A stretch of DNA of 64,000 nt from Sciscionella marina DSM 45152 (GTDB lineage Bacteria > Actinomycetota > Actinomycetes > Mycobacteriales > Pseudonocardiaceae): NCBI RefSeq assembly GCF_000379465.1, contig NZ_KB905396.1:1-64000 (forward strand). The letters are read 5' to 3'. Below, piece after piece: positions 1 to 64,000 of this stretch. The position numbers and the translations under genes were made by a program. Every line of letters starts with the position of its first letter. Within the stretch, counting starts at the first letter, position 1. The notes under the pieces were generated by a model that worked only from the letters and a program-made list of their open reading frames with translations, was not told the DNA's origin and made no database searches.

Positions 1-422
1 GTAGCGGCAAGGGCGAGCTGCAGTCCGGCGATCCGGGACCGCAAGATGTCCCGGTGCTCCAGCAACAGGTCCATACGCTCGGACACGGTGTCCTGACCGG
101 AATCGACGAGGTCGATGTAGTGACGCAGATCGCTGATCGGCATACCCGAGGTACGCATCCGGGTCAGGAACACCAACCGGCGCACCGCAGGCGCGCCGTA
201 GCGGCGGTGACCAGCCGCATCACGGGCAACCTGAACCAGACCGATGCGCTCGTAATACCGCAGCGTGTGCGGACTCACCCCGAGATACTTCGCCGTCGTG
301 GCGATGTCCCACTCGGTCGCATCGTCATCACGCGCAAGCGCACGCAGCGCCTCGACCGAAACCCCGCCGGGCGGATCCACCGCCAGACGCAGGGCCCGGC
401 GCAGCGCCTCATCCTCTCCCAT
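1..422 (-). CDS. MerR-family transcriptional regulator (3' end outside the window)
   Basis: The visible 140 residues hold a winged-helix MerR DNA-binding domain with the diagnostic stretch LGVSPHTLRYYERIGL, followed by AGHRRYGAPAVRRL and MPISDLRHYIDLVDSG. A start of the long dimerisation helix follows, with the C-terminus cut by the window edge. The start is the ATG at 422. About 35 residues precede the usual MerR start, which is longer than typical. The effector domain is not visible, so the ligand cannot be named. It is divergent from the MFS exporter at 647 and may control it; that link is inferred from position only. Confidence 0.85.
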   Translation of the reverse strand, partial: MGEDEALRRALRLAVDPPGGVSVEALRALARDDDATEWDIATTAKYLGVSPHTLRYYERIGLVQVARDAAGHRRYGAPAVRRLVFLTRMRTSGMPISDLRHYIDLVDSGQDTVSERMDLLLEHRDILRSRIAGLQLALAA

Positions 423-430
423 ACCGACCG

Positions 431-461
431 ACCGTAGGGGTGTGAGCGCACTCAAACGCAA
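431..461 (-). promoter_or_regulatory. Candidate MerR-type promoter with 19-bp spacer
   Basis: Read on the minus strand, TTGCGT (456-461) and TACGGT (431-436) are separated by 19 bp, the long spacer typical of MerR-activated promoters. The spacer contains the near-palindrome TGAGTGCGCTCA. The -10 lies 8 nt before the MerR ATG, implying a nearly leaderless transcript and autoregulation. This is a sequence-only prediction. Confidence 0.5.
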
Positions 462-646
462 GGCCGTCCGCCGCAGGAGGATGGAGTGAGGCGGTTCACG
501 ACCGCTTTCGGAAGCCCTGGTTCCGTGGAATCGTTATGAGTGGCGGATCGATTCAGTTGGTGACCGTCCGGGTCCCGGTCCACATATTTCGCGCACTGCC
601 GCGCCCCTTAGTCTTCGAAACCTCACAATCGCAACAGGAGATTGCT

Positions 647-1885
647 GTGCCCATCGCCCTGCTCGCGCTCGCCATCGGTGCCTTCGGCATCGGTTCGACG
701 GAGTTCGCCGTCATGGGTGTGCTGCCGGACATCGCGCACAACCTGCATGTGTCCATTCCGCAGGCGGGTTACCTGGTCACCGGGTACGCGATCGGTGTCG
801 TGGTCGGTGCCCCGCTGCTCACCGCCCTGGCCAACCGGCTCTCCCGCAAACACATGCTGCTGGCCATGATGGCGGTGTTCACCATCGGCAACCTCGCCGC
901 GGCCATGGCCCCGAACTTCGAGACCCTGATGGCCGCGCGGATTCTCACCGCGCTGCCGCACGGCGCCTTCTTCGGGGTCGGTTCGGTGGTCGCCGCCAAG
1001 CTCGTGCACTCCAGCCAGCGGGCACGGGCGATCTCGATGATGTTCCTCGGCCTGACCATCGCGAACGTGCTCGGGGTTCCCGCCTCGACCGCGCTCGGCC
1101 ACGCCGCGGGATGGCGGATGACCTTCGCCTCCATCGCGGGGATCGGCGCGATCGCGGTCATCGGTGTCGCCCTGCTCGTGCCGCGGATGCAGGAGCACGG
1201 CCAGGTGCGCATCAGCACCGAACTGCGGGCGTTCACCAAACCCCAGGTCTGGCTCGCGCTCGGGATCGCGACCTTCGGGTTCGGCGGCGTGTTCGCCACC
1301 TACTCCTACATCGCCCCGATGCTGAACAAGCTCGCCGGGATCGGTCCGGACGGGCTGACCATCACGCTCGCCCTATTCGGGCTCGGCCTCACCGTCGGGA
1401 ACCTGATCGGCGGACGGCTCGCCGACCGGGCGCTCATGCCGTCCATGTACATCGCGCTCGGCGGCCTCGCGGTGACCCTGGCACTGTTCGCGCTCACCGT
1501 GCACAACCAGGTCAGCGCCATGATCACGGTGTTCTTCATCGGGATGATCGCCTTCATTGCCATTCCCGCGGTGCAGACCAAGATCATGCGCTCCGCGGAA
1601 GAGGCACCGACCATGGCCGCGGCCGCGGTGCAGTCCGGGTTCAACATCGCCAACGCCGCGGGCGCGTTCCTCGGTGGCGCGGTGATCGACGCCGGTCTCG
1701 GCTACACGGCGCCGAACCTGCTGGGCGCGGTGCTCGCCTCGATCGGTCTCGGCCTGGCCATCACGTCCGGGCTGCTCGACAAGCGCCGCAAGCCGGTGCG
1801 GACGCCCGCGGCGATCGAATCCGCCACCACCACGGAGGCACCGGTGCCGGACACCGAGATCACATCGGAACCACAACGGGCTTGA
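647..1885 (+). CDS. MFS transporter, DHA1-type drug/sugar exporter
   Basis: Twelve-helix major facilitator of 412 residues. It opens directly in TM1 (LALAIGAFGIGSTEFAVMG) and has the loop-2/3 motif LTALANRLSRKHML, as in DHA1 exporters of the chloramphenicol/arabinose-efflux type. I place the start at GTG 647 rather than at 536, because AGGAG lies 6 nt upstream and the extra 37 N-terminal residues look unlike a transporter. The C-terminal tail is polar and Thr/Glu-rich. Its last 26 nt overlap the convergent dehydrogenase gene. Substrate is unknown; the divergent MerR gene makes export of a small inducer molecule plausible. Confidence 0.85.
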   Translation: MPIALLALAIGAFGIGSTEFAVMGVLPDIAHNLHVSIPQAGYLVTGYAIGVVVGAPLLTALANRLSRKHMLLAMMAVFTIGNLAAAMAPNFETLMAARILTALPHGAFFGVGSVVAAKLVHSSQRARAISMMFLGLTIANVLGVPASTALGHAAGWRMTFASIAGIGAIAVIGVALLVPRMQEHGQVRISTELRAFTKPQVWLALGIATFGFGGVFATYSYIAPMLNKLAGIGPDGLTITLALFGLGLTVGNLIGGRLADRALMPSMYIALGGLAVTLALFALTVHNQVSAMITVFFIGMIAFIAIPAVQTKIMRSAEEAPTMAAAAVQSGFNIANAAGAFLGGAVIDAGLGYTAPNLLGAVLASIGLGLAITSGLLDKRRKPVRTPAAIESATTTEAPVPDTEITSEPQRA

Positions 1886-2879
1886 TCGTCGCGGGATCGC
1901 GCGCGGCGATGGTCAGCGCGCCGCGCACCTCGGTGAGCGGGAAGCGGTGGGTGACCAGCCGGTCCAGCCGCACCGCCCCGCTCGCCGCGAGCTCGATCGC
2001 GGTCGGCCAGGTGTTCGCGTAGCGGAAGGTGCCGGTGACCTCGAGCTCGAACTGCTGCACCCGGGCCACCGGCAGCGCGAGCTCATCGGCGCCCATTCCG
2101 ATCAGCACCGCCCGGCCCGCGCGTCCCAGCGCCGCGATGCCCTGCAGCGTCGCCCGCGGATTGCCCGAGCACTCGAGCAGCACATCGGCCGCGACCCCGG
2201 TCAGTGCCTCGCGGCCGACATCGATGGTGCGCGCACCGAGCTCCCCGGCGACCGCGAGCCGGTGCTCGTTCACATCGGTGACCAGGACCTCGCTCGCCCC
2301 AAAGGCCCGCGCGGTCTGCGCGGCAATCAGCCCGATCGGCCCGGCCCCGGTGACCAGCACCCGGGCGCCCGGCCCGATCCGCGCCTTGCGGGCGCCCCAG
2401 ACCCCGACCGAGAGCGGTTCGAGCAGCGCACCGGCCTCATCGCTGAGCGAGTCGGGCAGCGGATAGGCGAACTCCTCGCGCAGCGTCACGTATTCGGCGA
2501 AGGCACCGTCGACCGGAGGGGTACCGAAGAACACCATGTCCGGGCACAGGTTGTAGCGCCCGAGCCGGCATTCCGTGCATCTGCCGCACGGCACCCCCGG
2601 CTCGATCGCGACCCTGGTCCCGGGAACGTGTTGGCGCGCACCCGGTCCACAGGCCACGACGACACCGCTGGCCTCGTGACCGAGCACGAGCGGCTCGCGG
2701 ACCACCGCATCCCCGATCCGGCCCTGCTCGTAGTAGTGCACATCCGAACCGCAGGTGCCGATGGCCGCCACCCTGATCAAGACCTCGCCCTCGGCCGGGA
2801 CCGGTACGGCGCGCTGTTCGGTTTCGACCTCGTGCACGCCGCGCAGGACGCTCACGGTCATCTGGTCGGGAACGGTCAC
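1860..2879 (-). CDS. Zinc-dependent medium-chain alcohol/polyol dehydrogenase
   Basis: A 339-residue MDR-superfamily enzyme resembling sorbitol/L-iditol 2-dehydrogenase. It would oxidise a secondary alcohol with NAD(P)+. Catalytic zinc ligands are visible as Cys43, the GHE motif at 67-69 and Glu154 in LEPLSV. Structural zinc cysteines are at 98, 101, 104 and 112. The Rossmann motif GAGPIG is at 178-183. The GTG at 2879 is used; an ATG six codons later is an alternative. It converges on the MFS gene with a 26-nt overlap. The exact substrate cannot be read from sequence. Confidence 0.88.
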   Translation of the reverse strand: MTVPDQMTVSVLRGVHEVETEQRAVPVPAEGEVLIRVAAIGTCGSDVHYYEQGRIGDAVVREPLVLGHEASGVVVACGPGARQHVPGTRVAIEPGVPCGRCTECRLGRYNLCPDMVFFGTPPVDGAFAEYVTLREEFAYPLPDSLSDEAGALLEPLSVGVWGARKARIGPGARVLVTGAGPIGLIAAQTARAFGASEVLVTDVNEHRLAVAGELGARTIDVGREALTGVAADVLLECSGNPRATLQGIAALGRAGRAVLIGMGADELALPVARVQQFELEVTGTFRYANTWPTAIELAASGAVRLDRLVTHRFPLTEVRGALTIAARDPATIKPVVVPM

Positions 2880-2890
2880 CCGCTCAGTCT

Positions 2891-2999
2891 AGAGTGCGTC
2901 CTGGAACCCTCGCCCGTCGTGAGCGGGACGCGGATCGGCACGCGAAGGTACTTCGCCGACCTCGCGGCGCAGCAGGGCATGGGGTTCTCAGACGTGCTC
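2891..2999. repeat. Dispersed inverted-repeat element, copy A
   Basis: A 109-bp element between the dehydrogenase start and the glmS stop. Its ends are imperfect inverted repeats (AGAGTGCGTC on the left; GAGCACGTCTGAGAACCC when the right end is read on the minus strand). Its core contains CGCGAAGGTACTTCGCCGAC, whose exact reverse complement occurs in copy B at 6756-6775. It abuts the glmS TAG stop codon. It carries no gene. Confidence 0.75.
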
Positions 3000-4868
3000 C
3001 TACTCGACCGTCACCGACTTCGCGAGGTTGCGTGGCTTGTCCACGTCGTAGCCCCGGGAGCGGGCGATCTCGGCGGCGAGCACCTGCAGCGGCACCGTGG
3101 AGACCAGCGGCTGGAGCAGCGTCGGGACCGCGGGGGTCTCGATGAGGTGATCCGCGTAGGCGCGTACCGTCTCATCGCCCTCCTCGGCGATCACGATCGT
3201 GCGCGCGCCGCGGGCCTGGATCTCGGAGATGTTCGAGACCAGCTTCGAGTGCAGCACCGCGCGCCCCTTCGGCGAGGGCATCACCACCACGACGGGCAGG
3301 CCTTCTTCGATGAGCGCGATCGGGCCGTGCTTGAGCTCGCCCGCCGCGAATCCCTCCGCGTGCATGTAGGCGAGCTCCTTGAGCTTGAGCGCACCCTCCA
3401 GCGCGACCGGGTAGCCGACGTGCCTGCCGAGGAACAACACCGCCTTCGAGTCGGCCAGCCCGCGGCCGAGCTCGCGCACCTGCCCCACCGTCTCGAGCAC
3501 CCGGGACACCGCCTCGGGCATCGCCTCGAGCTCGGCGAACTCGCGGGCCACCTCGTCCGGGTACTTGGTGCCGCGCGCCTGCGCGAGCGCGAGCCCGACG
3601 AGGTAGTTCGCGGCGAGCTGGGCGAGGAAGCACTTGGTCGAGGCGACCCCGATCTCCGGCCCGGCGTGGGTGTAGAGCACCGCGTCGGATTCGCGCGGGA
3701 TCTGCGCGCCGTTGGTGTTGGACACGGCGAGCACCCGCGCCCGCTGTTCCCGGGCGTGCCGGACCGCCTCGAGGGTGTCCGCGGTCTCCCCGGACTGGGA
3801 AACGGCGACCACGAGCGTGTCCCGGTCGAGCACCGGGTCCCGGTAGCGGAACTCGGAGGCGAGCTCGACCTCGACGGGCAGCCGGCACCAGTGCTCGATC
3901 GCGTACTTCGCGACCAGCCCGGAGTGGTACGCGGTGCCGCAGGCCACGACGAACACCTTGTCGATATCGCGCAGGTCCTGGTCGCCGAGGCGCTGCTCGT
4001 CGAGCGTGATCCGCTGGCCGTCGAAGTGTCCGCGCAGGGTGTTCGCGAGCGCGGCCGGCTGCTCCTCGATCTCCTTGAGCATGAAGTACTCATGCCCGCC
4101 CTTCTCCGCGGCCGAGAGATCCCAGTTGACCGTGAAGGCCTTCGCCTCGACCGGTTCGCCGTCGAAGTCGTACACCGTGTAGCCCTCATCGGTGATCCGG
4201 ACGAGCTGGTCCTGCCCGAGCTCGACCGCGGAACGGGTGTACTCGATGAACGCGGCGACATCGGAGGCCACGAAGTGCTCCCCCGCGCCGGCGCCCACCA
4301 CCAGCGGCGAGGACCGCCGGGCGGCGATGATCTCGTCCGGGTGCGCGAGATGGGTGACCACGAGGGTGAACGCGCCCTCGAGCCTGCGGCACACCTGCCG
4401 CACTGTCTCGGTGAGATCGCCGGTGTATCCGGCCGCGATCAGGTGGGCGACGGTCTCGCTGTCGGTCTCGCTGGCGAGTTCCACCCCGGCCTGTTCGAGT
4501 TCGGCGCGCAGCTCGGCGAAGTTCTCGATGATGCCGTTGTGCACCACGGCGACATCGCCGGCCAGCGAACGGTGCGGGTGCGCGTTGCGGTCGTTGGGCG
4601 CGCCGTGCGTCGCCCACCGCGTGTGTCCCATGCCAGCCGTTCCGGAGAACCGTTCCCTGCCCTGCGCGTCCAGCGCCTCCTCGAGGTTGGCCAGCCTGCC
4701 GGCCTTGCGCTCGATGGCCAGTTCGCTCGCCTTGTCACCGGCACGCTCGCGTCCGTGCAGGATCGCGACCCCGGAGGAGTCATAACCCCGGTACTCGAGC
4801 CTGCGCAGGCCGTTCAACACCACGTCGAGCGCGGGCCGGTGCCCGACATATCCCACGATTCCGCACAC
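3000..4868 (-). CDS. glmS: Glutamine--fructose-6-phosphate aminotransferase (isomerizing)
   Basis: Converts fructose-6-phosphate and glutamine to glucosamine-6-phosphate, the first step toward UDP-GlcNAc and peptidoglycan. The 622-residue protein starts with GTG giving MCGIVGYVG, so Cys2 becomes the N-terminal glutaminase nucleophile. The class II amidotransferase half is followed by two SIS sugar-isomerase domains (CGTAYHSG, SQSGETADT) and the C-terminal KPRNLAKSVTVE. The pathway partner glmM lies on the same strand at 10.4-11.7 kb, separated by hydrolases and an ESX-substrate operon. No glmS ribozyme-like leader was seen in the 129-nt upstream gap. Confidence 0.97.
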   Translation of the reverse strand: MCGIVGYVGHRPALDVVLNGLRRLEYRGYDSSGVAILHGRERAGDKASELAIERKAGRLANLEEALDAQGRERFSGTAGMGHTRWATHGAPNDRNAHPHRSLAGDVAVVHNGIIENFAELRAELEQAGVELASETDSETVAHLIAAGYTGDLTETVRQVCRRLEGAFTLVVTHLAHPDEIIAARRSSPLVVGAGAGEHFVASDVAAFIEYTRSAVELGQDQLVRITDEGYTVYDFDGEPVEAKAFTVNWDLSAAEKGGHEYFMLKEIEEQPAALANTLRGHFDGQRITLDEQRLGDQDLRDIDKVFVVACGTAYHSGLVAKYAIEHWCRLPVEVELASEFRYRDPVLDRDTLVVAVSQSGETADTLEAVRHAREQRARVLAVSNTNGAQIPRESDAVLYTHAGPEIGVASTKCFLAQLAANYLVGLALAQARGTKYPDEVAREFAELEAMPEAVSRVLETVGQVRELGRGLADSKAVLFLGRHVGYPVALEGALKLKELAYMHAEGFAAGELKHGPIALIEEGLPVVVVMPSPKGRAVLHSKLVSNISEIQARGARTIVIAEEGDETVRAYADHLIETPAVPTLLQPLVSTVPLQVLAAEIARSRGYDVDKPRNLAKSVTVE

Positions 4869-4997
4869 CCCGCCAAGGGTACTGACCGGTCGGCGCGGCG
4901 GTGCCGGGGCTCGACGTGCCGCTGAACACCTTCACTCCTGGACACCCGCACCAGGCACAGCGGCACGGATCAAGGCGGAGCCCGGCCGGCTGCTGCC

Positions 4998-5852
4998 TCA
5001 CAGGTATTTGGTTATGCGCTGCCAGGTTTCGTATGGCGCCTCCTCAGGTGCGAAATGGCCCGCGCCAGGCACGAGCCCGTGGTCCAGGTCTCGGATCCCC
5101 GCCGCGCGAAACCCCTCGGCGAACCGGGGCAGCCGGCCGCGCTCGTGTTCGCCGCGCAGGTACAACAGCGGGGTGTCCACCGGATCGGTCCGCTCGGCAT
5201 TGCGCCGCGCGTCCAGCTCGAACGCCCGATACCAGCCGAACCCGGCGGACAATGCCGAGGGCGTGGCATAGGTCTCGGCATAGGCGTCCCGCTCGGCTTC
5301 CCCGATCGCGCCCGAACCGGGAGCGCTGAGCACGTCGAAGAAGTAGTCGAGGTACGCCCGCTCGCGGCCGCGCACCAGCCGCTCCGGCAGCTCGGGCACC
5401 TCGTGGAAAGCGAAGTGCCAGATCGCCGGATTGCGCAGGACCTCACTCCACGGCTCCACGCCCGGCACCGCGACGTTCAGGATCACCGCCGCCCGCAGCG
5501 GGTGCCTGCGCAGATACGAGTAGACGACCATGCCGCCGATGTCGTGCCCGACGAGCGTGACCGAGCGCAGGCCGAGCTCCCCGATGACCGCGTGCACGAA
5601 ATCGGCGAGCCGATCTTTCGAACCACTAGCCTTCGAACCGTCGGTCAGCACACCTGCCGAGCCCCCGACGCCCGGCAGATCGATGGCGACGGCGTAATAC
5701 TCGGCCGCGGCGAGCGGGAGGATCCTGGCCCAGCTGCGCGCGGATTCCGGCCAGCCGTGCAGGAACACCACGGGTGGCGAGCGCGGCTCCCCCGCCACCC
5801 GCACCTGGACGGACTCCCCACCGACTCGGCATTCGATCGTATGTTCGACCAT
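4998..5852 (-). CDS. Alpha/beta hydrolase, epoxide hydrolase-like
   Basis: A 284-residue alpha/beta-hydrolase. HGWPES (33-38) provides the oxyanion region. The nucleophile elbow GHDIGG has Asp104, not Ser, as in epoxide hydrolases and haloalkane dehalogenases. The catalytic His sits in GAGHFAPEE near the C-terminus. I chose the ATG at 5852; the longer upstream reading adds 36 low-quality residues and runs through the divergent promoter region. It is divergent from the next hydrolase with 82 nt between starts. The natural substrate is unknown. Confidence 0.85.
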   Translation of the reverse strand: MVEHTIECRVGGESVQVRVAGEPRSPPVVFLHGWPESARSWARILPLAAAEYYAVAIDLPGVGGSAGVLTDGSKASGSKDRLADFVHAVIGELGLRSVTLVGHDIGGMVVYSYLRRHPLRAAVILNVAVPGVEPWSEVLRNPAIWHFAFHEVPELPERLVRGRERAYLDYFFDVLSAPGSGAIGEAERDAYAETYATPSALSAGFGWYRAFELDARRNAERTDPVDTPLLYLRGEHERGRLPRFAEGFRAAGIRDLDHGLVPGAGHFAPEEAPYETWQRITKYL

Positions 5853-5934
5853 GGTGACAGTTCTACCGCAGGCCGCCGACAATTTCCGTATCCACCGGGC
5901 ACACCGGCCCGTGGATTCGGTTACCGTGCAGATC

Positions 5935-6717
5935 ATGTCTTCGCCGAAGCGGCAGTTCACCCAGCTCGGCCAGCCCGGACCGCACTCGGTCGCGCGGGGG
6001 AACCTCGCCCTGGTCGGTATTCCCGGCTATGTGTTCACCCCGGTCGAGGGCACCGGGCTGCCCGCGGTGGCCTTCGGGCACGGCCTGCTCCAGCCGCCCG
6101 CGAGGTACGCGGGACTGCTGCGCCACCTCGCCTCCTGGGGAATCGTGGCCGCCTGCCCGGCGACCCAGCGTTCGCCGCTGCCCTCGCACCGGATGTACGC
6201 CGCCGATCTGCGGGTGACCCTCGACATCTGCACGGATGTGCGGCTCGGCGAAGGCGAGATCTCCGTCGACCCGAAAAAGCTCGGCCTCGCCGGGCATTCC
6301 ATGGGTGCCGCGGCCGCGGTGCTGCTCGCCGCCGAGGATCCGCGGGTACGCGCGGTCGCCACGCTCGCCATCGCGGAGTCCCTGCCCTCCGCCGCGGATT
6401 TCGCCGCGCGCTGCACGATGCCCTCGCTGCACATCGCCGCCGGGGAGGACCTCATCGCGCCGACCACCGCGCACGCGACCCCCATCGCGAAGGCCTGGGC
6501 GGGACCGGCGCAGCTGCGCACCGCCCCGAAAGCGAGCCACCTCGCGTTCACCGAAGGGCGGCACTGGACCGAGCTACTGCTGCACGGCAAGGCGAACCAT
6601 AAATCGATGCGGACCGCGAAGGCACTGCTCACCGCGTTCTTCCTGAAGCACCTGACCGGGGCGAGCGGCTACGACGCGCTGCTCGATGCCGAGCTCAAGG
6701 GCGCGGACCTCGCCTAG
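5935..6717 (+). CDS. Alpha/beta hydrolase, dienelactone/PAF-acetylhydrolase-like
   Basis: A 260-residue hydrolase with the nucleophile elbow GHSMGA (Ser122), an oxyanion GHG at 48-50 and a His in the region KASHLAF/GRHW. The ATG at 5935 was chosen because upstream in-frame codons belong to the divergent promoter region. TACCGT about 7 nt upstream may be a -10 of a nearly leaderless mRNA. No signal peptide is visible, so it is probably cytoplasmic. The TAG stop codon forms the first bases of repeat copy B. Substrate unknown. Confidence 0.8.
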   Translation: MSSPKRQFTQLGQPGPHSVARGNLALVGIPGYVFTPVEGTGLPAVAFGHGLLQPPARYAGLLRHLASWGIVAACPATQRSPLPSHRMYAADLRVTLDICTDVRLGEGEISVDPKKLGLAGHSMGAAAAVLLAAEDPRVRAVATLAIAESLPSAADFAARCTMPSLHIAAGEDLIAPTTAHATPIAKAWAGPAQLRTAPKASHLAFTEGRHWTELLLHGKANHKSMRTAKALLTAFFLKHLTGASGYDALLDAELKGADLA

Positions 6718-6864
6718 AGTGCGTCTGACGACTCCGTGTCCTGCTGCGCGGCAATGTCGGCGAAGTACCTTCGCGTGCCCTGTCGGCGCCTCGCGGCGTT
6801 GTCCTCCTCCCGCCGGGCTTTCAACGTCGCGGCGCCACTGCGCTGTCGTCGTCAGAGGTGCTCT
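6716..6864. repeat. Dispersed inverted-repeat element, copy B
   Basis: A 149-bp element starting inside the TAG stop of the upstream hydrolase. Left end AGAGTGCGTCTGACGACTCC pairs imperfectly with right end GTCGTCAGAGGTGCTCT. The internal segment around 6740-6780 matches copy A in reverse orientation and copy C in the same orientation. It lies in a convergent intergenic region, 3' to both neighbours. Confidence 0.78.
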
Positions 6865-6899
6865 TTACTCCGCGCAACCATGAACAGCCATAAGCGTTG

Positions 6900-6962
6900 T
6901 CATCCACGGGTTTATCCACAGCATCTCTACTGTCGACAGGCTTTTCCACAGAGTTATCCACA
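6900..6962 (+). promoter_or_regulatory. Cluster of DnaA-box-like motifs
   Basis: Two perfect TTATCCACA 9-mers (6912-6920 and 6954-6962), one TTTTCCACA (6942-6950) and one weaker TCATCCACG (6900-6908) lie in the same orientation within 63 bp. They form two pairs, each with 12-bp spacing. This is the consensus DnaA binding site. No dnaA/dnaN genes are near, so this is more likely an accessory DnaA site than the origin. Binding is inferred. Confidence 0.5.
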
Positions 6963-6984
6963 GGCTGCCTGGGGGTTGCCGGGA

Positions 6985-7383
6985 TCAGTGCTGTAGCCAG
7001 GACCGGTTCGAGAAGTCCTCGTCGTCGTCCTCGGGAACGGCCCGGCGCGCCCGCCTCGGCGGCTGCGGTGACCCGGGGGTGAACGCGGAACCACCCGCTT
7101 CGTCCTCGTCCGGTCCGAAGGACAGCACGGTGTCGGCCGTCTTGCGTTTCCACGGATCGGGTGGGTTCGCGGCCTCCAGTTCGGCGCGCGCTTTCTCCTG
7201 CTCCGCGAGCTGTTCGCGCGCCACTGCCTCCCGCTCGGCGATGCGCTGCTCGTACTCGCTCAGTTCCTGCTCGAGCTCGCCCACGCGCTGATCCGTGCGC
7301 TCCCGCAGCTCGCCGATGATGTCCTGGAACGGCGCGGTGACCCGGTGCCATTCCGGACTGCCTTCTTCGAACACTGGAATCAC
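6985..7383 (-). CDS. ESX-associated small coiled-coil protein with acidic DEDFS tail
   Basis: A 132-residue protein of unknown function. Residues about 20-70 form a Glu/Arg-rich coiled coil (ELRERTDQRVGELEQELSEY). A basic Pro/Arg stretch then leads to the acidic tail EDDDEDFSNRSWLQH. The GTG start at 7383 overlaps the PPE-like gene stop in a GTGA. It is therefore the last gene of the 10303-6985 operon. A similar DDEDFS tail closes the small protein at 13953-14303, suggesting a family of accessory proteins, perhaps chaperone-like. That role is inferred. Confidence 0.75.
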   Translation of the reverse strand: MIPVFEEGSPEWHRVTAPFQDIIGELRERTDQRVGELEQELSEYEQRIAEREAVAREQLAEQEKARAELEAANPPDPWKRKTADTVLSFGPDEDEAGGSAFTPGSPQPPRRARRAVPEDDDEDFSNRSWLQH

Positions 7384-9971
7384 CGCCTGTCGGACGGGCC
7401 GAACAGACCGTTGGTCAGATCGGCCACCGATTCCCCGACTTCATCGAACAGGTTGCCCTCGGTGCTCCAGGAGCTCGCCCCGCGTTCCTGATCACCGCCA
7501 CCACCGCCGCCCATGCCGCCCATCATCGGCATACCTCCCATGGCACCGCCTTGATCGCCGGACTGTCCGGGCGGCGGCCCGGCCGGATGGCCGCCCGGAC
7601 CGCCCACACCGGGACCACCGGGTCCACCGGCCTGCTGCGCATGCGCGTCCCCGACACCGGCGCCATAGCCACCGTCCTGGTTCCCGTCCCCGGCCATGTT
7701 CGGATCGGCGCCGGACATCCCGCCCGGCTGCAGCGGCTGTTCGGCACCACCGCCCATGCCCGGAACCCCAGCACCGAAACCGCCGTCCATGGCGTTCGCG
7801 GTCGTGGTCTGGCCGGGAATCGGTTCGTGGCTCGCCGCGGCCGGCTGCTCGGCCCCACCGTCGGGCGCGGCGCCGCCGAGATCACCGGATGCGTGCTGAA
7901 TCCCCGGCGCGGCACCGGCGGAGGCGGCGGCCGGTTCGGCAGCGGGTGCATGTTCGGCAGCGGGTGCGTGCTCGGCAGCCGGGGAAGCATCCGCGCCGGG
8001 GCCGTTCGCCGCGGGCATCGCCGGTTCACCGGAGGATCCGGGCGCGGTGGCGGACTCGGCGTTCGGCGGCGGTCCCCCGGCCGGGCCAGCACCACCGCCC
8101 GGACTCGCGCCATCGGGCGAGCCTCCGCTGCCGGTCGAGTCTCCGTGCTGCCCCGTGGGATCCGTTCCCGTGCCATCGGTCGATTCGATGGTGTAGCTGG
8201 TCGGCTTGCCGGATCCGTCGTCCACGGTCACCTTGACCTGGTCGGAATCCGGCGATTTGTCGAGCGAGATGGTGGTCTTGCCGTCGTGGATCTCGGCATG
8301 CCCGGACTGATCGGCGTGCACCGGCTGGGCACCACCGGCTCCGTCGGCTCCACCTGTCCCCGGATCACCGCCTGTCCCCGGATCACCGCCTGTCCCCGGA
8401 TCGCCGCCCGCCGCCGGATCACCGCCCGGCGCCGAGCCCTTGCCGAAGTCCACGTCGTAGCTCTTCGGCTGCCCGGAACCGTCGTCCACGCTCAGCTTCA
8501 TGTGCCCCTTGCCGTCCGGGGTGGTCAGCTCCAGATCGCGCCCGCCGGGATCTTTGATCTTGACGGTCTCCGGCTTGTCCGCCTCGGCGCCCGGGTCCGG
8601 CGTCTGATCCCCCTGCCCGGGGTCCGCGGACGGGCTCGTCTGCCCCGCCTGGAAGTCCTCCGGTTTGGGCATCGCGGGCGTCGCGGGAGTGGACGCAGCG
8701 GCCTGGGGCGCCGGCGGCTGCCGGGGCGGTTGACTCGGACTACCGTCCCGGCCGCCACCGCTCGCGGTCGTGGTCGTGCCGGAATCGCCGCCACCGGTCT
8801 GCGGTGGTTTCTCGCTGGGCCCGCCGGTGTTCTTCGGGCCGCCGCCGTCCTCCTGGCCCTTGTGCTCGGCGGGCTGTTCCTTCGGCGGTTCCAGGGCGGC
8901 GTACGGATTGTCCTTGGCCCGCCCCAATTCGGTTTCCAGGGTGCTGAAGACTTCCCGCACCGCCTTGTTCGCGTTCTCCACCACGGTCTTCAGCCCGCTC
9001 GCGGCGGCATAGTAGGACGCGGCGAGCTCGTCCATCTCCCTGCTTCGCGCATCCGACCAGGTCGTGTCGGCGCCACCGTCACCGAGATCGCAGAACCCGG
9101 CCACCTCGCGCAGTGCCCTGGTCAGCCCGGCTCCGGGAGCGATCCCGGATTTGCCGCTGTACTGCGCGACCGAGCCGGTCAGTACCGCGACCTCCTGGAA
9201 CGAGGAGCCGTCCACCACATCGCCACCCGCGGTCAACGGCGATTCGGCGCGCTGCCAGCCTTTCGCGCCGATGAAGGCCCCGTCCACCTCGACCCCATTG
9301 CGCAGCGCCTGATCGAGCTGATCCAGCGCGGAACTCCAGTCACCGCGCTTGGTCCCCTGGTCCTCCCCCTCGCCGCCGAGGTGGTCGAACTTGCGCATGA
9401 ACTTGCCGCCGATTCCGCCGTCCCTGGCGAACGCGGCCACCTTGTCGATCGCTTTCTTCAGGCTGTCCGCGGCCGCCCCGAGCGCGGTACCGACGTGCTG
9501 CACCGAACCCGCGTAGTCCCGGGAGATGTTCGCGAATTCGTCGTATTTCTTCAGCGCCGCGCGAGAGGCCGCGCCATTCCATCCATGATCCAGATCCCCC
9601 GCCGCTTTCTTCATCAGGCCGTCGACCTGCCCGGTTCCCTGGCCGATCTTTTTCAGCCGATCGACCATTTTGCTCATGGCCCCGATATCCAGGCCCTTGA
9701 GTTTGTCGATCTCTTTCTTTTTGGTCTCGTCGAACATGCCGAAGCTTTTCCAGGTGCCACGCGACCCCGGATCGGCGCATTCGTGCACCCGCGAGGAACC
9801 CGTATTGTCGGCGCCGGACCATCTGTTGTAGAGGAATCCGAGGCGATCGGGCGCGAGCATGCGGGCGAGTTCGTACACCTCGTCCAGATACTTGTCGGAG
9901 AGATATTCCTCGGTCGCCGGAGCGGTCAACGGCTCCCGGACTGGTTCGCCGTAGCTCTCGTCACCGCTCAT
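7380..9971 (-). CDS. Large PPE/EspB-like putative type VII secretion substrate
   Basis: An 863-residue protein. Residues ~1-330 are helical, with WNGAAS as a WXG-type turn and a helical-hairpin layout like PPE/EspB N-domains. The rest is Gly/Pro/Ala-rich and disordered. It includes two imperfect repeats around VDDGSGQPKSY and VDDGSGKPTSY and tandem GGDPGT units. The tail GGMPMMGG...GGGGDQERG recurs in the protein at 23774-24898. I chose ATG 9971, 7 nt after GAGGG; a GTG one codon earlier is possible. Its start overlaps the WXG-like gene stop by 1 nt. Secretion by the adjacent ESX system is inferred from context. Confidence 0.75.
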   Translation of the reverse strand: MSGDESYGEPVREPLTAPATEEYLSDKYLDEVYELARMLAPDRLGFLYNRWSGADNTGSSRVHECADPGSRGTWKSFGMFDETKKKEIDKLKGLDIGAMSKMVDRLKKIGQGTGQVDGLMKKAAGDLDHGWNGAASRAALKKYDEFANISRDYAGSVQHVGTALGAAADSLKKAIDKVAAFARDGGIGGKFMRKFDHLGGEGEDQGTKRGDWSSALDQLDQALRNGVEVDGAFIGAKGWQRAESPLTAGGDVVDGSSFQEVAVLTGSVAQYSGKSGIAPGAGLTRALREVAGFCDLGDGGADTTWSDARSREMDELAASYYAAASGLKTVVENANKAVREVFSTLETELGRAKDNPYAALEPPKEQPAEHKGQEDGGGPKNTGGPSEKPPQTGGGDSGTTTTASGGGRDGSPSQPPRQPPAPQAAASTPATPAMPKPEDFQAGQTSPSADPGQGDQTPDPGAEADKPETVKIKDPGGRDLELTTPDGKGHMKLSVDDGSGQPKSYDVDFGKGSAPGGDPAAGGDPGTGGDPGTGGDPGTGGADGAGGAQPVHADQSGHAEIHDGKTTISLDKSPDSDQVKVTVDDGSGKPTSYTIESTDGTGTDPTGQHGDSTGSGGSPDGASPGGGAGPAGGPPPNAESATAPGSSGEPAMPAANGPGADASPAAEHAPAAEHAPAAEPAAASAGAAPGIQHASGDLGGAAPDGGAEQPAAASHEPIPGQTTTANAMDGGFGAGVPGMGGGAEQPLQPGGMSGADPNMAGDGNQDGGYGAGVGDAHAQQAGGPGGPGVGGPGGHPAGPPPGQSGDQGGAMGGMPMMGGMGGGGGGDQERGASSWSTEGNLFDEVGESVADLTNGLFGPSDRR

Positions 9972-10303
9972 CACTGATCCCTCTGCAGCTTGCTGAACTT
10001 CCAGTGCCCGCTTTCCTCGTTCAGCGACTGGGCGTTCGAGGTGTCGATCAGCGCCTGTTCCATCTGCTGCAGATACTGCTTCGCGGTGTCCGCTCCGCCG
10101 GCGAATCCGTTGACCTTCTCGAGCAGCTTCCGACCGGTACCCGATCCCTCGTCGGTCAGGCCGAAGTGCTTGGCCTGCAACTCGCCGGTCGCGTCACCGA
10201 AGTACGACTTCACCGTGGACATGGCGTTCCCGAGGTCGGACATGCGCTTGCCGGCCGCATCGACGACGGCCTTGTCGAACTGCAGCTTCTTGTCGAAGGT
10301 CAT
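9971..10303 (-). CDS. WXG100-like small helical protein
   Basis: A 110-residue all-helical protein (DKAVVDAAGKRMSDLGNAMS..., EKVNGFAGGADTAKQYLQQM) of ESX-substrate size. It has no clear W-x-G turn, and its only Trp is near the C-terminus (HWKF). The start at ATG 10303 follows a strong GAGGAGGGG ribosome site; the 16 residues upstream are rejected. It is the first gene of a three-gene operon with the PPE-like protein and the DEDFS protein. It may partner the PPE-like N-domain, as PE or Esx proteins do. That is inference. Confidence 0.68.
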   Translation of the reverse strand: MTFDKKLQFDKAVVDAAGKRMSDLGNAMSTVKSYFGDATGELQAKHFGLTDEGSGTGRKLLEKVNGFAGGADTAKQYLQQMEQALIDTSNAQSLNEESGHWKFSKLQRDQ

Positions 10304-10411
10304 CGCCCCTCCTCGCGATCGTCCACCGCGATCCGACGCATCCGGTATCAAGCCAGTTCCAGCGTGATGATGTCACACCGGATGGGCGTCGTGGGCCAGT
10401 TCGGCCGCGGT

Positions 10412-11746
10412 TCAGCTGGCCGAGCCGACGACCTCGGCGAGGCGGCGGGCGTTGGCCTCGGCGAGCTCCTCGGAGGGCGCCTCGACCATGACCCGGACGA
10501 GCTGCTCGGTCCCGGATGGCCGCAGCAGTACCCGGCCGGTCTCCCCGAGCTCGGTTTCGACGGCCTTGACCTCGGCGAGCACCCCGGCGTGGGTGGCCAC
10601 CGCCGCCTTGTCCCCGACCCGCACGTTCAGCAGCACCTGGGGCAGCCTGCGCATGACCCCGGCCAGCTCGGCGAGCGGCCGCCCGGTCTGCGCGACCCGC
10701 GCCATCAGGCGCAGCGCGGTCAGCAGCCCGTCCCCGGTGGTGGCGTACTCGGGCAGCACGATGTGACCGGACTGTTCGCCGCCGAGGGCCAGACCGGCCT
10801 CGCGGAGCGCGGTGAGCACGTAGCGGTCACCGACCTTGGTGCGGGTGACCTGGATTCCGGCGTTCTCCATGGCGAGGAACAGGCCGAGGTTGCTCATCAC
10901 GGTGGCGACGAGGGTGTCCTCGGTGAGTTCGCCGCTCTCGTGCATGGCCAGGGCGAGTACGGCCATGATCTGGTCGCCGTCGATCTCGGCACCACCGGCG
11001 TCGATGGCCAGGCAGCGGTCCGCGTCCCCGTCGTGCGCGATCCCCAGATCGGCCTGGTTGGCGAGCACGTGTTCGCGCAGCGATCCGAGGTGCGTCGACC
11101 CGCAGTCCTCGTTGATGTTGATGCCGTCCGGCTCCGCGTGCACCGCGATGACCTCGGCACCCGCGCGGCGGTAGGCCTCGGGAGCCACGGTGGCCGCTGC
11201 CCCGTTGGCGCAGTCCACGACGACGCGCAGCCCGTCGAGCCGGACCGGGGTGGCGGCGAGCAGGTGATCGATGTAGCGGGTGGCCGCGTCCCCGGCTTCG
11301 GTGACCCTGCCGATCTCCCGGCCGGTCGGGCGCGCACCCGGTTCGCCGATGCGGCGCTCGATCTCGTCCTCGACCTCGTCGGGGAGCTTGTGCCCACCGG
11401 CGGCGAAGATCTTGATCCCGTTGTCCGGCATCGGATTGTGCGAGGCGGAGATCATCACGCCGAGATCCGCGCCGAGCTCACCGACCAGGTAAGCCACGGC
11501 GGGCGTGGGAAGGACACCGAGGCACAGCACGTCGGCGCCCGCACTCGTGAGGCCCGCGACGACCGCGGCCTGCAGCATCTCGCCGCTCGCGCGCGGGTCC
11601 CGCCCGACAACAGCGCGCGGGTGCCCACCGTCCAACTTCTCGGCGAGCACCCGCGTAGCCGTTGCTGCGAGGCCGAGTGCCAGTTCTGGAGTGAGATCGT
11701 CGCCCGCGAGACCGCGCACGCCGTCCGTACCGAACAGTCGACCCAT
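10412..11746 (-). CDS. glmM: Phosphoglucosamine mutase
   Basis: Isomerises glucosamine-6-phosphate to glucosamine-1-phosphate for UDP-GlcNAc synthesis. The 444-residue protein begins [12 protein letters not shown] and carries the phosphoserine loop ISASHNP with Ser102. The metal loop is DGDADR, the sugar-binding loop GGEQSGH and the phosphate site [10 protein letters not shown]. It lies just downstream of rpsI on the same strand (11-nt gap), the usual actinobacterial rplM-rpsI-glmM order. Confidence 0.97.
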
Positions 11747-11757
11747 GGGGTCCCTCG

Positions 11758-12300
11758 TCAGCGCTTGGAGTACTGCGGCGCCTTACGGGACTTCTTGAGA
11801 CCGTACTTCTTGCGCTCCTTCACCCGCGGGTCGCGAGTGAGGAAGCCGGCCTTCTTCAGCGAGGGACGGTCGTCCGGGTCGGCCTCGGTGAGCGCGCGCG
11901 AGATCGCGAGGCGCAGCGCACCGGCCTGGCCGGAGGGGCCGCCGCCGGAGAGGGTCGCGAAAACGTCGAACTGCTCGCGCCGGTCGGTGGTGACCAGCGG
12001 CTCCCGGATGAGCTGCTGGTGCAGCTTGTTCGGGAAGTAGGACTCGAGCGGCTTGCCATTGAGCGTGAACTTGCCGCTGCCGGGCACCATGCGCACCCGG
12101 GCGATGGCGCGCTTGCGGCGGCCCACGGTCTGCGGGGTCGGGTTCACCGGCCCGGGGGCCGGCACGGCGACGTCCTCGGCACCGATCGGAGCGGAGAGCT
12201 CCTCGGCGACGAACTCGTCCGCCACGTATTCTTCTTCGACCACTTCGCCGGTCACGTCAGTCTCGGGCGTCGTCACTACTGATTCCTCAGGGTTGGTCAT
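11758..12300 (-). CDS. rpsI: 30S ribosomal protein S9
   Basis: A 180-residue S9. The conserved core begins at [13 protein letters not shown] and ends in the basic tail [17 protein letters not shown], whose C-terminal arginine reaches the P-site tRNA. An acidic N-terminal extension of about 60 residues ([13 protein letters not shown]) is typical of actinobacterial S9. It is cotranscribed with rplM, 4 nt away. Confidence 0.97.
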
Positions 12301-12304
12301 GGTG

Positions 12305-12748
12305 CTACTTGGCCGCCTTTCGCACCTCGAACGGCTGCGGCTGCTGCGCGCTGTGCGGGTGCTCCGGACCCGCGTACACCTTCAGCTTGCCGGCCATCGC
12401 GCGGCCGAGCTTGTTTTTCGGCAGCATGCCCTTGATGGTCTTCTCGACGAGCCGCTCCGGGAACTTGTCGATCATCTCACCGAAGGAGCGCTTGCTCAGA
12501 CCACCTGGGTAGCCGGAGTGCCGGTAGACGAACGCGTCCTGGCGCTTGTTGCCGGACAGCGCGATCTTCTCGGCGTTCACGACGATGACGAAATCACCGG
12601 TGTCCATGTGCGGCGCGTAGGTCGGCTTGTGCTTGCCGCGCAACAGCGTGGCCGCCTGAGTGGCCAGCCTGCCGAGCACGACGTCCTCGGCGTCGATCAC
12701 GTGCCAGGCGCGGGTGATGTCGCCAGGCTTCGGGCTGTACGTGCGCAC
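12305..12748 (-). CDS. rplM: 50S ribosomal protein L13
   Basis: A 147-residue L13 starting from GTG ([11 protein letters not shown]), with family motifs [22 protein letters not shown] and [10 protein letters not shown]. It leads the rplM-rpsI-glmM transcription unit. A 228-nt gap separates it from the WXG100 genes and must hold its promoter. No confident -10/-35 was assigned. Confidence 0.97.
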
Positions 12749-12932
12749 GGAACTACCTCGTCATCGATTTGCGGTGAGTCTTTGGGTATCGCAGTCCCGC
12801 CCCGCGGGCCACATGCGATGGCCGCCCGGCGTGTCAGGTACCGGGCAACAGCATTAGAAGATACCGTGTCGGTCTCGGGAGGGTTGACACGGGGGTCGGT
12901 TAAGGACGCCGAGCGCGCCCGAGAGACACACG

Positions 12933-12964
12933 GAAGGCCCCGGGCAAGCAGCCACGGGGCCTTC
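12933..12964 (-). terminator. Stem-loop terminator after the WXG100 genes
   Basis: A perfect 10-bp stem, GAAGGCCCCG with CGGGGCCTTC, and a 12-nt loop. It starts 12 nt beyond the WXG100 stop codon at 12977. There is no long T-run, so it is a GC-rich actinobacterial-type terminator separating the WXG100 pair from rplM. Confidence 0.7.
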
Positions 12965-12976
12965 AGCGGTGCAACG

Positions 12977-13273
12977 TCACTGGGCGAAACGCTTCTGGTT
13001 CGCACCCTCGGTCGCCACGTAGTTCTCGTGCACGGCGTCGACCGTCTTGGCGATCTGCTCGAGCGTGCGCTCGAGGTCGTTCGCGGCGGTCATCCACTTG
13101 TTCTTGGCGTTCTGGAAGTCGCCTCCGGCGCCACCCTCCCAGAGCGTCTCCAACTCTTCGATCTTCTTGCGCAGCTGGCCGATGTGGTCGGCGATCTGGC
13201 CGGACTGGGACTTGAGGTTCTGGCCGGTCGACCCCAGTTCCTCGAAATTGACTTGAATGTTGTCCATACCCAT
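12977..13273 (-). CDS. WXG100 family type VII secretion protein
   Basis: A 98-residue helical hairpin with the W-x-G turn as WEG (ETLWEGGAGGDFQ) and a downstream YVATE, resembling the Y-x-x-x-D/E secretion signal. Members form secreted heterodimers recognised by EccC. It starts at ATG 13273 with AGGGAG upstream; a second ATG two codons later is possible. Together with the next WXG100 gene it occupies the esxT/esxU position of ESX-4, between the type VII-associated gene and rplM. Confidence 0.92.
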   Translation of the reverse strand: MGMDNIQVNFEELGSTGQNLKSQSGQIADHIGQLRKKIEELETLWEGGAGGDFQNAKNKWMTAANDLERTLEQIAKTVDAVHENYVATEGANQKRFAQ

Positions 13274-13324
13274 AACTAACCGCTCCCTAGAGTTCTCTTA
13301 GCTCGTCGAAAGGTGCTCGACTGG

Positions 13325-13642
13325 TCACCCGTTGTTGAGAGCCTGCGACAGCTTCGACAGCTGCTGCTTCGACTCTTCTTCCTGCTGCTCGTACGCGGCC
13401 GCGGAGCCACTGACCTGCGTGGCGATCTCGTTGAGCGAGTCGTTGAGGGTCTTGGCGTCCTGCAGGTACCGATTCATCAGTTCCTGGAACGCGCCGGAGG
13501 CGACACCCTTCCAGCTCTCCACGATGCTCTCGATGGTGCGACCAACGGAGGAGATGGTCGTCTGCAGCTCCTTGTTGGTGTTCTCCATGTCTTTCGACGC
13601 CTGGCGCAGCTGCGGAGCACCTGTCTTCATATGTCCGGCCAT
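13325..13642 (-). CDS. WXG100 family type VII secretion protein (partner)
   Basis: A 105-residue WXG100 protein with the turn WKG (VESWKGVASGAFQ) and a charged C-terminus (AAAYEQQEEES). It probably forms a heterodimer with the product of 12977-13273, 51 nt downstream. I chose ATG 13642 (MAGHMKTG) with GAAGGGGG upstream. A longer in-frame reading to 13789 adds a polar, Ser/Arg-rich N-terminus unlike the family. Confidence 0.92.
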   Translation of the reverse strand: MAGHMKTGAPQLRQASKDMENTNKELQTTISSVGRTIESIVESWKGVASGAFQELMNRYLQDAKTLNDSLNEIATQVSGSAAAYEQQEEESKQQLSKLSQALNNG

Positions 13643-13952
13643 GAGGGTGCTACCCCCTTCTTGTGTCGTGGGTTTTCCGTCCCGATCGTACGGTATTCGG
13701 TTCGTACGCTCCTGCGACGACGACTTTGCCATGCCGGTTCCACCTTGTCCCAGCTTTCCCCGAAGTAGTTGCAATTGCGAATCACGCAACCGGGAACCGA
13801 TTCTCCGGAATGCCGAACCCCCAGGTCAGAGCGCTACTGCTGGTATCGGCGCGATAGGTTGATCTTCACGCGCTCAGGTGAACACGGTGGATAACCACCA
13901 CCCGCGAATGCCCGGTGAAATACCCATGCACGGAATTCGGAATCCGTTCACT
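13643..13952. other. Intergenic region upstream of the WXG100 pair
   Basis: This 310-nt gap holds no convincing gene. On the minus strand TTGCGT (13785-13790) and TACTTC (13763-13768), spaced by 16 bp, form a possible promoter for the WXG100 pair. A small stem GGTGG-ATAA-CCACC at 13886-13899 may end the upstream transcript. Both are weak predictions. Confidence 0.35.
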
Positions 13953-14303
13953 TCAGGACATCAAGCGGCCCTGGGAGAAATCCTCGTCGTCATAACCGAG
14001 CGGTTCCCGCGTTCGCCCGGTTGCGCCCTGTGCACGATTCTCGTCCTCGCCGGGCTCGGTTTCCCCGCCGTTTTCGGGCACCGGCAACCCGGCCCCGATG
14101 CGGAAATCCCGCGCCTGTTCGCACAGCGCGGCGTCCCCGTCCGCCCGTTTCCCGTCCTGCACGGCGGCTTCCTCGCGGGCCAGTTGCCCGGCGCGGAAGG
14201 CCTCGCTGCGTTCGGCCGCGTCGCTCGAAGCCTTGCGGGCACGGTTCAGCGCGGCGTCCACCTCGTCGGTGAACGCGCGAACGGCCTCGGTGAATCCGCT
14301 CAT
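13953..14303 (-). CDS. ESX-associated small protein with YDDEDFS tail
   Basis: A 116-residue protein of unknown function. An N-terminal amphipathic helix (MSGFTEAVRAFTDEVDAAL) and an Arg/Glu-rich helix are followed by a Gly/Glu linker and the tail YDDEDFSQGRLMS. The tail matches EDDDEDFSNRSWL of the 6985-7383 product. Its ATG overlaps the stop of the Hsp70-like gene (ATGA), so it is translationally coupled to the eccC operon. It may be an ESX accessory or chaperone; this is inferred. Confidence 0.72.
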   Translation of the reverse strand: MSGFTEAVRAFTDEVDAALNRARKASSDAAERSEAFRAGQLAREEAAVQDGKRADGDAALCEQARDFRIGAGLPVPENGGETEPGEDENRAQGATGRTREPLGYDDEDFSQGRLMS

Positions 14304-16144
14304 CCCTGATTCCTGATCCGCATGCTCCGCACGATCCGCTCGCAGGACGGGCGCATGTTCTGCGCCTGCGCTTCGCTGTACTGGCAACCGATGGACAGCT
14401 GCACCTCGCCGTCCACGAGCACGTACCAGTCCACGTTCGCCCGCACGGACCCTTCGGCGGACTGTCCCCGATAGTAGGCGACATCCCGGTCCGCGTACTT
14501 GATGCTCGGCCGGAAACCGGTGAATCCGGCCGCGCGCACCTTGGGTTCGAGATCCGCGAGGAATCCCTGGCGCGCCTGGGCGTTGTTCACCGGTTTGCGC
14601 AACCGGGTCTCCTCCACGTAGACCCGCGCTTCCGGGGAGGCGTCGCCGCCGGGGGAAACGGTGATCCCGCGCCTGGGCGGATTGCCGCCGCTCTGCTGCC
14701 ACCCGGCGGGCAGAGTGAACGCGTAGTCGTAGGCGGCGAGTGGTGTCCCGTTGTCGGCCTTCGGTGGCTCGGGCGTCGAACCGCCGAACCCGAACACCAG
14801 GCCGAGCACCACGGCGGCGGCCAGGACCACCACGGCCCCGGCGATCCACAGCGCCCGCTTGCGCTTGGCCGGCGCCTCGGCCGGTACCTGCTGGAACGGT
14901 GGTGGTGGCGATGCAGCACGGGGCGGCGCCGGTTGCGGGGCGGGCACCGGCTGGGGCACGACCGGCCGCGGTCCGGCGGCGTACGGCGGGGGCACCGGCT
15001 GGGACTGCGGTGCGGACTGTGGCCCGCGCGCGGGCCCGGTGCTGTATCCATCGGTGTGTTCCGGATCCACGAGCACCGCGCGCAGCGCGCCGCGGGCGAC
15101 CACGGTCTCCGGCTGATCCAGGGTCACCGGGATGACCCCGAGCCGTTCGTGCACCAGCCGGGCCACGTGCGGGATCCGGCTCGAACCGCCGACCAGGAAC
15201 ACCCCGCCGAGCTGTTCGCGCGGCACCTGCGAATCGGTGAGCGCGGCCGCGGCGAGTTCCACCGTGCGCCGCAGCGGCTCCCCGATCAGCCGCTCCAGGT
15301 CGGCGCGGGTGACATGGGCGTCGTTGAACGGGTCCGGCAGCGGGACATCCGTGTACGGGTGCCGGGACAGGGTTTCCTTGGAACTGCGCACATCGGCGCG
15401 CAGCACCCGCCTGCGACGACGGTCGGCGAGCTCGCGGCCGGTCATCAGCCGCTGCCAATCCTCGGCGTACCGCGAATCGAGCAGCGAACCGACGTGTTCG
15501 AGCAGCAACTGGTCGATATCCGAACCGCCGAAGTTCGGATCGCCCTTGGTGGCGAGCACTTCGAAGCCGCCGACCGAACCGGGCGCTCCGCGGCTCTTGC
15601 GCACCACGCTCACGTCCACGGTGCCGCCACCGAGATCGAGCACCGCGAGCGCCTTACCGTCCGGCATGGTGTGGTTCGCGGCGTGGAAGACCGCGGCCGC
15701 GACCGGTTCCGGGACCAGCACCACCCGGTGCCCGAGCCCGGCGCCCGCCTGGCGCAGCGTGCGGGTGCGGATCACGCCCCAGTCCGCGGGATGGGTCAGC
15801 ACCAGCAGGTCCACGCCCCGGTTCCCGGCGATCCGGCGCGCCTCACCGACCGCGCGGCGCAGCACCGCGCGCACCACGTCCTGCACCGCGAGCACCGCGT
15901 CCCCGAGTAGCAGCTCGCCCTCGTCGATGCGCCGCTTGGGATGCGGTTCGTAGCGCGCGGGATCGATCGCGGCCTGGCGCTCGGCCTCCTGCCCGACGAA
16001 CAGGGTGCCGTCCGCCGCCGCGAACACCGCCGAGGAGATCAGCGGCTGTCCGTCGACATTGGCGACCTGTGGCTCCCTGCCATCGACGGACACGGCGACA
16101 CAGGTGCTCGAGGTGCCGAAGTCGACGGCGACGTTTACCGCCAT
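14300..16144 (-). CDS. Hsp70-like ATPase fused to a type VII secretion-associated domain
   Basis: A 614-residue membrane protein. Residues 1-360 are an actin/Hsp70-type ATPase with VDFGTSST (7-14), LDLGGGTVD (169-177) and LVGGSSRIP (317-325). A Pro-rich linker follows (~370-425), then KRKR and one TM helix (~431-453). The last ~145 residues (LPAGWQQSGG onward, two Cys) resemble the Rv3446c/TIGR03931 type VII-associated domain. It lacks the DnaK peptide-binding domain. ATP-driven conformational coupling across the membrane to the ESX complex is a reasonable inference. It lies 4 nt downstream of eccC. Confidence 0.85.
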   Translation of the reverse strand: MAVNVAVDFGTSSTCVAVSVDGREPQVANVDGQPLISSAVFAAADGTLFVGQEAERQAAIDPARYEPHPKRRIDEGELLLGDAVLAVQDVVRAVLRRAVGEARRIAGNRGVDLLVLTHPADWGVIRTRTLRQAGAGLGHRVVLVPEPVAAAVFHAANHTMPDGKALAVLDLGGGTVDVSVVRKSRGAPGSVGGFEVLATKGDPNFGGSDIDQLLLEHVGSLLDSRYAEDWQRLMTGRELADRRRRRVLRADVRSSKETLSRHPYTDVPLPDPFNDAHVTRADLERLIGEPLRRTVELAAAALTDSQVPREQLGGVFLVGGSSRIPHVARLVHERLGVIPVTLDQPETVVARGALRAVLVDPEHTDGYSTGPARGPQSAPQSQPVPPPYAAGPRPVVPQPVPAPQPAPPRAASPPPPFQQVPAEAPAKRKRALWIAGAVVVLAAAVVLGLVFGFGGSTPEPPKADNGTPLAAYDYAFTLPAGWQQSGGNPPRRGITVSPGGDASPEARVYVEETRLRKPVNNAQARQGFLADLEPKVRAAGFTGFRPSIKYADRDVAYYRGQSAEGSVRANVDWYVLVDGEVQLSIGCQYSEAQAQNMRPSCERIVRSMRIRNQG

Positions 16145-16148
16145 CCGA

Positions 16149-19100
16149 TCACTCTGGCGGGATCCACGAGATCTGCATCAGCTGCTTGCCCGCCTTGCGG
16201 GTGATGAGCGTGCCCCTGCCGGGCGGCATCTGGGACGGGCGCACCCCGCCCCACAGGTCACCCTCATCGCGGGAACCCGAACCGACGAACCCTGGCGCGG
16301 AGATCTCCTTGAGCTTGCCGACCACCGGGTCGAAGCTGGTCCGCGAGGCACCACCGCTGCGCCGGGTCACGATCATGTGCAGCCCGACGTCCTTGGCCTG
16401 TGGAAGGAACTCACCGAGCGGCTGCAGCGGGTTCCCGCTCTGCGTCGCGACCAGGTCGTAGTCGTCCACGATCACGAACAGCTCGGGACCCTTCCACCAG
16501 GAGCGGTTCTTCAACTGGTCCTGGGTGACATCCGGTCCGGGGATCCTACCCTGCATCGAGCCCTTGATGTCCCCGACGAACTCGTTGAGCTGGGCCGCCG
16601 AGACCGCGTACCCGAGCAGGTGATCGGACTCGATGAATCCGAGCATCGTGCGCCGGTAGTCGACGAGCACGATGACCGCTTCCTTGGACGTGTACTTCTC
16701 GGTGATCCCGCGGCAGATGGTGCGCAGCAGGTTCGTCTTGCCCGCCTCGCCGTCGGTGAACGCCACCAGGTGCGAGTCCGCGTCGAAGTCCAGGCAGACC
16801 GGGGCGAGCGCGTCCTCGTCCACCCCGATCGGGATGAGCCTGCGCCCTCCGGTGTCCTCCGGGAGGAGCCGGGCGACCTCGTCGTACCCGATCATCTCGG
16901 GCAGCAGCCGGACCGGCGGCGCATTGCGTCCGGTCCAGGCATCGGAGATCTTGCGCGCGGCGTCCTGCACCCCGTCGGCAACGGTCTCGTCGTCCGGAGA
17001 GGCGTCGATGCGCGGCAGGCCGACGAGGAAGTGCAGTTTGTCCCTGGAGAGACCGCGACCGGGCCTGCCCTCGGGCACGTTCTGCGCGAGCTTGCGGTCG
17101 GTCTCCGATTCGGAGGGGTCACCGAGGCGCAGCTCGAACCGGGTCCCGATGAGGTCCTTGACCGCGGGCCGCATCTCCGCCCAGCGGTTCGCGGTGATCA
17201 CCACGTGCACACCGTAGGAAAGCCCCTGGGCGATGACCCGCTGTGCGGAGTCCTCCAGCGACTCGAATTCGTTGCGGAAATTCGCCCAGCCGTCGATGAA
17301 CAGGAACACGTCGCCGAACGGGTCCTCCTTGAGTTCCCCGCGGCGGCGCCGGTTGCGGAAATCGGTCATCGAGTCCACGCCGAGCTCGCGGAACCGGCGC
17401 TCCCGGTCCGCGATCAGCTGCACCATCTCGGCGATCATCCGGCGCGCCAGATCGGGATCGAGCCTGCTGGCCACGCCACCGGTGTGCGGCAGCGACTGCA
17501 GACCGCCGAGCGTTCCACCACCGAGATCGAGCGCGTAGAACTGCACTTCCTCCGGGGTGTGGGTGAGCGCGAGCGAGACCATCATCGTGCGCAGCAGCAT
17601 CGACTTACCGGACTGCGGCCCGCCGACGACCAGCCCGTGCCCCGCGGCACCGGAGAAATCCGCCCACAACAGGTCGCGGCGCTGTTCATAGGGCTTGTCC
17701 ACCAGCCCGAACGGCACCTGGAGCCGGCCATTGCCGTAGAAACCCGCCGGGGTGAGCCCGCGGTCCTCGGACGGACCGATCGGCGGGAGCAACTGGTCCA
17801 GCGAGGGCGGCTCGTCCAGCGGCGGCAGCCACACCTCGTGCGCGGGCGGGCCCTGGCCGATGAGCCTGCCGATGATCAGGTCCAGCTGAGTCGGCTCGTT
17901 CGACTCGTCTTCCTTCTTCTCCGGCTCCTCGACGGCCTGCGGCTGCTCCGGTTCGGGCGGTTTCTCGATGAAGTCCGGGACGAACATCTGCGGTTTGCGG
18001 CTCAGCGAGACCGGGGAACTGCGCACCACCGGCTGCATCCCCGAAGGGCGCCACGGACCGGAGACGTAGGCCGCCTTGAACCGCACCATCGGCTCACCCT
18101 GGATGGCCAGGTACCCGGAACCCGGGATGGGCGGGAGCTCGTACGCGTCCGGGACCCCGATCGCGGACCGGGATTCCGCCGCGGAGAACGTCTTGAGACC
18201 GATGCGGTAGGACAGGTAGGTGTCCAGGCCGCGCAGCTTGCCCTCCTCGAGGCGCTGCGAGGCGAGCAGCATGTGCATCTGCAGTGAACGGCCGACCCGG
18301 CCGATCTGCAGGAACAGGTCGATGAAGTCCGGCTTCGCGGTCAGCATCTCGGAGAACTCGTCGATCACGATGAACAGCGCGGGAAGCGGATCGAGATCGG
18401 CGCCGTTCTCGCGCATCTTCTCGTAGTCCCACACGTTCTTCGCGTTCGCCTTGGCCAGCTGCTCCTGGCGGCGGGCGCACTCACCGGCGATCGCGTCCCG
18501 CATACGGTCCACCAGGGTCAGGTCGCCCTCGAGGTTCGTGATGGTCGCCGCGACATGCGGGGCCTCGTCGAACCCGTTGAAGGTCGCACCACCCTTGAAG
18601 TCGACCAGGATCATGTTCAGCGCCGTGGATGAGTGCGTGGCCAGCATGCCGAGCACCAGGGTGCGCAGGAACTCCGACTTACCGGAACCGGTGGCGCCGA
18701 CACAGAGCCCGTGCGGGCCCATGCCTTCCTCGGCGGCCTCCTTGATGTCCAGTTCGACCGGCTGACCGCTTTCCCCGACCCCGAAGGTGACCCGGTAGCG
18801 GTCCCGTTTCGGCCGCGGCCGCCAGGCCTGCTGCACGTCGAAGGTCATCGGGTCGCCGGGGATGCCGAGCAGTTCGAGCATGCCCGGATTGGACAGCAGC
18901 GGCTCCTCGTCACCGGGGCCCTCGGCGGCCACCCCGACCCGGTACGGAGCGAGCTTGCGGGCCAGCGCCTCGGCCTCGACCACGGAGAGCTGGTCGGGAG
19001 TGCCGAACCATTCCACGCCGCCCGCGTTGCGCGCGCCGAGCTGATCCCCCTCGACCACGAGCCGCAGCCCGCGCCGCGCGGTGAGCGAGCCGAGCGAGTT

Positions 19101-20138
19101 GCTCAGGTCGATCATGGTGACCCCGACGAGGCCCTCTTCGAGGATCAGCTGTTCCTCACCGTGGATCTCGCCGTCGTCGATGACGATGATGACCTGCGCC
19201 TGATCGTTGGCGGGCGGGGTGTTGCGGGTGAACCGCTGACGGTCCCCGATCACCTCGTGCAGCATCTGCTCGATCCCGCCGAGCGAGGGGGCGATCATCC
19301 GCACCGGCCCGATGCCGTCGGTCTCGGTGGGGTGCTGGGTGTGCGGCAGCCACTTGGCCCATTCCCACTCGGCCTTGGTGCGGCCCGCGGAGACCACCGC
19401 GATCATCACGTCCTCGGGCGTGTGGAAGGTGGCCAGCTGTCCGAGCAGGGCCCTGGTGAACGCCCGTGCCTTGGCGCGTTCCCCGCCGATACCGATGGCC
19501 GCGAACCCGCGCACGCTCGAGGCGATGGGCAGGTCGGTGACGATCGAGTGCGCGCGCACGAACCGGCGCAGCGCGAGCGTGGAGATCGGCTCGAGTTCGT
19601 CGACCGGACCGGTCTGCGGCGGGACGAGCCTGCTCGCCAGCCGCTGCGAGCCACGGCCGACGCGCACGTGGCAGAAGTCGGAGTCCGAGGGGCGCCGCTC
19701 CCACATCCTGCGGGTCGAGACCAGCGACCACAGCGTCGCCGGATCGGGCAGGTTCCAGTCCCGCTCGCGGCGCTGCTCCTCGGTCGCCTCGCGGGCGCGC
19801 TCCCGCATCTGGCCGAGGTACCGCAGGTAGTCCTTGCGGTCCTCGTTCATCTCGGCTTTCTTGTTGCCGCCCTGACCGCCCCGGCCGGCCATCATCCCGA
19901 TGGTCGAGATCATGAACATGCCACCGAACAGCAGCGAAGTGGGGTTCCCCTTCGAGCTGGTGAACATGAAGGCCATCATCCCGACCGAGGCCACGATCAT
20001 GACCGCGGGAAGCAGCTTCATGACGATGTTGCCCGGGATGACCCGCGGCACCTCGGGCGGCGGCTCGAGGTGCACCTCGCCACCAGGCGGTTTGGGTGCC
20101 GCCAACCGAGCGGAGCGCCTGAACTGCACCGTGCTCAC
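16149..20138 (-). CDS. eccC: Type VII secretion ATPase EccC
   Basis: The motor of the ESX translocon: 1329 residues with two N-terminal TM helices (~41-58, ~67-84) and three FtsK/SpoIIIE ATPase domains in one chain. Domain 1 has Walker A GATGSGKS (481-488) and Walker B VIDEF (~591-595). Domain 2 has GGPQSGKS (839-846) but FLFIDGW in place of a Walker B glutamate. Domain 3 has DGEAGKT (1129-1135), missing the first Walker A glycine. An active first domain with regulatory later domains is usual for EccC. The GTG start at 20138 overlaps a 26-codon mini-ORF by GTGA. Confidence 0.96.
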   Translation of the reverse strand: MSTVQFRRSARLAAPKPPGGEVHLEPPPEVPRVIPGNIVMKLLPAVMIVASVGMMAFMFTSSKGNPTSLLFGGMFMISTIGMMAGRGGQGGNKKAEMNEDRKDYLRYLGQMRERAREATEEQRRERDWNLPDPATLWSLVSTRRMWERRPSDSDFCHVRVGRGSQRLASRLVPPQTGPVDELEPISTLALRRFVRAHSIVTDLPIASSVRGFAAIGIGGERAKARAFTRALLGQLATFHTPEDVMIAVVSAGRTKAEWEWAKWLPHTQHPTETDGIGPVRMIAPSLGGIEQMLHEVIGDRQRFTRNTPPANDQAQVIIVIDDGEIHGEEQLILEEGLVGVTMIDLSNSLGSLTARRGLRLVVEGDQLGARNAGGVEWFGTPDQLSVVEAEALARKLAPYRVGVAAEGPGDEEPLLSNPGMLELLGIPGDPMTFDVQQAWRPRPKRDRYRVTFGVGESGQPVELDIKEAAEEGMGPHGLCVGATGSGKSEFLRTLVLGMLATHSSTALNMILVDFKGGATFNGFDEAPHVAATITNLEGDLTLVDRMRDAIAGECARRQEQLAKANAKNVWDYEKMRENGADLDPLPALFIVIDEFSEMLTAKPDFIDLFLQIGRVGRSLQMHMLLASQRLEEGKLRGLDTYLSYRIGLKTFSAAESRSAIGVPDAYELPPIPGSGYLAIQGEPMVRFKAAYVSGPWRPSGMQPVVRSSPVSLSRKPQMFVPDFIEKPPEPEQPQAVEEPEKKEDESNEPTQLDLIIGRLIGQGPPAHEVWLPPLDEPPSLDQLLPPIGPSEDRGLTPAGFYGNGRLQVPFGLVDKPYEQRRDLLWADFSGAAGHGLVVGGPQSGKSMLLRTMMVSLALTHTPEEVQFYALDLGGGTLGGLQSLPHTGGVASRLDPDLARRMIAEMVQLIADRERRFRELGVDSMTDFRNRRRRGELKEDPFGDVFLFIDGWANFRNEFESLEDSAQRVIAQGLSYGVHVVITANRWAEMRPAVKDLIGTRFELRLGDPSESETDRKLAQNVPEGRPGRGLSRDKLHFLVGLPRIDASPDDETVADGVQDAARKISDAWTGRNAPPVRLLPEMIGYDEVARLLPEDTGGRRLIPIGVDEDALAPVCLDFDADSHLVAFTDGEAGKTNLLRTICRGITEKYTSKEAVIVLVDYRRTMLGFIESDHLLGYAVSAAQLNEFVGDIKGSMQGRIPGPDVTQDQLKNRSWWKGPELFVIVDDYDLVATQSGNPLQPLGEFLPQAKDVGLHMIVTRRSGGASRTSFDPVVGKLKEISAPGFVGSGSRDEGDLWGGVRPSQMPPGRGTLITRKAGKQLMQISWIPPE

Positions 20139-20215
20139 GATTGCTCCTCGCTAACGCTCGTCACCATCGCTCGCGAGGCTGCTGTGTCCTCTGGTTCGCT
20201 CGCAAGCTCACTCAC
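20135..20215 (-). CDS. Mini-ORF 2 of tandem start-stop cassette, coupled to eccC
   Basis: A 26-codon reading frame starting GTG AGT GAG CTT (VSELASEPED...) and ending SEEQS-TGA. Its TGA overlaps the eccC GTG in a GTGA, and its last codons carry the eccC ribosome site GAGGAG. Its own start overlaps the stop of the preceding identical-type mini-ORF. Whether the peptide matters, or only the act of translation, is unknown. Confidence 0.5.
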   Translation of the reverse strand: MSELASEPEDTAASRAMVTSVSEEQS

Positions 20216-20289
20216 GATTGCTCCTCGCTAACGCTCGTCACCATCGCTCGCGAGGCTGCTGTGTCCCCTGGTTCGCTCGCAAGCTCACT
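20136..20289. repeat. Two tandem 77-bp repeats upstream of eccC
   Basis: Units 20136-20212 and 20213-20289 are almost identical; one visible difference is TCCTCTGG versus TCCCCTGG. A partial third unit begins at 20290. Each unit carries a start codon, a 26-codon frame and a ribosome-binding site in register with the next start. A related single unit lies at 24895-24972. Confidence 0.92.
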
Positions 20290-20292
20290 CAC
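20212..20292 (-). CDS. Mini-ORF 1 of tandem start-stop cassette
   Basis: First 26-codon mini-ORF (VSELASEPGDT...), preceded by GAGGAG with 5-nt spacing. It overlaps mini-ORF 2 by the same GTGA junction. The chain mini-ORF 1, mini-ORF 2, eccC would allow ribosomes to terminate and reinitiate twice before reaching eccC. Confidence 0.5.
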   Translation of the reverse strand: MSELASEPGDTAASRAMVTSVSEEQS

Positions 20293-20537
20293 GATTTCTC
20301 CTCGAGCGTCTGGTCCCCGACTTTTCCCTGCTTTCCCTACCAGATCGCCCCTACGGATGGGAAAGATCTGGCAAAGTCACCGATGTTCGCCCGCGCCCCG
20401 GGCACTCGGACGGATGACGGTCGACCGGCTACCCGTCCGCACACCGGCGTGCACATACTAGGGTGCCTGCCAGAGTATCGGGCGGACGCAGTAGAACCAT
20501 TCGGACATCGCAGCAGAGGCGAAGTAGGGGGCCAGAG

Positions 20538-21935
20538 GTGGCAACCAGCACGACCGTGTTTTCCCGGGTGACCGTTGTCGCCCCGAGTACGCGTATCGAT
20601 GTCGCACTACCCGCGGACGTCTCGATCGCGGATCTGATGCCGATGATCCTGGACATGGCCAGAGAGAACAGCCCCGACGGCGGTGCCCGGCACGGTGGCT
20701 GGGCCCTGGCCAAACTGGGCGGCGAACAGCTCGATCCCGGGCACACCCTGGCCTCGCTCGGCATCGTCGACGGCGACCTGCTGCAGCTGCGCAAGCGCTC
20801 GGACAATCCGCCGCCGCCGCTCTACGACGACGTGGTGGACGCGATCGCCGCGGCCACTCCGGGCAGCTTCCGCCCGTGGACCAAGACCACCGCGCGGCGG
20901 ATCGCGCACATCGGAGCGGGTGCCGCACTGGTCGCCGCCGCGCTCGCGCTGTTCTACGCCGGCCCCTTCGGCGGTGGCCCCAGCATCGGACCGGCTGTCG
21001 CCGGCGGGGTCGCGGCACTCGTGCTCATCGGCATCGCCGGTTCGCTGGCCAGGGTGTACGACGCGCCGGGGACCGCGGTGCTCATCTCCGCGGCCGGGGC
21101 GATCCCGATGGCCTTCATCGCCGGGCTCTACGCGGTGCCCGAGGGACCGAAGGCACCGAACCTGCTGCTCGGCTCGGTGCTCATCGTGGTGTTCGCGGCG
21201 GCCTCGATCTGGCTGATCGGCCGCGGGGTCACGGTGTTCATCGCGTTCGGCGCGGCCGGGGTACTCGGCTTCGTCGCGTTCCTGATCGGCACCTTCGTGG
21301 ACGCCACCCCGGCGGCCATCGCCTCCGGTGCGGCCGCGGTCGCGCTCGTGGGCATCTCGCTGCTGCCGAGGGTGACCATCCAGCTGGCCCGGCTGCCGCT
21401 GCCGAACGTCCCGACCAATGCCGAGGACCTCAAGGAAACCGGCCCGTTCCCGGATTTCGCGCAGATCGAGAAGCGCTCCGGGATGGCGCACGAGTACCTG
21501 ACCGGCCTGATCGTCGGCTGCGGGGCGGTCGCGGCCGTCTCCGCGATCGTCACCGCGGGCCATGGCACGATCTGGGGTTTCCTACTGGCGATCGTGATCT
21601 CTTTGGTGCTCATGCTGCGCGGCCGCAGCTACGCGAACGGCGCGCAGGCGATCGCCCTGCTCGCGACCGGGATGGTCGCCGCGGCCGGGGTGGCCATCGG
21701 CTGGCTCACCGAGTCCTCCCCGCTGACCAGGATCCTCTACATCTTCGGGGTGCTCGTCATCGTGGCGGCCGCCTCGCTGGTGATCGGCGTGATCTTCCCC
21801 GAGCAGAAGTTCTCCCCGGTCATGCGCCGCACCGTGGACATCATCGAGGGCGTGCTCATCGCGGCGGTGCTGCCGCTCGCGCTCGCCGTCATGGAGCTCT
21901 ACGACACGGTGCGTCACCTCCGTATCGGTGGCTGA
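20538..21935 (+). CDS. eccD: Type VII secretion integral membrane protein EccD
   Basis: The central membrane channel component of the ESX complex; 465 residues. An N-terminal ubiquitin-like YukD domain (residues ~5-85, VFSRVTVVAPSTRIDVALP ... LASLGIVDGDLLQLRK) is followed by about eleven TM helices. The GTG at 20538 was chosen, with AGGGGG upstream; the 25 extra residues of the longer frame are Arg/Ser-rich and unlike the family. It is divergent from eccC, with the mini-ORF cassettes between, and is followed 31 nt later by the mycosin gene. Confidence 0.94.
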   Translation: MATSTTVFSRVTVVAPSTRIDVALPADVSIADLMPMILDMARENSPDGGARHGGWALAKLGGEQLDPGHTLASLGIVDGDLLQLRKRSDNPPPPLYDDVVDAIAAATPGSFRPWTKTTARRIAHIGAGAALVAAALALFYAGPFGGGPSIGPAVAGGVAALVLIGIAGSLARVYDAPGTAVLISAAGAIPMAFIAGLYAVPEGPKAPNLLLGSVLIVVFAAASIWLIGRGVTVFIAFGAAGVLGFVAFLIGTFVDATPAAIASGAAAVALVGISLLPRVTIQLARLPLPNVPTNAEDLKETGPFPDFAQIEKRSGMAHEYLTGLIVGCGAVAAVSAIVTAGHGTIWGFLLAIVISLVLMLRGRSYANGAQAIALLATGMVAAAGVAIGWLTESSPLTRILYIFGVLVIVAAASLVIGVIFPEQKFSPVMRRTVDIIEGVLIAAVLPLALAVMELYDTVRHLRIGG

Positions 21936-21966
21936 AGCTCGAGGACGCGAAAAGGGGAGGCAGTAC

Positions 21967-23580
21967 GTGAGTAGCCGCGCGAACAACGGAAAGCGGATGC
22001 GCGCAACGCTTCGCACGAACCGCCCCGCGCGGATGGTGACCGCCTGCGCCATCGTGCTCGGCCTCGCGGTACCGCTCGGCATGCCCGCGGCCGCCGCGCC
22101 ACCGCCGCCCTCCGGGGACCAGCCGCCATCCGATGGGCAGCAGCCCCCGGGCGGGCAACAACCTCCGGGTGGTGGCCAGCAGGGTGCCCCCACCCTGCCG
22201 AGCGTTCCCACGATCACCCAGGAGTGGGGACCGAAACCGCCGCCCTCGGCACCGGTTCCACCTCCCGCTGCGACCCCGCCCTCGCCCCAGGACGGCGGGT
22301 ACGACAAGAAGTCCGAGTGCATCCGTTCGGGCGTCTCGCTCCCGCTCACCAGGAAGCCGTGGCCGCAGGACCAGCTCGCGATCAACAAGGCGCACAAGTT
22401 CGCCACCGGTGCGGGCAACACTGTCGCGGTGATCGACACCGGCGTCTCCCAGCACGACTACCTCGGGCAGCGGCTGCTCGGCGGCGGGGACTACATCGAG
22501 CCGGGCGGCGACGGGCGCGAGGACTGTGATGGACACGGCACCGAGGTCGCCGGGATCATCGCGGCGAACTCGCACGAGACCGTTGGCTTCAACGGAATGG
22601 CCCCGGACTCGAACATCCTGTCCATCCGCACGAACTCCAGCCTGTACGAATCGAAGGGGGAGACCGCGGACGGCCAGAAGCAGCCGCCGGGCACCATCGA
22701 ATCGCTGGCCAGCGCGATCATGTGGTCGTTGAAGAAGTCCCACGACCTCAACACCAATCTCGTCGCCATCAACATCTCGCTGACCTCCTGCATCGCCAAC
22801 CCCGGCGCGCTCGATCAGCACTACAAGGACCTGCTCGCGGCGGTGAAGGCCGCCACCAAACAGGGCGTCGTCGTGGTCGCCGCGGCCGGGAACAAGGCGG
22901 GCGAACAGGGCAAGGGCTGTACGCAGAACAACGACGACCCGGACCCGAGCAAGCTCAAGTCGATCCCCATCCCGCCGTGGCTGGGCAAGGATGTGCTCTC
23001 GGTCGGTTCGATCGGGCAGAGCGGTGCACCCTCCGGGTTCTCCATCGCCGGGCCATGGGTCGGCGTGGCCGCTCCCGGGGAGAACCTGATCTCCCTCGAC
23101 CCGGGTTCCCCGGACAAGCTGGTGAACCGCACCATCGAGGTGAACGCGGGCGAGAGCTCCAGCGGTGGCAGCCAGCAACCGACCCCGATCCAGGGCACCA
23201 GCTTCGCCGCGCCGTACGTCTCCGGGCTCGTCTCGCTGTTGCGGGAGAAGTTCCCGAAGGGCCAGTTCTCGGCGCAGGACATCATCCGGCGCATCGAGAT
23301 GACCGCGCAGCACCCCGGTGGCCCCGATGGCCGCAACAGCCAGGTCGGCTATGGGCTGATCAACCCGATCGCCGCGCTCACCGCAAACATCCCGGCGGAG
23401 AACGGCGGGGTTCCGGACAAGGCCGTGTCCATCCCCGCCGAGCTGCCACCGCCCTACGACGGGAGCAACACCCCGATGACGGTGGCGCTCGCCGGTGGTT
23501 TCGGTGCCCTGCTGCTGCTCGTGCTCACCGCGTTCGTGATGCACACGGTGAAGCGCTCGCGGGAACGGCGCGGACCGTAG
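21967..23580 (+). CDS. mycP: Type VII secretion-associated serine protease mycosin
   Basis: A membrane-anchored subtilisin (S8) that stabilises and processes at the ESX complex. The 537 residues contain a signal peptide (VTACAIVLGLAVPLGMPAAAA, ~24-44) and a Pro/Gln-rich extension to ~110. The catalytic triad is Asp157 (VIDTG), His190 (DGHGTE) and Ser412 (GTSFAAP), with oxyanion Asn309. A C-terminal TM (~497-519) ends in a basic tail. GTG 21967 follows GGGGAGG. The long Pro-rich pre-region resembles the propeptide-like extension of mycosins. Its TAG stop is the first part of repeat copy C. Confidence 0.95.
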   Translation: MSSRANNGKRMRATLRTNRPARMVTACAIVLGLAVPLGMPAAAAPPPPSGDQPPSDGQQPPGGQQPPGGGQQGAPTLPSVPTITQEWGPKPPPSAPVPPPAATPPSPQDGGYDKKSECIRSGVSLPLTRKPWPQDQLAINKAHKFATGAGNTVAVIDTGVSQHDYLGQRLLGGGDYIEPGGDGREDCDGHGTEVAGIIAANSHETVGFNGMAPDSNILSIRTNSSLYESKGETADGQKQPPGTIESLASAIMWSLKKSHDLNTNLVAINISLTSCIANPGALDQHYKDLLAAVKAATKQGVVVVAAAGNKAGEQGKGCTQNNDDPDPSKLKSIPIPPWLGKDVLSVGSIGQSGAPSGFSIAGPWVGVAAPGENLISLDPGSPDKLVNRTIEVNAGESSSGGSQQPTPIQGTSFAAPYVSGLVSLLREKFPKGQFSAQDIIRRIEMTAQHPGGPDGRNSQVGYGLINPIAALTANIPAENGGVPDKAVSIPAELPPPYDGSNTPMTVALAGGFGALLLLVLTAFVMHTVKRSRERRGP

Positions 23581-23767
23581 GGCGCGTCTGACAATCCCCT
23601 AGCCTGCCGCGCCGCGACGTCGGCGGCACGCCGCGAAGGAGCGCAATCACCACAGCTGCCGCTATGGCTCAATCCTCCGCCTTGCCGATCTCGGACGCGG
23701 GGTGACCCGCGGGACACCTCCACACTGACTCCCGCTCGCGACGGCAGTGGATCACCGGACACACCCT
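23579..23767. repeat. Dispersed inverted-repeat element, copy C (longest)
   Basis: A 189-bp element filling the convergent gap between mycP and the next gene. Left end AGGGCGCGTCTGACAATCCC pairs with right end GGATCACCGGACACACCCT. Its right end (GGTGTGTCCGGTGATCCACT when read on the minus strand) and its left end both recur in copy D, which lacks the middle. No open frame of note lies inside. Confidence 0.8.
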
Positions 23768-23773
23768 GGGCGG

Positions 23774-24898
23774 CTACTCTGATCGGGGCGGTGGATCGTA
23801 CTCCGCGCCGATCACCGGGGGTGCGGTCGCTTCCGGGTTACCGAAGAGGTCCGCGGCATCCGAGGTGAGCCCGCGCTTGCGCTGATACTCCTGATCACCA
23901 CCGGCGCCACCGCCCATGCCGCCACCCATCATCGGCATGCCGCCGAAGCCGCCCTGGCCGCCCGCGCTCGCCGCCGGTGCGGGCGCGCCGCCGCGTTCCG
24001 GGTGCGGGCCGGGTTCCTGCGCCGCCGCGCTCATCGGTCCCTGGCCGGGCTGACCGTCGCCGTGGCCCTCGCCGATCGGGAGAGTGCCGGAAACCGGCGC
24101 GAGGCCTCGGTTCGGATCGTTCGACGCGGCCGGACCGTCCGCGGCCGCGGGGGCGGTCGTAGCCGAGTCACCCGCCGCCGGTCCGGATTCCGTGCCGGAA
24201 ACCGGATTCGGCGCCACGGCGGCGAGTTCCCGGTGCTGCTCCGCTGCTCCGTGGTCCTGCGAGCCGGGCGATGGCGTGGCTTCTCCGGGGAAGGCGAACC
24301 GCCCCGGCATGGTGTGCCTCAGCTTTTCCCCGTCCCCGCCCGCGCCGTCCAGCTGCTCGCACATCCGCACGAAGGCGCGCAGTGCCTGGCGGATCGACTC
24401 GAACAGTTCCGCGCACGGCCGGTCGATCTCCTCGAGATGCTCGCACGCCTGCTGTTTGGCGGGCACCGGCATGGACAAGGCCTTGGACACGTCCTCCGCG
24501 CAGGCCGTGAGCACCTCCGCGAGCTTGTCCACCATGGAGCGCACCCCATCGGCGAGCTTGTCCAGGGCCTCGGCCATTGCGCTCATCGCGTCCGCGACAT
24601 CCACCCCGGCCGCGCCGACCGTGCCCATATAGGTCATGAACGCCTCGGCATCACGGCCCTGCCAGGTGGCGTCCAGGGTGCCGAGCGGCTTCTTCACCTC
24701 ATCGGTGACCGCGCTCGCCTGCTTCGCCGCGGTGCGCCAGCGATCGGCCTCCTCGTGCATGGCGCTCCACCGGCCGAGTACCGGCGTGAAGTACCGCTCC
24801 ACCGGGTCCTGGACGCCGAGTTTCGCGCAGGCATGGGAAAGATAGTCGAGCCGGTCCGCGGACCGCTGCTGGATCTCGTGCCCGTCCAGGCCGGTCAC
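23774..24898 (-). CDS. WXG-domain putative type VII substrate with Pro/Ala-rich tail
   Basis: A 374-residue protein. Residues ~1-190 are helical with a WXG turn WQG (79-81, DATWQGRDAEAF) and several Cys. Residues 200-330 are disordered Pro/Ala/Gly-rich. The C-terminus GGMPMMGGGMGGGAGGDQEYQRKR plus LFGNPE parallels the tail of the PPE-like protein at 7380-9971 (positions given here so both tails can be compared). The GTG start overlaps a mini-ORF stop (GTGA). Context and the shared tail suggest secretion by this ESX system; inferred. Confidence 0.75.
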   Translation of the reverse strand: MTGLDGHEIQQRSADRLDYLSHACAKLGVQDPVERYFTPVLGRWSAMHEEADRWRTAAKQASAVTDEVKKPLGTLDATWQGRDAEAFMTYMGTVGAAGVDVADAMSAMAEALDKLADGVRSMVDKLAEVLTACAEDVSKALSMPVPAKQQACEHLEEIDRPCAELFESIRQALRAFVRMCEQLDGAGGDGEKLRHTMPGRFAFPGEATPSPGSQDHGAAEQHRELAAVAPNPVSGTESGPAAGDSATTAPAAADGPAASNDPNRGLAPVSGTLPIGEGHGDGQPGQGPMSAAAQEPGPHPERGGAPAPAASAGGQGGFGGMPMMGGGMGGGAGGDQEYQRKRGLTSDAADLFGNPEATAPPVIGAEYDPPPRSE

Positions 24899-24972
24899 CG
24901 CCTTCGCTCCCTACGGGAGCTCGGCGCTTCCCGCCGGTGCTGTGTCTTTGATTCGCTCGCAAGCTCGCTCAT
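24895..24972 (-). CDS. Mini-ORF 3, single start-stop cassette bridging two ESX genes
   Basis: A 25-codon frame beginning MSELASESK and ending in Arg-rich codons. Its ATG overlaps the stop of the upstream gene in ATGA, and its TGA overlaps the next gene's GTG in GTGA. It therefore fills the whole gap with continuous coupling. The first nine codons match the cassettes before eccC. Confidence 0.5.
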   Translation of the reverse strand: MSELASESKTQHRREAPSSRRERRR

Positions 24973-25307
24973 GAGCGGTTTTCCCGGGCCAGACGGGTGA
25001 TCCGGGCCGCGTTGTCTTCCTCGGCCGCATTGTGCTTGCCCGCCACCTTGCCGAGCTCCCCGGCGACCGAACCGAGCGCGGCACCGCCCTTGGCGAGCTG
25101 ATCGAGCAGCACGCTCGAGGCCTTCGCATAGGCGTTCGCCACGCCGAGCTGGCGGCCGAGCTCACCGAACGCGGCCGCGCTCAGCTGCCCCGCGGTCAGC
25201 TTCGTGCGCTGCTCACCGAGCGTGGAACCGGCCCGCTCGATGGTTTTCACATAACCCGATACCCACTCGTTGTCGAGCTGGATCCCGGCCATGCTTCGAT
25301 CACCCAC
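24969..25307 (-). CDS. Small ESX-type helical protein
   Basis: A 112-residue helical protein (YVKTIERAGSTLGEQRTKL, AFGELGRQLGVANAYAKASSVL). It resembles the DUF2580/EspC-like type VII targets in size and layout, and no W-x-G turn is present. The start is either GTG 25307 or ATG 25292 (MAGIQLDNEW); neither has a good ribosome site. It lies between eccB and the WXG-domain protein in one minus-strand operon, and may partner the latter. Confidence 0.68.
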   Translation of the reverse strand: MGDRSMAGIQLDNEWVSGYVKTIERAGSTLGEQRTKLTAGQLSAAAFGELGRQLGVANAYAKASSVLLDQLAKGGAALGSVAGELGKVAGKHNAAEEDNAARITRLARENRS

Positions 25308-25368
25308 TGTCCTTGTTCCGCCGAACCCCCCACCGCTGGGACGCGGCGCGGGGACCCGGCGGTTCCCG

Positions 25369-27015
25369 TCAACCGCCTCCGTTGCTCGCGGATTCCGGTG
25401 CGTTCGAGGAATCCGCCGACTCGCTCGGATAGCTGCCCATGTTCGCGGGCAGGTTCAGCGAGTCGAAGGTCCGTTGCACCGCCTGGGTGTTCAGATCGGC
25501 GCCGGGGGAAAGCAGCCGGACGATCGATTCCGGGGCGGGCACCGGATCCTTGAGTCCGAGTGCGTCCGCGATCTGCTGGCTCGGGATCGCGTACCGGATG
25601 CCCCGATCCGAGATCAGGTACTGCGGGCCCGAGTTGAACTGTGCCGCGTTCTGCGCGCTGCGAATGAACGCCGCCTTGCCCGCGGGCATGTAGAAGCTGT
25701 CGATGCGTTCCCCGTCCGCGTTCGGGTTGCCGACCTTGACCGGCTTGGAATCCTGCGGAATCGGCAGTCGGGTGCCGACGCTGAGCACGGTGTGCTCCTT
25801 CGGGTTGTCCGGATCCGAGGTGTTCGGGTTCCAGCCAAGGCACATGGTCGGGTTGCTTTGCTCCTGGAGCAGCTGCGGAGTCTGTTTCGGGAACTGGCTC
25901 ACGTCCACCGGGTGCTTGGTCGGCTGGGCCGCGTTCATCTGGCTCGGCGCGATCGTCGGGATCTGGGTGGTCGTCTGGGTGTTCTTGTACCGCAGCACAT
26001 CCGCGACCGAGGAGGTCTCGGTGACCTCCTGGTAGCCGTCATCCATGGCGATGAAGAACCGGGTCTGCCCGGAGGCCTCCTGCACCTTGAACGCCTGGCC
26101 CGCCGGGAACGACTGAATCGGTGACGGACTGCCAGCCTTCGGGATGCTCGGCGCGACGAGCCCCTTCACCGCAGGGATCGCGTTGATCAGGCCGGGGCTG
26201 ACCACGCGGGTCACGTTCTGCGAGCCACCGTTGAAGGTGTTGGCGATCTCCTTCTGGGACAGGTCGACCTCGGCGCGCACTACATCGGATTCGGGGTGGT
26301 TCGCCGTCGCCGGGGTGCGGTAGATCAGGAAGGTCTTGTGTGACTGGCGCTCCTGAACCAGGAAGCCCTGGTCCGCCTTGAGTTCGGTGCCGAGATTGTC
26401 CACTCCGGACAGCACCGTGGTGGAGACCTTGTTCTCCTGGGTCTGGTTCGGCAGATCGGGATCGCGCGCATAGTCGTCGCACACGGCCCATTTGCCGACC
26501 GCGGCCTGGTTCGAGCCGTCCGGCAGGGTGCTCGGCGCGTCCGGGATCCCGGTGAGACGCCCGACCGTGATCCCCTGACCGGAGAACTGGCTGTCGTCCA
26601 CTTCCTGCACCTGCTGGCCGCCCTGGGAACTACCACCGCCGCCACCACCGCCGCCGTTCTGGTTCTGCTGCTGGCGGGCGAGCAGGAGCAGGCGCGCGGA
26701 GGCGAGGTTGAAGGTCGGGGTGAGCAGCCGCTTGCCGTCCTTCTCCTTGGTGAGCACGAACAGCTGCCCGGACTGCTTGCTCATCACGATTCCGTCGTTG
26801 CCCGGCAACTGGGGAGCGGGTTTGAGCAGCCCGTACACGGCGAACCCGGCCAGCGCCACGGCCGCGAGGCACGCGCCCACGATCAGCGCTCTGCTGTGCG
26901 TGCGCTGCGGATCGTGCATCATCACCGGATCGCGGCGGATCAGTGCCGACTGCATCCGGCGTATGACGAACCGGTACGCCTGGACCTGTGCCTTACTAGT
27001 GGGTGTCGATGGCAT
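25369..27015 (-). CDS. eccB: Type VII secretion protein EccB
   Basis: A membrane-anchored periplasmic component of the ESX core complex; 548 residues. The N-terminal cytoplasmic stretch (SKAQVQAYRFVIRRMQSALI) is a hallmark of EccB, followed by one TM (~43-64). The large extracytoplasmic part has repeat-type beta segments and a conserved C-terminal YLISDRGIRYAIP. A Gly-rich run lies near residue 125. ATG 27015 follows GGAGGA. It leads a minus-strand operon with the two substrate-type genes and is divergent from eccE. Confidence 0.94.
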   Translation of the reverse strand: MPSTPTSKAQVQAYRFVIRRMQSALIRRDPVMMHDPQRTHSRALIVGACLAAVALAGFAVYGLLKPAPQLPGNDGIVMSKQSGQLFVLTKEKDGKRLLTPTFNLASARLLLLARQQQNQNGGGGGGGGSSQGGQQVQEVDDSQFSGQGITVGRLTGIPDAPSTLPDGSNQAAVGKWAVCDDYARDPDLPNQTQENKVSTTVLSGVDNLGTELKADQGFLVQERQSHKTFLIYRTPATANHPESDVVRAEVDLSQKEIANTFNGGSQNVTRVVSPGLINAIPAVKGLVAPSIPKAGSPSPIQSFPAGQAFKVQEASGQTRFFIAMDDGYQEVTETSSVADVLRYKNTQTTTQIPTIAPSQMNAAQPTKHPVDVSQFPKQTPQLLQEQSNPTMCLGWNPNTSDPDNPKEHTVLSVGTRLPIPQDSKPVKVGNPNADGERIDSFYMPAGKAAFIRSAQNAAQFNSGPQYLISDRGIRYAIPSQQIADALGLKDPVPAPESIVRLLSPGADLNTQAVQRTFDSLNLPANMGSYPSESADSSNAPESASNGGG

Positions 27016-27243
27016 GACCGGCCTTCGTCCTCCCCGAAACAGCAGTCATGGCTCGGGTGCTCACTTGCTCCGGGCCTCCTCGCTCATGTCCGCGCTCATC
27101 TCGTCACCTTCGCGGTACGGTCGCACACGATAGTCCGACTCGACACGAATGTGGCCAAGTCGGGGGTATCCGATCGGATCGGATGACAGGATAGGTTTGC
27201 ACAGCATAAAGCCCGACACGCCCGTTTCGGGGGAGGCAAGTAC

Positions 27244-28554
27244 ATGTCGGTGACAACGCCCCGGCAAGGCTCCGGCCCGCCACCGCCGCCGCGACCTGCG
27301 AGTACGCCGGCACAGCAGGCGAACACGCACGCATCGGTGGATGCCGCGAGACGTCGCAGGGAAGGTGTCAGCTTCGGCCCGTTCCCCGTGGCGAACCTTG
27401 TCGTGCTCGAGATCGGCATCGCGATCGGGCTCGTGCTGCTCGCCATCGACACCAAACTCATGTATGTCGGGGCCGCGGTCGCGGTGCTCGGCCTCATCTT
27501 CGCGCTGATCCGTTGGCGCGGCCGCTGGCTGACCCAGTGGATCGGGCTCACCACCGGGTACGCGCTGCGCGGGCACAGCAAGTCGGCGAACCCGGTGGCC
27601 ACCGAGGAACCGGAGCAGGACAGCGAAGACGCCACGATGACCGGCCCGGAGGACGCCCGGATCGCCCTGCTGCGCCTCGCCGTCCCGGATCTGCTCATCG
27701 CGCACGGCACCGATCACGAGCGCGAGCCGGTCGGGCTGGCCTACAACGACGGCGGCTGGACCGCGGTGCTGCTCGTCGACCCGATGCCCGCGCTCGTCAA
27801 CCAGGTCGGCAGCGCACCGAACCTGCCGCTTTCCGCGCTCGCGCCCTGTCTCGAGGACCGCGGCGTGCTGCTGGACGCGATCCAGGTGATCTGGCACTGC
27901 TACCCGGGCAGCGCGGCCCTTCCCGCGCAGTCGCCCGCACTGGCCTCCTACCTCGAGGTGCTGGGCCCGCTCCCGGCCGCCGCGCGGCGCACCACCTGGG
28001 TGGCCGTCCGGCTCGACCCGCAGCGCTGCGCCCAGGCGGTCAGCGAACGCGGCGGCGGGGTCGAAGGCGCCCACCGCGCGGTGCTCGGCGCCCTTTCCCG
28101 GGTGCGCAACGCGCTGGAGAGCAAAGGGGTACGCGCCCGTCCGCTCTCCCCGGACGAACTGCTCGCCGCGGGCATCAAGTCGAGTGAGCTCTCCGCGGTC
28201 GCGGGTTCGCAGGAAACGGTCAGCCTCAACGAGCGCTGGGACGGGGTGACCGCCGCCGGTGTCGGGCATTCCTCTTACGCGGTGACCGGCTGGCCGGGCA
28301 AGAGCAGCCTCAACTCGCTGACCAGTGTCCGCGCCCTCTCCTCCACCGTGGTGCTCTCGATCTCCCCCGGCGAGGGCGAAGAGGTCGGGCTGCGCGGCGT
28401 GGTCCGGGTCAGCGCCCGCACCCCCGGCGAACTGAACGAGGCCGAGGAGCAGCTGGGTTCGATCGCCGACGAGCTGGACATGGACCTGACCTCGTTGCGC
28501 GGCATGCAGCTGTCCGGACTGATCGCGACGCTGCCCCTTGGAGGTACGGCATGA
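27244..28554 (+). CDS. eccE: Type VII secretion protein EccE
   Basis: A 436-residue ESX core component. A Pro-rich N-terminus is followed by two TM helices (~48-68 and ~73-90) and a soluble EccE domain (LLDAIQVIWHC, AARRTTWVAVRLDP). ATG 27244 follows GGGGGAGG. Classical mycobacterial ESX-4 as found in M. tuberculosis lacks EccE, while ESX-4 loci of some other actinomycetes have it, so this system may be a complete translocon. It overlaps the next gene by ATGA. Confidence 0.88.
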   Translation: MSVTTPRQGSGPPPPPRPASTPAQQANTHASVDAARRRREGVSFGPFPVANLVVLEIGIAIGLVLLAIDTKLMYVGAAVAVLGLIFALIRWRGRWLTQWIGLTTGYALRGHSKSANPVATEEPEQDSEDATMTGPEDARIALLRLAVPDLLIAHGTDHEREPVGLAYNDGGWTAVLLVDPMPALVNQVGSAPNLPLSALAPCLEDRGVLLDAIQVIWHCYPGSAALPAQSPALASYLEVLGPLPAAARRTTWVAVRLDPQRCAQAVSERGGGVEGAHRAVLGALSRVRNALESKGVRARPLSPDELLAAGIKSSELSAVAGSQETVSLNERWDGVTAAGVGHSSYAVTGWPGKSSLNSLTSVRALSSTVVLSISPGEGEEVGLRGVVRVSARTPGELNEAEEQLGSIADELDMDLTSLRGMQLSGLIATLPLGGTA

Positions 28555-29279
28555 CGTCTCCGACCCGGATCCACGATGCGATGAGCCCGCGCGCGGTCGC
28601 CCCGGAGTTCTCGGTACCGCCGACGATGCTCGATTCGGTGGCGCCCTCGGGTGATCGCGGTGGCATGGTGCTCGGCAAGGGGCTCAAGGGCGAACCGCTC
28701 TCGGTCTCCATCCTGCGCCCGGCCCCGACCAGGATCGCCGTGGTCGGCGGTCTGTACCTGGCCCGGCTCACCGCACTGCGCGCCATCGCGACCGGGGCCT
28801 GGGTGATCGTGGCGACGGCGCGCGATTCGGCATGGCGCGGGCTCGAACGGGCCGCGGGCACCGGGGCGGACGGCAAACCCGTTCCGCTGGTGAAGATCCG
28901 CAGGCTGGTGCCCGTGGAACTGCCCCGCCCGACCGAGGACGGTCCGCTGCTCGTGGTGCACGACGGCGGATCCACCCCACAGGAACTGTTCCCCGCGCGG
29001 TCCCCGTGGCAGACCACCATGTACGTGCTGCCCTATCTGCATCCGCAGGCCGCGTCCACCGCGGGCCAGGCCGATCTGGTGCTCATCCAGCGGCTCGCCG
29101 CGGCGCAGGCACAGGTCGCCGGGCAGATCTGGCGGCTGCCGCCCAATCTCACCCAGCAGCTCACCCAGATCCCGGACGATCAGGTCATCGCGTTCGGCCG
29201 GAATCTGTGGACCCCGCTCAAGCTGGTCACCAACGCCAAGGAGCGCCAGATCCTCGGCCCGGTCCGCCGCGGCGATTGA
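28551..29279 (+). CDS. Unrecognised protein coupled to eccE
   Basis: A 242-residue protein that I do not recognise. No TM helix or signal peptide is evident. It has an alpha/beta look: TRIAVVGGLYLARLTALRA and GAWVIVATARDSAWRGLERA resemble nucleotide- or phosphopeptide-binding folds. GPLLVVHDGGSTP and RSPWQTTMYVLPYLHP follow. The 4-nt overlap with eccE argues for a role with the ESX translocon on the cytoplasmic side. No catalytic motif could be assigned. Confidence 0.72.
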   Translation: MTSPTRIHDAMSPRAVAPEFSVPPTMLDSVAPSGDRGGMVLGKGLKGEPLSVSILRPAPTRIAVVGGLYLARLTALRAIATGAWVIVATARDSAWRGLERAAGTGADGKPVPLVKIRRLVPVELPRPTEDGPLLVVHDGGSTPQELFPARSPWQTTMYVLPYLHPQAASTAGQADLVLIQRLAAAQAQVAGQIWRLPPNLTQQLTQIPDDQVIAFGRNLWTPLKLVTNAKERQILGPVRRGD

Positions 29280-29283
29280 CCGG

Positions 29284-29680
29284 GTGATCGAGCAGCACCG
29301 GATCACCGAACTCACCGAGGACCGGCTCGGCCTCGCCTGGCCGCCCATGCGTGAGCTGCGCCCGCACCTCGACTCGGAGCAGGCGTTCCTGGCGCGGGTC
29401 CGCAGGCAGTACGCGCAGGGGTACCGGATCGCGGTCTCCCTGCGCGCGGACGGTTCGGTGGCCGGTGCCCTCGGGTTCCGGCACGGCAGCAGCCCTGCTC
29501 TGGGGTGAGTACCTGTACATCGACGACCTGATCACCGTGCCGGACGCGCGCCGGGCCGGGCACGCGAGCTCGGCTGCGATCAGGTGCACCTCGATTCCGG
29601 GGCGCGGCGGCATGCCGCACATCGGCGCTATCTCGACCACGGCTACGCCATCGCCGGGCACCACTTCGCGAAGGACCTGA
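29284..29680 (+). pseudogene. GNAT acetyltransferase remnant (frameshift and deletion)
   Basis: The N-terminal part (VIEQHRITELTEDRLGLAW ... ALGFRHGSS) runs in one frame. LLWGEYLYIDDLITVPDARRAG continues in another after an apparent one-base insertion near 29491-29495. ELGCDQVHLDSGARRHAAHR then appears in the third frame after a deletion near 29560-29570 that removed the acetyl-CoA loop. The pieces in order resemble a GNAT acetyltransferase. It cannot be functional as read. Confidence 0.8.
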
Positions 29681-29693
29681 GCTGCCCCCTCGC

Positions 29694-29912
29694 TCAGGAC
29701 ACCCGGTTGCGCTCCCGGTAGGCGGCGACGTGCAGCCGGTTCCCGCAGTAGCGGCGCGAACGATTGCGGGACAGGTTCACGAGCAACCGGTTCGCAGCCG
29801 GGCGCGAGGTGGTCGATGTGCCAGTCGAAGCCGTCGTGGTGGCGCAGTCGCGGGGTGGTGCGCGCCCTTGCGAGCACCCCGGTGATGAGCTCGGCGAGCG
29901 TGTCCGGGTCCG
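29694..29912 (-). pseudogene. CGNR zinc-finger protein remnant
   Basis: The minus strand encodes LARARTTPRLRHHDGFDWHI in one frame and then, after a frameshift, LLVNLSRNRSRRYC-GNRLHVAAYRER. That is the CGNR zinc-finger tail of a DNA-binding family, with the residues between its cysteines lost. The N-terminal half is missing where it meets the MFS fragment. Confidence 0.75.
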
Positions 29913-30145
29913 CTGCTGTTCTACACGATCTCGGCGTGGCTGCCGACACTGTTCGCGGACGCGGGCATGGACAAGGCCACCGTGGGCGGGATGGTCGCGG
30001 TGATTTTCCTCGTGGGGAACCCGTTCGCCCTGCTCGGCGTGCTGCTCTCCCCGCACGGCACGCAGCCGCGCTCGGCCCGATCGCGTTCGGCGCGCTGCAC
30101 GACGCCACGCGGGCCTGGACGGTTCCGACCGGCTCGTCGGGAAAC
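29911..30145 (+). pseudogene. MFS transporter remnant (CynX/NimT-like)
   Basis: LLFYTISAWLPTLFADAGMD and TVGGMVAVIFLVGNPFALLG match a CynX-type MFS transporter. A piece from the last helices, GPIAFGALHDATRAWTVP, appears in another frame only about 25 codons later. The N-terminal half and most of the C-terminal half are deleted. The fragment abuts the CGNR remnant head to head. Confidence 0.75.
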
Positions 30146-30149
30146 GCGC

Positions 30150-30572
30150 TCAGCGGTAAGCGGCGAGCACCTTCTCCGGCATCGGCAGCGGTGAGCCGGT
30201 CTCCAGCAATGTCTTCAGGTTCGCCAGGATCGCCTGCCAGCCGCCGGTCACCTGCTGCCACATCTGGTCGCCGAGCCCGGTGTGCGCCACGCTCAGCCGC
30301 ACCACCTCGCCCATCGGGGTGAGTTCGAAGGTAACGCTGGACGCTCGAGTCCCGTAGCTCAGCCGCCGGGGCGGTTCACAGACCAGCACGGTGCCCATGT
30401 CCTCGGCACCGTCGTCGTAGTCGTGCTCGTTGATCACCGCGGCGCCCGGTTCCCAGGTCGAGGTGATCTTCCGGCCGTTCCAGTACTGCCTGGTGAACTC
30501 CGGCTCGGTCAGCGCGGACCACACCTGCCGCTGGTCCGCCCGGATGTAGGTGACGTAGTTGAAGGTGCTCAT
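30150..30572 (-). CDS. SRPBCC/AHSA1-domain protein
   Basis: A 140-residue START-like ligand-binding fold (IRADQRQVWSALTEPEFTRQYW, FELTPMGEVVRLSVAHTGL). The ATG at 30572 overlaps the stop of the ArsR gene (ATGA), so the two are translated as a coupled pair. Such ArsR-SRPBCC pairs are common in actinobacteria. The ligand is unknown. Confidence 0.87.
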   Translation of the reverse strand: MSTFNYVTYIRADQRQVWSALTEPEFTRQYWNGRKITSTWEPGAAVINEHDYDDGAEDMGTVLVCEPPRRLSYGTRASSVTFELTPMGEVVRLSVAHTGLGDQMWQQVTGGWQAILANLKTLLETGSPLPMPEKVLAAYR

Positions 30573-30889
30573 GTCCGCTCCTCGAGTGCCTGTTCGAGCC
30601 GGTGCAGCGCGGCCGCGGGGGCACGCTCGTATTTGGCTATCCAGCGTTCGTAGATCGCCTGGATCGGGGCCGCGTTGAGGTGGTGTTCCTTGGTCCGGCC
30701 CACCCGCCGCGCGGTCACCAGCCCCGCCCGTTCGAGCACCCGCAGATGCTTGGCGACCGCCTGCCGCGACATCTCGATCCCGGCGCACAACTGTCCGAGC
30801 GTGCGCCCATCCGAGGCGTGCAGCAGATCGAGCAGCGCGCGGCGGGTGCCATCCGCGAGCGCCTTGAACACCGCTTCGTCCCCGGACAC
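30569..30889 (-). CDS. ArsR-family winged-helix regulator
   Basis: A 106-residue repressor-type protein: VFKALADGTRRALLDLLHA, then the recognition helix MSRQAVAKHLRVLERAGLV and HHLNAAPIQAIYERW. No Cys metal site is visible in the sensor helices. I chose GTG 30889 because TTGACA (18 bp) TATTCT places transcription initiation at that codon, so the mRNA would be leaderless. Longer in-frame starts would read back through the promoter. It probably represses itself and the SRPBCC gene. Confidence 0.86.
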   Translation of the reverse strand: MSGDEAVFKALADGTRRALLDLLHASDGRTLGQLCAGIEMSRQAVAKHLRVLERAGLVTARRVGRTKEHHLNAAPIQAIYERWIAKYERAPAAALHRLEQALEERT

Positions 30890-30895
30890 GAAGCA

Positions 30896-30925
30896 AGAAT
30901 AGGGAACCATTTGGTTACCTGTCAA
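30896..30925 (-). promoter_or_regulatory. Promoter with operator-like dyad for arsR-SRPBCC
   Basis: Minus strand TTGACA (30920-30925), an 18-bp spacer and TATTCT (30896-30901). The spacer is almost entirely the near-palindrome GGTAACCAAATGGTTCCC, an ideal place for the ArsR protein to block RNA polymerase. The expected start point coincides with the GTG at 30889. Confidence 0.7.
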
Positions 30926-31075
30926 TCGGCAACAGCGGCGCACCGCAAGGGGGTACCCGGACTGCTGTTAGAGTCGACGCCGCGCTTCGTGTACCGGGGC
31001 GTTCCCGTGTGCCCGAGGCAGGCACTCTCCGGGGGAGACCATGCACTCGCCTGACGTCAAGTAGGAGGTCCTCGC

Positions 31076-32380
31076 GTGCTAGGCGCTTTCCGCTCGGCTT
31101 TCGCGACGCCGGACCTGCGCAAGAAGATCCTGTTCACGATCGGGATCATCGTTGTGTACCGGATCGGCTCGACGTTGCCCGCGCCAGGCGTTTCCTTCAA
31201 GAACGTCCAGTCATGTGCCGCGCAGATGGGTCAGGGCGGCATCTACGGCCTGATCAACCTGTTCTCCGGTGGCGCGCTGCTCAAGCTTTCCCTGTTCGCG
31301 CTCGGGATCCTGCCCTACATCACCGCGAGCATCATCATCCAGCTGCTCACCGTGGTCATCCCGCGGTTCGAGCAGCTGAAGAAGGAAGGCCAGTCCGGCC
31401 AGGGCAAGCTCACCCAGTACACCCGCTATCTGACGATCGCGCTGGCGGTCCTGCAGTCCACCGGGATCGTCGCGCTCGCGGTGCGCGGTCAGCTGTTCGG
31501 GAACTGCCAGCAAGAGGTCATCCCTGGCAAGGACAACATCTTCACTCTCGCGGTCATGGTCCTCACCATGACCGCCGGTACCGCGATCATCATGTGGTTC
31601 GGTGAGCTGATCACCGAACGCGGCATCGGCAACGGTATGTCGATCCTGATGTTCATCAACATCGCGGCGCGGCTGCCCAACGTCGGTGAGCAGATGCTGC
31701 AGAACGCGGGCGGGCTCACCTTCTTCGTGGTGATCGTGGTCGGCCTGCTGATCATCGCCTCGGTGGTGTTCATCGAGCAGGGCCAGCGCCGGATACCGGT
31801 GCAGTACGCCAAACGTGTGGTCGGGCGCCGAATGTACGGCGGAACCTCGACCTATCTACCGCTGAAGGTCAACCAGGCCGGTGTCATCCCGGTGATCTTC
31901 GCTTCCTCGCTGCTCTACCTTCCCCAGCTGCTGCAGCAACTGGTCGGCAACGGCAACTCCTGGTGGCAACGGGCGATCCAGACCTACCTCGTGGACCAGT
32001 CCAACCCGGTCCACATCATCATCTACTTCCTGCTGATCATCTTCTTCACGTACTTCTACATCCAGATCACGTTCAACGTGAACGAGCGTGCCGAGGAGAT
32101 GAAGAAGTTCGGTGGGTTCATTCCCGGTATCCGCCCGGGACGGCCGACCTCGGAGTACCTGAACCATGTGTTGAGCCGAATCACGCTGCCCGGCTCGCTC
32201 TACCTCGGTATTATCGCTGTTCTGCCGAACTTTTTCCTCGGTCTCACCGGGGAGCAGAACAGCCAGAACTTCCCATTCGGTGGGACGTCGGTGCTGATCA
32301 TGGTCGGTGTCGGGCTGGACACGGTCAAACAGATCGAAAGCCAGCTCATGCAGCGCAACTACGAAGGATTCCTTCGCTAG
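31076..32380 (+). CDS. secY: Preprotein translocase subunit SecY
   Basis: The channel of the Sec translocon; 434 residues with ten TM helices. Hallmarks are VYRIGSTLPAPGV, the TM2 region IMWFGELITERGIGNGMS and PVQYAKRVVGRRMYGG. GTG 31076 follows TAGGAGG. In most bacteria secY directly follows rplO; here rplO is 26 kb away on the other strand. It leads secY-adk-map. Confidence 0.97.
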   Translation: MLGAFRSAFATPDLRKKILFTIGIIVVYRIGSTLPAPGVSFKNVQSCAAQMGQGGIYGLINLFSGGALLKLSLFALGILPYITASIIIQLLTVVIPRFEQLKKEGQSGQGKLTQYTRYLTIALAVLQSTGIVALAVRGQLFGNCQQEVIPGKDNIFTLAVMVLTMTAGTAIIMWFGELITERGIGNGMSILMFINIAARLPNVGEQMLQNAGGLTFFVVIVVGLLIIASVVFIEQGQRRIPVQYAKRVVGRRMYGGTSTYLPLKVNQAGVIPVIFASSLLYLPQLLQQLVGNGNSWWQRAIQTYLVDQSNPVHIIIYFLLIIFFTYFYIQITFNVNERAEEMKKFGGFIPGIRPGRPTSEYLNHVLSRITLPGSLYLGIIAVLPNFFLGLTGEQNSQNFPFGGTSVLIMVGVGLDTVKQIESQLMQRNYEGFLR

Positions 32381-32426
32381 GACCGCCCCGGCGTTCTTCG
32401 CGAAGGGGATTCGAGGAGGCACCTTC

Positions 32427-32975
32427 GTGCGACTCGTTCTCGTCGGCCCGCCTGGTGCGGGCAAAGGCACTCAGGCATCCGTGCTGGCCGAACAGCTCGG
32501 TGTGCCGCACATCTCGTCCGGTGATCTGTTCCGCGCACACATCAAGGGCGGGACGGAACTCGGCAAACAGGTCTCGAGCATCCTCGACGAGGGCAAGCTC
32601 GTACCGGACGACGTCACCAACGAGATGGTGCGCGAGCGCCTTGCCGAGCCGGACGCCGCGAAGGGGTTCATCCTCGACGGGTTCCCGCGCAACACCGGCC
32701 AGGCCGATGTGCTCGCCGGGATCCTGGCGAAGCAGGACGCCAAGGTCGAGTTTGTGCTGCAGTTCGAGGTTCCCGACGAGGAGCTGATCGCCCGGCTGCT
32801 CGAGCGCGGCCGCACCGACGACACCGAGGCGGTCATCCGGGAGCGGCAGGCCATCTACCGTTCGGAGACCGCGCCGCTGCTGGAGTACTACTCCGACATC
32901 CTCGTGACCATCGACGCGGTCGGGGACGTCGAGGAGATCACCAAGCGCGCGCTCGACGCGTTGCGCGGGCGCTGA
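32427..32975 (+). CDS. adk: Adenylate kinase
   Basis: Balances AMP, ADP and ATP. The 182-residue short form has P-loop GPPGAGKGT, the AMP-binding region SSGDLFRAHI, GFPRN and a short LID (ERGRTDDTEAVIRERQ) without zinc cysteines, as usual in actinobacteria. GTG 32427 follows GAGGAGG; upstream in-frame codons overlap the secY end and are rejected. Confidence 0.96.
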   Translation: MRLVLVGPPGAGKGTQASVLAEQLGVPHISSGDLFRAHIKGGTELGKQVSSILDEGKLVPDDVTNEMVRERLAEPDAAKGFILDGFPRNTGQADVLAGILAKQDAKVEFVLQFEVPDEELIARLLERGRTDDTEAVIRERQAIYRSETAPLLEYYSDILVTIDAVGDVEEITKRALDALRGR

Positions 32976-32978
32976 ACC

Positions 32979-33773
32979 TTGTTCCGGAACCGGACCTCCA
33001 TCGAGCTGAAGTCACCAGGTGAGATCGAAGCGATGCGCGCCTCGGGTGCGCTGGTCGCCAAGACCCTCGCCGCGGTGACCGAAGCGGCCCGCCCCGGCGT
33101 CTCCACCCTGGAACTCGACGAACTCGCCGAGCAGACCATCAGGGACGCCGGCGCGGTGCCGAGCTTCCTCGGCTACCACGGGTTCACCGGTTCGATCTGT
33201 GCCTCGGTCAACGAGCAGATCGTGCACGGCATCCCGGCCAAGACCCAGGTGCTCGCCGAAGGGGACCTGCTCTCGGTGGACTGCGGGGCGATCCTCGAAG
33301 GCTGGCACGGCGACTCGGCGGTGACCATCGCCGTGGGCGCCGTGTCCGCGGCCGACGAGGCGCTGTCCGCGGCGACCAGGGCCTCGATGCTGGCCGGGAT
33401 CGAGGCCGCTGCCGCCGGTGCGCGGCTGACCGACATCTCGCACGCCATCGAGCAGTCGATACTGCGCAGCAGCTCCGCGGACGGGACCGAGTACGGCATC
33501 GTGCGGGAGTACGGCGGGCACGGGATCGGCACCGCGATGCACATGGAGCCGTTCCTGCCCAACTACGGAAAGCCGGGACACGGGCCCAAGCTGCGCACGG
33601 GTATGGCGATCGCCATCGAGCCGATGCTCACCGGGGGCACCGAGGAAACGGTGGAACTCGAGGACGGCTGGACGGTGGTCACCGCCGACGGGTCCCGGGC
33701 CGCACACTGGGAACACACCGTAGCCATCACCGAGGACGGACCCTGGGTGCTGACCGCTCCGGCCGGCGATTAG
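32979..33773 (+). CDS. map: Methionine aminopeptidase, type I
   Basis: Removes N-terminal methionine co-translationally. The 264 residues contain the five metal ligands: Asp101, Asp112, His181 (GGHGIG), Glu214 and Glu245. The start is a TTG three nt after the adk stop, consistent with [20 protein letters not shown]. No strong ribosome site is visible, so coupling to adk is likely. Confidence 0.95.
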
Positions 33774-33816
33774 CCGCCGAAAAACACCCCCATTGCGGTA
33801 ACCCGATAAGGCAAGC

Positions 33817-34134
33817 TCAGAGCACGCTGGCCGGCGGCGCCGAGGTCCGCACCGGATACAGCACCCCGAGTTCGGCCTCCGCCCTGCGCAGGCCTTCGGT
33901 GCTCAGCGAATAGCTGATGGTGTTACCCGCCCGCCTGGTGTGCACCAGTCCCGCCTCGCGGAGCACCTTGAGATGCTGCGAGACGGTCGGCTGGGCCAGC
34001 TCGAACACCTCGTGGAAGTCACAGGCGCGCACCTCTTCCTCCGCGGAGAGTCTGCGCATGATCGCCAACCGGATCGGGCTTCCCAGCGCTTTGAACACCC
34101 CCGCGGCTGCGACCACCTCTTCCTGCTCCTGCAT
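33817..34134 (-). CDS. ArsR/SmtB-family regulator
   Basis: A 105-residue winged helix: VFKALGSPIRLAIMRRLS, then LAQPTVSQHLKVLREAGLV. The segment EEEVRACDFHE sits at the alpha-3 position where metal-sensing ArsR proteins carry Cys/His, but only one Cys is present, so the inducer is unclear. ATG 34134 has TAGGCT 8 nt upstream, a possible -10 of a leaderless mRNA. It converges on map. No target gene is adjacent. Confidence 0.85.
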   Translation of the reverse strand: MQEQEEVVAAAGVFKALGSPIRLAIMRRLSAEEEVRACDFHEVFELAQPTVSQHLKVLREAGLVHTRRAGNTISYSLSTEGLRRAEAELGVLYPVRTSAPPASVL

Positions 34135-34243
34135 GCGCAACAGCCTACCCCATTCGTGTGAATTTGACGTACATAGAGTGACGTGTCCGTTGCGCCTTGG
34201 TGGCCAGGTCAGGGCCGTTGCGCAGGCTGTTCGCGCGACCGCG

Positions 34244-34249
34244 TACACT
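34244..34249 (+). promoter_or_regulatory. Candidate -10 of the infA-alpha operon promoter
   Basis: TACACT, with TTGCGC about 20 bp upstream, is the best promoter candidate in the 300-nt divergent gap before infA. It would give a leader of about 180 nt. The leader has no obvious gene. Confidence 0.35.
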
Positions 34250-34435
34250 TGACGATTGGCGCACAAGTCGCGCCGGGTTCGTCGTGTCCGTGGCGAGGGC
34301 GATAAGGGTTGAAACACCCATACCAATCCCTACCACGGCACATCGCTCATGCGTGGAATTCGGCACCTGAAGCGAGGCGTGCCCACCTCCGTTCACCGGG
34401 GGTAACCATGAAGCACGTCACGAAACGCGGAGGAC

Positions 34436-34654
34436 ATGGGTAAAAAGGATGCGCTCGAGGTAGAGGGCCATGTGGTCGAGCCACTCCCCAACGCGATGTT
34501 CCGTGTCGAGTTGGAGAACGGGCACAAGGTTCTCGCGCACATCAGCGGCAAGATGCGCCAGCACTACATCCGCATCCTGCCCGAGGACCGGGTCGTCGTA
34601 GAGCTCTCGCCATACGACCTCACCCGTGGCCGCATCGTCTACCGCTACAAGTGA
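34436..34654 (+). CDS. infA: Translation initiation factor IF-1
   Basis: A 72-residue OB-fold protein ([35 protein letters not shown]) that occupies the ribosomal A site during initiation. It is preceded by CGGAGGAC. It begins the infA-rpmJ-rpsM-rpsK-rpsD-rpoA-rplQ cluster. Confidence 0.97.
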
Positions 34655-34699
34655 CGTGCACCGACCGAGCAAGATCGTCACTGACAAAAGGATCAAGAC

Positions 34700-34813
34700 G
34701 TGAAGGTTCAGCCAAGCGTCAAGAAGATCTGTGACAGCTGCCAGGTCATCCGCCGGCACGGGCGGGTACTGGTGATCTGCAGCAACCCGAGGCACAAGCA
34801 GCGCCAGGGCTGA
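34700..34813 (+). CDS. rpmJ: 50S ribosomal protein L36
   Basis: A 37-residue zinc-ribbon L36, starting GTG. Ligands Cys11, Cys14, Cys27 and His32 are all present, so this is the zinc-containing form. It is too short for routine length cut-offs and sits 45 nt after infA. Confidence 0.95.
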
Positions 34814-34973
34814 AGCAGAGCACAGATCGCAGTACGCGAACAACACAGAGAACTCCTCGCACCTCCACGCGCAGACGAGCACGTGGTCACCCCCGGAACT
34901 CCAGGCCGGGGCCGGAACGAGCCAATTCCGGGCGGGCGGGGAGGGCACACCTGGAGCATGCATAAGGAGAACG

Positions 34974-35351
34974 ATGGCTCGACTCATGGGCGTCGACCTC
35001 CCCCGTGAAAAGCGGATGGAGATCGCGCTGACCTACATCTACGGCATCGGCCGTACCCGAGCGAAGGAGCTGCTCGCCGCCACCGGCGTCAGCCCCGATC
35101 TGCGCAGCAAGGACCTCGCCGACGACGATGTCATCAAGCTGCGCGACCACATCGAAGAGAACTTCCGGGTGGAAGGCGATCTTCGCCGCGAGGTGCAGGC
35201 CGACATCCGTCGCAAGATGGAGATCGGCTGCTACGAGGGGCTGCGGCACCGCCGCAACCTCCCGGTTCATGGTCAGCGGACCAAGACCAACGCGCGGACC
35301 CGTAAGGGCCCGAAGAAGACCGTCGCAGGCAAGAAGAAGGCAGGGCGCTGA
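34974..35351 (+). CDS. rpsM: 30S ribosomal protein S13
   Basis: A 125-residue S13 ([21 protein letters not shown] ... [13 protein letters not shown]) of the 30S head, contacting the P-site tRNA and 50S. Good ribosome site AAGGAGA. Its stop overlaps the rpsK start by 1 nt (TGATG). Confidence 0.97.
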
Positions 35352-35755
35352 TGCCACCCAAGTCTCGTACCGCGGGCGTCAAGAAGGTGCGCCGCAAGGA
35401 AAAGAAGAACATCTCGGCCGGGCAGGCCCACATCAAGTCGACGTTCAACAACACGATCGTCTCGATCACCGACCCCTCCGGTGCGGTGATCTCGTGGGCC
35501 TCCGCCGGTCACGTCGGGTTCAAGGGCTCGAAGAAGTCCACCCCGTTCGCCGCCCAGATGGCCGCGGAGAACGCCGCGCGCAAGGCCGCCGAACACGGCA
35601 TGAAGAAGGTCGACGTGTTCGTCAAGGGCCCGGGCTCCGGCCGGGAGACCGCGATCCGTTCGCTGCAGGCCGCCGGCCTCGAGGTCGGCACCATCCAGGA
35701 CGTCACCCCGCAGCCGCACAACGGCTGCCGCCCGCCGAAGCGGCGCCGGGTCTAA
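35351..35755 (+). CDS. rpsK: 30S ribosomal protein S11
   Basis: A 134-residue S11 ([34 protein letters not shown]), part of the 30S platform near the mRNA exit. Coupled to rpsM by the 1-nt overlap. Confidence 0.97.
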
Positions 35756-35779
35756 GCGGGAGAGGAGGAAGAAACACTC

Positions 35780-36385
35780 ATGGCTCGTTACACCGGACCA
35801 GTTACCCGTATCTCCCGCCGCCTCAAGACCGACCTCGTCGGTGAGGACCGGGCGTTCGAGCGTCGTCCCTACCCGCCGGGGCAGCACGGCCGCGGCCGGC
35901 TCAAGGACAGCGAGTACCGCCCGCAGCTGCAGGAGAAGCAGAAGGCGCGTTACACCTACGGCGTTCTCGAGCGCCAGTTCCGCCGTTACTACGAGATGGC
36001 GGCCCGCACCAAGGGCAAGACCGGTGAGGTGCTGCTGCAGATCCTCGAGTCGCGGCTGGACAACGTCGTGTACCGGGCGGGGCTCGCCCGCACCCGTCGC
36101 CAGGCCCGTCAGCTCGTGGCGCACGGCCACTTCCTTGTCAACGGCAAGAAGGTGACCATCCCGAGCTACCAGGTCGAGAAGTTCGACATCATCGACGTGC
36201 GGCCGAAGTCGCTGCAGATGCTGCCGTTCGTCGCGGCCAAGGAAGCCTTCGGCGACCGTCCGGTCCCGGCCTGGCTGCAGGTCGTTCCGTCCACGCTGCG
36301 GGTGCTGGTGCACCAGCTTCCGGAGCGCGCGCAGATCGACACCCCGGTCCAGGAACAGCTGATCGTCGAGTTCTACTCGAAGTAG
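35780..36385 (+). CDS. rpsD: 30S ribosomal protein S4
   Basis: A 201-residue S4, a primary 16S rRNA binder, with an S4 domain (LDNVVYRAGLARTRRQARQLV). It lacks the N-terminal zinc cysteines of some orthologs (MARYTGPVTRISRR). GGAGAGGAGG precedes the start. A strong hairpin follows before rpoA. Confidence 0.97.
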   Translation: MARYTGPVTRISRRLKTDLVGEDRAFERRPYPPGQHGRGRLKDSEYRPQLQEKQKARYTYGVLERQFRRYYEMAARTKGKTGEVLLQILESRLDNVVYRAGLARTRRQARQLVAHGHFLVNGKKVTIPSYQVEKFDIIDVRPKSLQMLPFVAAKEAFGDRPVPAWLQVVPSTLRVLVHQLPERAQIDTPVQEQLIVEFYSK

Positions 36386-36418
36386 TCAGGTGCCCGCGGG
36401 AAGGAACGCGGACACCTC

Positions 36419-36446
36419 GCCGGTGCCTGGTCCGCCAGGCACCGGC
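36419..36446 (+). terminator. Perfect hairpin between rpsD and rpoA
   Basis: A 12-bp perfect stem, GCCGGTGCCTGG with CCAGGCACCGGC, closed by a UCCG tetraloop of the very stable UNCG class. A short TTTCC follows. It may attenuate or process the message between ribosomal genes and rpoA. Confidence 0.65.
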
Positions 36447-36503
36447 GCGCTTTCCGATTCGGCGTCAAATAGCGGTCGCCGATGCAGGTAAAGGAAGAAA
36501 ACA

Positions 36504-37676
36504 ATGCTGATTTCGCAGCGTCCGACACTGTCCGACGAGGCGATTAGCGAAACGAGGTCGCGGTTCACCCTCGAGCCGCTCGAGCCGGGATTCGGCTACA
36601 CCCTCGGCAATTCGCTTCGCCGCACCCTGCTCTCCTCGATTCCCGGTGCCGCCGTGACGAGCATCCGCATCGACGGAGTGCTGCACGAGTTCACCACCGT
36701 TCCCGGGGTCAAGGAAGACGTCACCGACATCATCCTGAACCTCAAGGAGCTCGTCGTCTCCAGCGAGGAAGACGAGCCGGTCACCATGTACCTGCGCAAG
36801 CAGGGCCCCGGTGACGTGACCGCGGGCGACATCGTGCCGCCGGCCGGTGTCACGGTGCACAACCCCGATCTGCACATCGCCTCGCTCAACGGCAAGGGCA
36901 AGCTGGAGATCGAACTCGTCGTCGAGCGTGGCCGCGGGTATGTCCCGGCCGCGCAGAACAAGCAGGCAGGCGCGGAGATCGGCCGCATTCCGGTCGACTC
37001 GATCTACTCCCCGGTGCTCAAGGTGACCTACAAGGTCGAGGCCACCCGTGTCGAGCAGCGCACCGACTTCGACAAGCTGATCCTCGACATCGAGACCAAA
37101 CCCTCGATCACCCCGCGCGACGCGGTCGCCTCGGCGGGCAAGACGCTGGTCGAACTGTTCGGGCTCGCCCGCGAGCTCAACATCGACGCGGAGGGCATCG
37201 AGATCGGGCCGTCCCCGGCGGAAGCCGACACCATCGCGGCGTTCGGCATGCCGATCGAGGACCTCGACCTGACCGTGCGGTCCTACAACTGCCTCAAGCG
37301 CGAAGGCATCCACACCGTCGGTGAACTGGTCTCGCGCAGTGAGGCCGACCTGCTCGACATCCGCAACTTCGGCGCGAAGTCCATCGACGAGGTGAAGCTG
37401 AAGCTGGTCAGCCTCGGGCTGGCGCTCAAGGACTCGCCTCCCGGGTTCGACCCCTCCGCCGCGGCCGCCGACTACGGCTCCGACGAGTCCTGGGGCGAGG
37501 GCAACTTCGACTCCGGCCTCGACTCCGGGCTCAGCGGCGAGTTCGGCCAGGCGAGCCCCAGCGACCCGTTCAGCAACCCGAACGCGACCTTCGGTGCCGG
37601 CGGACTGTCCAGCGTCGGCGGGCTCGACGGCTCGGACGACGACGGCGAGGACTACGCCGAGACCGAACAGCTCTAG
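36504..37676 (+). CDS. rpoA: DNA-directed RNA polymerase subunit alpha
   Basis: A 390-residue alpha subunit. The N-terminal assembly domain includes [20 protein letters not shown] and [16 protein letters not shown]. The C-terminal domain includes [19 protein letters not shown]. The acidic, Gly/Ser-rich tail after residue ~315 is about 75 residues and ends DYAETEQL. It seems longer than in many actinomycetes. The TAG stop lies at the edge of repeat copy D. Confidence 0.97.
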
Positions 37677-37734
37677 GGTGTGTCTGATGATCCACTGCCG
37701 TCGCAGCAGGCAACGGGATCGTCAGACGCGCCCT
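37675..37734. repeat. Dispersed inverted-repeat element, copy D (60-bp hairpin)
   Basis: Left arm 37675-37693 (AGGGTGTGTCTGATGATCC) pairs with right arm 37716-37734 (GGATCGTCAGACGCGCCCT). The two ends match the right and left ends of copy C, in opposite orientation, with the middle missing. It therefore looks like an internal-deletion derivative. It sits directly after the rpoA stop codon and could act as a terminator or processing hairpin before rplQ. Confidence 0.82.
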
Positions 37735-37769
37735 GGCTCTAGCTGGAATCTTCAACGAGGAGCAATGCA

Positions 37770-38366
37770 ATGCCCACCCCAACCAAGGGTCCCCGTCTCG
37801 GCGGTTCCCCCGCACACCAGCGGCTGATCCTCGCCAACCTGGCTCAGTCGCTGTTCGAGCACGGCAGGATCACCACCACCCAGGCGAAGGCCAAGCGGCT
37901 GCGTCCCTACGCCGAGCGGCTGATCACCAAGGCCAAGCGCGGCGACCTGCACAACCGCCGCGAGGTGCTCAAGGTCATCCGCAACAAGGATGTGCTGCAC
38001 AAGCTGTTCGCCGAGATCGGCCCGCACTTCGAGGGCCGGGACGGCGGGTACACCCGCATCATCAAGACGATGCCGCGCAAGGGCGACAACGCCCCCATGG
38101 CGGTCATCGAGCTCGTCCAGGAGCAGACCGCGACCCGCGAGGCCGAAAAGGCCCGCGGCACCAAGTTCGCCAAGGACGAAGCGCCCGCGGCGGCGACCGA
38201 CGAGGCCCCGGCCACTGAGGACGCAGCAGCCGAGGAGGCTGCCTCTGCCAAGGCCGAGGAGACCACCGAGGCCGAAGCCACCGAGACCCCGGAGGCTTCG
38301 GACGAGGCTGAGACCTCGGAAAAATCTGAGACCTCGGAAAAGGCTGAGAACAAGGACGAGTCCTGA
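37770..38366 (+). CDS. rplQ: 50S ribosomal protein L17
   Basis: A 198-residue L17: the core ([22 protein letters not shown]) is followed by an Ala/Glu/Thr-rich tail of about 75 residues with near-repeats of ETSEK. Such tails are common in actinobacterial L17. It is the last gene before a terminator-like hairpin. Confidence 0.97.
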
Positions 38367-38383
38367 GCGATTCGATCCATCCG

Positions 38384-38419
38384 CAGGAACCCGCCCGCCA
38401 CTCGGCAGGCGGGTTTCTG
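38384..38419 (+). terminator. Stem-loop terminator after rplQ
   Basis: CAGGAACCCGCCCGCC pairs with GGCAGGCGGGTTTCTG over about 16 bp with two mismatches and a short loop. It starts 18 nt after the rplQ stop. This would separate truA from the ribosomal operon or limit read-through. Confidence 0.7.
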
Positions 38420-38491
38420 CGTTCCGGCGACCGCGCGAGCATCGACCGAGGCACGAGGGAGGAGCGGAGCACGGCCGGAGGAACGCCGTCA

Positions 38492-39307
38492 CTGCGTCTG
38501 CGGCTGGATATCGCCTACGACGGCACCGACTTCCACGGTTGGGCCCGCCAGCCCGCACAGCGCACCGTGTGCGGCGAGCTGGAGACCGCCATCGCCACCC
38601 TGCTGCGCGCACCGGCCCGGCTGACCGTGGCGGGCCGCACCGATGCGCGGGTGCACGCCACCGGCCAGGTCGCGCACGTGGACCTGCCCGGGGACTGGCC
38701 ACTGGCAGGCGACCCGGAGAAGCTGCTGCGCAGGCTCGCCCGGCTGCTGCCGCCCGATGTGCGGGTCACCGCACTGCGCGCGGTTCCCGCGGCCTTCAAC
38801 GCCCGGTTCTCCGCGCTGCGCAGGCACTACGAGTACCGGATCAGCACCGCCGCCTGGGGTGTGCCGCCCGCCCGGGTACGGGACACCGTGCACCACCGCC
38901 GCCCGCTCGACCTCGAGGCCATGCGTGCGGCGAGCGCGAACCTGACCGGGCTGCACGACTTCGCCGCGTACTGCCGCCCGCGCGAGGGCGCGACCACCGT
39001 ACGCGAACTACAGCGGTTCACCTGGACCCGGCTGGACGAGCACATCCTCGTGGCACAGCTCTCCGCGGACGCCTTCTGCTGGTCCATGGTGCGGGGACTG
39101 ATCGGTGCGCTGCTCGCGGTCGGCGACGGGCGCCGCGATCCCGGCTGGCCCGCCGGGCTGCTCGCCGAGCGGGGCCGCTCCCAGGCCATCACCGTGGCCC
39201 CCGCGCACGGACTCTGCCTGACCGGGGTGGACTACCCGCCCGATGCGGAGCTGGCCTCCCGCAACGCCCGCACCATGGCCGTGCGGGATGCGGATTCAGT
39301 CACGTAG
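38492..39307 (+). CDS. truA: tRNA pseudouridine(38-40) synthase TruA, probable CTG start
   Basis: Isomerises uridines 38-40 of tRNA anticodon stems. The conserved N-terminus [19 protein letters not shown] is required for the fold and the catalytic Asp lies in [10 protein letters not shown]. No ATG, GTG or TTG occurs in this frame between the previous stop (38345) and GTG 38567, and the latter would delete the N-terminus. CTG 38492 gives (M)[10 protein letters not shown], exactly the family start, with GGAGGA 9 nt upstream. The resulting protein has 271 residues. A sequencing error (GTG read as CTG) is the alternative. Confidence 0.88.
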
Positions 39308-39865
39308 CGAGTCGAGCTCCAGTTTGATCGGGAACGGCTCCTCGGTGCGGAACGTGCTCTCCGCCCAGTTTCCCGACTCGTAGCTCCCCTCCTCGGTGAG
39401 TCGGCAGTCCAGCAGCGTCACCGGCCGTTCGATATCGAGAATCCAGTAGCGCGGGATCCCGGCGGCTGCGTACTCCACTCGTTTGAACTCGTTGTCCAGC
39501 CGTACCGAACCCGGCGACACGATCTCCACGACCACCAGCAGCTGCGCGGCCCGCAGCATCTGCCCCTCGACCAGTTCGTTCTTGTCGACAATCACCAGAT
39601 CCGGCCTGCGCACCGTTCCCGGTCGATCTGGTCCGCTCAGCCCGAGGTCGACGTCGACATCCAGTATCGCCCGGTATCGCCTTGGCAGCTGCAACCTTAA
39701 CTGCCAGAATAGCTCTCCGGCGGCGACGTTGTGCGGCCATGTCGGCGATGGCGACATCACGAGGGCACCCTCCTGGAGTTCCCAGCGACCGTGCTCCTCC
39801 TCACCGAGTTCACTGAACTCGGTGACCGTCAGTGGATGTGTCAAAGCCGAAGGCACAGCAGTCAC
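39296..39865 (-). CDS. Uma2-family (DUF820) putative endonuclease
   Basis: A 189-residue member of the PD-(D/E)XK-fold Uma2 family: [29 protein letters not shown] and [27 protein letters not shown] (first 20 residues: [20 protein letters not shown]) carry the D...E-x-K type active site. GTG 39865 was chosen with GAGGAG 6 nt upstream. It overlaps the 3' end of truA by 12 nt. Biological role of this family is unclear. Confidence 0.85.
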
Positions 39866-39936
39866 GGCGACCTCCTCACGCTCTTGTCCGAAGTATCCCA
39901 CAGGAATCGTCGGTGCACCGGGCTATCGTGCAGGGC

Positions 39937-40515
39937 ATGGAACTCAGCTCAGCCATTCCCACCGCAGGCGACCTGTTCAAACAGGCCGTGCGCGGCATCG
40001 ACGAAGACCAGCTCGGCGCACAGACTCCGTGCAGCGAGTACGACGTGCGCGCCCTGTTCAACCACGTCCTCTACTGGGCCCCGGTGCTCGAAGCGGGCGC
40101 CACCAAGGCCGATCCACCGACGGACCGGCCCGGCGAGCGGGAGACCGATCTGGTGGGCGAGGACTGGCGCGCGCAGCTGACCGGAACCGTGGACACCCTC
40201 GTCGCGGCCTGGTCGGCGCCACAGGCATGGGAGGGCACGGGCAAATTCGGCGGCGCGGAGCTCCCCGCGAGCATGCTCGGCACCATGCTTTTCACCGATC
40301 TCACCGTGCACAGCTGGGATCTGACCCGCGTCAGCGGAGCGGACTGCGCGGTTCCGGAGGAGCTGGGCACCCAGCTGCTCTCGGTCGCCGAGCAGCTGGC
40401 CCCACAGGGCCGCAAGGGCGGCGCGTTCGGCGAGGAGGTCACGGTGCCACAGGACGCACCGCCATTCGAGCGGGCGCTCGGCCTGCTCGGCAGGGACCCG
40501 GCCTGGAGCCGCTGA
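39937..40515 (+). CDS. TIGR03086-type DinB-fold protein (mycothiol-dependent isomerase-like)
   Basis: A 192-residue four-helix DinB/maleylpyruvate isomerase-type protein: QLGAQTPCSEYDVRALFNHV and LGTMLFTDLTVHSWDL supply the metal-binding His residues. Many relatives act with mycothiol or on unknown substrates. The start is ATG 39937; the upstream frame overlaps the divergent gene's leader. TATCGT about 12 nt upstream may be a -10. Confidence 0.82.
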   Translation: MELSSAIPTAGDLFKQAVRGIDEDQLGAQTPCSEYDVRALFNHVLYWAPVLEAGATKADPPTDRPGERETDLVGEDWRAQLTGTVDTLVAAWSAPQAWEGTGKFGGAELPASMLGTMLFTDLTVHSWDLTRVSGADCAVPEELGTQLLSVAEQLAPQGRKGGAFGEEVTVPQDAPPFERALGLLGRDPAWSR

Positions 40516-40591
40516 ACCACTGACCCGTCTGCGCGGTGACGAGCTGGTCTCCTCGCACGCTCCGCTCCTCAGCCCTGACGGGCCTCGATGC

Positions 40592-41380
40592 TCACGTACT
40601 CGTCGCCTGCGCGAGAAACGGGCAGCCGACCAGCTTGCGCAGTTCCACGGCCAGTTCCTCCGGGGTGGAGACCGAACGGGAGAACGGCAACCGGATGTCG
40701 TGGTCGGCATCGGCGGCTTCGACCCGCAGGCGCAGGCCGAAGCGGTCCAGGCCGAGCGGGCGCACCTGGCCGCCACGCAGCTCGGCGGGCACATGCCTGG
40801 CGAGCTGGCCGACCACGTCCCGGTGCGAAATCTCGAGGTGGCGCAGCCATTCGGTCTCGTAGTCGTGGAACGGGTCCGGAACGGCCTCGTGGAACTCGAG
40901 CGGCTGCAGCGAGCTCGTCCCGTCGGCGTCCGCGAGCACCAGCGAGGCCGGGTCGACCCGCAGCACGCTCATCCCGTGCCCCACATCGAGCAGCCGGGGG
41001 TCGGCGACCTCCTCGGCGACGAGCAGCGCGCGCTCGCGCCCCTGTTCCCCCTCGAGGGCGGTGAGCAGCCCGGTGATCCAGAGCAGCCCGCGCACCGGCT
41101 CACGCAGCCGCACCGGGGCCGGATCGGTCAGCTCGGCCATCACGGTCACGGCGCCCCGTGGCGACTGCCAGACCGCGGCCACGAGCGGATGGGCCTCCGG
41201 GAGCAGCACGGTCATCGTCGCGTCGGCGTGCACATGATGCAGGTGTGTCGCGATGCGCACGGCCGAGCGGCTCGGATCCCTCTCAGCGTGCGCGGTGTGT
41301 GCGCACGGCACGAGTACGGCTTCCGGGGAACGCGCGGCGATGGTCCGGGCGCGCTCAGCCGGGTCCGGCAGCGAGATCAT
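40592..41380 (-). CDS. DUF2470 / HugZ-like FMN-binding split-barrel protein, iron-regulated
   Basis: A 262-residue protein. The first ~170 residues resemble a pyridoxamine-phosphate-oxidase-like split barrel; the rest is a DUF2470 domain (EISHRDVVGQLARHVPAEL ... IRLPFSRSVSTPEELAVELR). This architecture occurs in HugZ-type heme-utilisation proteins. ATG 41380 has AGGAGG 8 nt upstream. A DtxR/IdeR-like box immediately upstream suggests derepression under iron limitation, fitting a heme-iron role. Catalysis is not proven by sequence. Confidence 0.78.
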   Translation of the reverse strand: MISLPDPAERARTIAARSPEAVLVPCAHTAHAERDPSRSAVRIATHLHHVHADATMTVLLPEAHPLVAAVWQSPRGAVTVMAELTDPAPVRLREPVRGLLWITGLLTALEGEQGRERALLVAEEVADPRLLDVGHGMSVLRVDPASLVLADADGTSSLQPLEFHEAVPDPFHDYETEWLRHLEISHRDVVGQLARHVPAELRGGQVRPLGLDRFGLRLRVEAADADHDIRLPFSRSVSTPEELAVELRKLVGCPFLAQATST

Positions 41381-41397
41381 CCGGCTCACCTCCTAAC

Positions 41398-41416
41398 TTA
41401 GGTAACCCTAACTCAG
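41398..41416 (-). promoter_or_regulatory. DtxR/IdeR-like iron box
   Basis: The 19-mer TTAGGTAACCCTAACTCAG matches the TWAGGTWAGSCTWACCTWA consensus at 16 of 19 positions. It overlaps the region just upstream of the ribosome site of the DUF2470 gene, where Fe-loaded repressor would block transcription. Confidence 0.6.
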
Positions 41417-41450
41417 TTCGCCGTGACTGTGAATACCAAGCGCGGTTTCA

Positions 41451-42377
41451 ATGGGTGAACAGCCCATCTCGTCGGCCCCGGATCGGTGGCCATTACTGTT
41501 GGCACCCGTGTCCAGTGCCGCACCAGAGCCGAACGCCCAGCAACAGCCGAACCACGTCCCGCCGCTGTTGGCCACGCTTGTCGACGACGCGACACTGTTT
41601 CCGCCGACCAAGGCGGCCGTGGCCGATGCGATCCGGGACTATCTCGAGGTCCGCGACTCCGCGCACGCCCGCCTGTACGGGGCCTTCCTGTGCCCGGCGT
41701 CCAAGCTGCCCGAGCTGATCACCGAGCTGAACCGGGCGAAGCCCAAGCAGCCGCTCGACCTCTCCCTGGTCATCGACACCGGGCTCGGCGGGCTGCCCAA
41801 GGCGATCTCCATCATCGAGTCGCGCACCGAGCTGCTCAATCTCGTCATGGTGGAAATGCCCGCTCCCTCCGATGTCGACGAGATGTGGCTCGAGCGGGTC
41901 GCCGAGTTCGTGCCCGAGGAAGTGGAGAAGGTCGTCGAGGTGCGCCGCGGCGGGCCGTGGCTGACCGGGGTCGAACTGGTCGCCGCGCACAACTGCCAGC
42001 CCAAGCTGCGCTGCGGCGGTCAGCGCGAACAGAACTTCCCCTCCACGGCGGAGGTGGCCGACTTCCTGGCGATCGTCAGCCACAGCCCGAGCCCCTTCCG
42101 GGCCACCGCGGGCCTGCACAACGCGGTGCGCACGGTCGAGAAGGAGACCGGGTTCACCTACCACGGCGTGCTCAATCTGCTCGTCGCCACCGCGCGCTCG
42201 CTCTCCGGCCACGATGTGCGCTCCGCGCTCGAGGAGCAGGACGGCGCGGCGCTCGCCGAGGAACTCACCAGCCTGTCCCCCACGGCGGCGCAGGCGGTGC
42301 GCGGAGTCTTCGCCTCGTACAGCACGCACACGCTGACCGACCCGACCCACGACCTCGCCAAACTCGGACTTTTGTGA
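41451..42377 (+). CDS. Conserved protein of unknown function
   Basis: A 308-residue cytoplasmic protein that I do not recognise. The core begins at PPLLATLVDDATLFPPTKAAVADAI. It has alpha/beta-barrel-like segments (LDLSLVIDTGLGGLPKAISI, LLNLVMVEMPAPSDVDEMWL, GVELVAAHNCQPKLRCGGQR). No cofactor motif was found. The start is ATG 41451 or GTG 41508; neither has a ribosome site, and TACTGT before the GTG would suit a leaderless mRNA. It is divergent from the iron-regulated gene. Confidence 0.75.
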   Translation: MGEQPISSAPDRWPLLLAPVSSAAPEPNAQQQPNHVPPLLATLVDDATLFPPTKAAVADAIRDYLEVRDSAHARLYGAFLCPASKLPELITELNRAKPKQPLDLSLVIDTGLGGLPKAISIIESRTELLNLVMVEMPAPSDVDEMWLERVAEFVPEEVEKVVEVRRGGPWLTGVELVAAHNCQPKLRCGGQREQNFPSTAEVADFLAIVSHSPSPFRATAGLHNAVRTVEKETGFTYHGVLNLLVATARSLSGHDVRSALEEQDGAALAEELTSLSPTAAQAVRGVFASYSTHTLTDPTHDLAKLGLL

Positions 42378-42384
42378 CGACTAT

Positions 42385-42415
42385 TTGACACGATCAGCGG
42401 AACATGGGCTATTCT
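42385..42415 (+). promoter_or_regulatory. Candidate promoter of the cyd operon
   Basis: TTGACA (42385-42390) and TATTCT (42410-42415) are 19 bp apart, or 18 bp if CTATTC is used. Transcription would give a leader of about 140 nt before cydA. The direct repeat TGAATCAC occurs twice downstream (around 42455 and 42471), a possible regulator site. Confidence 0.45.
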
Positions 42416-42489
42416 CGTGTTCTCTATCCCAGTGAGCCGAATCCCTGGCCGTTGAATCACTGGGTCGTGAATCACAGATAGCCGGGTCA

Positions 42490-42507
42490 CCGGGACTTTG
42501 GTCCCGG
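42490..42507 (+). other. Hairpin in the cydA leader
   Basis: CCGGGAC-TTTG-GTCCCGG forms a perfect 7-bp stem in the leader about 57 nt before the cydA start. It may affect transcription or mRNA stability. Confidence 0.5.
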
Positions 42508-42563
42508 CATATTCGGGACCCTGGAACCTTTTGCCGAGATCCACACCGGCGCATCCTTTTGGT

Positions 42564-44075
42564 GTGGACAAATTGGAGATCGCCCGCTGGCAATTCGGGA
42601 CCACGACGGTCTACCACTTCCTCATGGTCCCGCTGACAATCGGACTCTCGATCCTCGTCGCCGGCATGCAGACGGCCTGGCTCCGGACCGGCAAGGAAAA
42701 GTACCTTGCCATGACCAAGTTCTGGGGCAAATTGCTCATGATCAACTTCGCGATGGGCGTGGTCACCGGAATCGTGCAGGAATTCCAGTTCGGACTCAAC
42801 TGGAGTTCATATTCGAAATTTGTCGGTGATATTTTCGGCGCCCCGCTCGCAATGGAGGGAATCGTCGCTTTCTTCATCGAATCGACATTCCTTGGGCTCT
42901 GGATATTCGGCTGGGACAAACTCGCCCCGAAAGTCCACCTCGCCTGTGCCTGGGCATTCTCCTTGGCCACCGTCGGATCCGCGTACTTCATCATCGCGGC
43001 GAACTCCTGGATGCAGCACCCGGTCGGCGCGAAATTCGTCGACGGAAAGCCGCAGCTGACCTCGATCTTCGCGGTGCTCGGCAACAACACCGCGGTATGG
43101 GCCTTCCTGCACGCGATCGCAGGGGCCTTCGCGGTGGCGGGATCCTTCCTGGTCGGTATCGCAGTCTGGCAGCTGGCGCGCAAACGCCGCAGCGAACGGG
43201 CCGATGATCCCGCGCGCGAACAGGACCGGCCGACCTGGCGGGCCTCGATCAAGCTCGGCGGGATCCTGTCCCTCGTGGCCTTCGCCGCGCTGCTGCTCAC
43301 CGGCGACTCGCAGGGCAAGCTGATGTTCCAGCAGCAGCCGATGAAGATGGCCGCCGCCGAAGCGCTGTGCAAGACCGAAGCGCCCGCCTCCTTCTCCATC
43401 ATCGCGATCGGGGACGTGGCCCGCTCGGACTGCGAGAGCGTCAAGAGTTTCACCGTGCCCGCGCTGCTGTCCTTCCTGGCACACAATGACTTCAGCACCG
43501 AGGTCAAGGGCGTCGGCGATCTGGTCGGGCAGTACGAGGCGAAATACGGGAGCCACTACCCGAACGATCCGGCGCTCGGCGAGTACGCGGGCAAACCGAT
43601 CGATTACGTGCCCAATCTTCCGGTCACCTACTGGGGTTTCCGGTTGATGATCGGCCTCGGTGGTCTCGGGGTGCTCGTCTCGGTCGCCGCGCTCTGGCTG
43701 ACCAGAAAGGGCCGCTATCCACGCGGATTCCTCGGCAAGTGGTTGCCCCCGGTCGCCCTGCTCGCTATCGCGGCGCCGTTCCTGGCGAACTCCTTCGGCT
43801 GGATCTTCACCGAGATGGGCCGCCAGCCTTTCGTGGTGGCGCCGAATCCCACCGGAGTGGACGGAATGTTCATGTACACCGCGCAAGCGGTCTCCCCTGG
43901 AGTGACCGCGGGCGAAATGTTGTTCTCGCTGATCGCGCTCGCCTCGGTGTACCTGGTGCTCGGCGTCGTCGAGGTCTTCCTGATCACGCGGTATGTGCGC
44001 GCCGGAATTCCCGGAGTACTGCCACCCAAGGTTGACGAGGACTCCGATTCCGACGAACTCGCCTTCGCGTACTGA
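42564..44075 (+). CDS. cydA: Cytochrome bd ubiquinol/menaquinol oxidase subunit I
   Basis: The heme-bearing subunit of the high-affinity terminal oxidase; 503 residues. Early His18 (TVYHFLMVPL), the helix FFIESTFLGLWIFGW and SWMQHPVG are typical. The Q-loop is of the short form. GTG 42564 (VDKLEIARWQFG) is preferred over a longer frame through the leader. No clear ribosome site is visible. It heads cydA-cydB-cydDC. Confidence 0.95.
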   Translation: MDKLEIARWQFGTTTVYHFLMVPLTIGLSILVAGMQTAWLRTGKEKYLAMTKFWGKLLMINFAMGVVTGIVQEFQFGLNWSSYSKFVGDIFGAPLAMEGIVAFFIESTFLGLWIFGWDKLAPKVHLACAWAFSLATVGSAYFIIAANSWMQHPVGAKFVDGKPQLTSIFAVLGNNTAVWAFLHAIAGAFAVAGSFLVGIAVWQLARKRRSERADDPAREQDRPTWRASIKLGGILSLVAFAALLLTGDSQGKLMFQQQPMKMAAAEALCKTEAPASFSIIAIGDVARSDCESVKSFTVPALLSFLAHNDFSTEVKGVGDLVGQYEAKYGSHYPNDPALGEYAGKPIDYVPNLPVTYWGFRLMIGLGGLGVLVSVAALWLTRKGRYPRGFLGKWLPPVALLAIAAPFLANSFGWIFTEMGRQPFVVAPNPTGVDGMFMYTAQAVSPGVTAGEMLFSLIALASVYLVLGVVEVFLITRYVRAGIPGVLPPKVDEDSDSDELAFAY

Positions 44076-44084
44076 GGAGCACCC

Positions 44085-45095
44085 ATGGGACTGCACATCT
44101 TCTGGTTCTGCCTCATCGCCCTGACCTGGACCGGATATCTCTTCCTCGAGGGATTCGACTTCGGCGTCGGCATGCTGGTGCGCGGGCTCGCCCGCGGGGA
44201 CACCGAGCGGCGGGTGCTGGTCAACACGATCGGCCCGGTCTGGGACGGGAACGAGGTCTGGCTGATCGTCTCGGCCGGCGCGATGTTCGCCGCCTTCCCC
44301 GCTTGGTACGCGGACCTGTTCGCGGCGTTCTACGTTCCACTGATCCTGGTGCTGCTCGCCCTGATCGGGCGCGGGGTGGCCTTCGACTACCGCGGCAAGG
44401 TGGAGAATCCGCGCTGGCGGGCGGCTTGGGACGCGGTGATCACGATCGGCTCGATCATTCCGCCGCTCGGCATCGGCGCGATGCTCGGCACCAATGTCGG
44501 CGGAATCCCGCTCGACGCGCAGGGCAACCGGGTCGGTTCCGCGCTGGACGTGTTCTCACTGCACAGCTTGCTCGGCGCGCTCGGGGTGCTCGGTTTCTCG
44601 CTCGCGCACGGGCTCGCCTACACCGCGCTGAAGACCGAGGGCGAACTGCGTGAGCGGGCGCGGCGGCTGTTGCGGCGCTACGGAATCGCGCTGCTGCTCC
44701 CGCTGCTGGCTCTGCTCGCGCTGCAGCTCGGCACGATCGTGACCGGGATCGGCTTCGTGCTCGCGGTGCTCGGCGCGCTGACCGCGTGGTGGCGCACCAG
44801 TGCCGGGCGGGACGGTCAGGCCTTCGCCGCGCTCGGGGTGGTCATCGCGGCCGCGGGGGTGACGTTGTTCGGTTCCCTCTTCCCGAACGTGCTCGTGTCC
44901 ACTGTGGAGGGTGTGCCCCCGCTGAGCGTGGCCGAGGCGGCTTCGAGCCCGTACACCCTCGAGGTGATGACCTGGATCGCCGCATTCGCCACCCCGGCGG
45001 TGCTGATCTATCAGGCCTGGTCCTACTGGGTGTTCCGGAAGCGGATCGGCGTGCGGCACATTCCGGCCGCGCACGCGCCGAAGGCAGCGGCATGA
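44085..45095 (+). CDS. cydB: Cytochrome bd oxidase subunit II
   Basis: A 336-residue membrane protein (WTGYLFLEGFDFGVGMLVR, GPVWDGNEVWLI) that packs against CydA. ATG 44085 follows GAGGAGC, 9 nt after cydA. Its TGA overlaps the next start (ATGA). Confidence 0.96.
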   Translation: MGLHIFWFCLIALTWTGYLFLEGFDFGVGMLVRGLARGDTERRVLVNTIGPVWDGNEVWLIVSAGAMFAAFPAWYADLFAAFYVPLILVLLALIGRGVAFDYRGKVENPRWRAAWDAVITIGSIIPPLGIGAMLGTNVGGIPLDAQGNRVGSALDVFSLHSLLGALGVLGFSLAHGLAYTALKTEGELRERARRLLRRYGIALLLPLLALLALQLGTIVTGIGFVLAVLGALTAWWRTSAGRDGQAFAALGVVIAAAGVTLFGSLFPNVLVSTVEGVPPLSVAEAASSPYTLEVMTWIAAFATPAVLIYQAWSYWVFRKRIGVRHIPAAHAPKAAA

Positions 45096-48000
45096 AAACC
45101 GGAAAGGGCGCGCTCGGCGCACTGCCCGCGCTCTCGCCCGCGACCCGGACCGCGCTGCTCGGCTACGGACTGGTGCTCGCCGTGCAGGCGCTCGCGGTGA
45201 TCGGCTTCGCCTGGGGACTGTCCAGCACGCTCGGCTCGCTCGTCGCGGGCAGGCCGGAGTACGGTCCACTGTGGATAGTCGCGCTGAGCGTGCTCGCCAG
45301 GGGCCTGCTCGGCTGGGCGGGCCAGGTGATCGCCACCCGGGCCGCCGCACGGGCAAAGCGGGAACTGCGCGCCGGGGCGGTGTCCGCGGTCCTGCGTGGC
45401 GGCCCGGAATTCATCGCCGGACACGGCAGCGCGGAACTGAGCTACCGGTGCACCACCGCGCTCGAGGCCATCGACGAGTATTTCACCACGTTCCTGCCGG
45501 CACTGGTCGCCTCCGTGGTGCTCGCCCCGGGGATCGGGATCGCGATCCTCGCCTTCGATCCGGCATCCGCGCTCATCATCGTCCTCACGATCCCGCTGCT
45601 TCCGGTATTCGCGATCCTCATCGGCTGGTACACCGAGAAGCGGGTGCGCGCGGCAGGCGAGGACAGCGAACGGCTCGCCGCGCACCTCGGCGAGCTCATC
45701 CGCGCGCTCGGGATACTCACCGCGTTCGGCCACGCGAAGGCGCAAACCCGTGCCGTGCAACGGGTCTCCGAACGACAGCACCGGTCCGCGATGCGCACGC
45801 TGCGGGTGGCGTTCTGTTCCTCACTGGCACTGGAAGTCGTGAGCTCCATCTCGGTCGCTCTCGTCGCGGTGGGAATCGGGCTACGGTTGTCCGGCGGGGA
45901 AGTCGATCTCGGCACCGGCCTGTTCGTACTGATCCTCGCCCCCGAGTGCTACCTGGCCCTGCGCAAGGTCGGGCTCGCGTTCCATGCGAGCGCGGACGGA
46001 CTCTCGGCGGTCGACAAGATCGCCGAGCTACAAGACGTTGGTGTCGCGGCGGCTCCGGACGGGGTGCTCCCCGGACCGCTGCGGCATCAACTTCGGGTGC
46101 GTGGTCTGCGCGTTCAGCGGCGCGCCGGCTACACTCCCGATGGCATCGACCTCACCCTGGTTCCCGGCACCGTCACGAAGCTGGAAACCCCGAGTGGGAG
46201 CGGCAAATCCAGCACCATGGCCGTGCTGCTCGGGTTCGCGCACGCCGCCGATGGCACGGTGACCGTGGACGGTACCGAACTGCGCGAACACGGCGCGTGG
46301 CGCCGCAATATCGCCTGGATCCCGCAACGCCCGGAATTCCTCGGGCCGACCGTGGCCGATGAGCTCCGCCGCGCCACGGCCGATCAGGAACGGCAGCCGA
46401 GTGCCGAACGGGTGCTCGCGGTGTGCGAACTCGTGCACGCCCACCAACTGCTCGATTCGGATGTGGACACCCTCTCGGCCGGTCAGCGCGCCCGGGTGGC
46501 GATCGCGGCCGCGCTGCTGCGAGTGGAGGCCGGGGCCACCGTGCTGCTCGCCGATGAACCCGTGGCACACCTGGACGCGGTCACCGCGAACGCCGCCATG
46601 TCCGCGATAGAACGTTGCGGGGCCGCCGTACTGCTCGCCGCGCACCGCACCGTGGCCCCCGCCGAGCCCATCGACACCGGGACCGTGAACCAACCGGCCG
46701 CGCTCGAGCGAACCCCGGTCAAGGCGCCGAATGCTTTGCGGCTGCTCGGAATCCGCTCGATTCCCGGGATCGCTGTCGGGGTGCTCGCCGCCGCGTGCGG
46801 GATCGCGCTCACCGCGACCTCGGCCTGGCTGATCGCGCGCGCCGCGGGGCAGCCGCCGATCCTGACGCTGACCGTCGCCATCGTCGGGGTGCGCACCTTC
46901 GGCCTCGGCAAAGGGGTACTGCGCTACACCGAACGGCTCGCCACGCACAATGCCGCCTTCCGCACCGCGACCCTGCTGCGCACCCGGTTATGGTCCGCGC
47001 TGGCCAGGATCGGCCCCGCTGCGGTGCGCGGCCGCGAGCAGGCCCAGCGCATGGTCACCGATATCGACACCGTGCGGGACGGTATCCCCCGGGTACTGCA
47101 GCCGCCGATCGTCGCCGCGGTCGTGGGCGCCGCCGCGGTGGCCACCCAGTCCGCGATCCTGCCCGCGGCCGGTCTCGCCCTGGCCATCGCCCTGCTCGCG
47201 GCCTGCGTGCTCGGACCGGTGCTCGGTTCGGTGTTCGAACGGCGCGCCACCGAGGCACTGGCCGCGGACAAGCGCACCCTCGCGGTCCGGGTCGGGGAAC
47301 TGTTCGGGCACGCCGCCCCGCTGCTGGCCACCGGTTCGGACCGGTTGTGGCACAAGGACATTCGCGAAACCGATGAGCGGTTGCTGCGGCAGGCGCGCCA
47401 GCAGGCCTTCGGCGCGGGCATCGCCTCGGCGATCGCGACCATCGCGCTCGGCGCCGCGGCGACGGTCAGCGTGCTGCTCGGCGCGGGAACCGATCCGGTA
47501 CTCGTCGCGGTGCTCGCTCTGCTTCCCTTGGCGTGCAACGAAATCGTCGAACCGCTCGGCGGTGCGCTCACCCGCGCACGGCCACTGCGCGCCAGCGCGG
47601 CCCGGATCGCGGAGACCCTGGAGACCCCGGAACCGGAGCGCAGCGGAGTCCAGCACGGCGAGGACATCGAACTGATCGACGCGGATCTCGGCTGGCCGGG
47701 CGCGGAACCGGTACTGCGTGGGGTGAATCTGCGCATCCCGCAGGGCAGCACCGTCGCGATCCTCGGGCCCTCCGGGGCGGGCAAGTCCACCCTGCTCGCC
47801 GCGTTGCTCGGATTCATCGCCCCGCGCAAGGGAATCGCGGTCATCCCGGAGACGGTCGCCGTCGCACCACAGGATCCGCAGCTGGTCTCCACCACCCTCG
47901 CCGAGAACCTGCGCCTCGGTGACCCGCACGCCGGACCCGAGCAGCTGCGCGCGGCACTGGGCACCGCCCAGCTTCCCGGGTTCACCGGGAAACTCGAGGA

Positions 48001-48289
48001 CCGCATCGGCCCGGACACCGTCTCCGGTGGCGAGGCGAGCCGGATCAGCCTGGCGCGGGCCCTGCTCGCCGCGCCGCGTGCCGAAGCCGTGCTGCTCGAC
48101 GAGCCGACCGCGCACCTGGACCGCCCGACCGCGCGGAATCTGCTCGCCGAACTGGAGATCGCCCTGCTCGGGCGCACCGTCATCCACGTCACGCACCATC
48201 CCGACGAGGTGCGCTCCGCCGATCTGGTCTTCGACGTACGCGAGAACACCGTGCGGCTGCTCACCGACCGAATCTCCACGCGGACCTGA
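45092..48289 (+). CDS. cydDC: Fused CydD-CydC ABC exporter
   Basis: A 1065-residue fusion of the two half-transporters needed for cytochrome bd assembly; the family exports thiols and binds heme. Each half has a six-TM exporter domain and an ATPase domain. In the first ATPase the Walker A reads TPSGSGKS, with Thr for the usual first Gly, and Walker B is LLADEPVAHLD. The second is canonical: GPSGAGKS, SGGEASRISLARALL, LLDEPTAHLD. This asymmetry suggests one weak nucleotide site. The ATG overlaps cydB by ATGA. A 17-nt hairpin follows the stop. Confidence 0.94.
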   Translation: MKTGKGALGALPALSPATRTALLGYGLVLAVQALAVIGFAWGLSSTLGSLVAGRPEYGPLWIVALSVLARGLLGWAGQVIATRAAARAKRELRAGAVSAVLRGGPEFIAGHGSAELSYRCTTALEAIDEYFTTFLPALVASVVLAPGIGIAILAFDPASALIIVLTIPLLPVFAILIGWYTEKRVRAAGEDSERLAAHLGELIRALGILTAFGHAKAQTRAVQRVSERQHRSAMRTLRVAFCSSLALEVVSSISVALVAVGIGLRLSGGEVDLGTGLFVLILAPECYLALRKVGLAFHASADGLSAVDKIAELQDVGVAAAPDGVLPGPLRHQLRVRGLRVQRRAGYTPDGIDLTLVPGTVTKLETPSGSGKSSTMAVLLGFAHAADGTVTVDGTELREHGAWRRNIAWIPQRPEFLGPTVADELRRATADQERQPSAERVLAVCELVHAHQLLDSDVDTLSAGQRARVAIAAALLRVEAGATVLLADEPVAHLDAVTANAAMSAIERCGAAVLLAAHRTVAPAEPIDTGTVNQPAALERTPVKAPNALRLLGIRSIPGIAVGVLAAACGIALTATSAWLIARAAGQPPILTLTVAIVGVRTFGLGKGVLRYTERLATHNAAFRTATLLRTRLWSALARIGPAAVRGREQAQRMVTDIDTVRDGIPRVLQPPIVAAVVGAAAVATQSAILPAAGLALAIALLAACVLGPVLGSVFERRATEALAADKRTLAVRVGELFGHAAPLLATGSDRLWHKDIRETDERLLRQARQQAFGAGIASAIATIALGAAATVSVLLGAGTDPVLVAVLALLPLACNEIVEPLGGALTRARPLRASAARIAETLETPEPERSGVQHGEDIELIDADLGWPGAEPVLRGVNLRIPQGSTVAILGPSGAGKSTLLAALLGFIAPRKGIAVIPETVAVAPQDPQLVSTTLAENLRLGDPHAGPEQLRAALGTAQLPGFTGKLEDRIGPDTVSGGEASRISLARALLAAPRAEAVLLDEPTAHLDRPTARNLLAELEIALLGRTVIHVTHHPDEVRSADLVFDVRENTVRLLTDRISTRT

Positions 48290-48298
48290 GCCGTGCTC

Positions 48299-48315
48299 AA
48301 GCGGCGAAGCCGCTT
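48299..48315 (+). terminator. Short stem-loop after cydDC
   Basis: AAGCGGC-GAA-GCCGCTT, a perfect 7-bp stem 10 nt after the cydDC stop. It lacks a T-run, so termination is possible but may be partial. Confidence 0.45.
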
Positions 48316-48383
48316 CCCCACCCCAGCAGCCCACACCGCCACTCACCCCAGCCAGAAGAAATCCCAGAGAGGACACTGGTGGT

Positions 48384-49523
48384 ATGGAGCCTCGTCTGGC
48401 CGCCCGCACCCTCGCCGCCTCGACCGAGATCGCGAACGCCGCGCTCTCCGCCGAGGACCCCGGCGAGATGCTTCCGGTGATCGTGGAACACGCGATCGAT
48501 CTGGTGCGCGCCGACCTCGGGCTGCTGATGACCAGTGCCGAGGACGGCACGCTGACGGTGGAGGCCGCGGCGGGTGAGCTGGCCCCCGGCGCGGCCGACC
48601 CGATCGGGATCGTGCTCTCCCCCCGCTCCTCCGCGGCGCGCGCGGCCCGCGGCGGGGTGCCGATCGTGGTCGAGAATTTCACCACCGATCCGCGCACCGC
48701 CCCCTTCGTGCCCGCGGAATTGCGCCGCTACGGCCCGTTCGCGGCCGCCCCGTTCGGCAACGCGGTGCGCAGGCTCGGCGCGCTCACCGTCTACCGGCGC
48801 GCCGGGGCGAACCCGTTCGAGCCCGCCATGGTCGATGTGCTCACCGCGTTCGCCGCACAGGCGGGCACCGTGCTGGTGCTCGCCGAGGGCGCGATGGCCC
48901 GGGAACGCCTTGCCGTGTACCAGGAACGCGATCGCCTCGCGCGGGAACTGCACGATGTGCTCGTCCAGCGACTCTACGGCACCGGAATGCAGCTCGACCT
49001 GGTCACCCGCCGCCTGGAGGGCAAACTCGAACCCGCCGATTCGGAGCGGCTCGCCGGTGCGGTCGACCAGCTGGACACCGCCATCGAAGAGGTCCGCGCG
49101 ACCGTGCGGGCGCTGCGCGGGGCCGAACCGCTTGGCGAACACGGCCCCGACCTCGCCGAGTCGATCCGCACCGAGGTCGCCGCGGCCGGGGAACTGCTCG
49201 ATACCGAACCGTCCCTGGAGATCGAGGGCGATATGGCCACCGTTCCGGTCGCCATCGCCGATCACGTCCGGGCCGCCGCGCGCGAGGCACTGTCCAATGT
49301 GGTCCGCCATTCCGGGGCACGACAGCTGCACGTCGCGCTGCTCATCCGGGAGGGGGTGCTGCACCTGATCGTCCGGGACGACGGCTGCGGTATTCCGCCG
49401 GGCGTCACCGAACGGGGACTGCGCAACCTCGTCGCGCGGGCGAAAGTGGCGGGCGGCCGGTGCGGGATCCGGTCCTCGCCGCGCTCCGGAACCATCGTGC
49501 GCTGGCAGGTTCCGCTCGAGTAG
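48384..49523 (+). CDS. GAF-domain sensor histidine kinase (DevS/NarL-partner type)
   Basis: A 379-residue soluble kinase: one GAF domain (~15-170), a HisKA_3 dimerisation helix with His190 (RLARELHDVLVQRLYGTGM) and an ATPase domain (EALSNVVRHSGA, VRDDGCGIPPG). It resembles the oxygen/redox sensors DevS/DosT but has one GAF only. No response regulator is adjacent, so its partner is elsewhere. Placement 94 nt after cydDC suggests a respiratory or redox signal; inferred. Confidence 0.88.
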   Translation: MEPRLAARTLAASTEIANAALSAEDPGEMLPVIVEHAIDLVRADLGLLMTSAEDGTLTVEAAAGELAPGAADPIGIVLSPRSSAARAARGGVPIVVENFTTDPRTAPFVPAELRRYGPFAAAPFGNAVRRLGALTVYRRAGANPFEPAMVDVLTAFAAQAGTVLVLAEGAMARERLAVYQERDRLARELHDVLVQRLYGTGMQLDLVTRRLEGKLEPADSERLAGAVDQLDTAIEEVRATVRALRGAEPLGEHGPDLAESIRTEVAAAGELLDTEPSLEIEGDMATVPVAIADHVRAAAREALSNVVRHSGARQLHVALLIREGVLHLIVRDDGCGIPPGVTERGLRNLVARAKVAGGRCGIRSSPRSGTIVRWQVPLE

Positions 49524-50090
49524 TCATTTTCCGCGTGGTTTCGCGCGCACGTGCATGCGCTCGCCCTGCGGGCCGAACAGGCTGAGCAATTCCACCGATC
49601 CCTTCCCCGCGCTGCCGAACCAGTGCGGCACCCGGGTGTCGAATTCGGCAACCTCGCCGGTTTTCAACAAGACATCGTGTTCACCGAGCACGAGCCGCCC
49701 GATTCCGCTGAGCACATAGAACCACTCGTAGCCTTCATGAGTCCGCGGATCGGGAACACTTTCCCGCGCATCGAAGATCATCTTGTATGCGCGGAGCCCG
49801 CCGGGTTGCTGGCTGAGCGGAATCACCGTGCGGTGCCCCTGTTTGATCGGTTTCATCCGCACCCGCGGATCACCGATCAGCGGCGCGTCGACCAGCTCGT
49901 CGAGCGGCACCTGGTGCGCCTTGGCGATCGGCAACAGCAGTTCCAGGCTCGGTTTGCGCTGACCGGATTCCAGTCGGGAAAGGGTGCTCACCGAGATCCC
50001 GGTGTTCGCGGACAGTTCGGCGAGCGTGCAGTCGTGCTGTTTGCGGATCTGCTTGAGCCGTGGCCCGACGGCGGCGAGGACTTCTTCCAT
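49524..50090 (-). CDS. XRE-cupin transcriptional regulator
   Basis: A 188-residue regulator: HTH_3 domain (RLKQIRKQHDCTLAELSANT, GISVSTLSRLESGQRKPSL) followed by a C-terminal cupin (THEGYEWFYVLSGIGRLVLG, FDTRVPHWFGS). ATG 50090 is supported by a promoter that places the start of transcription there. It is divergent from the methyltransferase and may control it and itself. The small-molecule effector is unknown. Confidence 0.88.
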   Translation of the reverse strand: MEEVLAAVGPRLKQIRKQHDCTLAELSANTGISVSTLSRLESGQRKPSLELLLPIAKAHQVPLDELVDAPLIGDPRVRMKPIKQGHRTVIPLSQQPGGLRAYKMIFDARESVPDPRTHEGYEWFYVLSGIGRLVLGEHDVLLKTGEVAEFDTRVPHWFGSAGKGSVELLSLFGPQGERMHVRAKPRGK

Positions 50091-50096
50091 CAGCCT

Positions 50097-50125
50097 ATTG
50101 CAGAAACGGCAAAGAAATTTGTCAA
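50097..50125 (-). promoter_or_regulatory. Leaderless promoter of the XRE-cupin gene
   Basis: Minus strand TTGACA (50120-50125), a 17-bp spacer and TGCAAT (50097-50102), with the ATG 6 nt after the -10. The spacer AATTTCTTTGCCGTTTC is AT-rich against its surroundings and could hold the operator. Confidence 0.55.
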
Positions 50126-50155
50126 GCTGGCTTCGCGAAGAGGATCGTCGACCGC

Positions 50156-50986
50156 ATGACAGAAGACATCGACTGGGCCGCCATCGCCGACGTACTCGAA
50201 TCGCAGGCCGAAGCCTACGCACCCGCCATCACGCAGGCGCTCGCGGAACTCGGCGAACCCGCCCCGCGCACCATTCTGGACATCGGCTCCGGACCGGGAG
50301 TGGTGTCCGGCCAGCTCGCGACCGCGTTCCCCGATGCCGAGGTGACCGCCGTGGACGGCACTCCGGAACTGCTCGAGCGCGCCGAAAACCGCGCGAAGCG
50401 GCAGGGTTTCCCGCTGCGCACCACGGTGGCGCAGTTCCCGGACGGGCTCGCCGAACTCGAACCTGCCGATCTGGTGTGGTCCGGACAGGTCGTGCACCAC
50501 GTCGGCGACCAGCAGGACGCGCTGCACCGGCTCGCCGCGCTGATCAATCCGGGCGGGGCACTCGCCATCGTGGAGGGTGGCCTGCCGATCCGTTGGCTGC
50601 CACGCGATTTCGGCATCGGAGCCCCGGGATTGCCGGAACGCATGGACGTCATCCGCACCGAGCGGTTCAACGCCATGCGCGCCGAACTGCCCGGTTCACG
50701 TGCGGTCCTCGAGGACTGGCCGGCCATGCTGCGCGCGACCGGGCTCATCGAAGCGCGCAGCAAGACCTTCCTCATCGAGCACCCCGCCCCGCTCGCCGAT
50801 GGCCCGCGCAGGACGGTGCGCGCCATCCTCGAACGGGAACGCAACGGCCTCGACGAGGACCTGACCGCCGAGGACCGCGCCACCCTTGACCGGCTGCTCG
50901 ATCCGGACGAGGAGCTCGGCATCGACCGGCGTCCGGACCTGTTCCTGCTCACCGCCAAAACGGTGCACTTCGCGCGCCGGCCGTGA
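50156..50986 (+). CDS. SAM-dependent class I methyltransferase
   Basis: A 276-residue methyltransferase with motif I LDIGSGPGVVSGQL, the acidic post-I VTAVDGTPE and motif IV region LVWSGQVVHHVGD. The substrate cannot be assigned; the C-terminal half is Arg/Glu-rich. ATG 50156 was chosen because upstream in-frame codons overlap the divergent regulator. The two genes are likely co-regulated. Confidence 0.85.
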   Translation: MTEDIDWAAIADVLESQAEAYAPAITQALAELGEPAPRTILDIGSGPGVVSGQLATAFPDAEVTAVDGTPELLERAENRAKRQGFPLRTTVAQFPDGLAELEPADLVWSGQVVHHVGDQQDALHRLAALINPGGALAIVEGGLPIRWLPRDFGIGAPGLPERMDVIRTERFNAMRAELPGSRAVLEDWPAMLRATGLIEARSKTFLIEHPAPLADGPRRTVRAILERERNGLDEDLTAEDRATLDRLLDPDEELGIDRRPDLFLLTAKTVHFARRP

Positions 50987-51000
50987 ATCAGGCACGGTGA

Positions 51001-51960
51001 TCAGGTGTGCGGCAGGGTTTCCGCGGGCACCACACCGAACCGGCCCGCCTGGTAATCCTCCAGCGCGGCCAGCACCTCGGCCCGGGTGTTCATCACGAAC
51101 GGCCCGTAGTGCACCACAGGCTCCCGGATCGGCAGTCCGCCGAGCAGCAACACCTCCAGCTCGGGTTCCGCACTCGGCTGACCGGTGCCCGCGGCCACCC
51201 GGACCGCTTCGCCGGCACCGAGCACGGCCAGCTGCCCCTTGTGGATGGGCCGCTGCTCCGCGCCGACCGTGCCATTGCCCGCGAGCACGTACACCAGCGC
51301 GTTGAAGTCCGCGCGCCACGGCAGATCGAGCTGGGCGCCCGGGCTGACGGTGGCGTGCGCGAGGGTGATCGGACTGTAGGTGGTGCCCGGTCCCTCGTGT
51401 CCGCCGATCTCCCCGGCGATCACCCGCACCAGCGCCCCGCCGTCGGCCGAGGAAAGCAGCCGTGCTTTCGAAGCGCGGATGTCCTGATAGCGCGGGCTCG
51501 CCAGCTTGTGCTCCCGCGGCAGGTTCACCCACAGCTGGATGCCGTGGAACAGTCCACCGGATGTCACCAGCCACTCCGGTGGCTTCTCGATGTGCAGGAT
51601 CCCGCCGCCCGCGGTCATCCACTGGGTGTCGCCATTGGTGATCTCGCCACCGCCGCCGTTCGAATCGGCGTGCTCGAACACCCCGTCGATCATGTAGGTC
51701 ACCGTCTCGAAACCACGGTGCGGGTGCCACGGCGTCCCCTTCGGCTCGCCGGGCGCGTACTCCACCTCGCCCATCTGGTCCATGTGCACGAACGGATCGA
51801 GCTCGCGCTGGGACACCCCGGCGAAGGCGCGGCGGACCGGAAAGCCCTCGCCCTCATAGCCGGTCGGCGCCGTGGTCACCGAGCGCACCGCTCGGGGCCG
51901 CACGGTCTCGTCCACCGTGATGCGCGGCAGGGTCAACGTATCCGCGGTTACCGCTGGCAT
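51001..51960 (-). CDS. Pirin family protein (quercetinase-like bicupin)
   Basis: A 319-residue bicupin. The N-terminal cupin has the pirin signature WHPHRGFETVTYMIDG, supplying His ligands, and AGGGILHIEKP near the metal site. Pirins act as quercetin 2,3-dioxygenases or redox-linked regulators. ATG 51960 follows GGAGGA. A perfect inverted repeat lies directly upstream. It converges on the methyltransferase with 14 nt between stops. Confidence 0.9.
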   Translation of the reverse strand: MPAVTADTLTLPRITVDETVRPRAVRSVTTAPTGYEGEGFPVRRAFAGVSQRELDPFVHMDQMGEVEYAPGEPKGTPWHPHRGFETVTYMIDGVFEHADSNGGGGEITNGDTQWMTAGGGILHIEKPPEWLVTSGGLFHGIQLWVNLPREHKLASPRYQDIRASKARLLSSADGGALVRVIAGEIGGHEGPGTTYSPITLAHATVSPGAQLDLPWRADFNALVYVLAGNGTVGAEQRPIHKGQLAVLGAGEAVRVAAGTGQPSAEPELEVLLLGGLPIREPVVHYGPFVMNTRAEVLAALEDYQAGRFGVVPAETLPHT

Positions 51961-51976
51961 GGCGTCCTCCTCAAAA

Positions 51977-51996
51977 GTAGTTGAGCTATCAACTAC
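51977..51996 (-). promoter_or_regulatory. Palindromic operator upstream of pirin
   Basis: GTAGTTGA-GCTA-TCAACTAC is a perfect 8-bp inverted repeat with a 4-bp centre, 17 nt upstream of the pirin ATG. It resembles operators of MarR-family regulators. No marR gene is in the window. Confidence 0.65.
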
Positions 51997-52420
51997 CTAA
52001 CACGAGGAGTTTACCCGGCATTCCCACCGCCGAGACCCGGCACGTTCCACGCACACCACGGGGGCGAACCACCCGGCCCGCCCCATGCCCGTTCGCCCGC
52101 TGCCCCCTGCTCACTGCCCCTGCTCGCTGCCCCCCTGCTCGCCGCGCTCGTCCTCGGCGTCCTGCCGAACCTGCCCGGCCCCGCCCGAGCAGCGCGGTGC
52201 ACCCGCAGGAGATCGCCCGCAGGGCACACCCGCCTGCGCGAGCGCCGATACGCAGCACGCCATCGGCATCCCCTTCGCCGAGACCACCACCCGGATCGCG
52301 GCCACCGTGCTCGCCGTGATCATGGCCGGTGCCCTGATCAGCACCATCATTCCCGCCCAGGTGCACGCCCACCCCGCCTGGACACGCTGCTCCGGCGCAA
52401 CCGGCGCTGAACGGGGAAAC
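51997..52420. other. Gene-free stretch with possible decayed coding fragments
   Basis: About 420 nt between pirin and gntR without a credible gene. Short hydrophobic stretches appear in different plus frames, LLAALVLGVLPNLPGPARA and later ATVLAVIMAGALISTIIPA, suggesting remains of a membrane protein. I could not identify the ancestor. Confidence 0.35.
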
Positions 52421-53110
52421 TCAGTCCGTCGCGGAGACCTCGTCGCGGGCCTGGACCACGATTCCGCGCATGGCGTTCTCGGCGCACGCGGCATCGCCCG
52501 TATCGATGGCGTCGGCGACCTCGAGGTGCATGGCGATCGCGTCGGGATGCGGTTCCTCGGGCATCAGCCCGTGCTCGGTGCGCCCGGTGAGCACTTCCGC
52601 GATCACTTCGGAGAGCTGGGCGAACATGGGATTGCGCGCGGCGGCGAGGATGCGGCTGTGGAAGGCGATGTCGTGTTCGAGGAAGGCGGTCAGATCCCGG
52701 GCCTTGGCGGAGACCTGCAACCGGGTGGCGAGTGCCCGAATGTCCCCGCGGTCCTCGGTCCCGGAGCGCAGTGCGGCCAGCCGCGCGGCGCTCGGTTCGA
52801 TCGCGGCGCGCAGTTCCATGAGGTTGCCGAGGATCCCGTCCCGGCCTGCCCCGTCGAGTTGCCAGCGGATGACCCGCGGGTCGTAGTGGTTCCACTCGGC
52901 GGTCTTCCGCACGGTCACCCCGACCCGGCGCTTGCTCGTGGTCAGCCGCATCGCTTCGAGGGCACGGACCACTTCGCGTGCTACGGTCCGGGACACCTCA
53001 TAGCGATCCTGGAGTTCCTCGACCCTGAGCACGAATCCGGGAGCGAACTCCCCGCGCACGATCGCCGCCCCCAACTCGTCGAGCACTTTCGCATACCGGT
53101 CGCCAGCCAC
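52421..53110 (-). CDS. GntR-family (FadR subfamily) regulator, likely gluconate repressor
   Basis: A 229-residue regulator: winged helix (LRVEELQDRYEVSRTVAREV) plus an all-helical FCD ligand domain (ELRAAIEPSAARLAAL, FLEHDIAFHSRILAAARNPM) whose Asp/His residues would bind a metal and a carboxylate ligand. It is divergent from gntK-gntP with a 92-nt AT-rich gap, so control of that operon by gluconate is the natural inference. Confidence 0.88.
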   Translation of the reverse strand: MAGDRYAKVLDELGAAIVRGEFAPGFVLRVEELQDRYEVSRTVAREVVRALEAMRLTTSKRRVGVTVRKTAEWNHYDPRVIRWQLDGAGRDGILGNLMELRAAIEPSAARLAALRSGTEDRGDIRALATRLQVSAKARDLTAFLEHDIAFHSRILAAARNPMFAQLSEVIAEVLTGRTEHGLMPEEPHPDAIAMHLEVADAIDTGDAACAENAMRGIVVQARDEVSATD

Positions 53111-53140
53111 CGGCCCAGCCTAAACCGAAGGCATAAATCA

Positions 53141-53160
53141 TACTTGTTTTATATTAAGTA
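53141..53160 (+). promoter_or_regulatory. Candidate GntR operator in the gntR-gntK gap
   Basis: TACTT-N10-AAGTA forms an inverted repeat within an unusually AT-rich segment (TTGTTTTATATT) between the two divergent starts. It is the best operator candidate. Confidence 0.4.
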
Positions 53161-53202
53161 GTACCTTTACCCTGTTCGGATGACAAGGAGGTCGCGGCTG
53201 CG

Positions 53203-53688
53203 ATGACGGTGCTCGTGGTAATGGGCGTGTCCGGTTCGGGCAAGACGACGGTCGCGACGCTGCTCGCCGAGCGGCTCGGGGTGCCCTATGCGGAGGCGGA
53301 CTCGTTCCATTCGGCGGCGAACATCCGCAAGATGACCGAGGGCACGCCGTTGACCGATGCCGACCGCGCACCCTGGCTACGCTCGATCGCCGACTGGATC
53401 ACCGAACACGAGCCGGGCGGCGGGGTGGTCACCTCCTCGGCACTCAAACGCCGCTACCGGGATGTGCTGCGCACCGGCGGATCCGTGCGTTTCCTGCACC
53501 TGGACGGTCCACGGGAGATCATCGCGGACCGGATGCGCCACCGCAGCGGTCACTTCATGCCACCCGAACTGCTCGATTCCCAGCTCGCCGATCTCGAACC
53601 GCTCGATGCGGACGAGCAGGGCCTGGTCACCGATGTCCGGTGGCCTCCGGAGGACATCGTCGACCTCGCGATGCAGGAGCTCTTATGA
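53203..53688 (+). CDS. gntK: Gluconokinase
   Basis: Phosphorylates gluconate to 6-phosphogluconate for the pentose phosphate pathway. The 161 residues carry P-loop GVSGSGKT (8-15), YAEADSFHSAANIRKMTEG and SSALKRRYRD, all typical of the GntK P-loop kinase family. Preceded by AAGGAGG. Its stop overlaps gntP by ATGA. Confidence 0.95.
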   Translation: MTVLVVMGVSGSGKTTVATLLAERLGVPYAEADSFHSAANIRKMTEGTPLTDADRAPWLRSIADWITEHEPGGGVVTSSALKRRYRDVLRTGGSVRFLHLDGPREIIADRMRHRSGHFMPPELLDSQLADLEPLDADEQGLVTDVRWPPEDIVDLAMQELL

Positions 53689-55103
53689 CCGTGCTCGCCC
53701 AAGGCTGGACCGGAACCGACACCCGGTTGATCATCGCGCTGCTGGCCGCCATCGCACTGGTGGTGGTGCTGATCAGCGTGCTGAAACTGCACGCGGTGCT
53801 CGCGCTGATCGTGAGCTCGCTGCTGCTCGGCCTCGGCGCGGGAATGCCGGTCGGCAAGGTCGTGGAAAGCTTCTCCACCGGCGTCGGGGACACCGTGGCC
53901 TCGGTCGGGGTGCTGATCGCGCTCGGGGCGATGCTCGGCAAACTGCTCGCCGATTCCGGTGGGGCGAACCAAATCGTGGACACGATGCTGGTCCGCGCCA
54001 AGGGCGGCAGGCTGCCCTGGGCACTCGCCCTCGTCGCCGCGCTCATCGGGCTGCCGATGTTCTTCGAGATCGGCCTCATCCTGATGATCCCGATCGTGCA
54101 GTTGATCGCGGCGCGCACCAAACGACCCGTCGTCGGGCTGGCCATTCCCGCACTCGCCGGGCTCTCGGTGCTGCACGGGCTCATCCCGCCGCATCCCGGA
54201 CCGCTCGCCGCCGCCGGGGCACTGCACGCCAATCTCGGCATCGTCCTCGGTATCGGGCTGCTCGTCGCCATTCCGACCGTGATCATCGCGGGACCGCTGT
54301 TCGCCAAGCTCGCCGTGCGCCTCGTCCCGGAGACCACGGCCCCCGCACCACTCGCCCAGTCCTCCGAAACCGCGCAATCCTCCGAAACGGGACAGTCGTC
54401 CGAAACGGGACAGTCCCCCGAAACGGCACAGCGCAGGCCGAACTTCGCCGCCACGATCGCCACGGTGCTGCTCCCGGTCGTGCTCATGCTGGCCAAGGCG
54501 ATCGGGGACATCCTCATCTCCGATCACACCCCGCTCGGCCAGGTGCTCGACTTCATCGGCGAACCGATCATCGCGCTGCTCGCCGCGGTACTGCTGGGTC
54601 TGGTCACGCTCGGGCGGGCGGCCGGATTCACCCGGGACCGGCTCTCGGTGATACTCGGGAACTCACTCGGCCCGATCGCCGGGATCCTGCTCATCGTCGG
54701 TGTCGGCGGCGGGTTCAAGCAGACCCTCGTCGATGCGGGCATCAGCGATTCGATCGCCCGGTTCGCGGCGGGCGCGGGTATTCCGAGCCTGTTGCTCGGC
54801 TGGCTCGTCGCGGTCGCGATCCGGCTCGCCACCGGATCGGCGACCGTGGCGACCGTGTCCGCGGCCGGGATCGTGGCCCCGCTCGCCGCGGGGATGAACC
54901 CGGCGCACACGGCCTTGCTCGTGCTCGCCGTCGGCACCGGATCGCTGTTCTTCTCGCACCTCAACGATCCCGGTTTCTGGATGGTCAAGGAGTACTTCGG
55001 GCTGAGTACCGGTCAGACGATCAAGACCTGGTCGATCATGGAGACGGTGATCTCCGTGGTGGCCCTGCTGCTCATTCTTCCGCTCGGTGCGCTTCTTCCT
55101 TGA
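53685..55103 (+). CDS. gntP: Gluconate:H+ symporter, GntP family
   Basis: A 472-residue permease with about 12-14 TM helices; family signatures include LPMFFEIGLILMIPIV, GLIPPHPGPLAAAG and HLNDPGFWMVKEYFG. A cytoplasmic loop near residues 220-250 contains four SSETxQ-like repeats. ATG 53685 overlaps the gntK stop. Its 3' end overlaps the convergent lgt gene by 32 nt. Confidence 0.94.
   Translation: MTVLAQGWTGTDTRLIIALLAAIALVVVLISVLKLHAVLALIVSSLLLGLGAGMPVGKVVESFSTGVGDTVASVGVLIALGAMLGKLLADSGGANQIVDTMLVRAKGGRLPWALALVAALIGLPMFFEIGLILMIPIVQLIAARTKRPVVGLAIPALAGLSVLHGLIPPHPGPLAAAGALHANLGIVLGIGLLVAIPTVIIAGPLFAKLAVRLVPETTAPAPLAQSSETAQSSETGQSSETGQSPETAQRRPNFAATIATVLLPVVLMLAKAIGDILISDHTPLGQVLDFIGEPIIALLAAVLLGLVTLGRAAGFTRDRLSVILGNSLGPIAGILLIVGVGGGFKQTLVDAGISDSIARFAAGAGIPSLLLGWLVAVAIRLATGSATVATVSAAGIVAPLAAGMNPAHTALLVLAVGTGSLFFSHLNDPGFWMVKEYFGLSTGQTIKTWSIMETVISVVALLLILPLGALLP
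54358..54429 (+). repeat. Four in-frame 18-bp repeats in gntP
   Basis: Units encode QSSETA, QSSETG, QSSETG and QSPETA. They lie in a hydrophilic loop, so copy-number change would alter loop length in six-residue steps without a frameshift. Confidence 0.85.
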
Positions 55104-55965
55104 CCTCGTTCCCGGGTTCACTCTCGGATTCGGATTCGGATTCGGATTCGGATTCGGATTCGGATTCGGGTTCGGGTTCCGGGCGCTTGCGCAGCTGCGC
55201 GATGAGGAACCACACCAACCCGGCGAGCGCGAGGGCCGCGGCCACGAAGAAGTTCAGCCGTAGGCCGAGGAAGTACTGCGAATAGTCCACCCGCAGGGAT
55301 TCCTCGAAGATCCGGAACCCGGAGTAGCCGAACACGTAGAGCGCGAACAACCCCGGCGCGCGCACCTTGCCGGTCCGCCCGAGCAGGATCAGCACGACGG
55401 CGAGCAGCACGTCGAAGACCATCTCGTAGAGGAAGGTCGGGTGGAACGTGGTGAACTGTTCGAAACCCGGCGGCCGGAACTCGGGATCCACGTGCACCGC
55501 CCAGGGCAGCGAGCTCGGCCCGCCGAACAGTTCCTGGTTGAAGTAATTGCCGATCCGCCCGATGGCCTGCGCGACGAGCAGTCCCGGCGCCACCGCGTCC
55601 ATGAAAGCGGACACCGACTTGCCGCGACGGCGGATCCGCCAGGCACCGACCACCGCGGCGAGCGCGATCCCGCCCCAGATACCGAGCCCGCCGTCCCACA
55701 CCGCGAACGGACCCCACCAGTGCGGCGGCATCTGTGAGGGCGTGGTGATGTCGAAATAGATGCGGCCACCGATGATCCCGGCGGGTACCCCCCAGATCGC
55801 GATCTCCTCGACCAGTTCCGGGTCACCGCCCTTGGCGCGCCAGCGGCGCCGGGTGAGCCAGATCGCGAGGGCGATCCCGACCACGTACATCAGCCCGTAG
55901 AACCGGATGTTCAGCGGGCCCAGATCGAAGCCGTTGATCGGTGGACTGGGAATGGCGGTAAGCAC
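55072..55965 (-). CDS. lgt: Prolipoprotein diacylglyceryl transferase
   Basis: Transfers diacylglycerol to the lipobox Cys of prolipoproteins; 297 residues, seven TM helices. The signature RIGNYFNQELFGGPS and the early NIRFYGLMYVVG are present. After the last TM the tail contains an acidic SE dipeptide run encoded by a hexanucleotide repeat. It is convergent with gntP and overlaps it by 32 nt. Confidence 0.95.
   Translation of the reverse strand: MLTAIPSPPINGFDLGPLNIRFYGLMYVVGIALAIWLTRRRWRAKGGDPELVEEIAIWGVPAGIIGGRIYFDITTPSQMPPHWWGPFAVWDGGLGIWGGIALAAVVGAWRIRRRGKSVSAFMDAVAPGLLVAQAIGRIGNYFNQELFGGPSSLPWAVHVDPEFRPPGFEQFTTFHPTFLYEMVFDVLLAVVLILLGRTGKVRAPGLFALYVFGYSGFRIFEESLRVDYSQYFLGLRLNFFVAAALALAGLVWFLIAQLRKRPEPEPESESESESESESESESEPGNEVKEEAHRAEE
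55124..55168. repeat. Hexanucleotide microsatellite in the lgt tail
   Basis: About 7.5 perfect copies of TCGGAT, then degenerate TCGGGT units. It encodes alternating Ser-Glu in the cytoplasmic tail of Lgt. The unit length keeps the frame, so slippage would only vary tail length. Confidence 0.9.
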
Positions 55966-56037
55966 GGCGCGAGCATAACCGCGCGCGCTGGTCGCGGCGG
56001 GTTCCCCCTGGGTTCACGGGCACCTAGGGTGCGGCCG

Positions 56038-56960
56038 ATGAGGATGCGCGCCATCGCCGTCGTGCTGTCACTGCTCATCGTGATCACGAACTATCTGGAC
56101 CGCGGCACGCTCGGTATCGCCGATACCGGGGTCGCGGGCGAACTCGGCGCGAGCGCGTCCACGATGGGACTGCTGCTCTCGGTGTTTTTCTGGGCCTATG
56201 CCTTCGCGCAGCTGCCCGCGGGCGCGATGCTCGGGGTCGGTGAGGCGCCCACCTTCCCGGCGAACGCGAAGGTCATCGCCGCCCTGTACCCCGCGGAACG
56301 CCGGGGCACCCTGATCGGTCTGCTCAATGCTGCCTCCTCAATGCTGCCTCCTCGATCGGCCCCGCGCTCGGGGTGCTGCTGGCAATCGTGCGGGTGGCCT
56401 GTTACCGGGAGCGGGCCGCCGAAGCGCGTGCGGTGTCGTGCCGGGAATAGGCGCGGCTACCGCGGTTCCGCACCGCCTGGGGCATGGTCCTCGGTTTCAC
56501 CGGGGTGGCTTGTTCGGTGTACCTGTAGCTGACCTGGTTGCCCGCCTTTCCGGAGCGCCGCGGGTGATCGACTCGTGCGGCGCGGGATGGCGAACATGAC
56601 CGCGCGGAGAATCCCGCTCATTCTGGGGCTGATCCTGGGTGGCGCGGCGACCGTTCCCGCGGCGCTCACCCCGAGCACCGGGCTCGCGCTCGGCTGCATC
56701 TGCCTCGCCCGGTTCTTCGTGAACGCCGCGAGTTCGGGCGGCTGGACACTGCCGGCGTGGCCACCAGTGAGCGGATGACCGCCGCACTGGGCAGCCCGCA
56801 GAACTTCGGCGGCGCGAACGCCGCACTGACGACCGGGATCCTGGTCGAGACCACCGGTTCTTCACGATCGCCCTGCTCGCGGCGAGCGTGGTAGCCACCC
56901 TCGCCGCCTTCAGCTACGCCTTCCTGGTGCGCGCTTCAGTCCCCGCGAATCAGCCTTTCG
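56038..56960 (+). pseudogene. MFS transporter pseudogene (ACS-like)
   Basis: The first ~95 codons read MRMRAIAVVLSLLIVITNYL to RGTLIGLLNAASS, already lacking ~40 residues between AGAM and LGVGEAPTFPANAKVIAA. A 14-bp tandem duplication (56326-56339, 56340-56353) then shifts the frame. Later pieces (TAWGMVLGFTGVACSVYL-stop, IPLILGLILGGAATVPAALT, GSPQNFGGANAALTTGILVE) follow in other frames with stops. It preserves family order but cannot be functional. Confidence 0.85.
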
Positions 56961-57025
56961 CCACCCACGCAACCGGCGCCACCCACACCGCCAAGCAAAC
57001 CAGCCGCAAACCAGCCAGAAGACAC

Positions 57026-57056
57026 GAAAAAACCGGTCATCGCGTGGATGACCGGT
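57026..57056 (-). terminator. Intrinsic terminator of the spc ribosomal operon
   Basis: Minus strand ACCGGTCAT-CCACGCG-ATGACCGGT, a perfect 9-bp stem, followed directly by TTTTTT. It starts 18 nt after the rplO stop. The classical T-run is notable in such GC-rich DNA. It ends transcription before the pseudogene and replaces the usual continuation into secY. Confidence 0.92.
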
Positions 57057-57073
57057 CCTTTCGGTGCCTGCGG

Positions 57074-57514
57074 TTACAGCTTGGTCGCGCTGCCGCCGGC
57101 CGCGGTGAGTTTCTCCTGCGCGGACGCGGAGAACGCGTCGGCGGTGATGTCGAGCTTCACCGAGAGCTCGCCATTACCCAGCACCTTGACGAGGCTGTTC
57201 TTGCGCACGAGGCCCGCGGCGACGAGTTCCCTGACGCCCACGGCGCCACCCTCGGGGAACGCCTTCTCGATGTCGGAGACGTTCACCGGCTGGAATTCGA
57301 CGCGGTTGCGGTTCTTGAAGCCACGCAGCTTCGGCAGCCGCATGTGCAGGGGCATCTGACCACCTTCGAAGGTGGCAGGCACGTTCTTGCGTGCCTTGGT
57401 CCCCTTGGTACCGCGCCCCGCGGTCTTGCCCTTCGAGCCTTCACCCCGGCCGACCCGCTGACGGTCCTGGTTCGAACCGGGAGCCGGACGGAGGTGGTGA
57501 ATCTTGATGGTCAT
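57074..57514 (-). CDS. rplO: 50S ribosomal protein L15
   Basis: A 146-residue L15 ([37 protein letters not shown]). It is the last gene of the minus-strand cluster here; secY, its usual neighbour, is absent. It overlaps rpmD by 4 nt (ATGA). Confidence 0.97.
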
Positions 57515-57696
57515 GCGTCCACCTCTTCGACCGTGACGAGGTGCCGCACGGTGTGCACCATGCCGCGCACCTCCTTGGTGTCCTCGCGCACCACGGACTG
57601 GCGGATCTTCCGCAGCCCGAGGGTGCGCAGCGTGTCGCGATGGTTCGGCTTGGTGCCGATGCTGCTGCGCACCTGCGTCACCTTGAGAGCAGCCAT
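57511..57696 (-). CDS. rpmD: 50S ribosomal protein L30
   Basis: A 61-residue L30 ([20 protein letters not shown]). ATG 57696 is used; the longer frame overlaps rpsE. One base lies between it and rpsE. Confidence 0.96.
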
Positions 57697-57697
57697 G

Positions 57698-58315
57698 TCA
57701 CGCCCCCTGTCCGGCGCGCGCACGCAGCATCGCCGCGGGCGCGACGTCCTCGAGCGGGAGGCCACGGCGAGCCGCGACCTCTTCCGGACGCTGCAGGTCC
57801 TTCAACGCCGCGACGGTCGCCCGCACGATGTTGATCGGGTTGTCCGAACCGAGCGACTTGGAGAGCACGTCGTGCACCCCGGCGCACTCCAGCACCGCAC
57901 GCACCGGGCCACCGGCGATGACACCGGTACCCGCGGAGGCCGGGCGAAGCAGCACGACACCGGCCGCGTCCTCGCCCTGCACCAGGTGCGGAATGGTCGC
58001 GCCGATACGGGGAACACGGAAGAAGTTCTTCTTCGCGTCCTCGACGCCCTTGGCGATGGCGGCCGGAACTTCCTTTGCCTTGCCATAGCCGACGCCGACC
58101 TGGCCGTCGCCGTCACCGACGACGACGAGCGCGGTGAAGGCGAACCGACGACCACCCTGGACGACCTTGGCCACCCGATTGATGGTCACGACCTTTTCCA
58201 GATGCGGGGTCTTTTCCTGGGCCGCCCCGCCACGGCCACCGTCGCGACGGTCTCCGCGACCGCGGCGCTCGCCGCGCTCCGGTGAGCCGCCGTCCTGCCG
58301 TGCACGTCCCGGCAT
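57698..58315 (-). CDS. rpsE: 30S ribosomal protein S5
   Basis: A 205-residue S5 with dsRBD-like ([20 protein letters not shown]) and C-terminal domains. The Arg/Gly-rich N-terminal extension of about 35 residues is typical of actinobacteria. ATG 58315 follows AGGAAGGGAAG. Confidence 0.97.
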
Positions 58316-58346
58316 CAGGCTTCCCTTCCTGTCAGTTTTTCCTTCA

Positions 58347-58748
58347 TCAGAACTCCAGCCCGCCTTCGCGGGCGGCGTCCGCGAGTGCCGCGATCCTGCC
58401 GTGGTACTCGTAGCCACCCCGGTCGAACACCACCGTGGTGACGCCCGCCGCCTTGGCCCGCTCGGCGATCAGTTCGCCGACCTTGGCCGCACGCGCCTTC
58501 TTGTCACCCTCGGCCCCGCGCAGTGCGGATTCGATGGTGCTGGCCGCGGCGAGGGTGTGGCCCGCCTCGTCGTCGATGAGCTGCACGGCCATGTGCCGCG
58601 AGGAGCGGTTGACCACGAGACGTGGCCGCTCGGCCGTGCCGCTGATCTTCTTGCGCAGCCGGAAATGCCGCCGGTTGCGCGAGACCCGCCGACGGGTGGA
58701 GATGTCCTTGCCGATCGGCTTGCGCTTGGTCGCAGTGGTTTCAGCCAT
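58347..58748 (-). CDS. rplR: 50S ribosomal protein L18
   Basis: A 133-residue L18 ([39 protein letters not shown]), 5S rRNA binder. ATG 58748 is used, 2 nt after the rplF stop; GTG 58754 two codons earlier overlaps rplF. Confidence 0.96.
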
Positions 58749-58750
58749 GA

Positions 58751-59287
58751 TCACTTACCTGTCTTTCCGACCTTGCGGCGGACGCGCTCACCCTCGAAGC
58801 GAACGCCCTTGCCCTTGTACGGGTCCGGCTTACGCAGCCTGCGGATGTTCGATGCGATCTGGCCGACGGCTTGCTTGTCGATGCCGGAAACGGAGAACCT
58901 GGTCGGGTTCTCCACGTTGAACGTGATCCCCTCGGGCGCCTTCACGACGACCGGGTGCGAGTACCCCAGCGAGAACTCCAGGTCCTGGCCCTTGAGCTGC
59001 ACGCGGTAACCGACACCGTGGATCTCCATGCGCTTGGTGTAACCCTCGGTGACCCCGATGACCAGGTTGTTCACCAGGGTGCGGGACAGCCCGTGCAGTG
59101 CACGCGAGTCCCGCTCGTCGTCCGGCCGGGACACGGTCAGCGCGCCGTCCGACTGGTCGACGGTGATCGGGCTGGCGACGGTGTGCGCCAGCGAACCCTT
59201 GGGGCCCTTCACCGACACTTCCTGGCCGTCGATCTTCACCTCTACGCCAGAGGGGATAGTGATCGGGAGCTTTCCGATACGCGACAT
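58751..59287 (-). CDS. rplF: 50S ribosomal protein L6
   Basis: A 178-residue L6 ([34 protein letters not shown]) near the GTPase-associated centre. GGAGGGG precedes the start. Confidence 0.97.
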
Positions 59288-59306
59288 GTCGAGTTCCCCT
59301 CCTTCC

Positions 59307-59705
59307 TCACCAAACGTAGGCGAGGACTTCTCCGCCCACGCCTTCCTTCTTGGCCTGCTTGTCGGTCATCAGCCCACCCGAGGTGGAGATGATCGCGACG
59401 CCGAGTCCACCGAGGACCCTCGGCAGGGTGGTCGACTTGGCGTACACCCGAAGACCCGGCTTCGAGACCCTGCGCAGGCCCGCGATGCTGCGTTCCCGCG
59501 TCGGGCCGTACTTGAGCTTCACCACGAGGTTGCGGTGCTTGTCGCCCTCTTCGTCGTGGTAGCTCGCGATGTAGCCCTCGCGGCGCAGGATCTCCGCCAC
59601 GTTGGACTTCAGCTTCGAGTGCGGCATCACGACCTCGTCGTGGAATGCCGAGTTGGCGTTACGCAGACGCGTGAGCATGTCTGCGATCGGATCGGTCATG
59701 GTCAT
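59307..59705 (-). CDS. rpsH: 30S ribosomal protein S8
   Basis: A 132-residue S8 ([39 protein letters not shown]). S8 is the usual translational autoregulator of spc operons. The start is ATG 59705 or the second ATG at 59699. Confidence 0.96.
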
Positions 59706-59788
59706 AGTGACCGTCGCACCTTTCTCACCGGGGTTCCGCGCTGCGCTCCGGGTCTCCGGATGGCAGCGGGCCTACGGTGAAGTTGGAT

Positions 59789-59974
59789 TTACCAGCTGGA
59801 TTTGTGCACGCCCGGCAGTTCACCGGCGTGCGCCATCTCGCGGAAGCACACGCGGCAGAGGCCGAATTTGCGGTAGACCGAGCGCGGACGCCCGCACCGC
59901 TGGCACCGGGTGTAGCCCCGGACCTTGAACTTCGGCTTCTGAGCTGCCTTGTGGATCAGCGCTTTCTTAGCCAT
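59789..59974 (-). CDS. rpsN: 30S ribosomal protein S14, zinc-binding type
   Basis: A 61-residue type-Z S14 with zinc ligands Cys24, Cys27, Cys40 and Cys43 (CQRC, CRVC). Its start overlaps the rplE stop by 1 nt (TGATG). Confidence 0.96.
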
Positions 59975-60537
59975 CACTGCTCCTTGAAGGGGAAGCCCAG
60001 CGCACGCAGCAAGGCGCGGCCTTCCTCGTCGTTGGTCGCCGTCGTGACAACGGTGATGTCCATACCGCGTTGGCGGTCGATCGTGTCCGGGTCGATCTCG
60101 TGGAACATCGACTGCTCGGAGAGCCCGAACGTGTAGTTGCCGTTGCCGTCGAACTGCTTCCCGGAAAGGCCGCGGAAGTCGCGGATACGCGGAAGCGCGA
60201 TGGTCAGCAGGCGGTCGAGGAACTCCCACATCCGGTCGCCGCGAAGCGTCGCGCGGGCGCCGATCGGCATCCCCTCACGCAGCTTGAACTGCGCGATGGA
60301 CTTGCGGGCCCTGCGCACCTCGGGCTTCTGACCGGTGATGGTGGCGAGATCGCGGACCGCGCCCTCGATGAGCTTGCTGTCCCGCGCCGCGTCACCGACA
60401 CCCATGTTCACGACGACCTTGACGATGCCCGGAATCTGCATCGGGTTGTCGTAGTGGAACTGGTCCTTCAGCGACGGGATGATCTCGTCGCGGTAGGTGG
60501 CCTTGAGCCGGGGCAAGGTCTTCTCAGCAGTGGTCAT
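59974..60537 (-). CDS. rplE: 50S ribosomal protein L5
   Basis: A 187-residue L5 ([40 protein letters not shown]) that binds 5S rRNA and contacts P-site tRNA. It follows rplX by 2 nt. Confidence 0.97.
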
Positions 60538-60539
60538 GC

Positions 60540-60854
60540 TCAGATGTCCTTCCCATTGGTGCGGGCAATGCGGACCTTCTTGCCGTCCTCGTCGAAGCGG
60601 TAACCGACGCGGGTCGGCTTCCCTTCCGAGTCGACGACCATCACGTTGGAGACGTGGATCGCGGCCTCCTGGGTGATGATCCCGCCGGACTGCGCGCCCC
60701 GCTGGCCCTGGGTGATCCGGGTGTGCTTCTTGATCCGGTTCACGCCCTCCACGAGGACCCGATTCCGGTCCGGGTAGGCCTGGATGACCTTGCCCTTCGC
60801 GCCCTTGTCCTTACCCGAGACCACCAGCACGGTGTCGCCCTTTTTGATCTTCAT
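60540..60854 (-). CDS. rplX: 50S ribosomal protein L24
   Basis: A 104-residue L24 with KOW motif ([20 protein letters not shown]). Its ATG overlaps the stop of a 25-codon frame (TGATG) that separates it from rplN. Confidence 0.97.
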
Positions 60855-60931
60855 CAGCTGCGCACCTCCGTCACCTGCGAGGTGGTCACCTTGAAGTACA
60901 TGGTGTCGCGCCCTGCTTTCTGGATCTTCAT
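60854..60931 (-). CDS. 25-residue mini-ORF between rplN and rplX
   Basis: A short frame encoding [20 protein letters not shown] and VTEVRS at its end. It begins 3 nt after the rplN stop, has GGAGG 12 nt upstream and ends in a TGATG overlap with rplX. Its first residues echo the L24 start (MKIKKGDTV). It is too short for usual gene finders; function unknown. Confidence 0.5.
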
Positions 60932-60934
60932 GGC

Positions 60935-61303
60935 TTACAACACCTCCGGGGCGAGCGAGATGATGCGCATGAACCGCTTGTCGCGCAGTTCGCGCCCGAC
61001 GGGCCCGAAGATGCGGGTCCCGCGCGGTTCCTTGTCGTTACGGATGAGGACGGCCGCGTTCTCATCGAAGCGGATGTACGAGCCGTCCGGACGACGCTTC
61101 TCCTTGACCGTGCGCACGATGACGGCCTTGACGACGTCACCCTTCTTCACGTTCGCGCCCGGGATCGCGTCCTTCACGGTGGCGACGATGATGTCGCCGA
61201 TGCCCGCGTAGCGCCTACCGGAGCCGCCGAGCACACGAATGGTGAGAATCTCCTTCGCACCCGTGTTGTCGGCGACCCGCAGCCGCGACTCCTGCTGAAT
61301 CAC
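60935..61303 (-). CDS. rplN: 50S ribosomal protein L14
   Basis: A 122-residue L14 ([40 protein letters not shown]). The GTG start has CAGGAG upstream. A 173-nt gap to rpsQ suggests it begins a separate transcript, as in other actinobacteria where S10 and spc units split here. Confidence 0.97.
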
Positions 61304-61476
61304 TGCTTATCTCCTGACCATTCTTGGCCTGACAGATTTCCGACCTGAAAGGCTCGGTCTTTCCCTAGTCTCGGCGTTCCAGGTGGATGACCGGCAAATT
61401 CGCGGCCTCCGTGGCGTACATGGGTTTGGTACGCGAGGAGGCTGAACACAGCCGACCGCCACCTGGGGCGTCGAAG
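61304..61476 (-). other. Structured gap between rpsQ and rplN
   Basis: No gene. Nested complementary segments are visible: CCAGGTGG (61379-61386) with CCACCTGG about 80 nt later, and inside them GGCCTCC with GGAGGC and CGTAC with GTACG. This could be a terminator for the rpsQ transcript or a leader structure for rplN. Confidence 0.45.
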
Positions 61477-61758
61477 TTACTTGGCCTTCTCCAGGATGTT
61501 GACCAGCCGCCAGCGCTTCGTCTTCGACAGCGGACGGGTCTCCATCAGCAGGACCCGGTCGCCGACGCCGGCCGTCTCCTGCTCGTCGTGTGCCTTGACC
61601 TTCGTCGTGGACCGGACGACCTTGCCGTAAAGCGGGTGCTTCTTGCGGTCTTCCAGTTCGACGACGATGGTCTTCTGCATCTTGTCCGAGACCACGTAGC
61701 CCTCCCGCGTCTTGCGGTAGTTACGCGTGGCCTCCTCGGTCTTCGTCTGCTCGCTCAT
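61477..61758 (-). CDS. rpsQ: 30S ribosomal protein S17
   Basis: A 93-residue S17 ([40 protein letters not shown]). It overlaps rpmC by 4 nt and closes the S10-type unit here. Confidence 0.96.
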
Positions 61759-61991
61759 GCGGCGCCCTCACCTTCGCCAGGGGTAATCGAGAGGCCGAGC
61801 TCCCGCTCACGCATCACGGTGTAGATGCGGGCGATGTCCTTGCGGACGATGCGCAGCCTGCGGTTGTTCTCGAGCTGACCGGTCGCCATCTGGAACCGGA
61901 GATTGAACAGCTCGGCCTTGGCCTCGCGAAGACGAAGCACCAGCTCTTCCGCGTTGAGCTCACGCAGTTCGGCCGCGGTAGTCGCTGCCAC
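61755..61991 (-). CDS. rpmC: 50S ribosomal protein L29
   Basis: A 78-residue L29 ([40 protein letters not shown]) at the peptide exit tunnel. It overlaps rplP by 1 nt. Confidence 0.96.
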
Positions 61992-62410
61992 TAGAACTCA
62001 CCACCTTCGCGACTCACGATGCGGCACTTCATCGGCAGCTTGTGCATGGCGCGACGAAGGGCCTCTTTGGCTTGTGCCTCATTCGGGAACGTCATCTCGA
62101 ACATCACGCGGCCCGGTTTGACGTTGGCCACCCAGTGCTCCGGCGAACCCTTACCGGAACCCATCCGGACCTCGGCGGGCTTCTTGGTCAGCGGACGGTC
62201 CGGGAAGATGTTGATCCACACCTTGCCGCCACGCTTGACGTGCCTGTTGATCGCGATACGCGCGGACTCGATCTGCCGGTTGGTGACGTAAGCGTGCTCG
62301 AGAGCCTGGATGCCGTAGTCACCGAAGCTGATCCGGGTGCCGCCCTTGGACATGCCACCGCGGTGCGGCCGGTGCTGCTTGCGGTGCTTAACCTTCCGTG
62401 GAATCAGCAT
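61991..62410 (-). CDS. rplP: 50S ribosomal protein L16
   Basis: A 139-residue L16 ([40 protein letters not shown]), near the A-site tRNA elbow. Five nt after rpsC. Confidence 0.97.
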
Positions 62411-62415
62411 GCTGC

Positions 62416-63246
62416 TTACGCCTCCGTGCTTTCGCTAGCCTGCGCGGGCGCCTCGCTCGCAGTGGCCTCGGCGGCAGCGGCCCTGCCGGCCTCGGTGGAG
62501 GTCGCCGTGGTCCCGGAGGCACCGGAACGACGGCCGCGACGCTGGTTGTCCCTGCGCTCACCGCCACGCGGACGGGCAGCGGCCTCGGCGTTCTCCTTCT
62601 CCCGCTTGGCCGCCAGCCCACCGATGAGCTCACCCTTGTACAGCCACACCTTCACGCCGATCCGGCCGAAGGTGGTGCGCGCCTCGAAGAAGCCGTAGTC
62701 GATGTCCGCACGCAGGGTGTGCAGCGGAACCTGCCCCTCGCGGTAGGACTCCGAGCGGGACATCTCCGCGCCGCCGAGACGGCCGCTGCACTGCACCTTG
62801 ATGCCCTTGATCTGCGAGGAACGCATCGAGGACTGCATCGCCTTGCGCATCGCGCGACGGAAGTTCACCCGGTTGGAGAGCTGCTCCGCGACGCTCTGCG
62901 CGACCAGCTGAGCCTCCGACTCGGGGTTCTTGACCTCGAGGATGTTCAGCTGGACCTGCTTGCCGGTCAGCTTCTCGAGCTGACTGCGCAGCCGGTCGGC
63001 CTCCGCGCCGCGGCGGCCGATCACGATGCCCGGGCGGGCGGTGTGGATGTCGATACGGACCCGCTCGCGGGTGCGCTCGATCTCGACCTTGGCGATCCCG
63101 GCCCGCTCCATGCCCTTGGAGAGCATGCGGCGGATCTTCACGTCCTCGCCCACGTATTCCGCGTACTGCTTGTCCGCGTACCACCGCGACTTCCAGTCGG
63201 TGGCGATACCCAGCCGGAAGCCGTGCGGGTTGATCTTCTGACCCAT
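62416..63246 (-). CDS. rpsC: 30S ribosomal protein S3
   Basis: A 276-residue S3 ([22 protein letters not shown] domain [20 protein letters not shown]). The Ala/Glu/Thr-rich tail of about 60 residues is an actinobacterial trait. It overlaps rplV by 1 nt. Confidence 0.97.
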
Positions 63247-63644
63247 CAGCGGGTCCTTCCCTTCTTGCTTTCGGCCTTCTTGCGGGACTCAACCTCGATC
63301 GTGATGTGGCTGGTCCGCTTGCGGATCCGGTACGCACGCCCCTGGGCGCGGGGACGGAACCGCTTCAACGTCGGGCCTTCGTCCACGTACGCCGTGCAGA
63401 TCCACAGCGTCTCCGGGTCGAGGTCGAGGTTGTTCTCGGCATTGGCCATCGCACTGGCGAGCACCTTCGCTACCGGACCGCTGGCGGCCTGCGGCGCGAA
63501 CTGGAGCACGCTCAGGGCTTCATTGGCGTTGCGACCCTTGATGAGCTCGACGACGCGGCGCGCCTTCATCGGCGCGGTGCGCACGTAGCGAGCCCGCGCA
63601 ACGGCGCGTGGTGCTTCCTCCACGCTTGCTGCGGCTTTCGCCAT
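63246..63644 (-). CDS. rplV: 50S ribosomal protein L22
   Basis: A 132-residue L22 ([40 protein letters not shown]) lining the exit tunnel. ATG 63644 is chosen with GAGAAGGG upstream; the longer frame runs into rpsS. Confidence 0.97.
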
Positions 63645-63678
63645 CGCTTTAGAACCCTTCTCCTGTTCGAATCCGCGC

Positions 63679-63960
63679 CTAGCGGCGGCGCGATTTCCTG
63701 TCGTCCTTGACGTGGCCCTTGAAGGTCCGCGTCGGTGCGAACTCGCCGAGCTTGTGCCCGACCATCGCTTCGGTGACGAACACCGGAACATGCTTACGAC
63801 CGTCGTGCACCGCAAAGGTGTGACCGAGCATGTCCGGGATGATCGTGGAGCGACGGCTCCACGTCTTGATCACCGACTTGTCGTTGCCGTCGTTCGCCTT
63901 GTCCACCTTCTTGAGCAGGTGGTCGTCCACGAACGGACCTTTTTTCAGACTCCGTGGCAT
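63679..63960 (-). CDS. rpsS: 30S ribosomal protein S19
   Basis: A 93-residue S19 ([40 protein letters not shown]) of the 30S head. TAGGAGG precedes the start, 17 nt after rplB. Confidence 0.97.
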
Positions 63961-63977
63961 TAGTGGCTACCTCCTAC

Positions 63978-64000
63978 TCAGCGCTTCTTGCCGGTGCGGC
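63978..64000 (-). CDS. rplB: 50S ribosomal protein L2, C-terminal end only
   Basis: Only the last six codons and stop are inside the window, encoding RTGKKR, the typical L2 C-terminus. Its identity is further supported by the standard rplB-rpsS order. Confidence 0.8.

Follow-up and report, generated by a model that had tools for sequence, protein, structure and literature searches.

Two tandem copies of a MIRU-like repeat, probably a short mobile element, at the eccC start codon of Sciscionella marina

MIRU-type repeats serve to type tuberculosis strains. Units of 77 bp are found at senX3-regX3 of M. tuberculosis H37Rv (PMC4213456), and MIRUs are described as apparently mobile sequences that enter start codons (PMC12548453, citing Supply 1997), an arrangement in which an internal ORF is coupled to the gene at -4 nt and the impact is minimal (PMC12548453). 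Their function has been called not well understood (PMC2734929), and in the literature we found no mechanism for start-codon choice by MIRUs. Elements of the IS200/IS605 group, such as IS608, insert 3' of a tetranucleotide and carry subterminal hairpins; their cleavage sites are recognized through base pairing with a 4-nt guide (PMC5934647, PMC6006769). In the REP set of PMC6006769 the tags are GTAG or GTGG, 5' of a hairpin with a fully paired stem. Leader uORFs with termination-reinitiation are short ORFs with a stop overlapping the next start (PMC12548453).

We analyzed a 64,000-nt window of the S. marina DSM 45152 genome, in which TRF placed a tandem repeat at 20134-20304 (period 77, 2.2 copies, 97% matches); a 26-bp sub-period was also reported. 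The two units of the array are 76/77 identical and span, on the minus strand, 20292 to the eccC GTG at 20138. Read on that strand, with slashes at the borders, the array is ctcGAGGAGaaatc / GTGA...GCGAGGAGcaatc / GTGA...GCGAGGAGcaatc / GTGAGCACGGTG. GTG codons lie at 20292, 20215 and 20138, the TGA of each mini-ORF overlaps the following GTG, and the two mini-ORFs, of 26 codons each, translate as VSELASEPGDTAASRAMVTSVSEEQS and VSELASEPEDTAASRAMVTSVSEEQS. The features are as follows.

16149..20138, minus strand: eccC of a type VII secretion locus, encoding an FtsK/SpoIIIE ATPase of 1329 aa (domain matches)
20135..20292, minus strand: two-unit 77-bp array bounded by three GTGA, the third being the eccC start (TRF; cmsearch 90.0 + 67.5 bits)
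20212..20292, minus strand: unit 1 with mini-ORF 1, GTG 20292, 26 codons, TGA 20214-20212 over GTG 20215
20135..20215, minus strand: unit 2 with mini-ORF 2, GTG 20215, 26 codons, TGA 20137-20135 over the eccC GTG 20138
20271..20292, minus strand: predicted hairpin at the left end of unit 1, in which the left guide GAAC (20274-20271) faces GTGA (20292-20289) (family covariation)
20212..20249, minus strand: predicted hairpin at the right end of unit 1, in which the right guide (20249-20246) faces GTGA (20215-20212) (family covariation)
20194..20215, minus strand: predicted left-end hairpin of unit 2 (family covariation)
20135..20172, minus strand: predicted hairpin at the right end of unit 2, whose base holds the eccC start codon (family covariation)
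20298..20303, minus strand: GAGGAG found ahead of eccC at the empty site, now before mini-ORF 1 (same letters before GTGAGCACGGTG in Sciscionella sediminilitoris, locus L009)
20221..20226, minus strand: GAGGAG of unit 1 (sequence)
20144..20149, minus strand: GAGGAG of unit 2, now ahead of eccC (sequence)
20547..21935, plus strand: eccD, divergent neighbor, start position approximate
24895..24972, minus strand: second family member in the window, 74-bp subfamily, ATGA left and GTGA right (model match 47.8 bits)

An initial annotation had described two 77-bp units, each with a GTG-start, 26-codon mini-ORF, chained stop-to-start into eccC, and both the sequence and TRF confirm this. The gene name is likewise sound, since the 1329-aa protein carries FtsK/SpoIIIE domains and its locus also encodes EccB, EccD, EccE and a subtilase, along with a weak WXG100 match that falls just below its cut-off. 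The chain does abut the eccC start, with everything on the minus strand, and its TGA/GTG overlaps stand; because the 5' neighbor eccD is divergent, no upstream cistron feeds it. The first copy is preceded by the GAGGAG ribosome site found before eccC where the repeat is absent. Within 19500-21000, no match to a curated Rfam family was obtained up to E=1. Phage and plasmid collections gave no match at E<=0.01, and an origin from either was rejected on these grounds.

The unit belongs to a dispersed family. A single 77-bp unit gave 43 matches at E<=1 in the 8.5-Mb genome, and the left-end motif occurred at 69 sites with at most one mismatch (47 exact), compared with 3 for the reversed pattern at the same tolerance; the repeat is therefore not a chance occurrence. 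Of 298 genomes sampled across the order, 130 contained family members. Units occur singly or in tandem with spacings of 72-83, mostly 77, and a 65-bp form is present in another genus, probably Mycobacterium. Most units carry GAGGAG or GAGGTG shortly before the right start codon. Our catalogue comprised 98 loci, 97 with a profile match. Removal of 4 loci repeating one array left 94 arrays with 123 units, and setting aside 20 partial or other-subfamily units and 19 full-length units without left or right DTGA left 84.

The idea of a cassette joined to gene starts, also part of the initial annotation, held genome-wide. In this genome 31/37 arrays are followed by DTGA; at 28 of these 31 an ORF of 80 codons or more begins there, versus 45% of 3379 DTGA sites in loci of five catalogued genomes (p=1.7e-7). 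The genes behind the arrays are unrelated, Pfam assigning names to 16 of the 20 downstream proteins tested. Start-stop chaining extends through the family as well: among units that have both a left and a right DTGA, the mini-ORF reaches the overlapping TGA in 26/29 of this genome and in 63/84 over five genomes, and the 4-nt overlap was found in 72/73 and 28/28 units of two model-picked sets. The mini-ORF frame is open in 173/181 units (a count omitting 4 units of genome G007), versus 132 and 144 for the other two forward frames; one antisense frame is equally open (41/41 in Sciscionella, and in 28 model-picked units). Genome G010 retains the mini-ORF in just 9/21 units, and outside it the frame is broken in 7/12 units of other lengths. 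Unlike ordinary leader uORFs, these are carried by a dispersed repeat and can be tandem.

Relatives supply sites without the repeat. In S. sediminilitoris, the eccC flanks are joined at GTGA with 154 bp absent, a 90-nt stretch across the junction being identical to S. marina. When 27 other arrays were probed in the same-genus genome G001, 16 contiguous empty sites were found, with size differences of 74, 77, 78 or 154 bp at start codons; of the remaining probes, L148 proved to be a contracted array and the other 10 matched in split form. For the g31 set, 23 flank pairs from 40 loci were searched in 8 genomes, with junction-spanning alignments for 18. Empty sites match filled sites up to the DTGA that is the start codon of the gene. 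With equal unit ends, a 4-bp duplication is indistinguishable from plain insertion 3' of the tetranucleotide. Five unequal-end units have an empty site; in four of them (L349, L326, L353, L116) the host base is that of the left end, and in L110 it is that of the right end. The best-scoring empty-site alignment was used for each insertion; others disagree at L324 and L336 (other base in the second match), L332 (GTGA in the second match) and L349 (GTGA in the two nearest, ATGA in four others). From these comparisons we infer that presence of the repeat is the derived state.

We consider it probable, at roughly 70%, that the repeat is a non-autonomous MIRU-like short element that enters at start codons, with two tandem copies at the eccC start. 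Like MIRUs, it is a short dispersed direct repeat of the 40-100 bp size class, single or in tandem, a likeness of architecture that follows published description; its internal ORF also overlaps the next gene start by 4 nt, and insertion at a start codon is indicated by the 16 empty sites in G001 together with eccC in S. sediminilitoris, the direction being inferred. It differs from MIRUs in that it occurs in Pseudonocardiaceae and in further families of the order, and in paired hairpins and guide/start-codon pairing, which the MIRU descriptions cited do not mention. The second eccC copy, differing at one base, would have arisen by tandem duplication.

In the initial annotation, repeat number was instead suggested to tune EccC output through serial termination-reinitiation. 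Two serial start-stop overlaps do precede eccC, and copy number varies at matching sites of two species (one in L096 versus two in L159; two in L091 versus one in L137), but the same elements stand at unrelated genes and S. sediminilitoris, the closest named relative, has none at eccC. In 78 further eccC loci that include the start, one related copy was detected (L031, model search at E<=0.01), 18 nt short of the start. A dependence of eccC on two rounds of reinitiation is not established, each unit having its own GAGGAG 5 nt before the start. We regard tuning as very unlikely and an eccC-specific role as unsupported. The earlier interpretation as a whole is partly supported; the array is best read as an insertion and not as a regulator of eccC. 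Mobility, hairpins and start-codon targeting were absent from that annotation.

Covariation supports two hairpins per unit, in each of which a terminal DTGA faces an internal 4-nt guide (GAAC, GAAT, TCAC and variants) within a stem containing G-A mismatches. In 57 of the 84 units, with spacing of exactly 77 and aligned by sequence only, 118 cells were changed on both sides, compared with 39.8 in shuffles (0/500 as high), and the score was 0.244 versus 0.029-0.069 for slid versions. Right-stem pairs account for 5 of the 9 top mutual-information column pairs in the whole alignment. Covariation was also seen in unit sets from genomes outside the first model, sets that were selected by structure-aware models. 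In 76 distinct g31 units, pairing is possible at 73/76 left ends and 74/74 scorable right ends (G-T counted), and the 9 units whose left and right bases differ can all still pair on either side, 4 via one G-T. Folding energies of the 84 units showed no gain over shuffles (mean z -0.10), so exceptional thermodynamic stability was discarded as a property of the units; DNA folds of the single copies at 20271..20292 and 20135..20172 were likewise no better than shuffles.

The left guide tracks the start codon found in empty sites. In the nearest relatives, the start base was A in 15 cases and G in none for a T guide, and A in 3 and G in 12 for a C guide (p=1e-5 pooled; p=0.011 for Sciscionella only; p=0.009 for g31 only). 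These counts exclude L117 (TTGA) and L106 (GTGC), and ATGA at L154 was read across an alignment gap. The 13 T-guide g31 sites of the first test became 11 in the final one; L321/L330 and L327/L328 were merged, each pair probably representing one gene, and L337 was dropped because its left flank consists of another unit. At the C-guide exception L334, a later change is likely, since the near-identical unit L355 of another genome has a T guide. The sister units L324 and L341 have different bases at the left and at the right end, which indicates that terminal bases change after insertion. Base pairing inside the repeat appears to match the start codon entered.

In the mechanism we propose, the element, probably in a single-stranded form, would enter 3' of a host DTGA chosen via left-guide pairing. 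The host start codon would remain on the left and open the mini-ORF, and the right DTGA of the element would become the new start codon of the gene. Ribosomes could then reach eccC by termination-reinitiation across the 4-nt overlap or by fresh initiation at the GAGGAG of the element, and for this reason insertion would be nearly silent. With its own stop, ribosome site and start codon supplied by the element, the gene behind the repeat is probably still translatable.

The same pairing could act in mRNA, where the right hairpin would mask the ribosome site and start and make coupling obligatory, with no translation of the gene unless the mini-ORF is read, so that selection on expression and not insertion chemistry would keep it. 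The right stem includes the start codon, some sister copies change terminal bases and guides after insertion, and computed opening energy at the gene start was higher in filled than in empty sites in 13/16 pairs (mean 11.5 versus 8.9 kcal/mol; two-sided p=0.02; 17 pairs compared, L154 giving no score). However, the eccC value is unchanged (10.1 versus 10.0 kcal/mol). Left hairpins obey the same rule, though they would impede the mini-ORF start, the units contain GAGGAG or GAGGTG ribosome sites, and selection on expression only leaves the guide-linked start base of empty sites unexplained. We consider this account possible but rather doubtful.

Returning to insertion guided by pairing, the repeat resembles IS200/IS605 ends in its hairpins with guide-tetranucleotide pairing, a likeness drawn from covariation to which folding energies add no support, and in its proposed entry 3' of a tetranucleotide. 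It differs in having no space for a transposase gene, in targeting a start codon and, relative to IS608, in the location of the left guide 3' of its hairpin. As in REP/RAYT systems, short dispersed hairpin elements carry a tetranucleotide, but here the tags are DTGA, the stems have G-A mismatches and start codons are targeted. A Y1 transposase domain (PF01797) was absent from five repeat-carrying genomes (G000, G001, G007, G010, G020), a search that could miss a diverged enzyme, and was present in 5/41 genomes searched and 5/14 control genomes; a Y1/RAYT transposase is thus unsupported as mobilizer. That the repeat is an IS200/IS605-RAYT-REP member moved by a diverged HUH transposase escaping PF01797 would account for two hairpins with a tetranucleotide at both ends, guide pairing and the proposed insertion 3' of the tetranucleotide, but in view of the PF01797 pattern, the opposite hairpin side of the left guide and DTGA in place of a REP-type GTAG, we judge it unlikely. 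An inspection by eye for left and right ends (<=1 mismatch) 0.3-3 kb apart around a gene found no autonomous parent in this genome; a cluster of units at C2:832685-833385 was the sole pair of ends at such spacing.

No dedicated enzyme would be needed if the repeat spread through homologous recombination or gene conversion among ribosome-site/start regions that resemble one another. The spacer ahead of the left DTGA is identical to the element tail in L094, L096 and L154 and is altered relative to the empty site in L094, L099 and L103, as this account would have it, but it is unaltered in L093, L153 and L156, and the start base tracks the guide; we rate it the least probable of the explanations weighed. 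The three matching tails also hinted at a target-site duplication that includes the ribosome site, which was rejected as a general rule since most tails are unlike the left flank.

More broadly, and with a little less than even confidence, we suggest an order-wide set of tiny elements that select start codons by guide pairing, with MIRUs as one branch and a mobilizer other than a Y1 transposase. Covariation and empty sites together give a testable rule, namely that the start codon entered can be predicted from the guide. Should the rule prove correct, this would be a natural mobile element that targets gene starts by DNA base pairing and persists by near-silence to translation. A guide-matched second DTGA could then swap GTG for ATG or the reverse, with the gene kept translatable via the mini-ORF. 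Genes with such repeats have shifted or doubled start sites, a warning for annotation, and the repeats offer many natural replicates for the study of termination-reinitiation. The second family member in the window, at 24895..24972, sits between an ORF ending at 24969 and an ORF starting at 24898, and its empty site in G001 reads ATGA.

The initial annotation had described two 77-bp direct repeats directly before eccC. Both units are present on the minus strand and were read directly from the sequence, and the 26-codon ORFs and GTGA overlaps claimed for each were confirmed, together with all three GTG starts. The positions in the window are as follows.

20292, minus strand: GTG start of the first unit
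20215, minus strand: GTG start of the second unit
20138, minus strand: GTG start of EccC (1329 aa; type VII secretion locus)
24895-24972, minus strand: second family member, lying between two adjoining ORFs within this type VII locus
55124-55179: about nine copies of the hexamer TCGGAT

The upstream neighbour of the array, eccD, is divergent, and therefore no translation enters the mini-ORF chain from upstream. No Rfam family matched near the array. The GAGGAG before the first unit is the same GAGGAG that stands before eccC in the empty site, the locus of a relative in which the same flanks are joined without the repeat. Two candidate routes to the gene start may be considered: reinitiation, and fresh initiation at the GAGGAG of the unit. 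By computation, opening the gene start costs more with the unit present (filled) in 13 of 16 filled/empty pairs (a seventeenth pair, L154, yielded no score), with means of 11.5 kcal/mol for filled and 8.9 kcal/mol for empty sites. Costlier opening in filled sites would favour coupling, although at eccC itself the computed cost is unchanged.

Among named records that share this eccC, the closest is Sciscionella sediminilitoris SE31, whose protein is 98% identical. Its flanks are joined as ...ctcgaggagaaatc|GTGAGCACGGTG..., 154 bp shorter than in Sciscionella marina, and a 90-nt stretch spanning the junction is identical. Among the 80 eccC loci kept for comparison (one, L070, without a start), a model search at E<=0.01 gave only one related copy; it lies in Actinophytocola gossypii (L031:2903-2982) and stops 18 nt short of the eccC start. 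From this distribution we infer that the eccC repeat was probably gained by insertion and not lost in relatives. Two further records, L085 (titled Rhodococcus rhodnii) and L011 (Candidatus Melainabacteria), carry an eccC resembling that of Pseudonocardiaceae, and the 60 nt upstream of eccC in L085 are identical to Kibdelosporangium aridum L066, which suggests that both records are mislabelled or contaminated.

With one unit as query, the 8.54-Mb genome gave 43 matches at E<=1 and 27 at E<=0.01. Matches at E<=0.01 occurred in 12 of 41 genomes (this one and 40 relatives): 32 in G010, 27 in this genome (G000), 20 in G020, 18 in the same-genus genome G001, 6 in G007 and 1-3 in the others. Ninety-eight loci from five genomes were catalogued, 97 with a profile match. 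In the Sciscionella marina genome, 33 of 37 arrays begin at a DTGA (ATGA, GTGA or TTGA) and 31 of the 37 are followed by one. A bias of unit junctions towards gene starts, proposed in the initial annotation as a check, was found: an ORF of at least 80 codons opens at 28 of these 31 arrays, against 45% of 3379 DTGA sites drawn from loci of all five genomes (p=1.7e-7). The left TGA closes an ORF of at least 80 codons at 17 of 33 arrays, against 25%. Twenty downstream proteins were tested and Pfam named 16, several with matches from residue 5-26 onward, the families including NUDIX, PfkB, condensation domain, tryptophan synthase alpha and class I tRNA synthetase W/Y; those at L095, L098, L116 and L151 had no match at E<=1e-6.

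Beyond these genomes, 298 genomes of the order were searched with model R1, which matched 130 of them, spread over 36 of 77 genera, at E<=1e-4; because at most 15 candidates were scored per genome, the counts within a genome are minimum values. For g31, a genus that carries a 65-bp form, R1 matched 61 of 248 genomes at E<=0.01, and R2, built on that form, matched 124 of 396 at E<=0.001; the E-values of both models are rough. That g31 is Mycobacterium is only a guess, because PE domains, found in each of the nine g31 genomes tested, also matched in the two g52 genomes, G010, G020 and the E. coli control. Nothing in the phage or plasmid collections matched the repeat at E<=0.01. Elsewhere in the order, one array (G276:C51:4873-5415) consists of seven head-to-tail units of this family.

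The mini-ORF was counted in the 84 units flanked by a DTGA on both sides, out of 123 of any kind from five genomes. Of these 84, 57 have a spacing of 77, 68 have one that gives a remainder of 2 when divided by 3, and in 63 the ORF reaches the overlapping TGA; for Sciscionella marina alone, the latter two counts are 28 and 26 out of 29 units. Among 181 units, 101 of which were model picks, 173 have an open mini-ORF frame, against 132 and 144 for the remaining forward frames. This excess has to be set against an antisense frame open in 160 of 181 units (41 of 41 in Sciscionella), against G010, where only 9 of 21 units keep the ORF, and against units of other lengths, where 7 of 12 outside G010 break the frame; the frame is therefore favoured without being strictly kept. 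Units of the 65-bp form have the same remainder of 2, and 72 of 73 in a model-picked set retain an intact ORF. At L093, L167, L176 and L181 the spacing is a multiple of 3 and the unit reads in frame into what follows, which at L167 and L181 would add an N-terminal extension of 25-26 residues.

A set of 27 joined flank pairs, with eccC treated separately, was searched in G001. Contiguous empty sites were found for 16, with length differences of 77 bp (nine), 74 (four), 154 (two) and 78 (one), and ten gave split matches; L148 was rejected as an empty site, being an array contraction. The junction is a DTGA in 15 of 16 (TTGA at L117; L154, the weakest alignment, read over a gap) and GTGC at L106. 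The member at 24895-24972 has an empty ATGA junction there. At L094, L099 and L103, compared with L225, L220 and L226, a 5-7 nt spacer before the left DTGA is far more altered than the surrounding DNA, as if insertion had altered it.

An alignment of 57 units with spacing 77 (A1), made from sequence alone, suggested two hairpins, columns 1-10 with 13-22 and 44-60 with 65-82, in which Watson-Crick pairs are interleaved with tandem G-A mismatches. The right-hand stem holds five of the nine top-linked column pairs (50-75, 48-77, 49-76, 47-79 and 52-73), and pairs outside the structure, such as 29-35, also rank near the top. Both-sided changes occurred in 118 cells, against 39.8 in shuffles (0 of 500 as high), though by the tool's own warning kinship among sequences can outdo shuffles without any structure. 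Two observations argue against a kinship-only signal: the covariation score is 0.244, against 0.029-0.069 for slid versions, and two additional unit sets also covary (46 cells against 16.3; 39 against 10.8), these sets leaning towards structure because structure-aware models fetched them. Outer mismatches become Watson-Crick in other subfamilies (GTGACC..GGTCAC, GTGAAC..GTTCAC, GTGATC..GATCAC). Folding energy gave no support (mean z = -0.10, 84 units), and when folded as DNA, the two hairpins of the eccC copy did no better than their shuffles.

A DTGA lies at the outer edge of each hairpin, opposed by an internal 4-nt guide. For g31, 76 distinct units of the 65-bp form were scored: the combination of left base with left guide is A-T in 60, G-C in 11, G-T in 2 and A-C in 3, and that of right base with right guide is A-T in 64, G-C in 7 and G-T in 3 (absent in two rows). 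All nine rows with unequal ends, both present, can pair at both, four by use of a G-T. A further correlation, of left base with opposite guide (p=6e-5), stems from the fact that a unit's ends are mostly alike. The base present before insertion is readable from relatives only, and guides were therefore tested against the best-aligned empty site per insertion. In Sciscionella, T guides met 4 A and 0 G and C guides 2 A and 9 G (p=0.011); in g31, with duplicates merged, T guides met 11 A and 0 G and C guides 1 A and 3 G (p=0.009; combined, p=1e-5). Empty sites further off are not unanimous: the second one has the opposite base at L324 and L336 and is GTGA at L332. Of five unequal-end sites for which an empty counterpart exists, the host base equals the left end at four (L349, L326, L353 and L116), unlike L110, where it equals the right; the element thus appears to insert 3' of the host tetranucleotide and provide a new gene start. 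L349, whose best two empty sites are GTGA and four more distant ones ATGA, reads as a former GTG start that is now ATG. In four g31 genomes (L324, L336, L341 and L348) the element sits at what is apparently one gene start, with differing start bases and guides, and some near-identical copies differ at both terminal bases.

In its layout the repeat resembles MIRUs, described in a 2025 review citing Supply 1997 (PMC12548453) as apparently mobile, inserted at start codons with -4 nt coupling and of minimal impact; the senX3-regX3 MIRUs are given as 77 bp and 53 bp (PMC4213456), and the function of MIRU-type repeats is termed not well understood in PMC2734929. In its ends it resembles IS608, which, according to PMC5934647 and PMC6006769, inserts 3' of TTAC and reads its sites via guide pairing. 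As regards the transposase, it does not fit IS200/IS605: PF01797 was not found in G000, G001, G007, G010 or G020; this domain was found in 5 of 41 genomes, and 5 of 14 control genomes also match. On the strength of its layout, we file the repeat as a putative new MIRU-like variant. A literature search, with most subscription papers outside its reach, found no guide or hairpin account for MIRU-type repeats, which is not proof that none exists. Related elements with hairpins, for which no right DTGA was found, occur at L114 (G000:C24:62982-63054) and L152; at L114, long stems identified by eye (GTTCGCC..GGCGAAC and CACGCACGAGGGG..CCCCTCGTGCGTG) enclose the same two loop motifs, and this type is possibly a palindromic cousin with another target.
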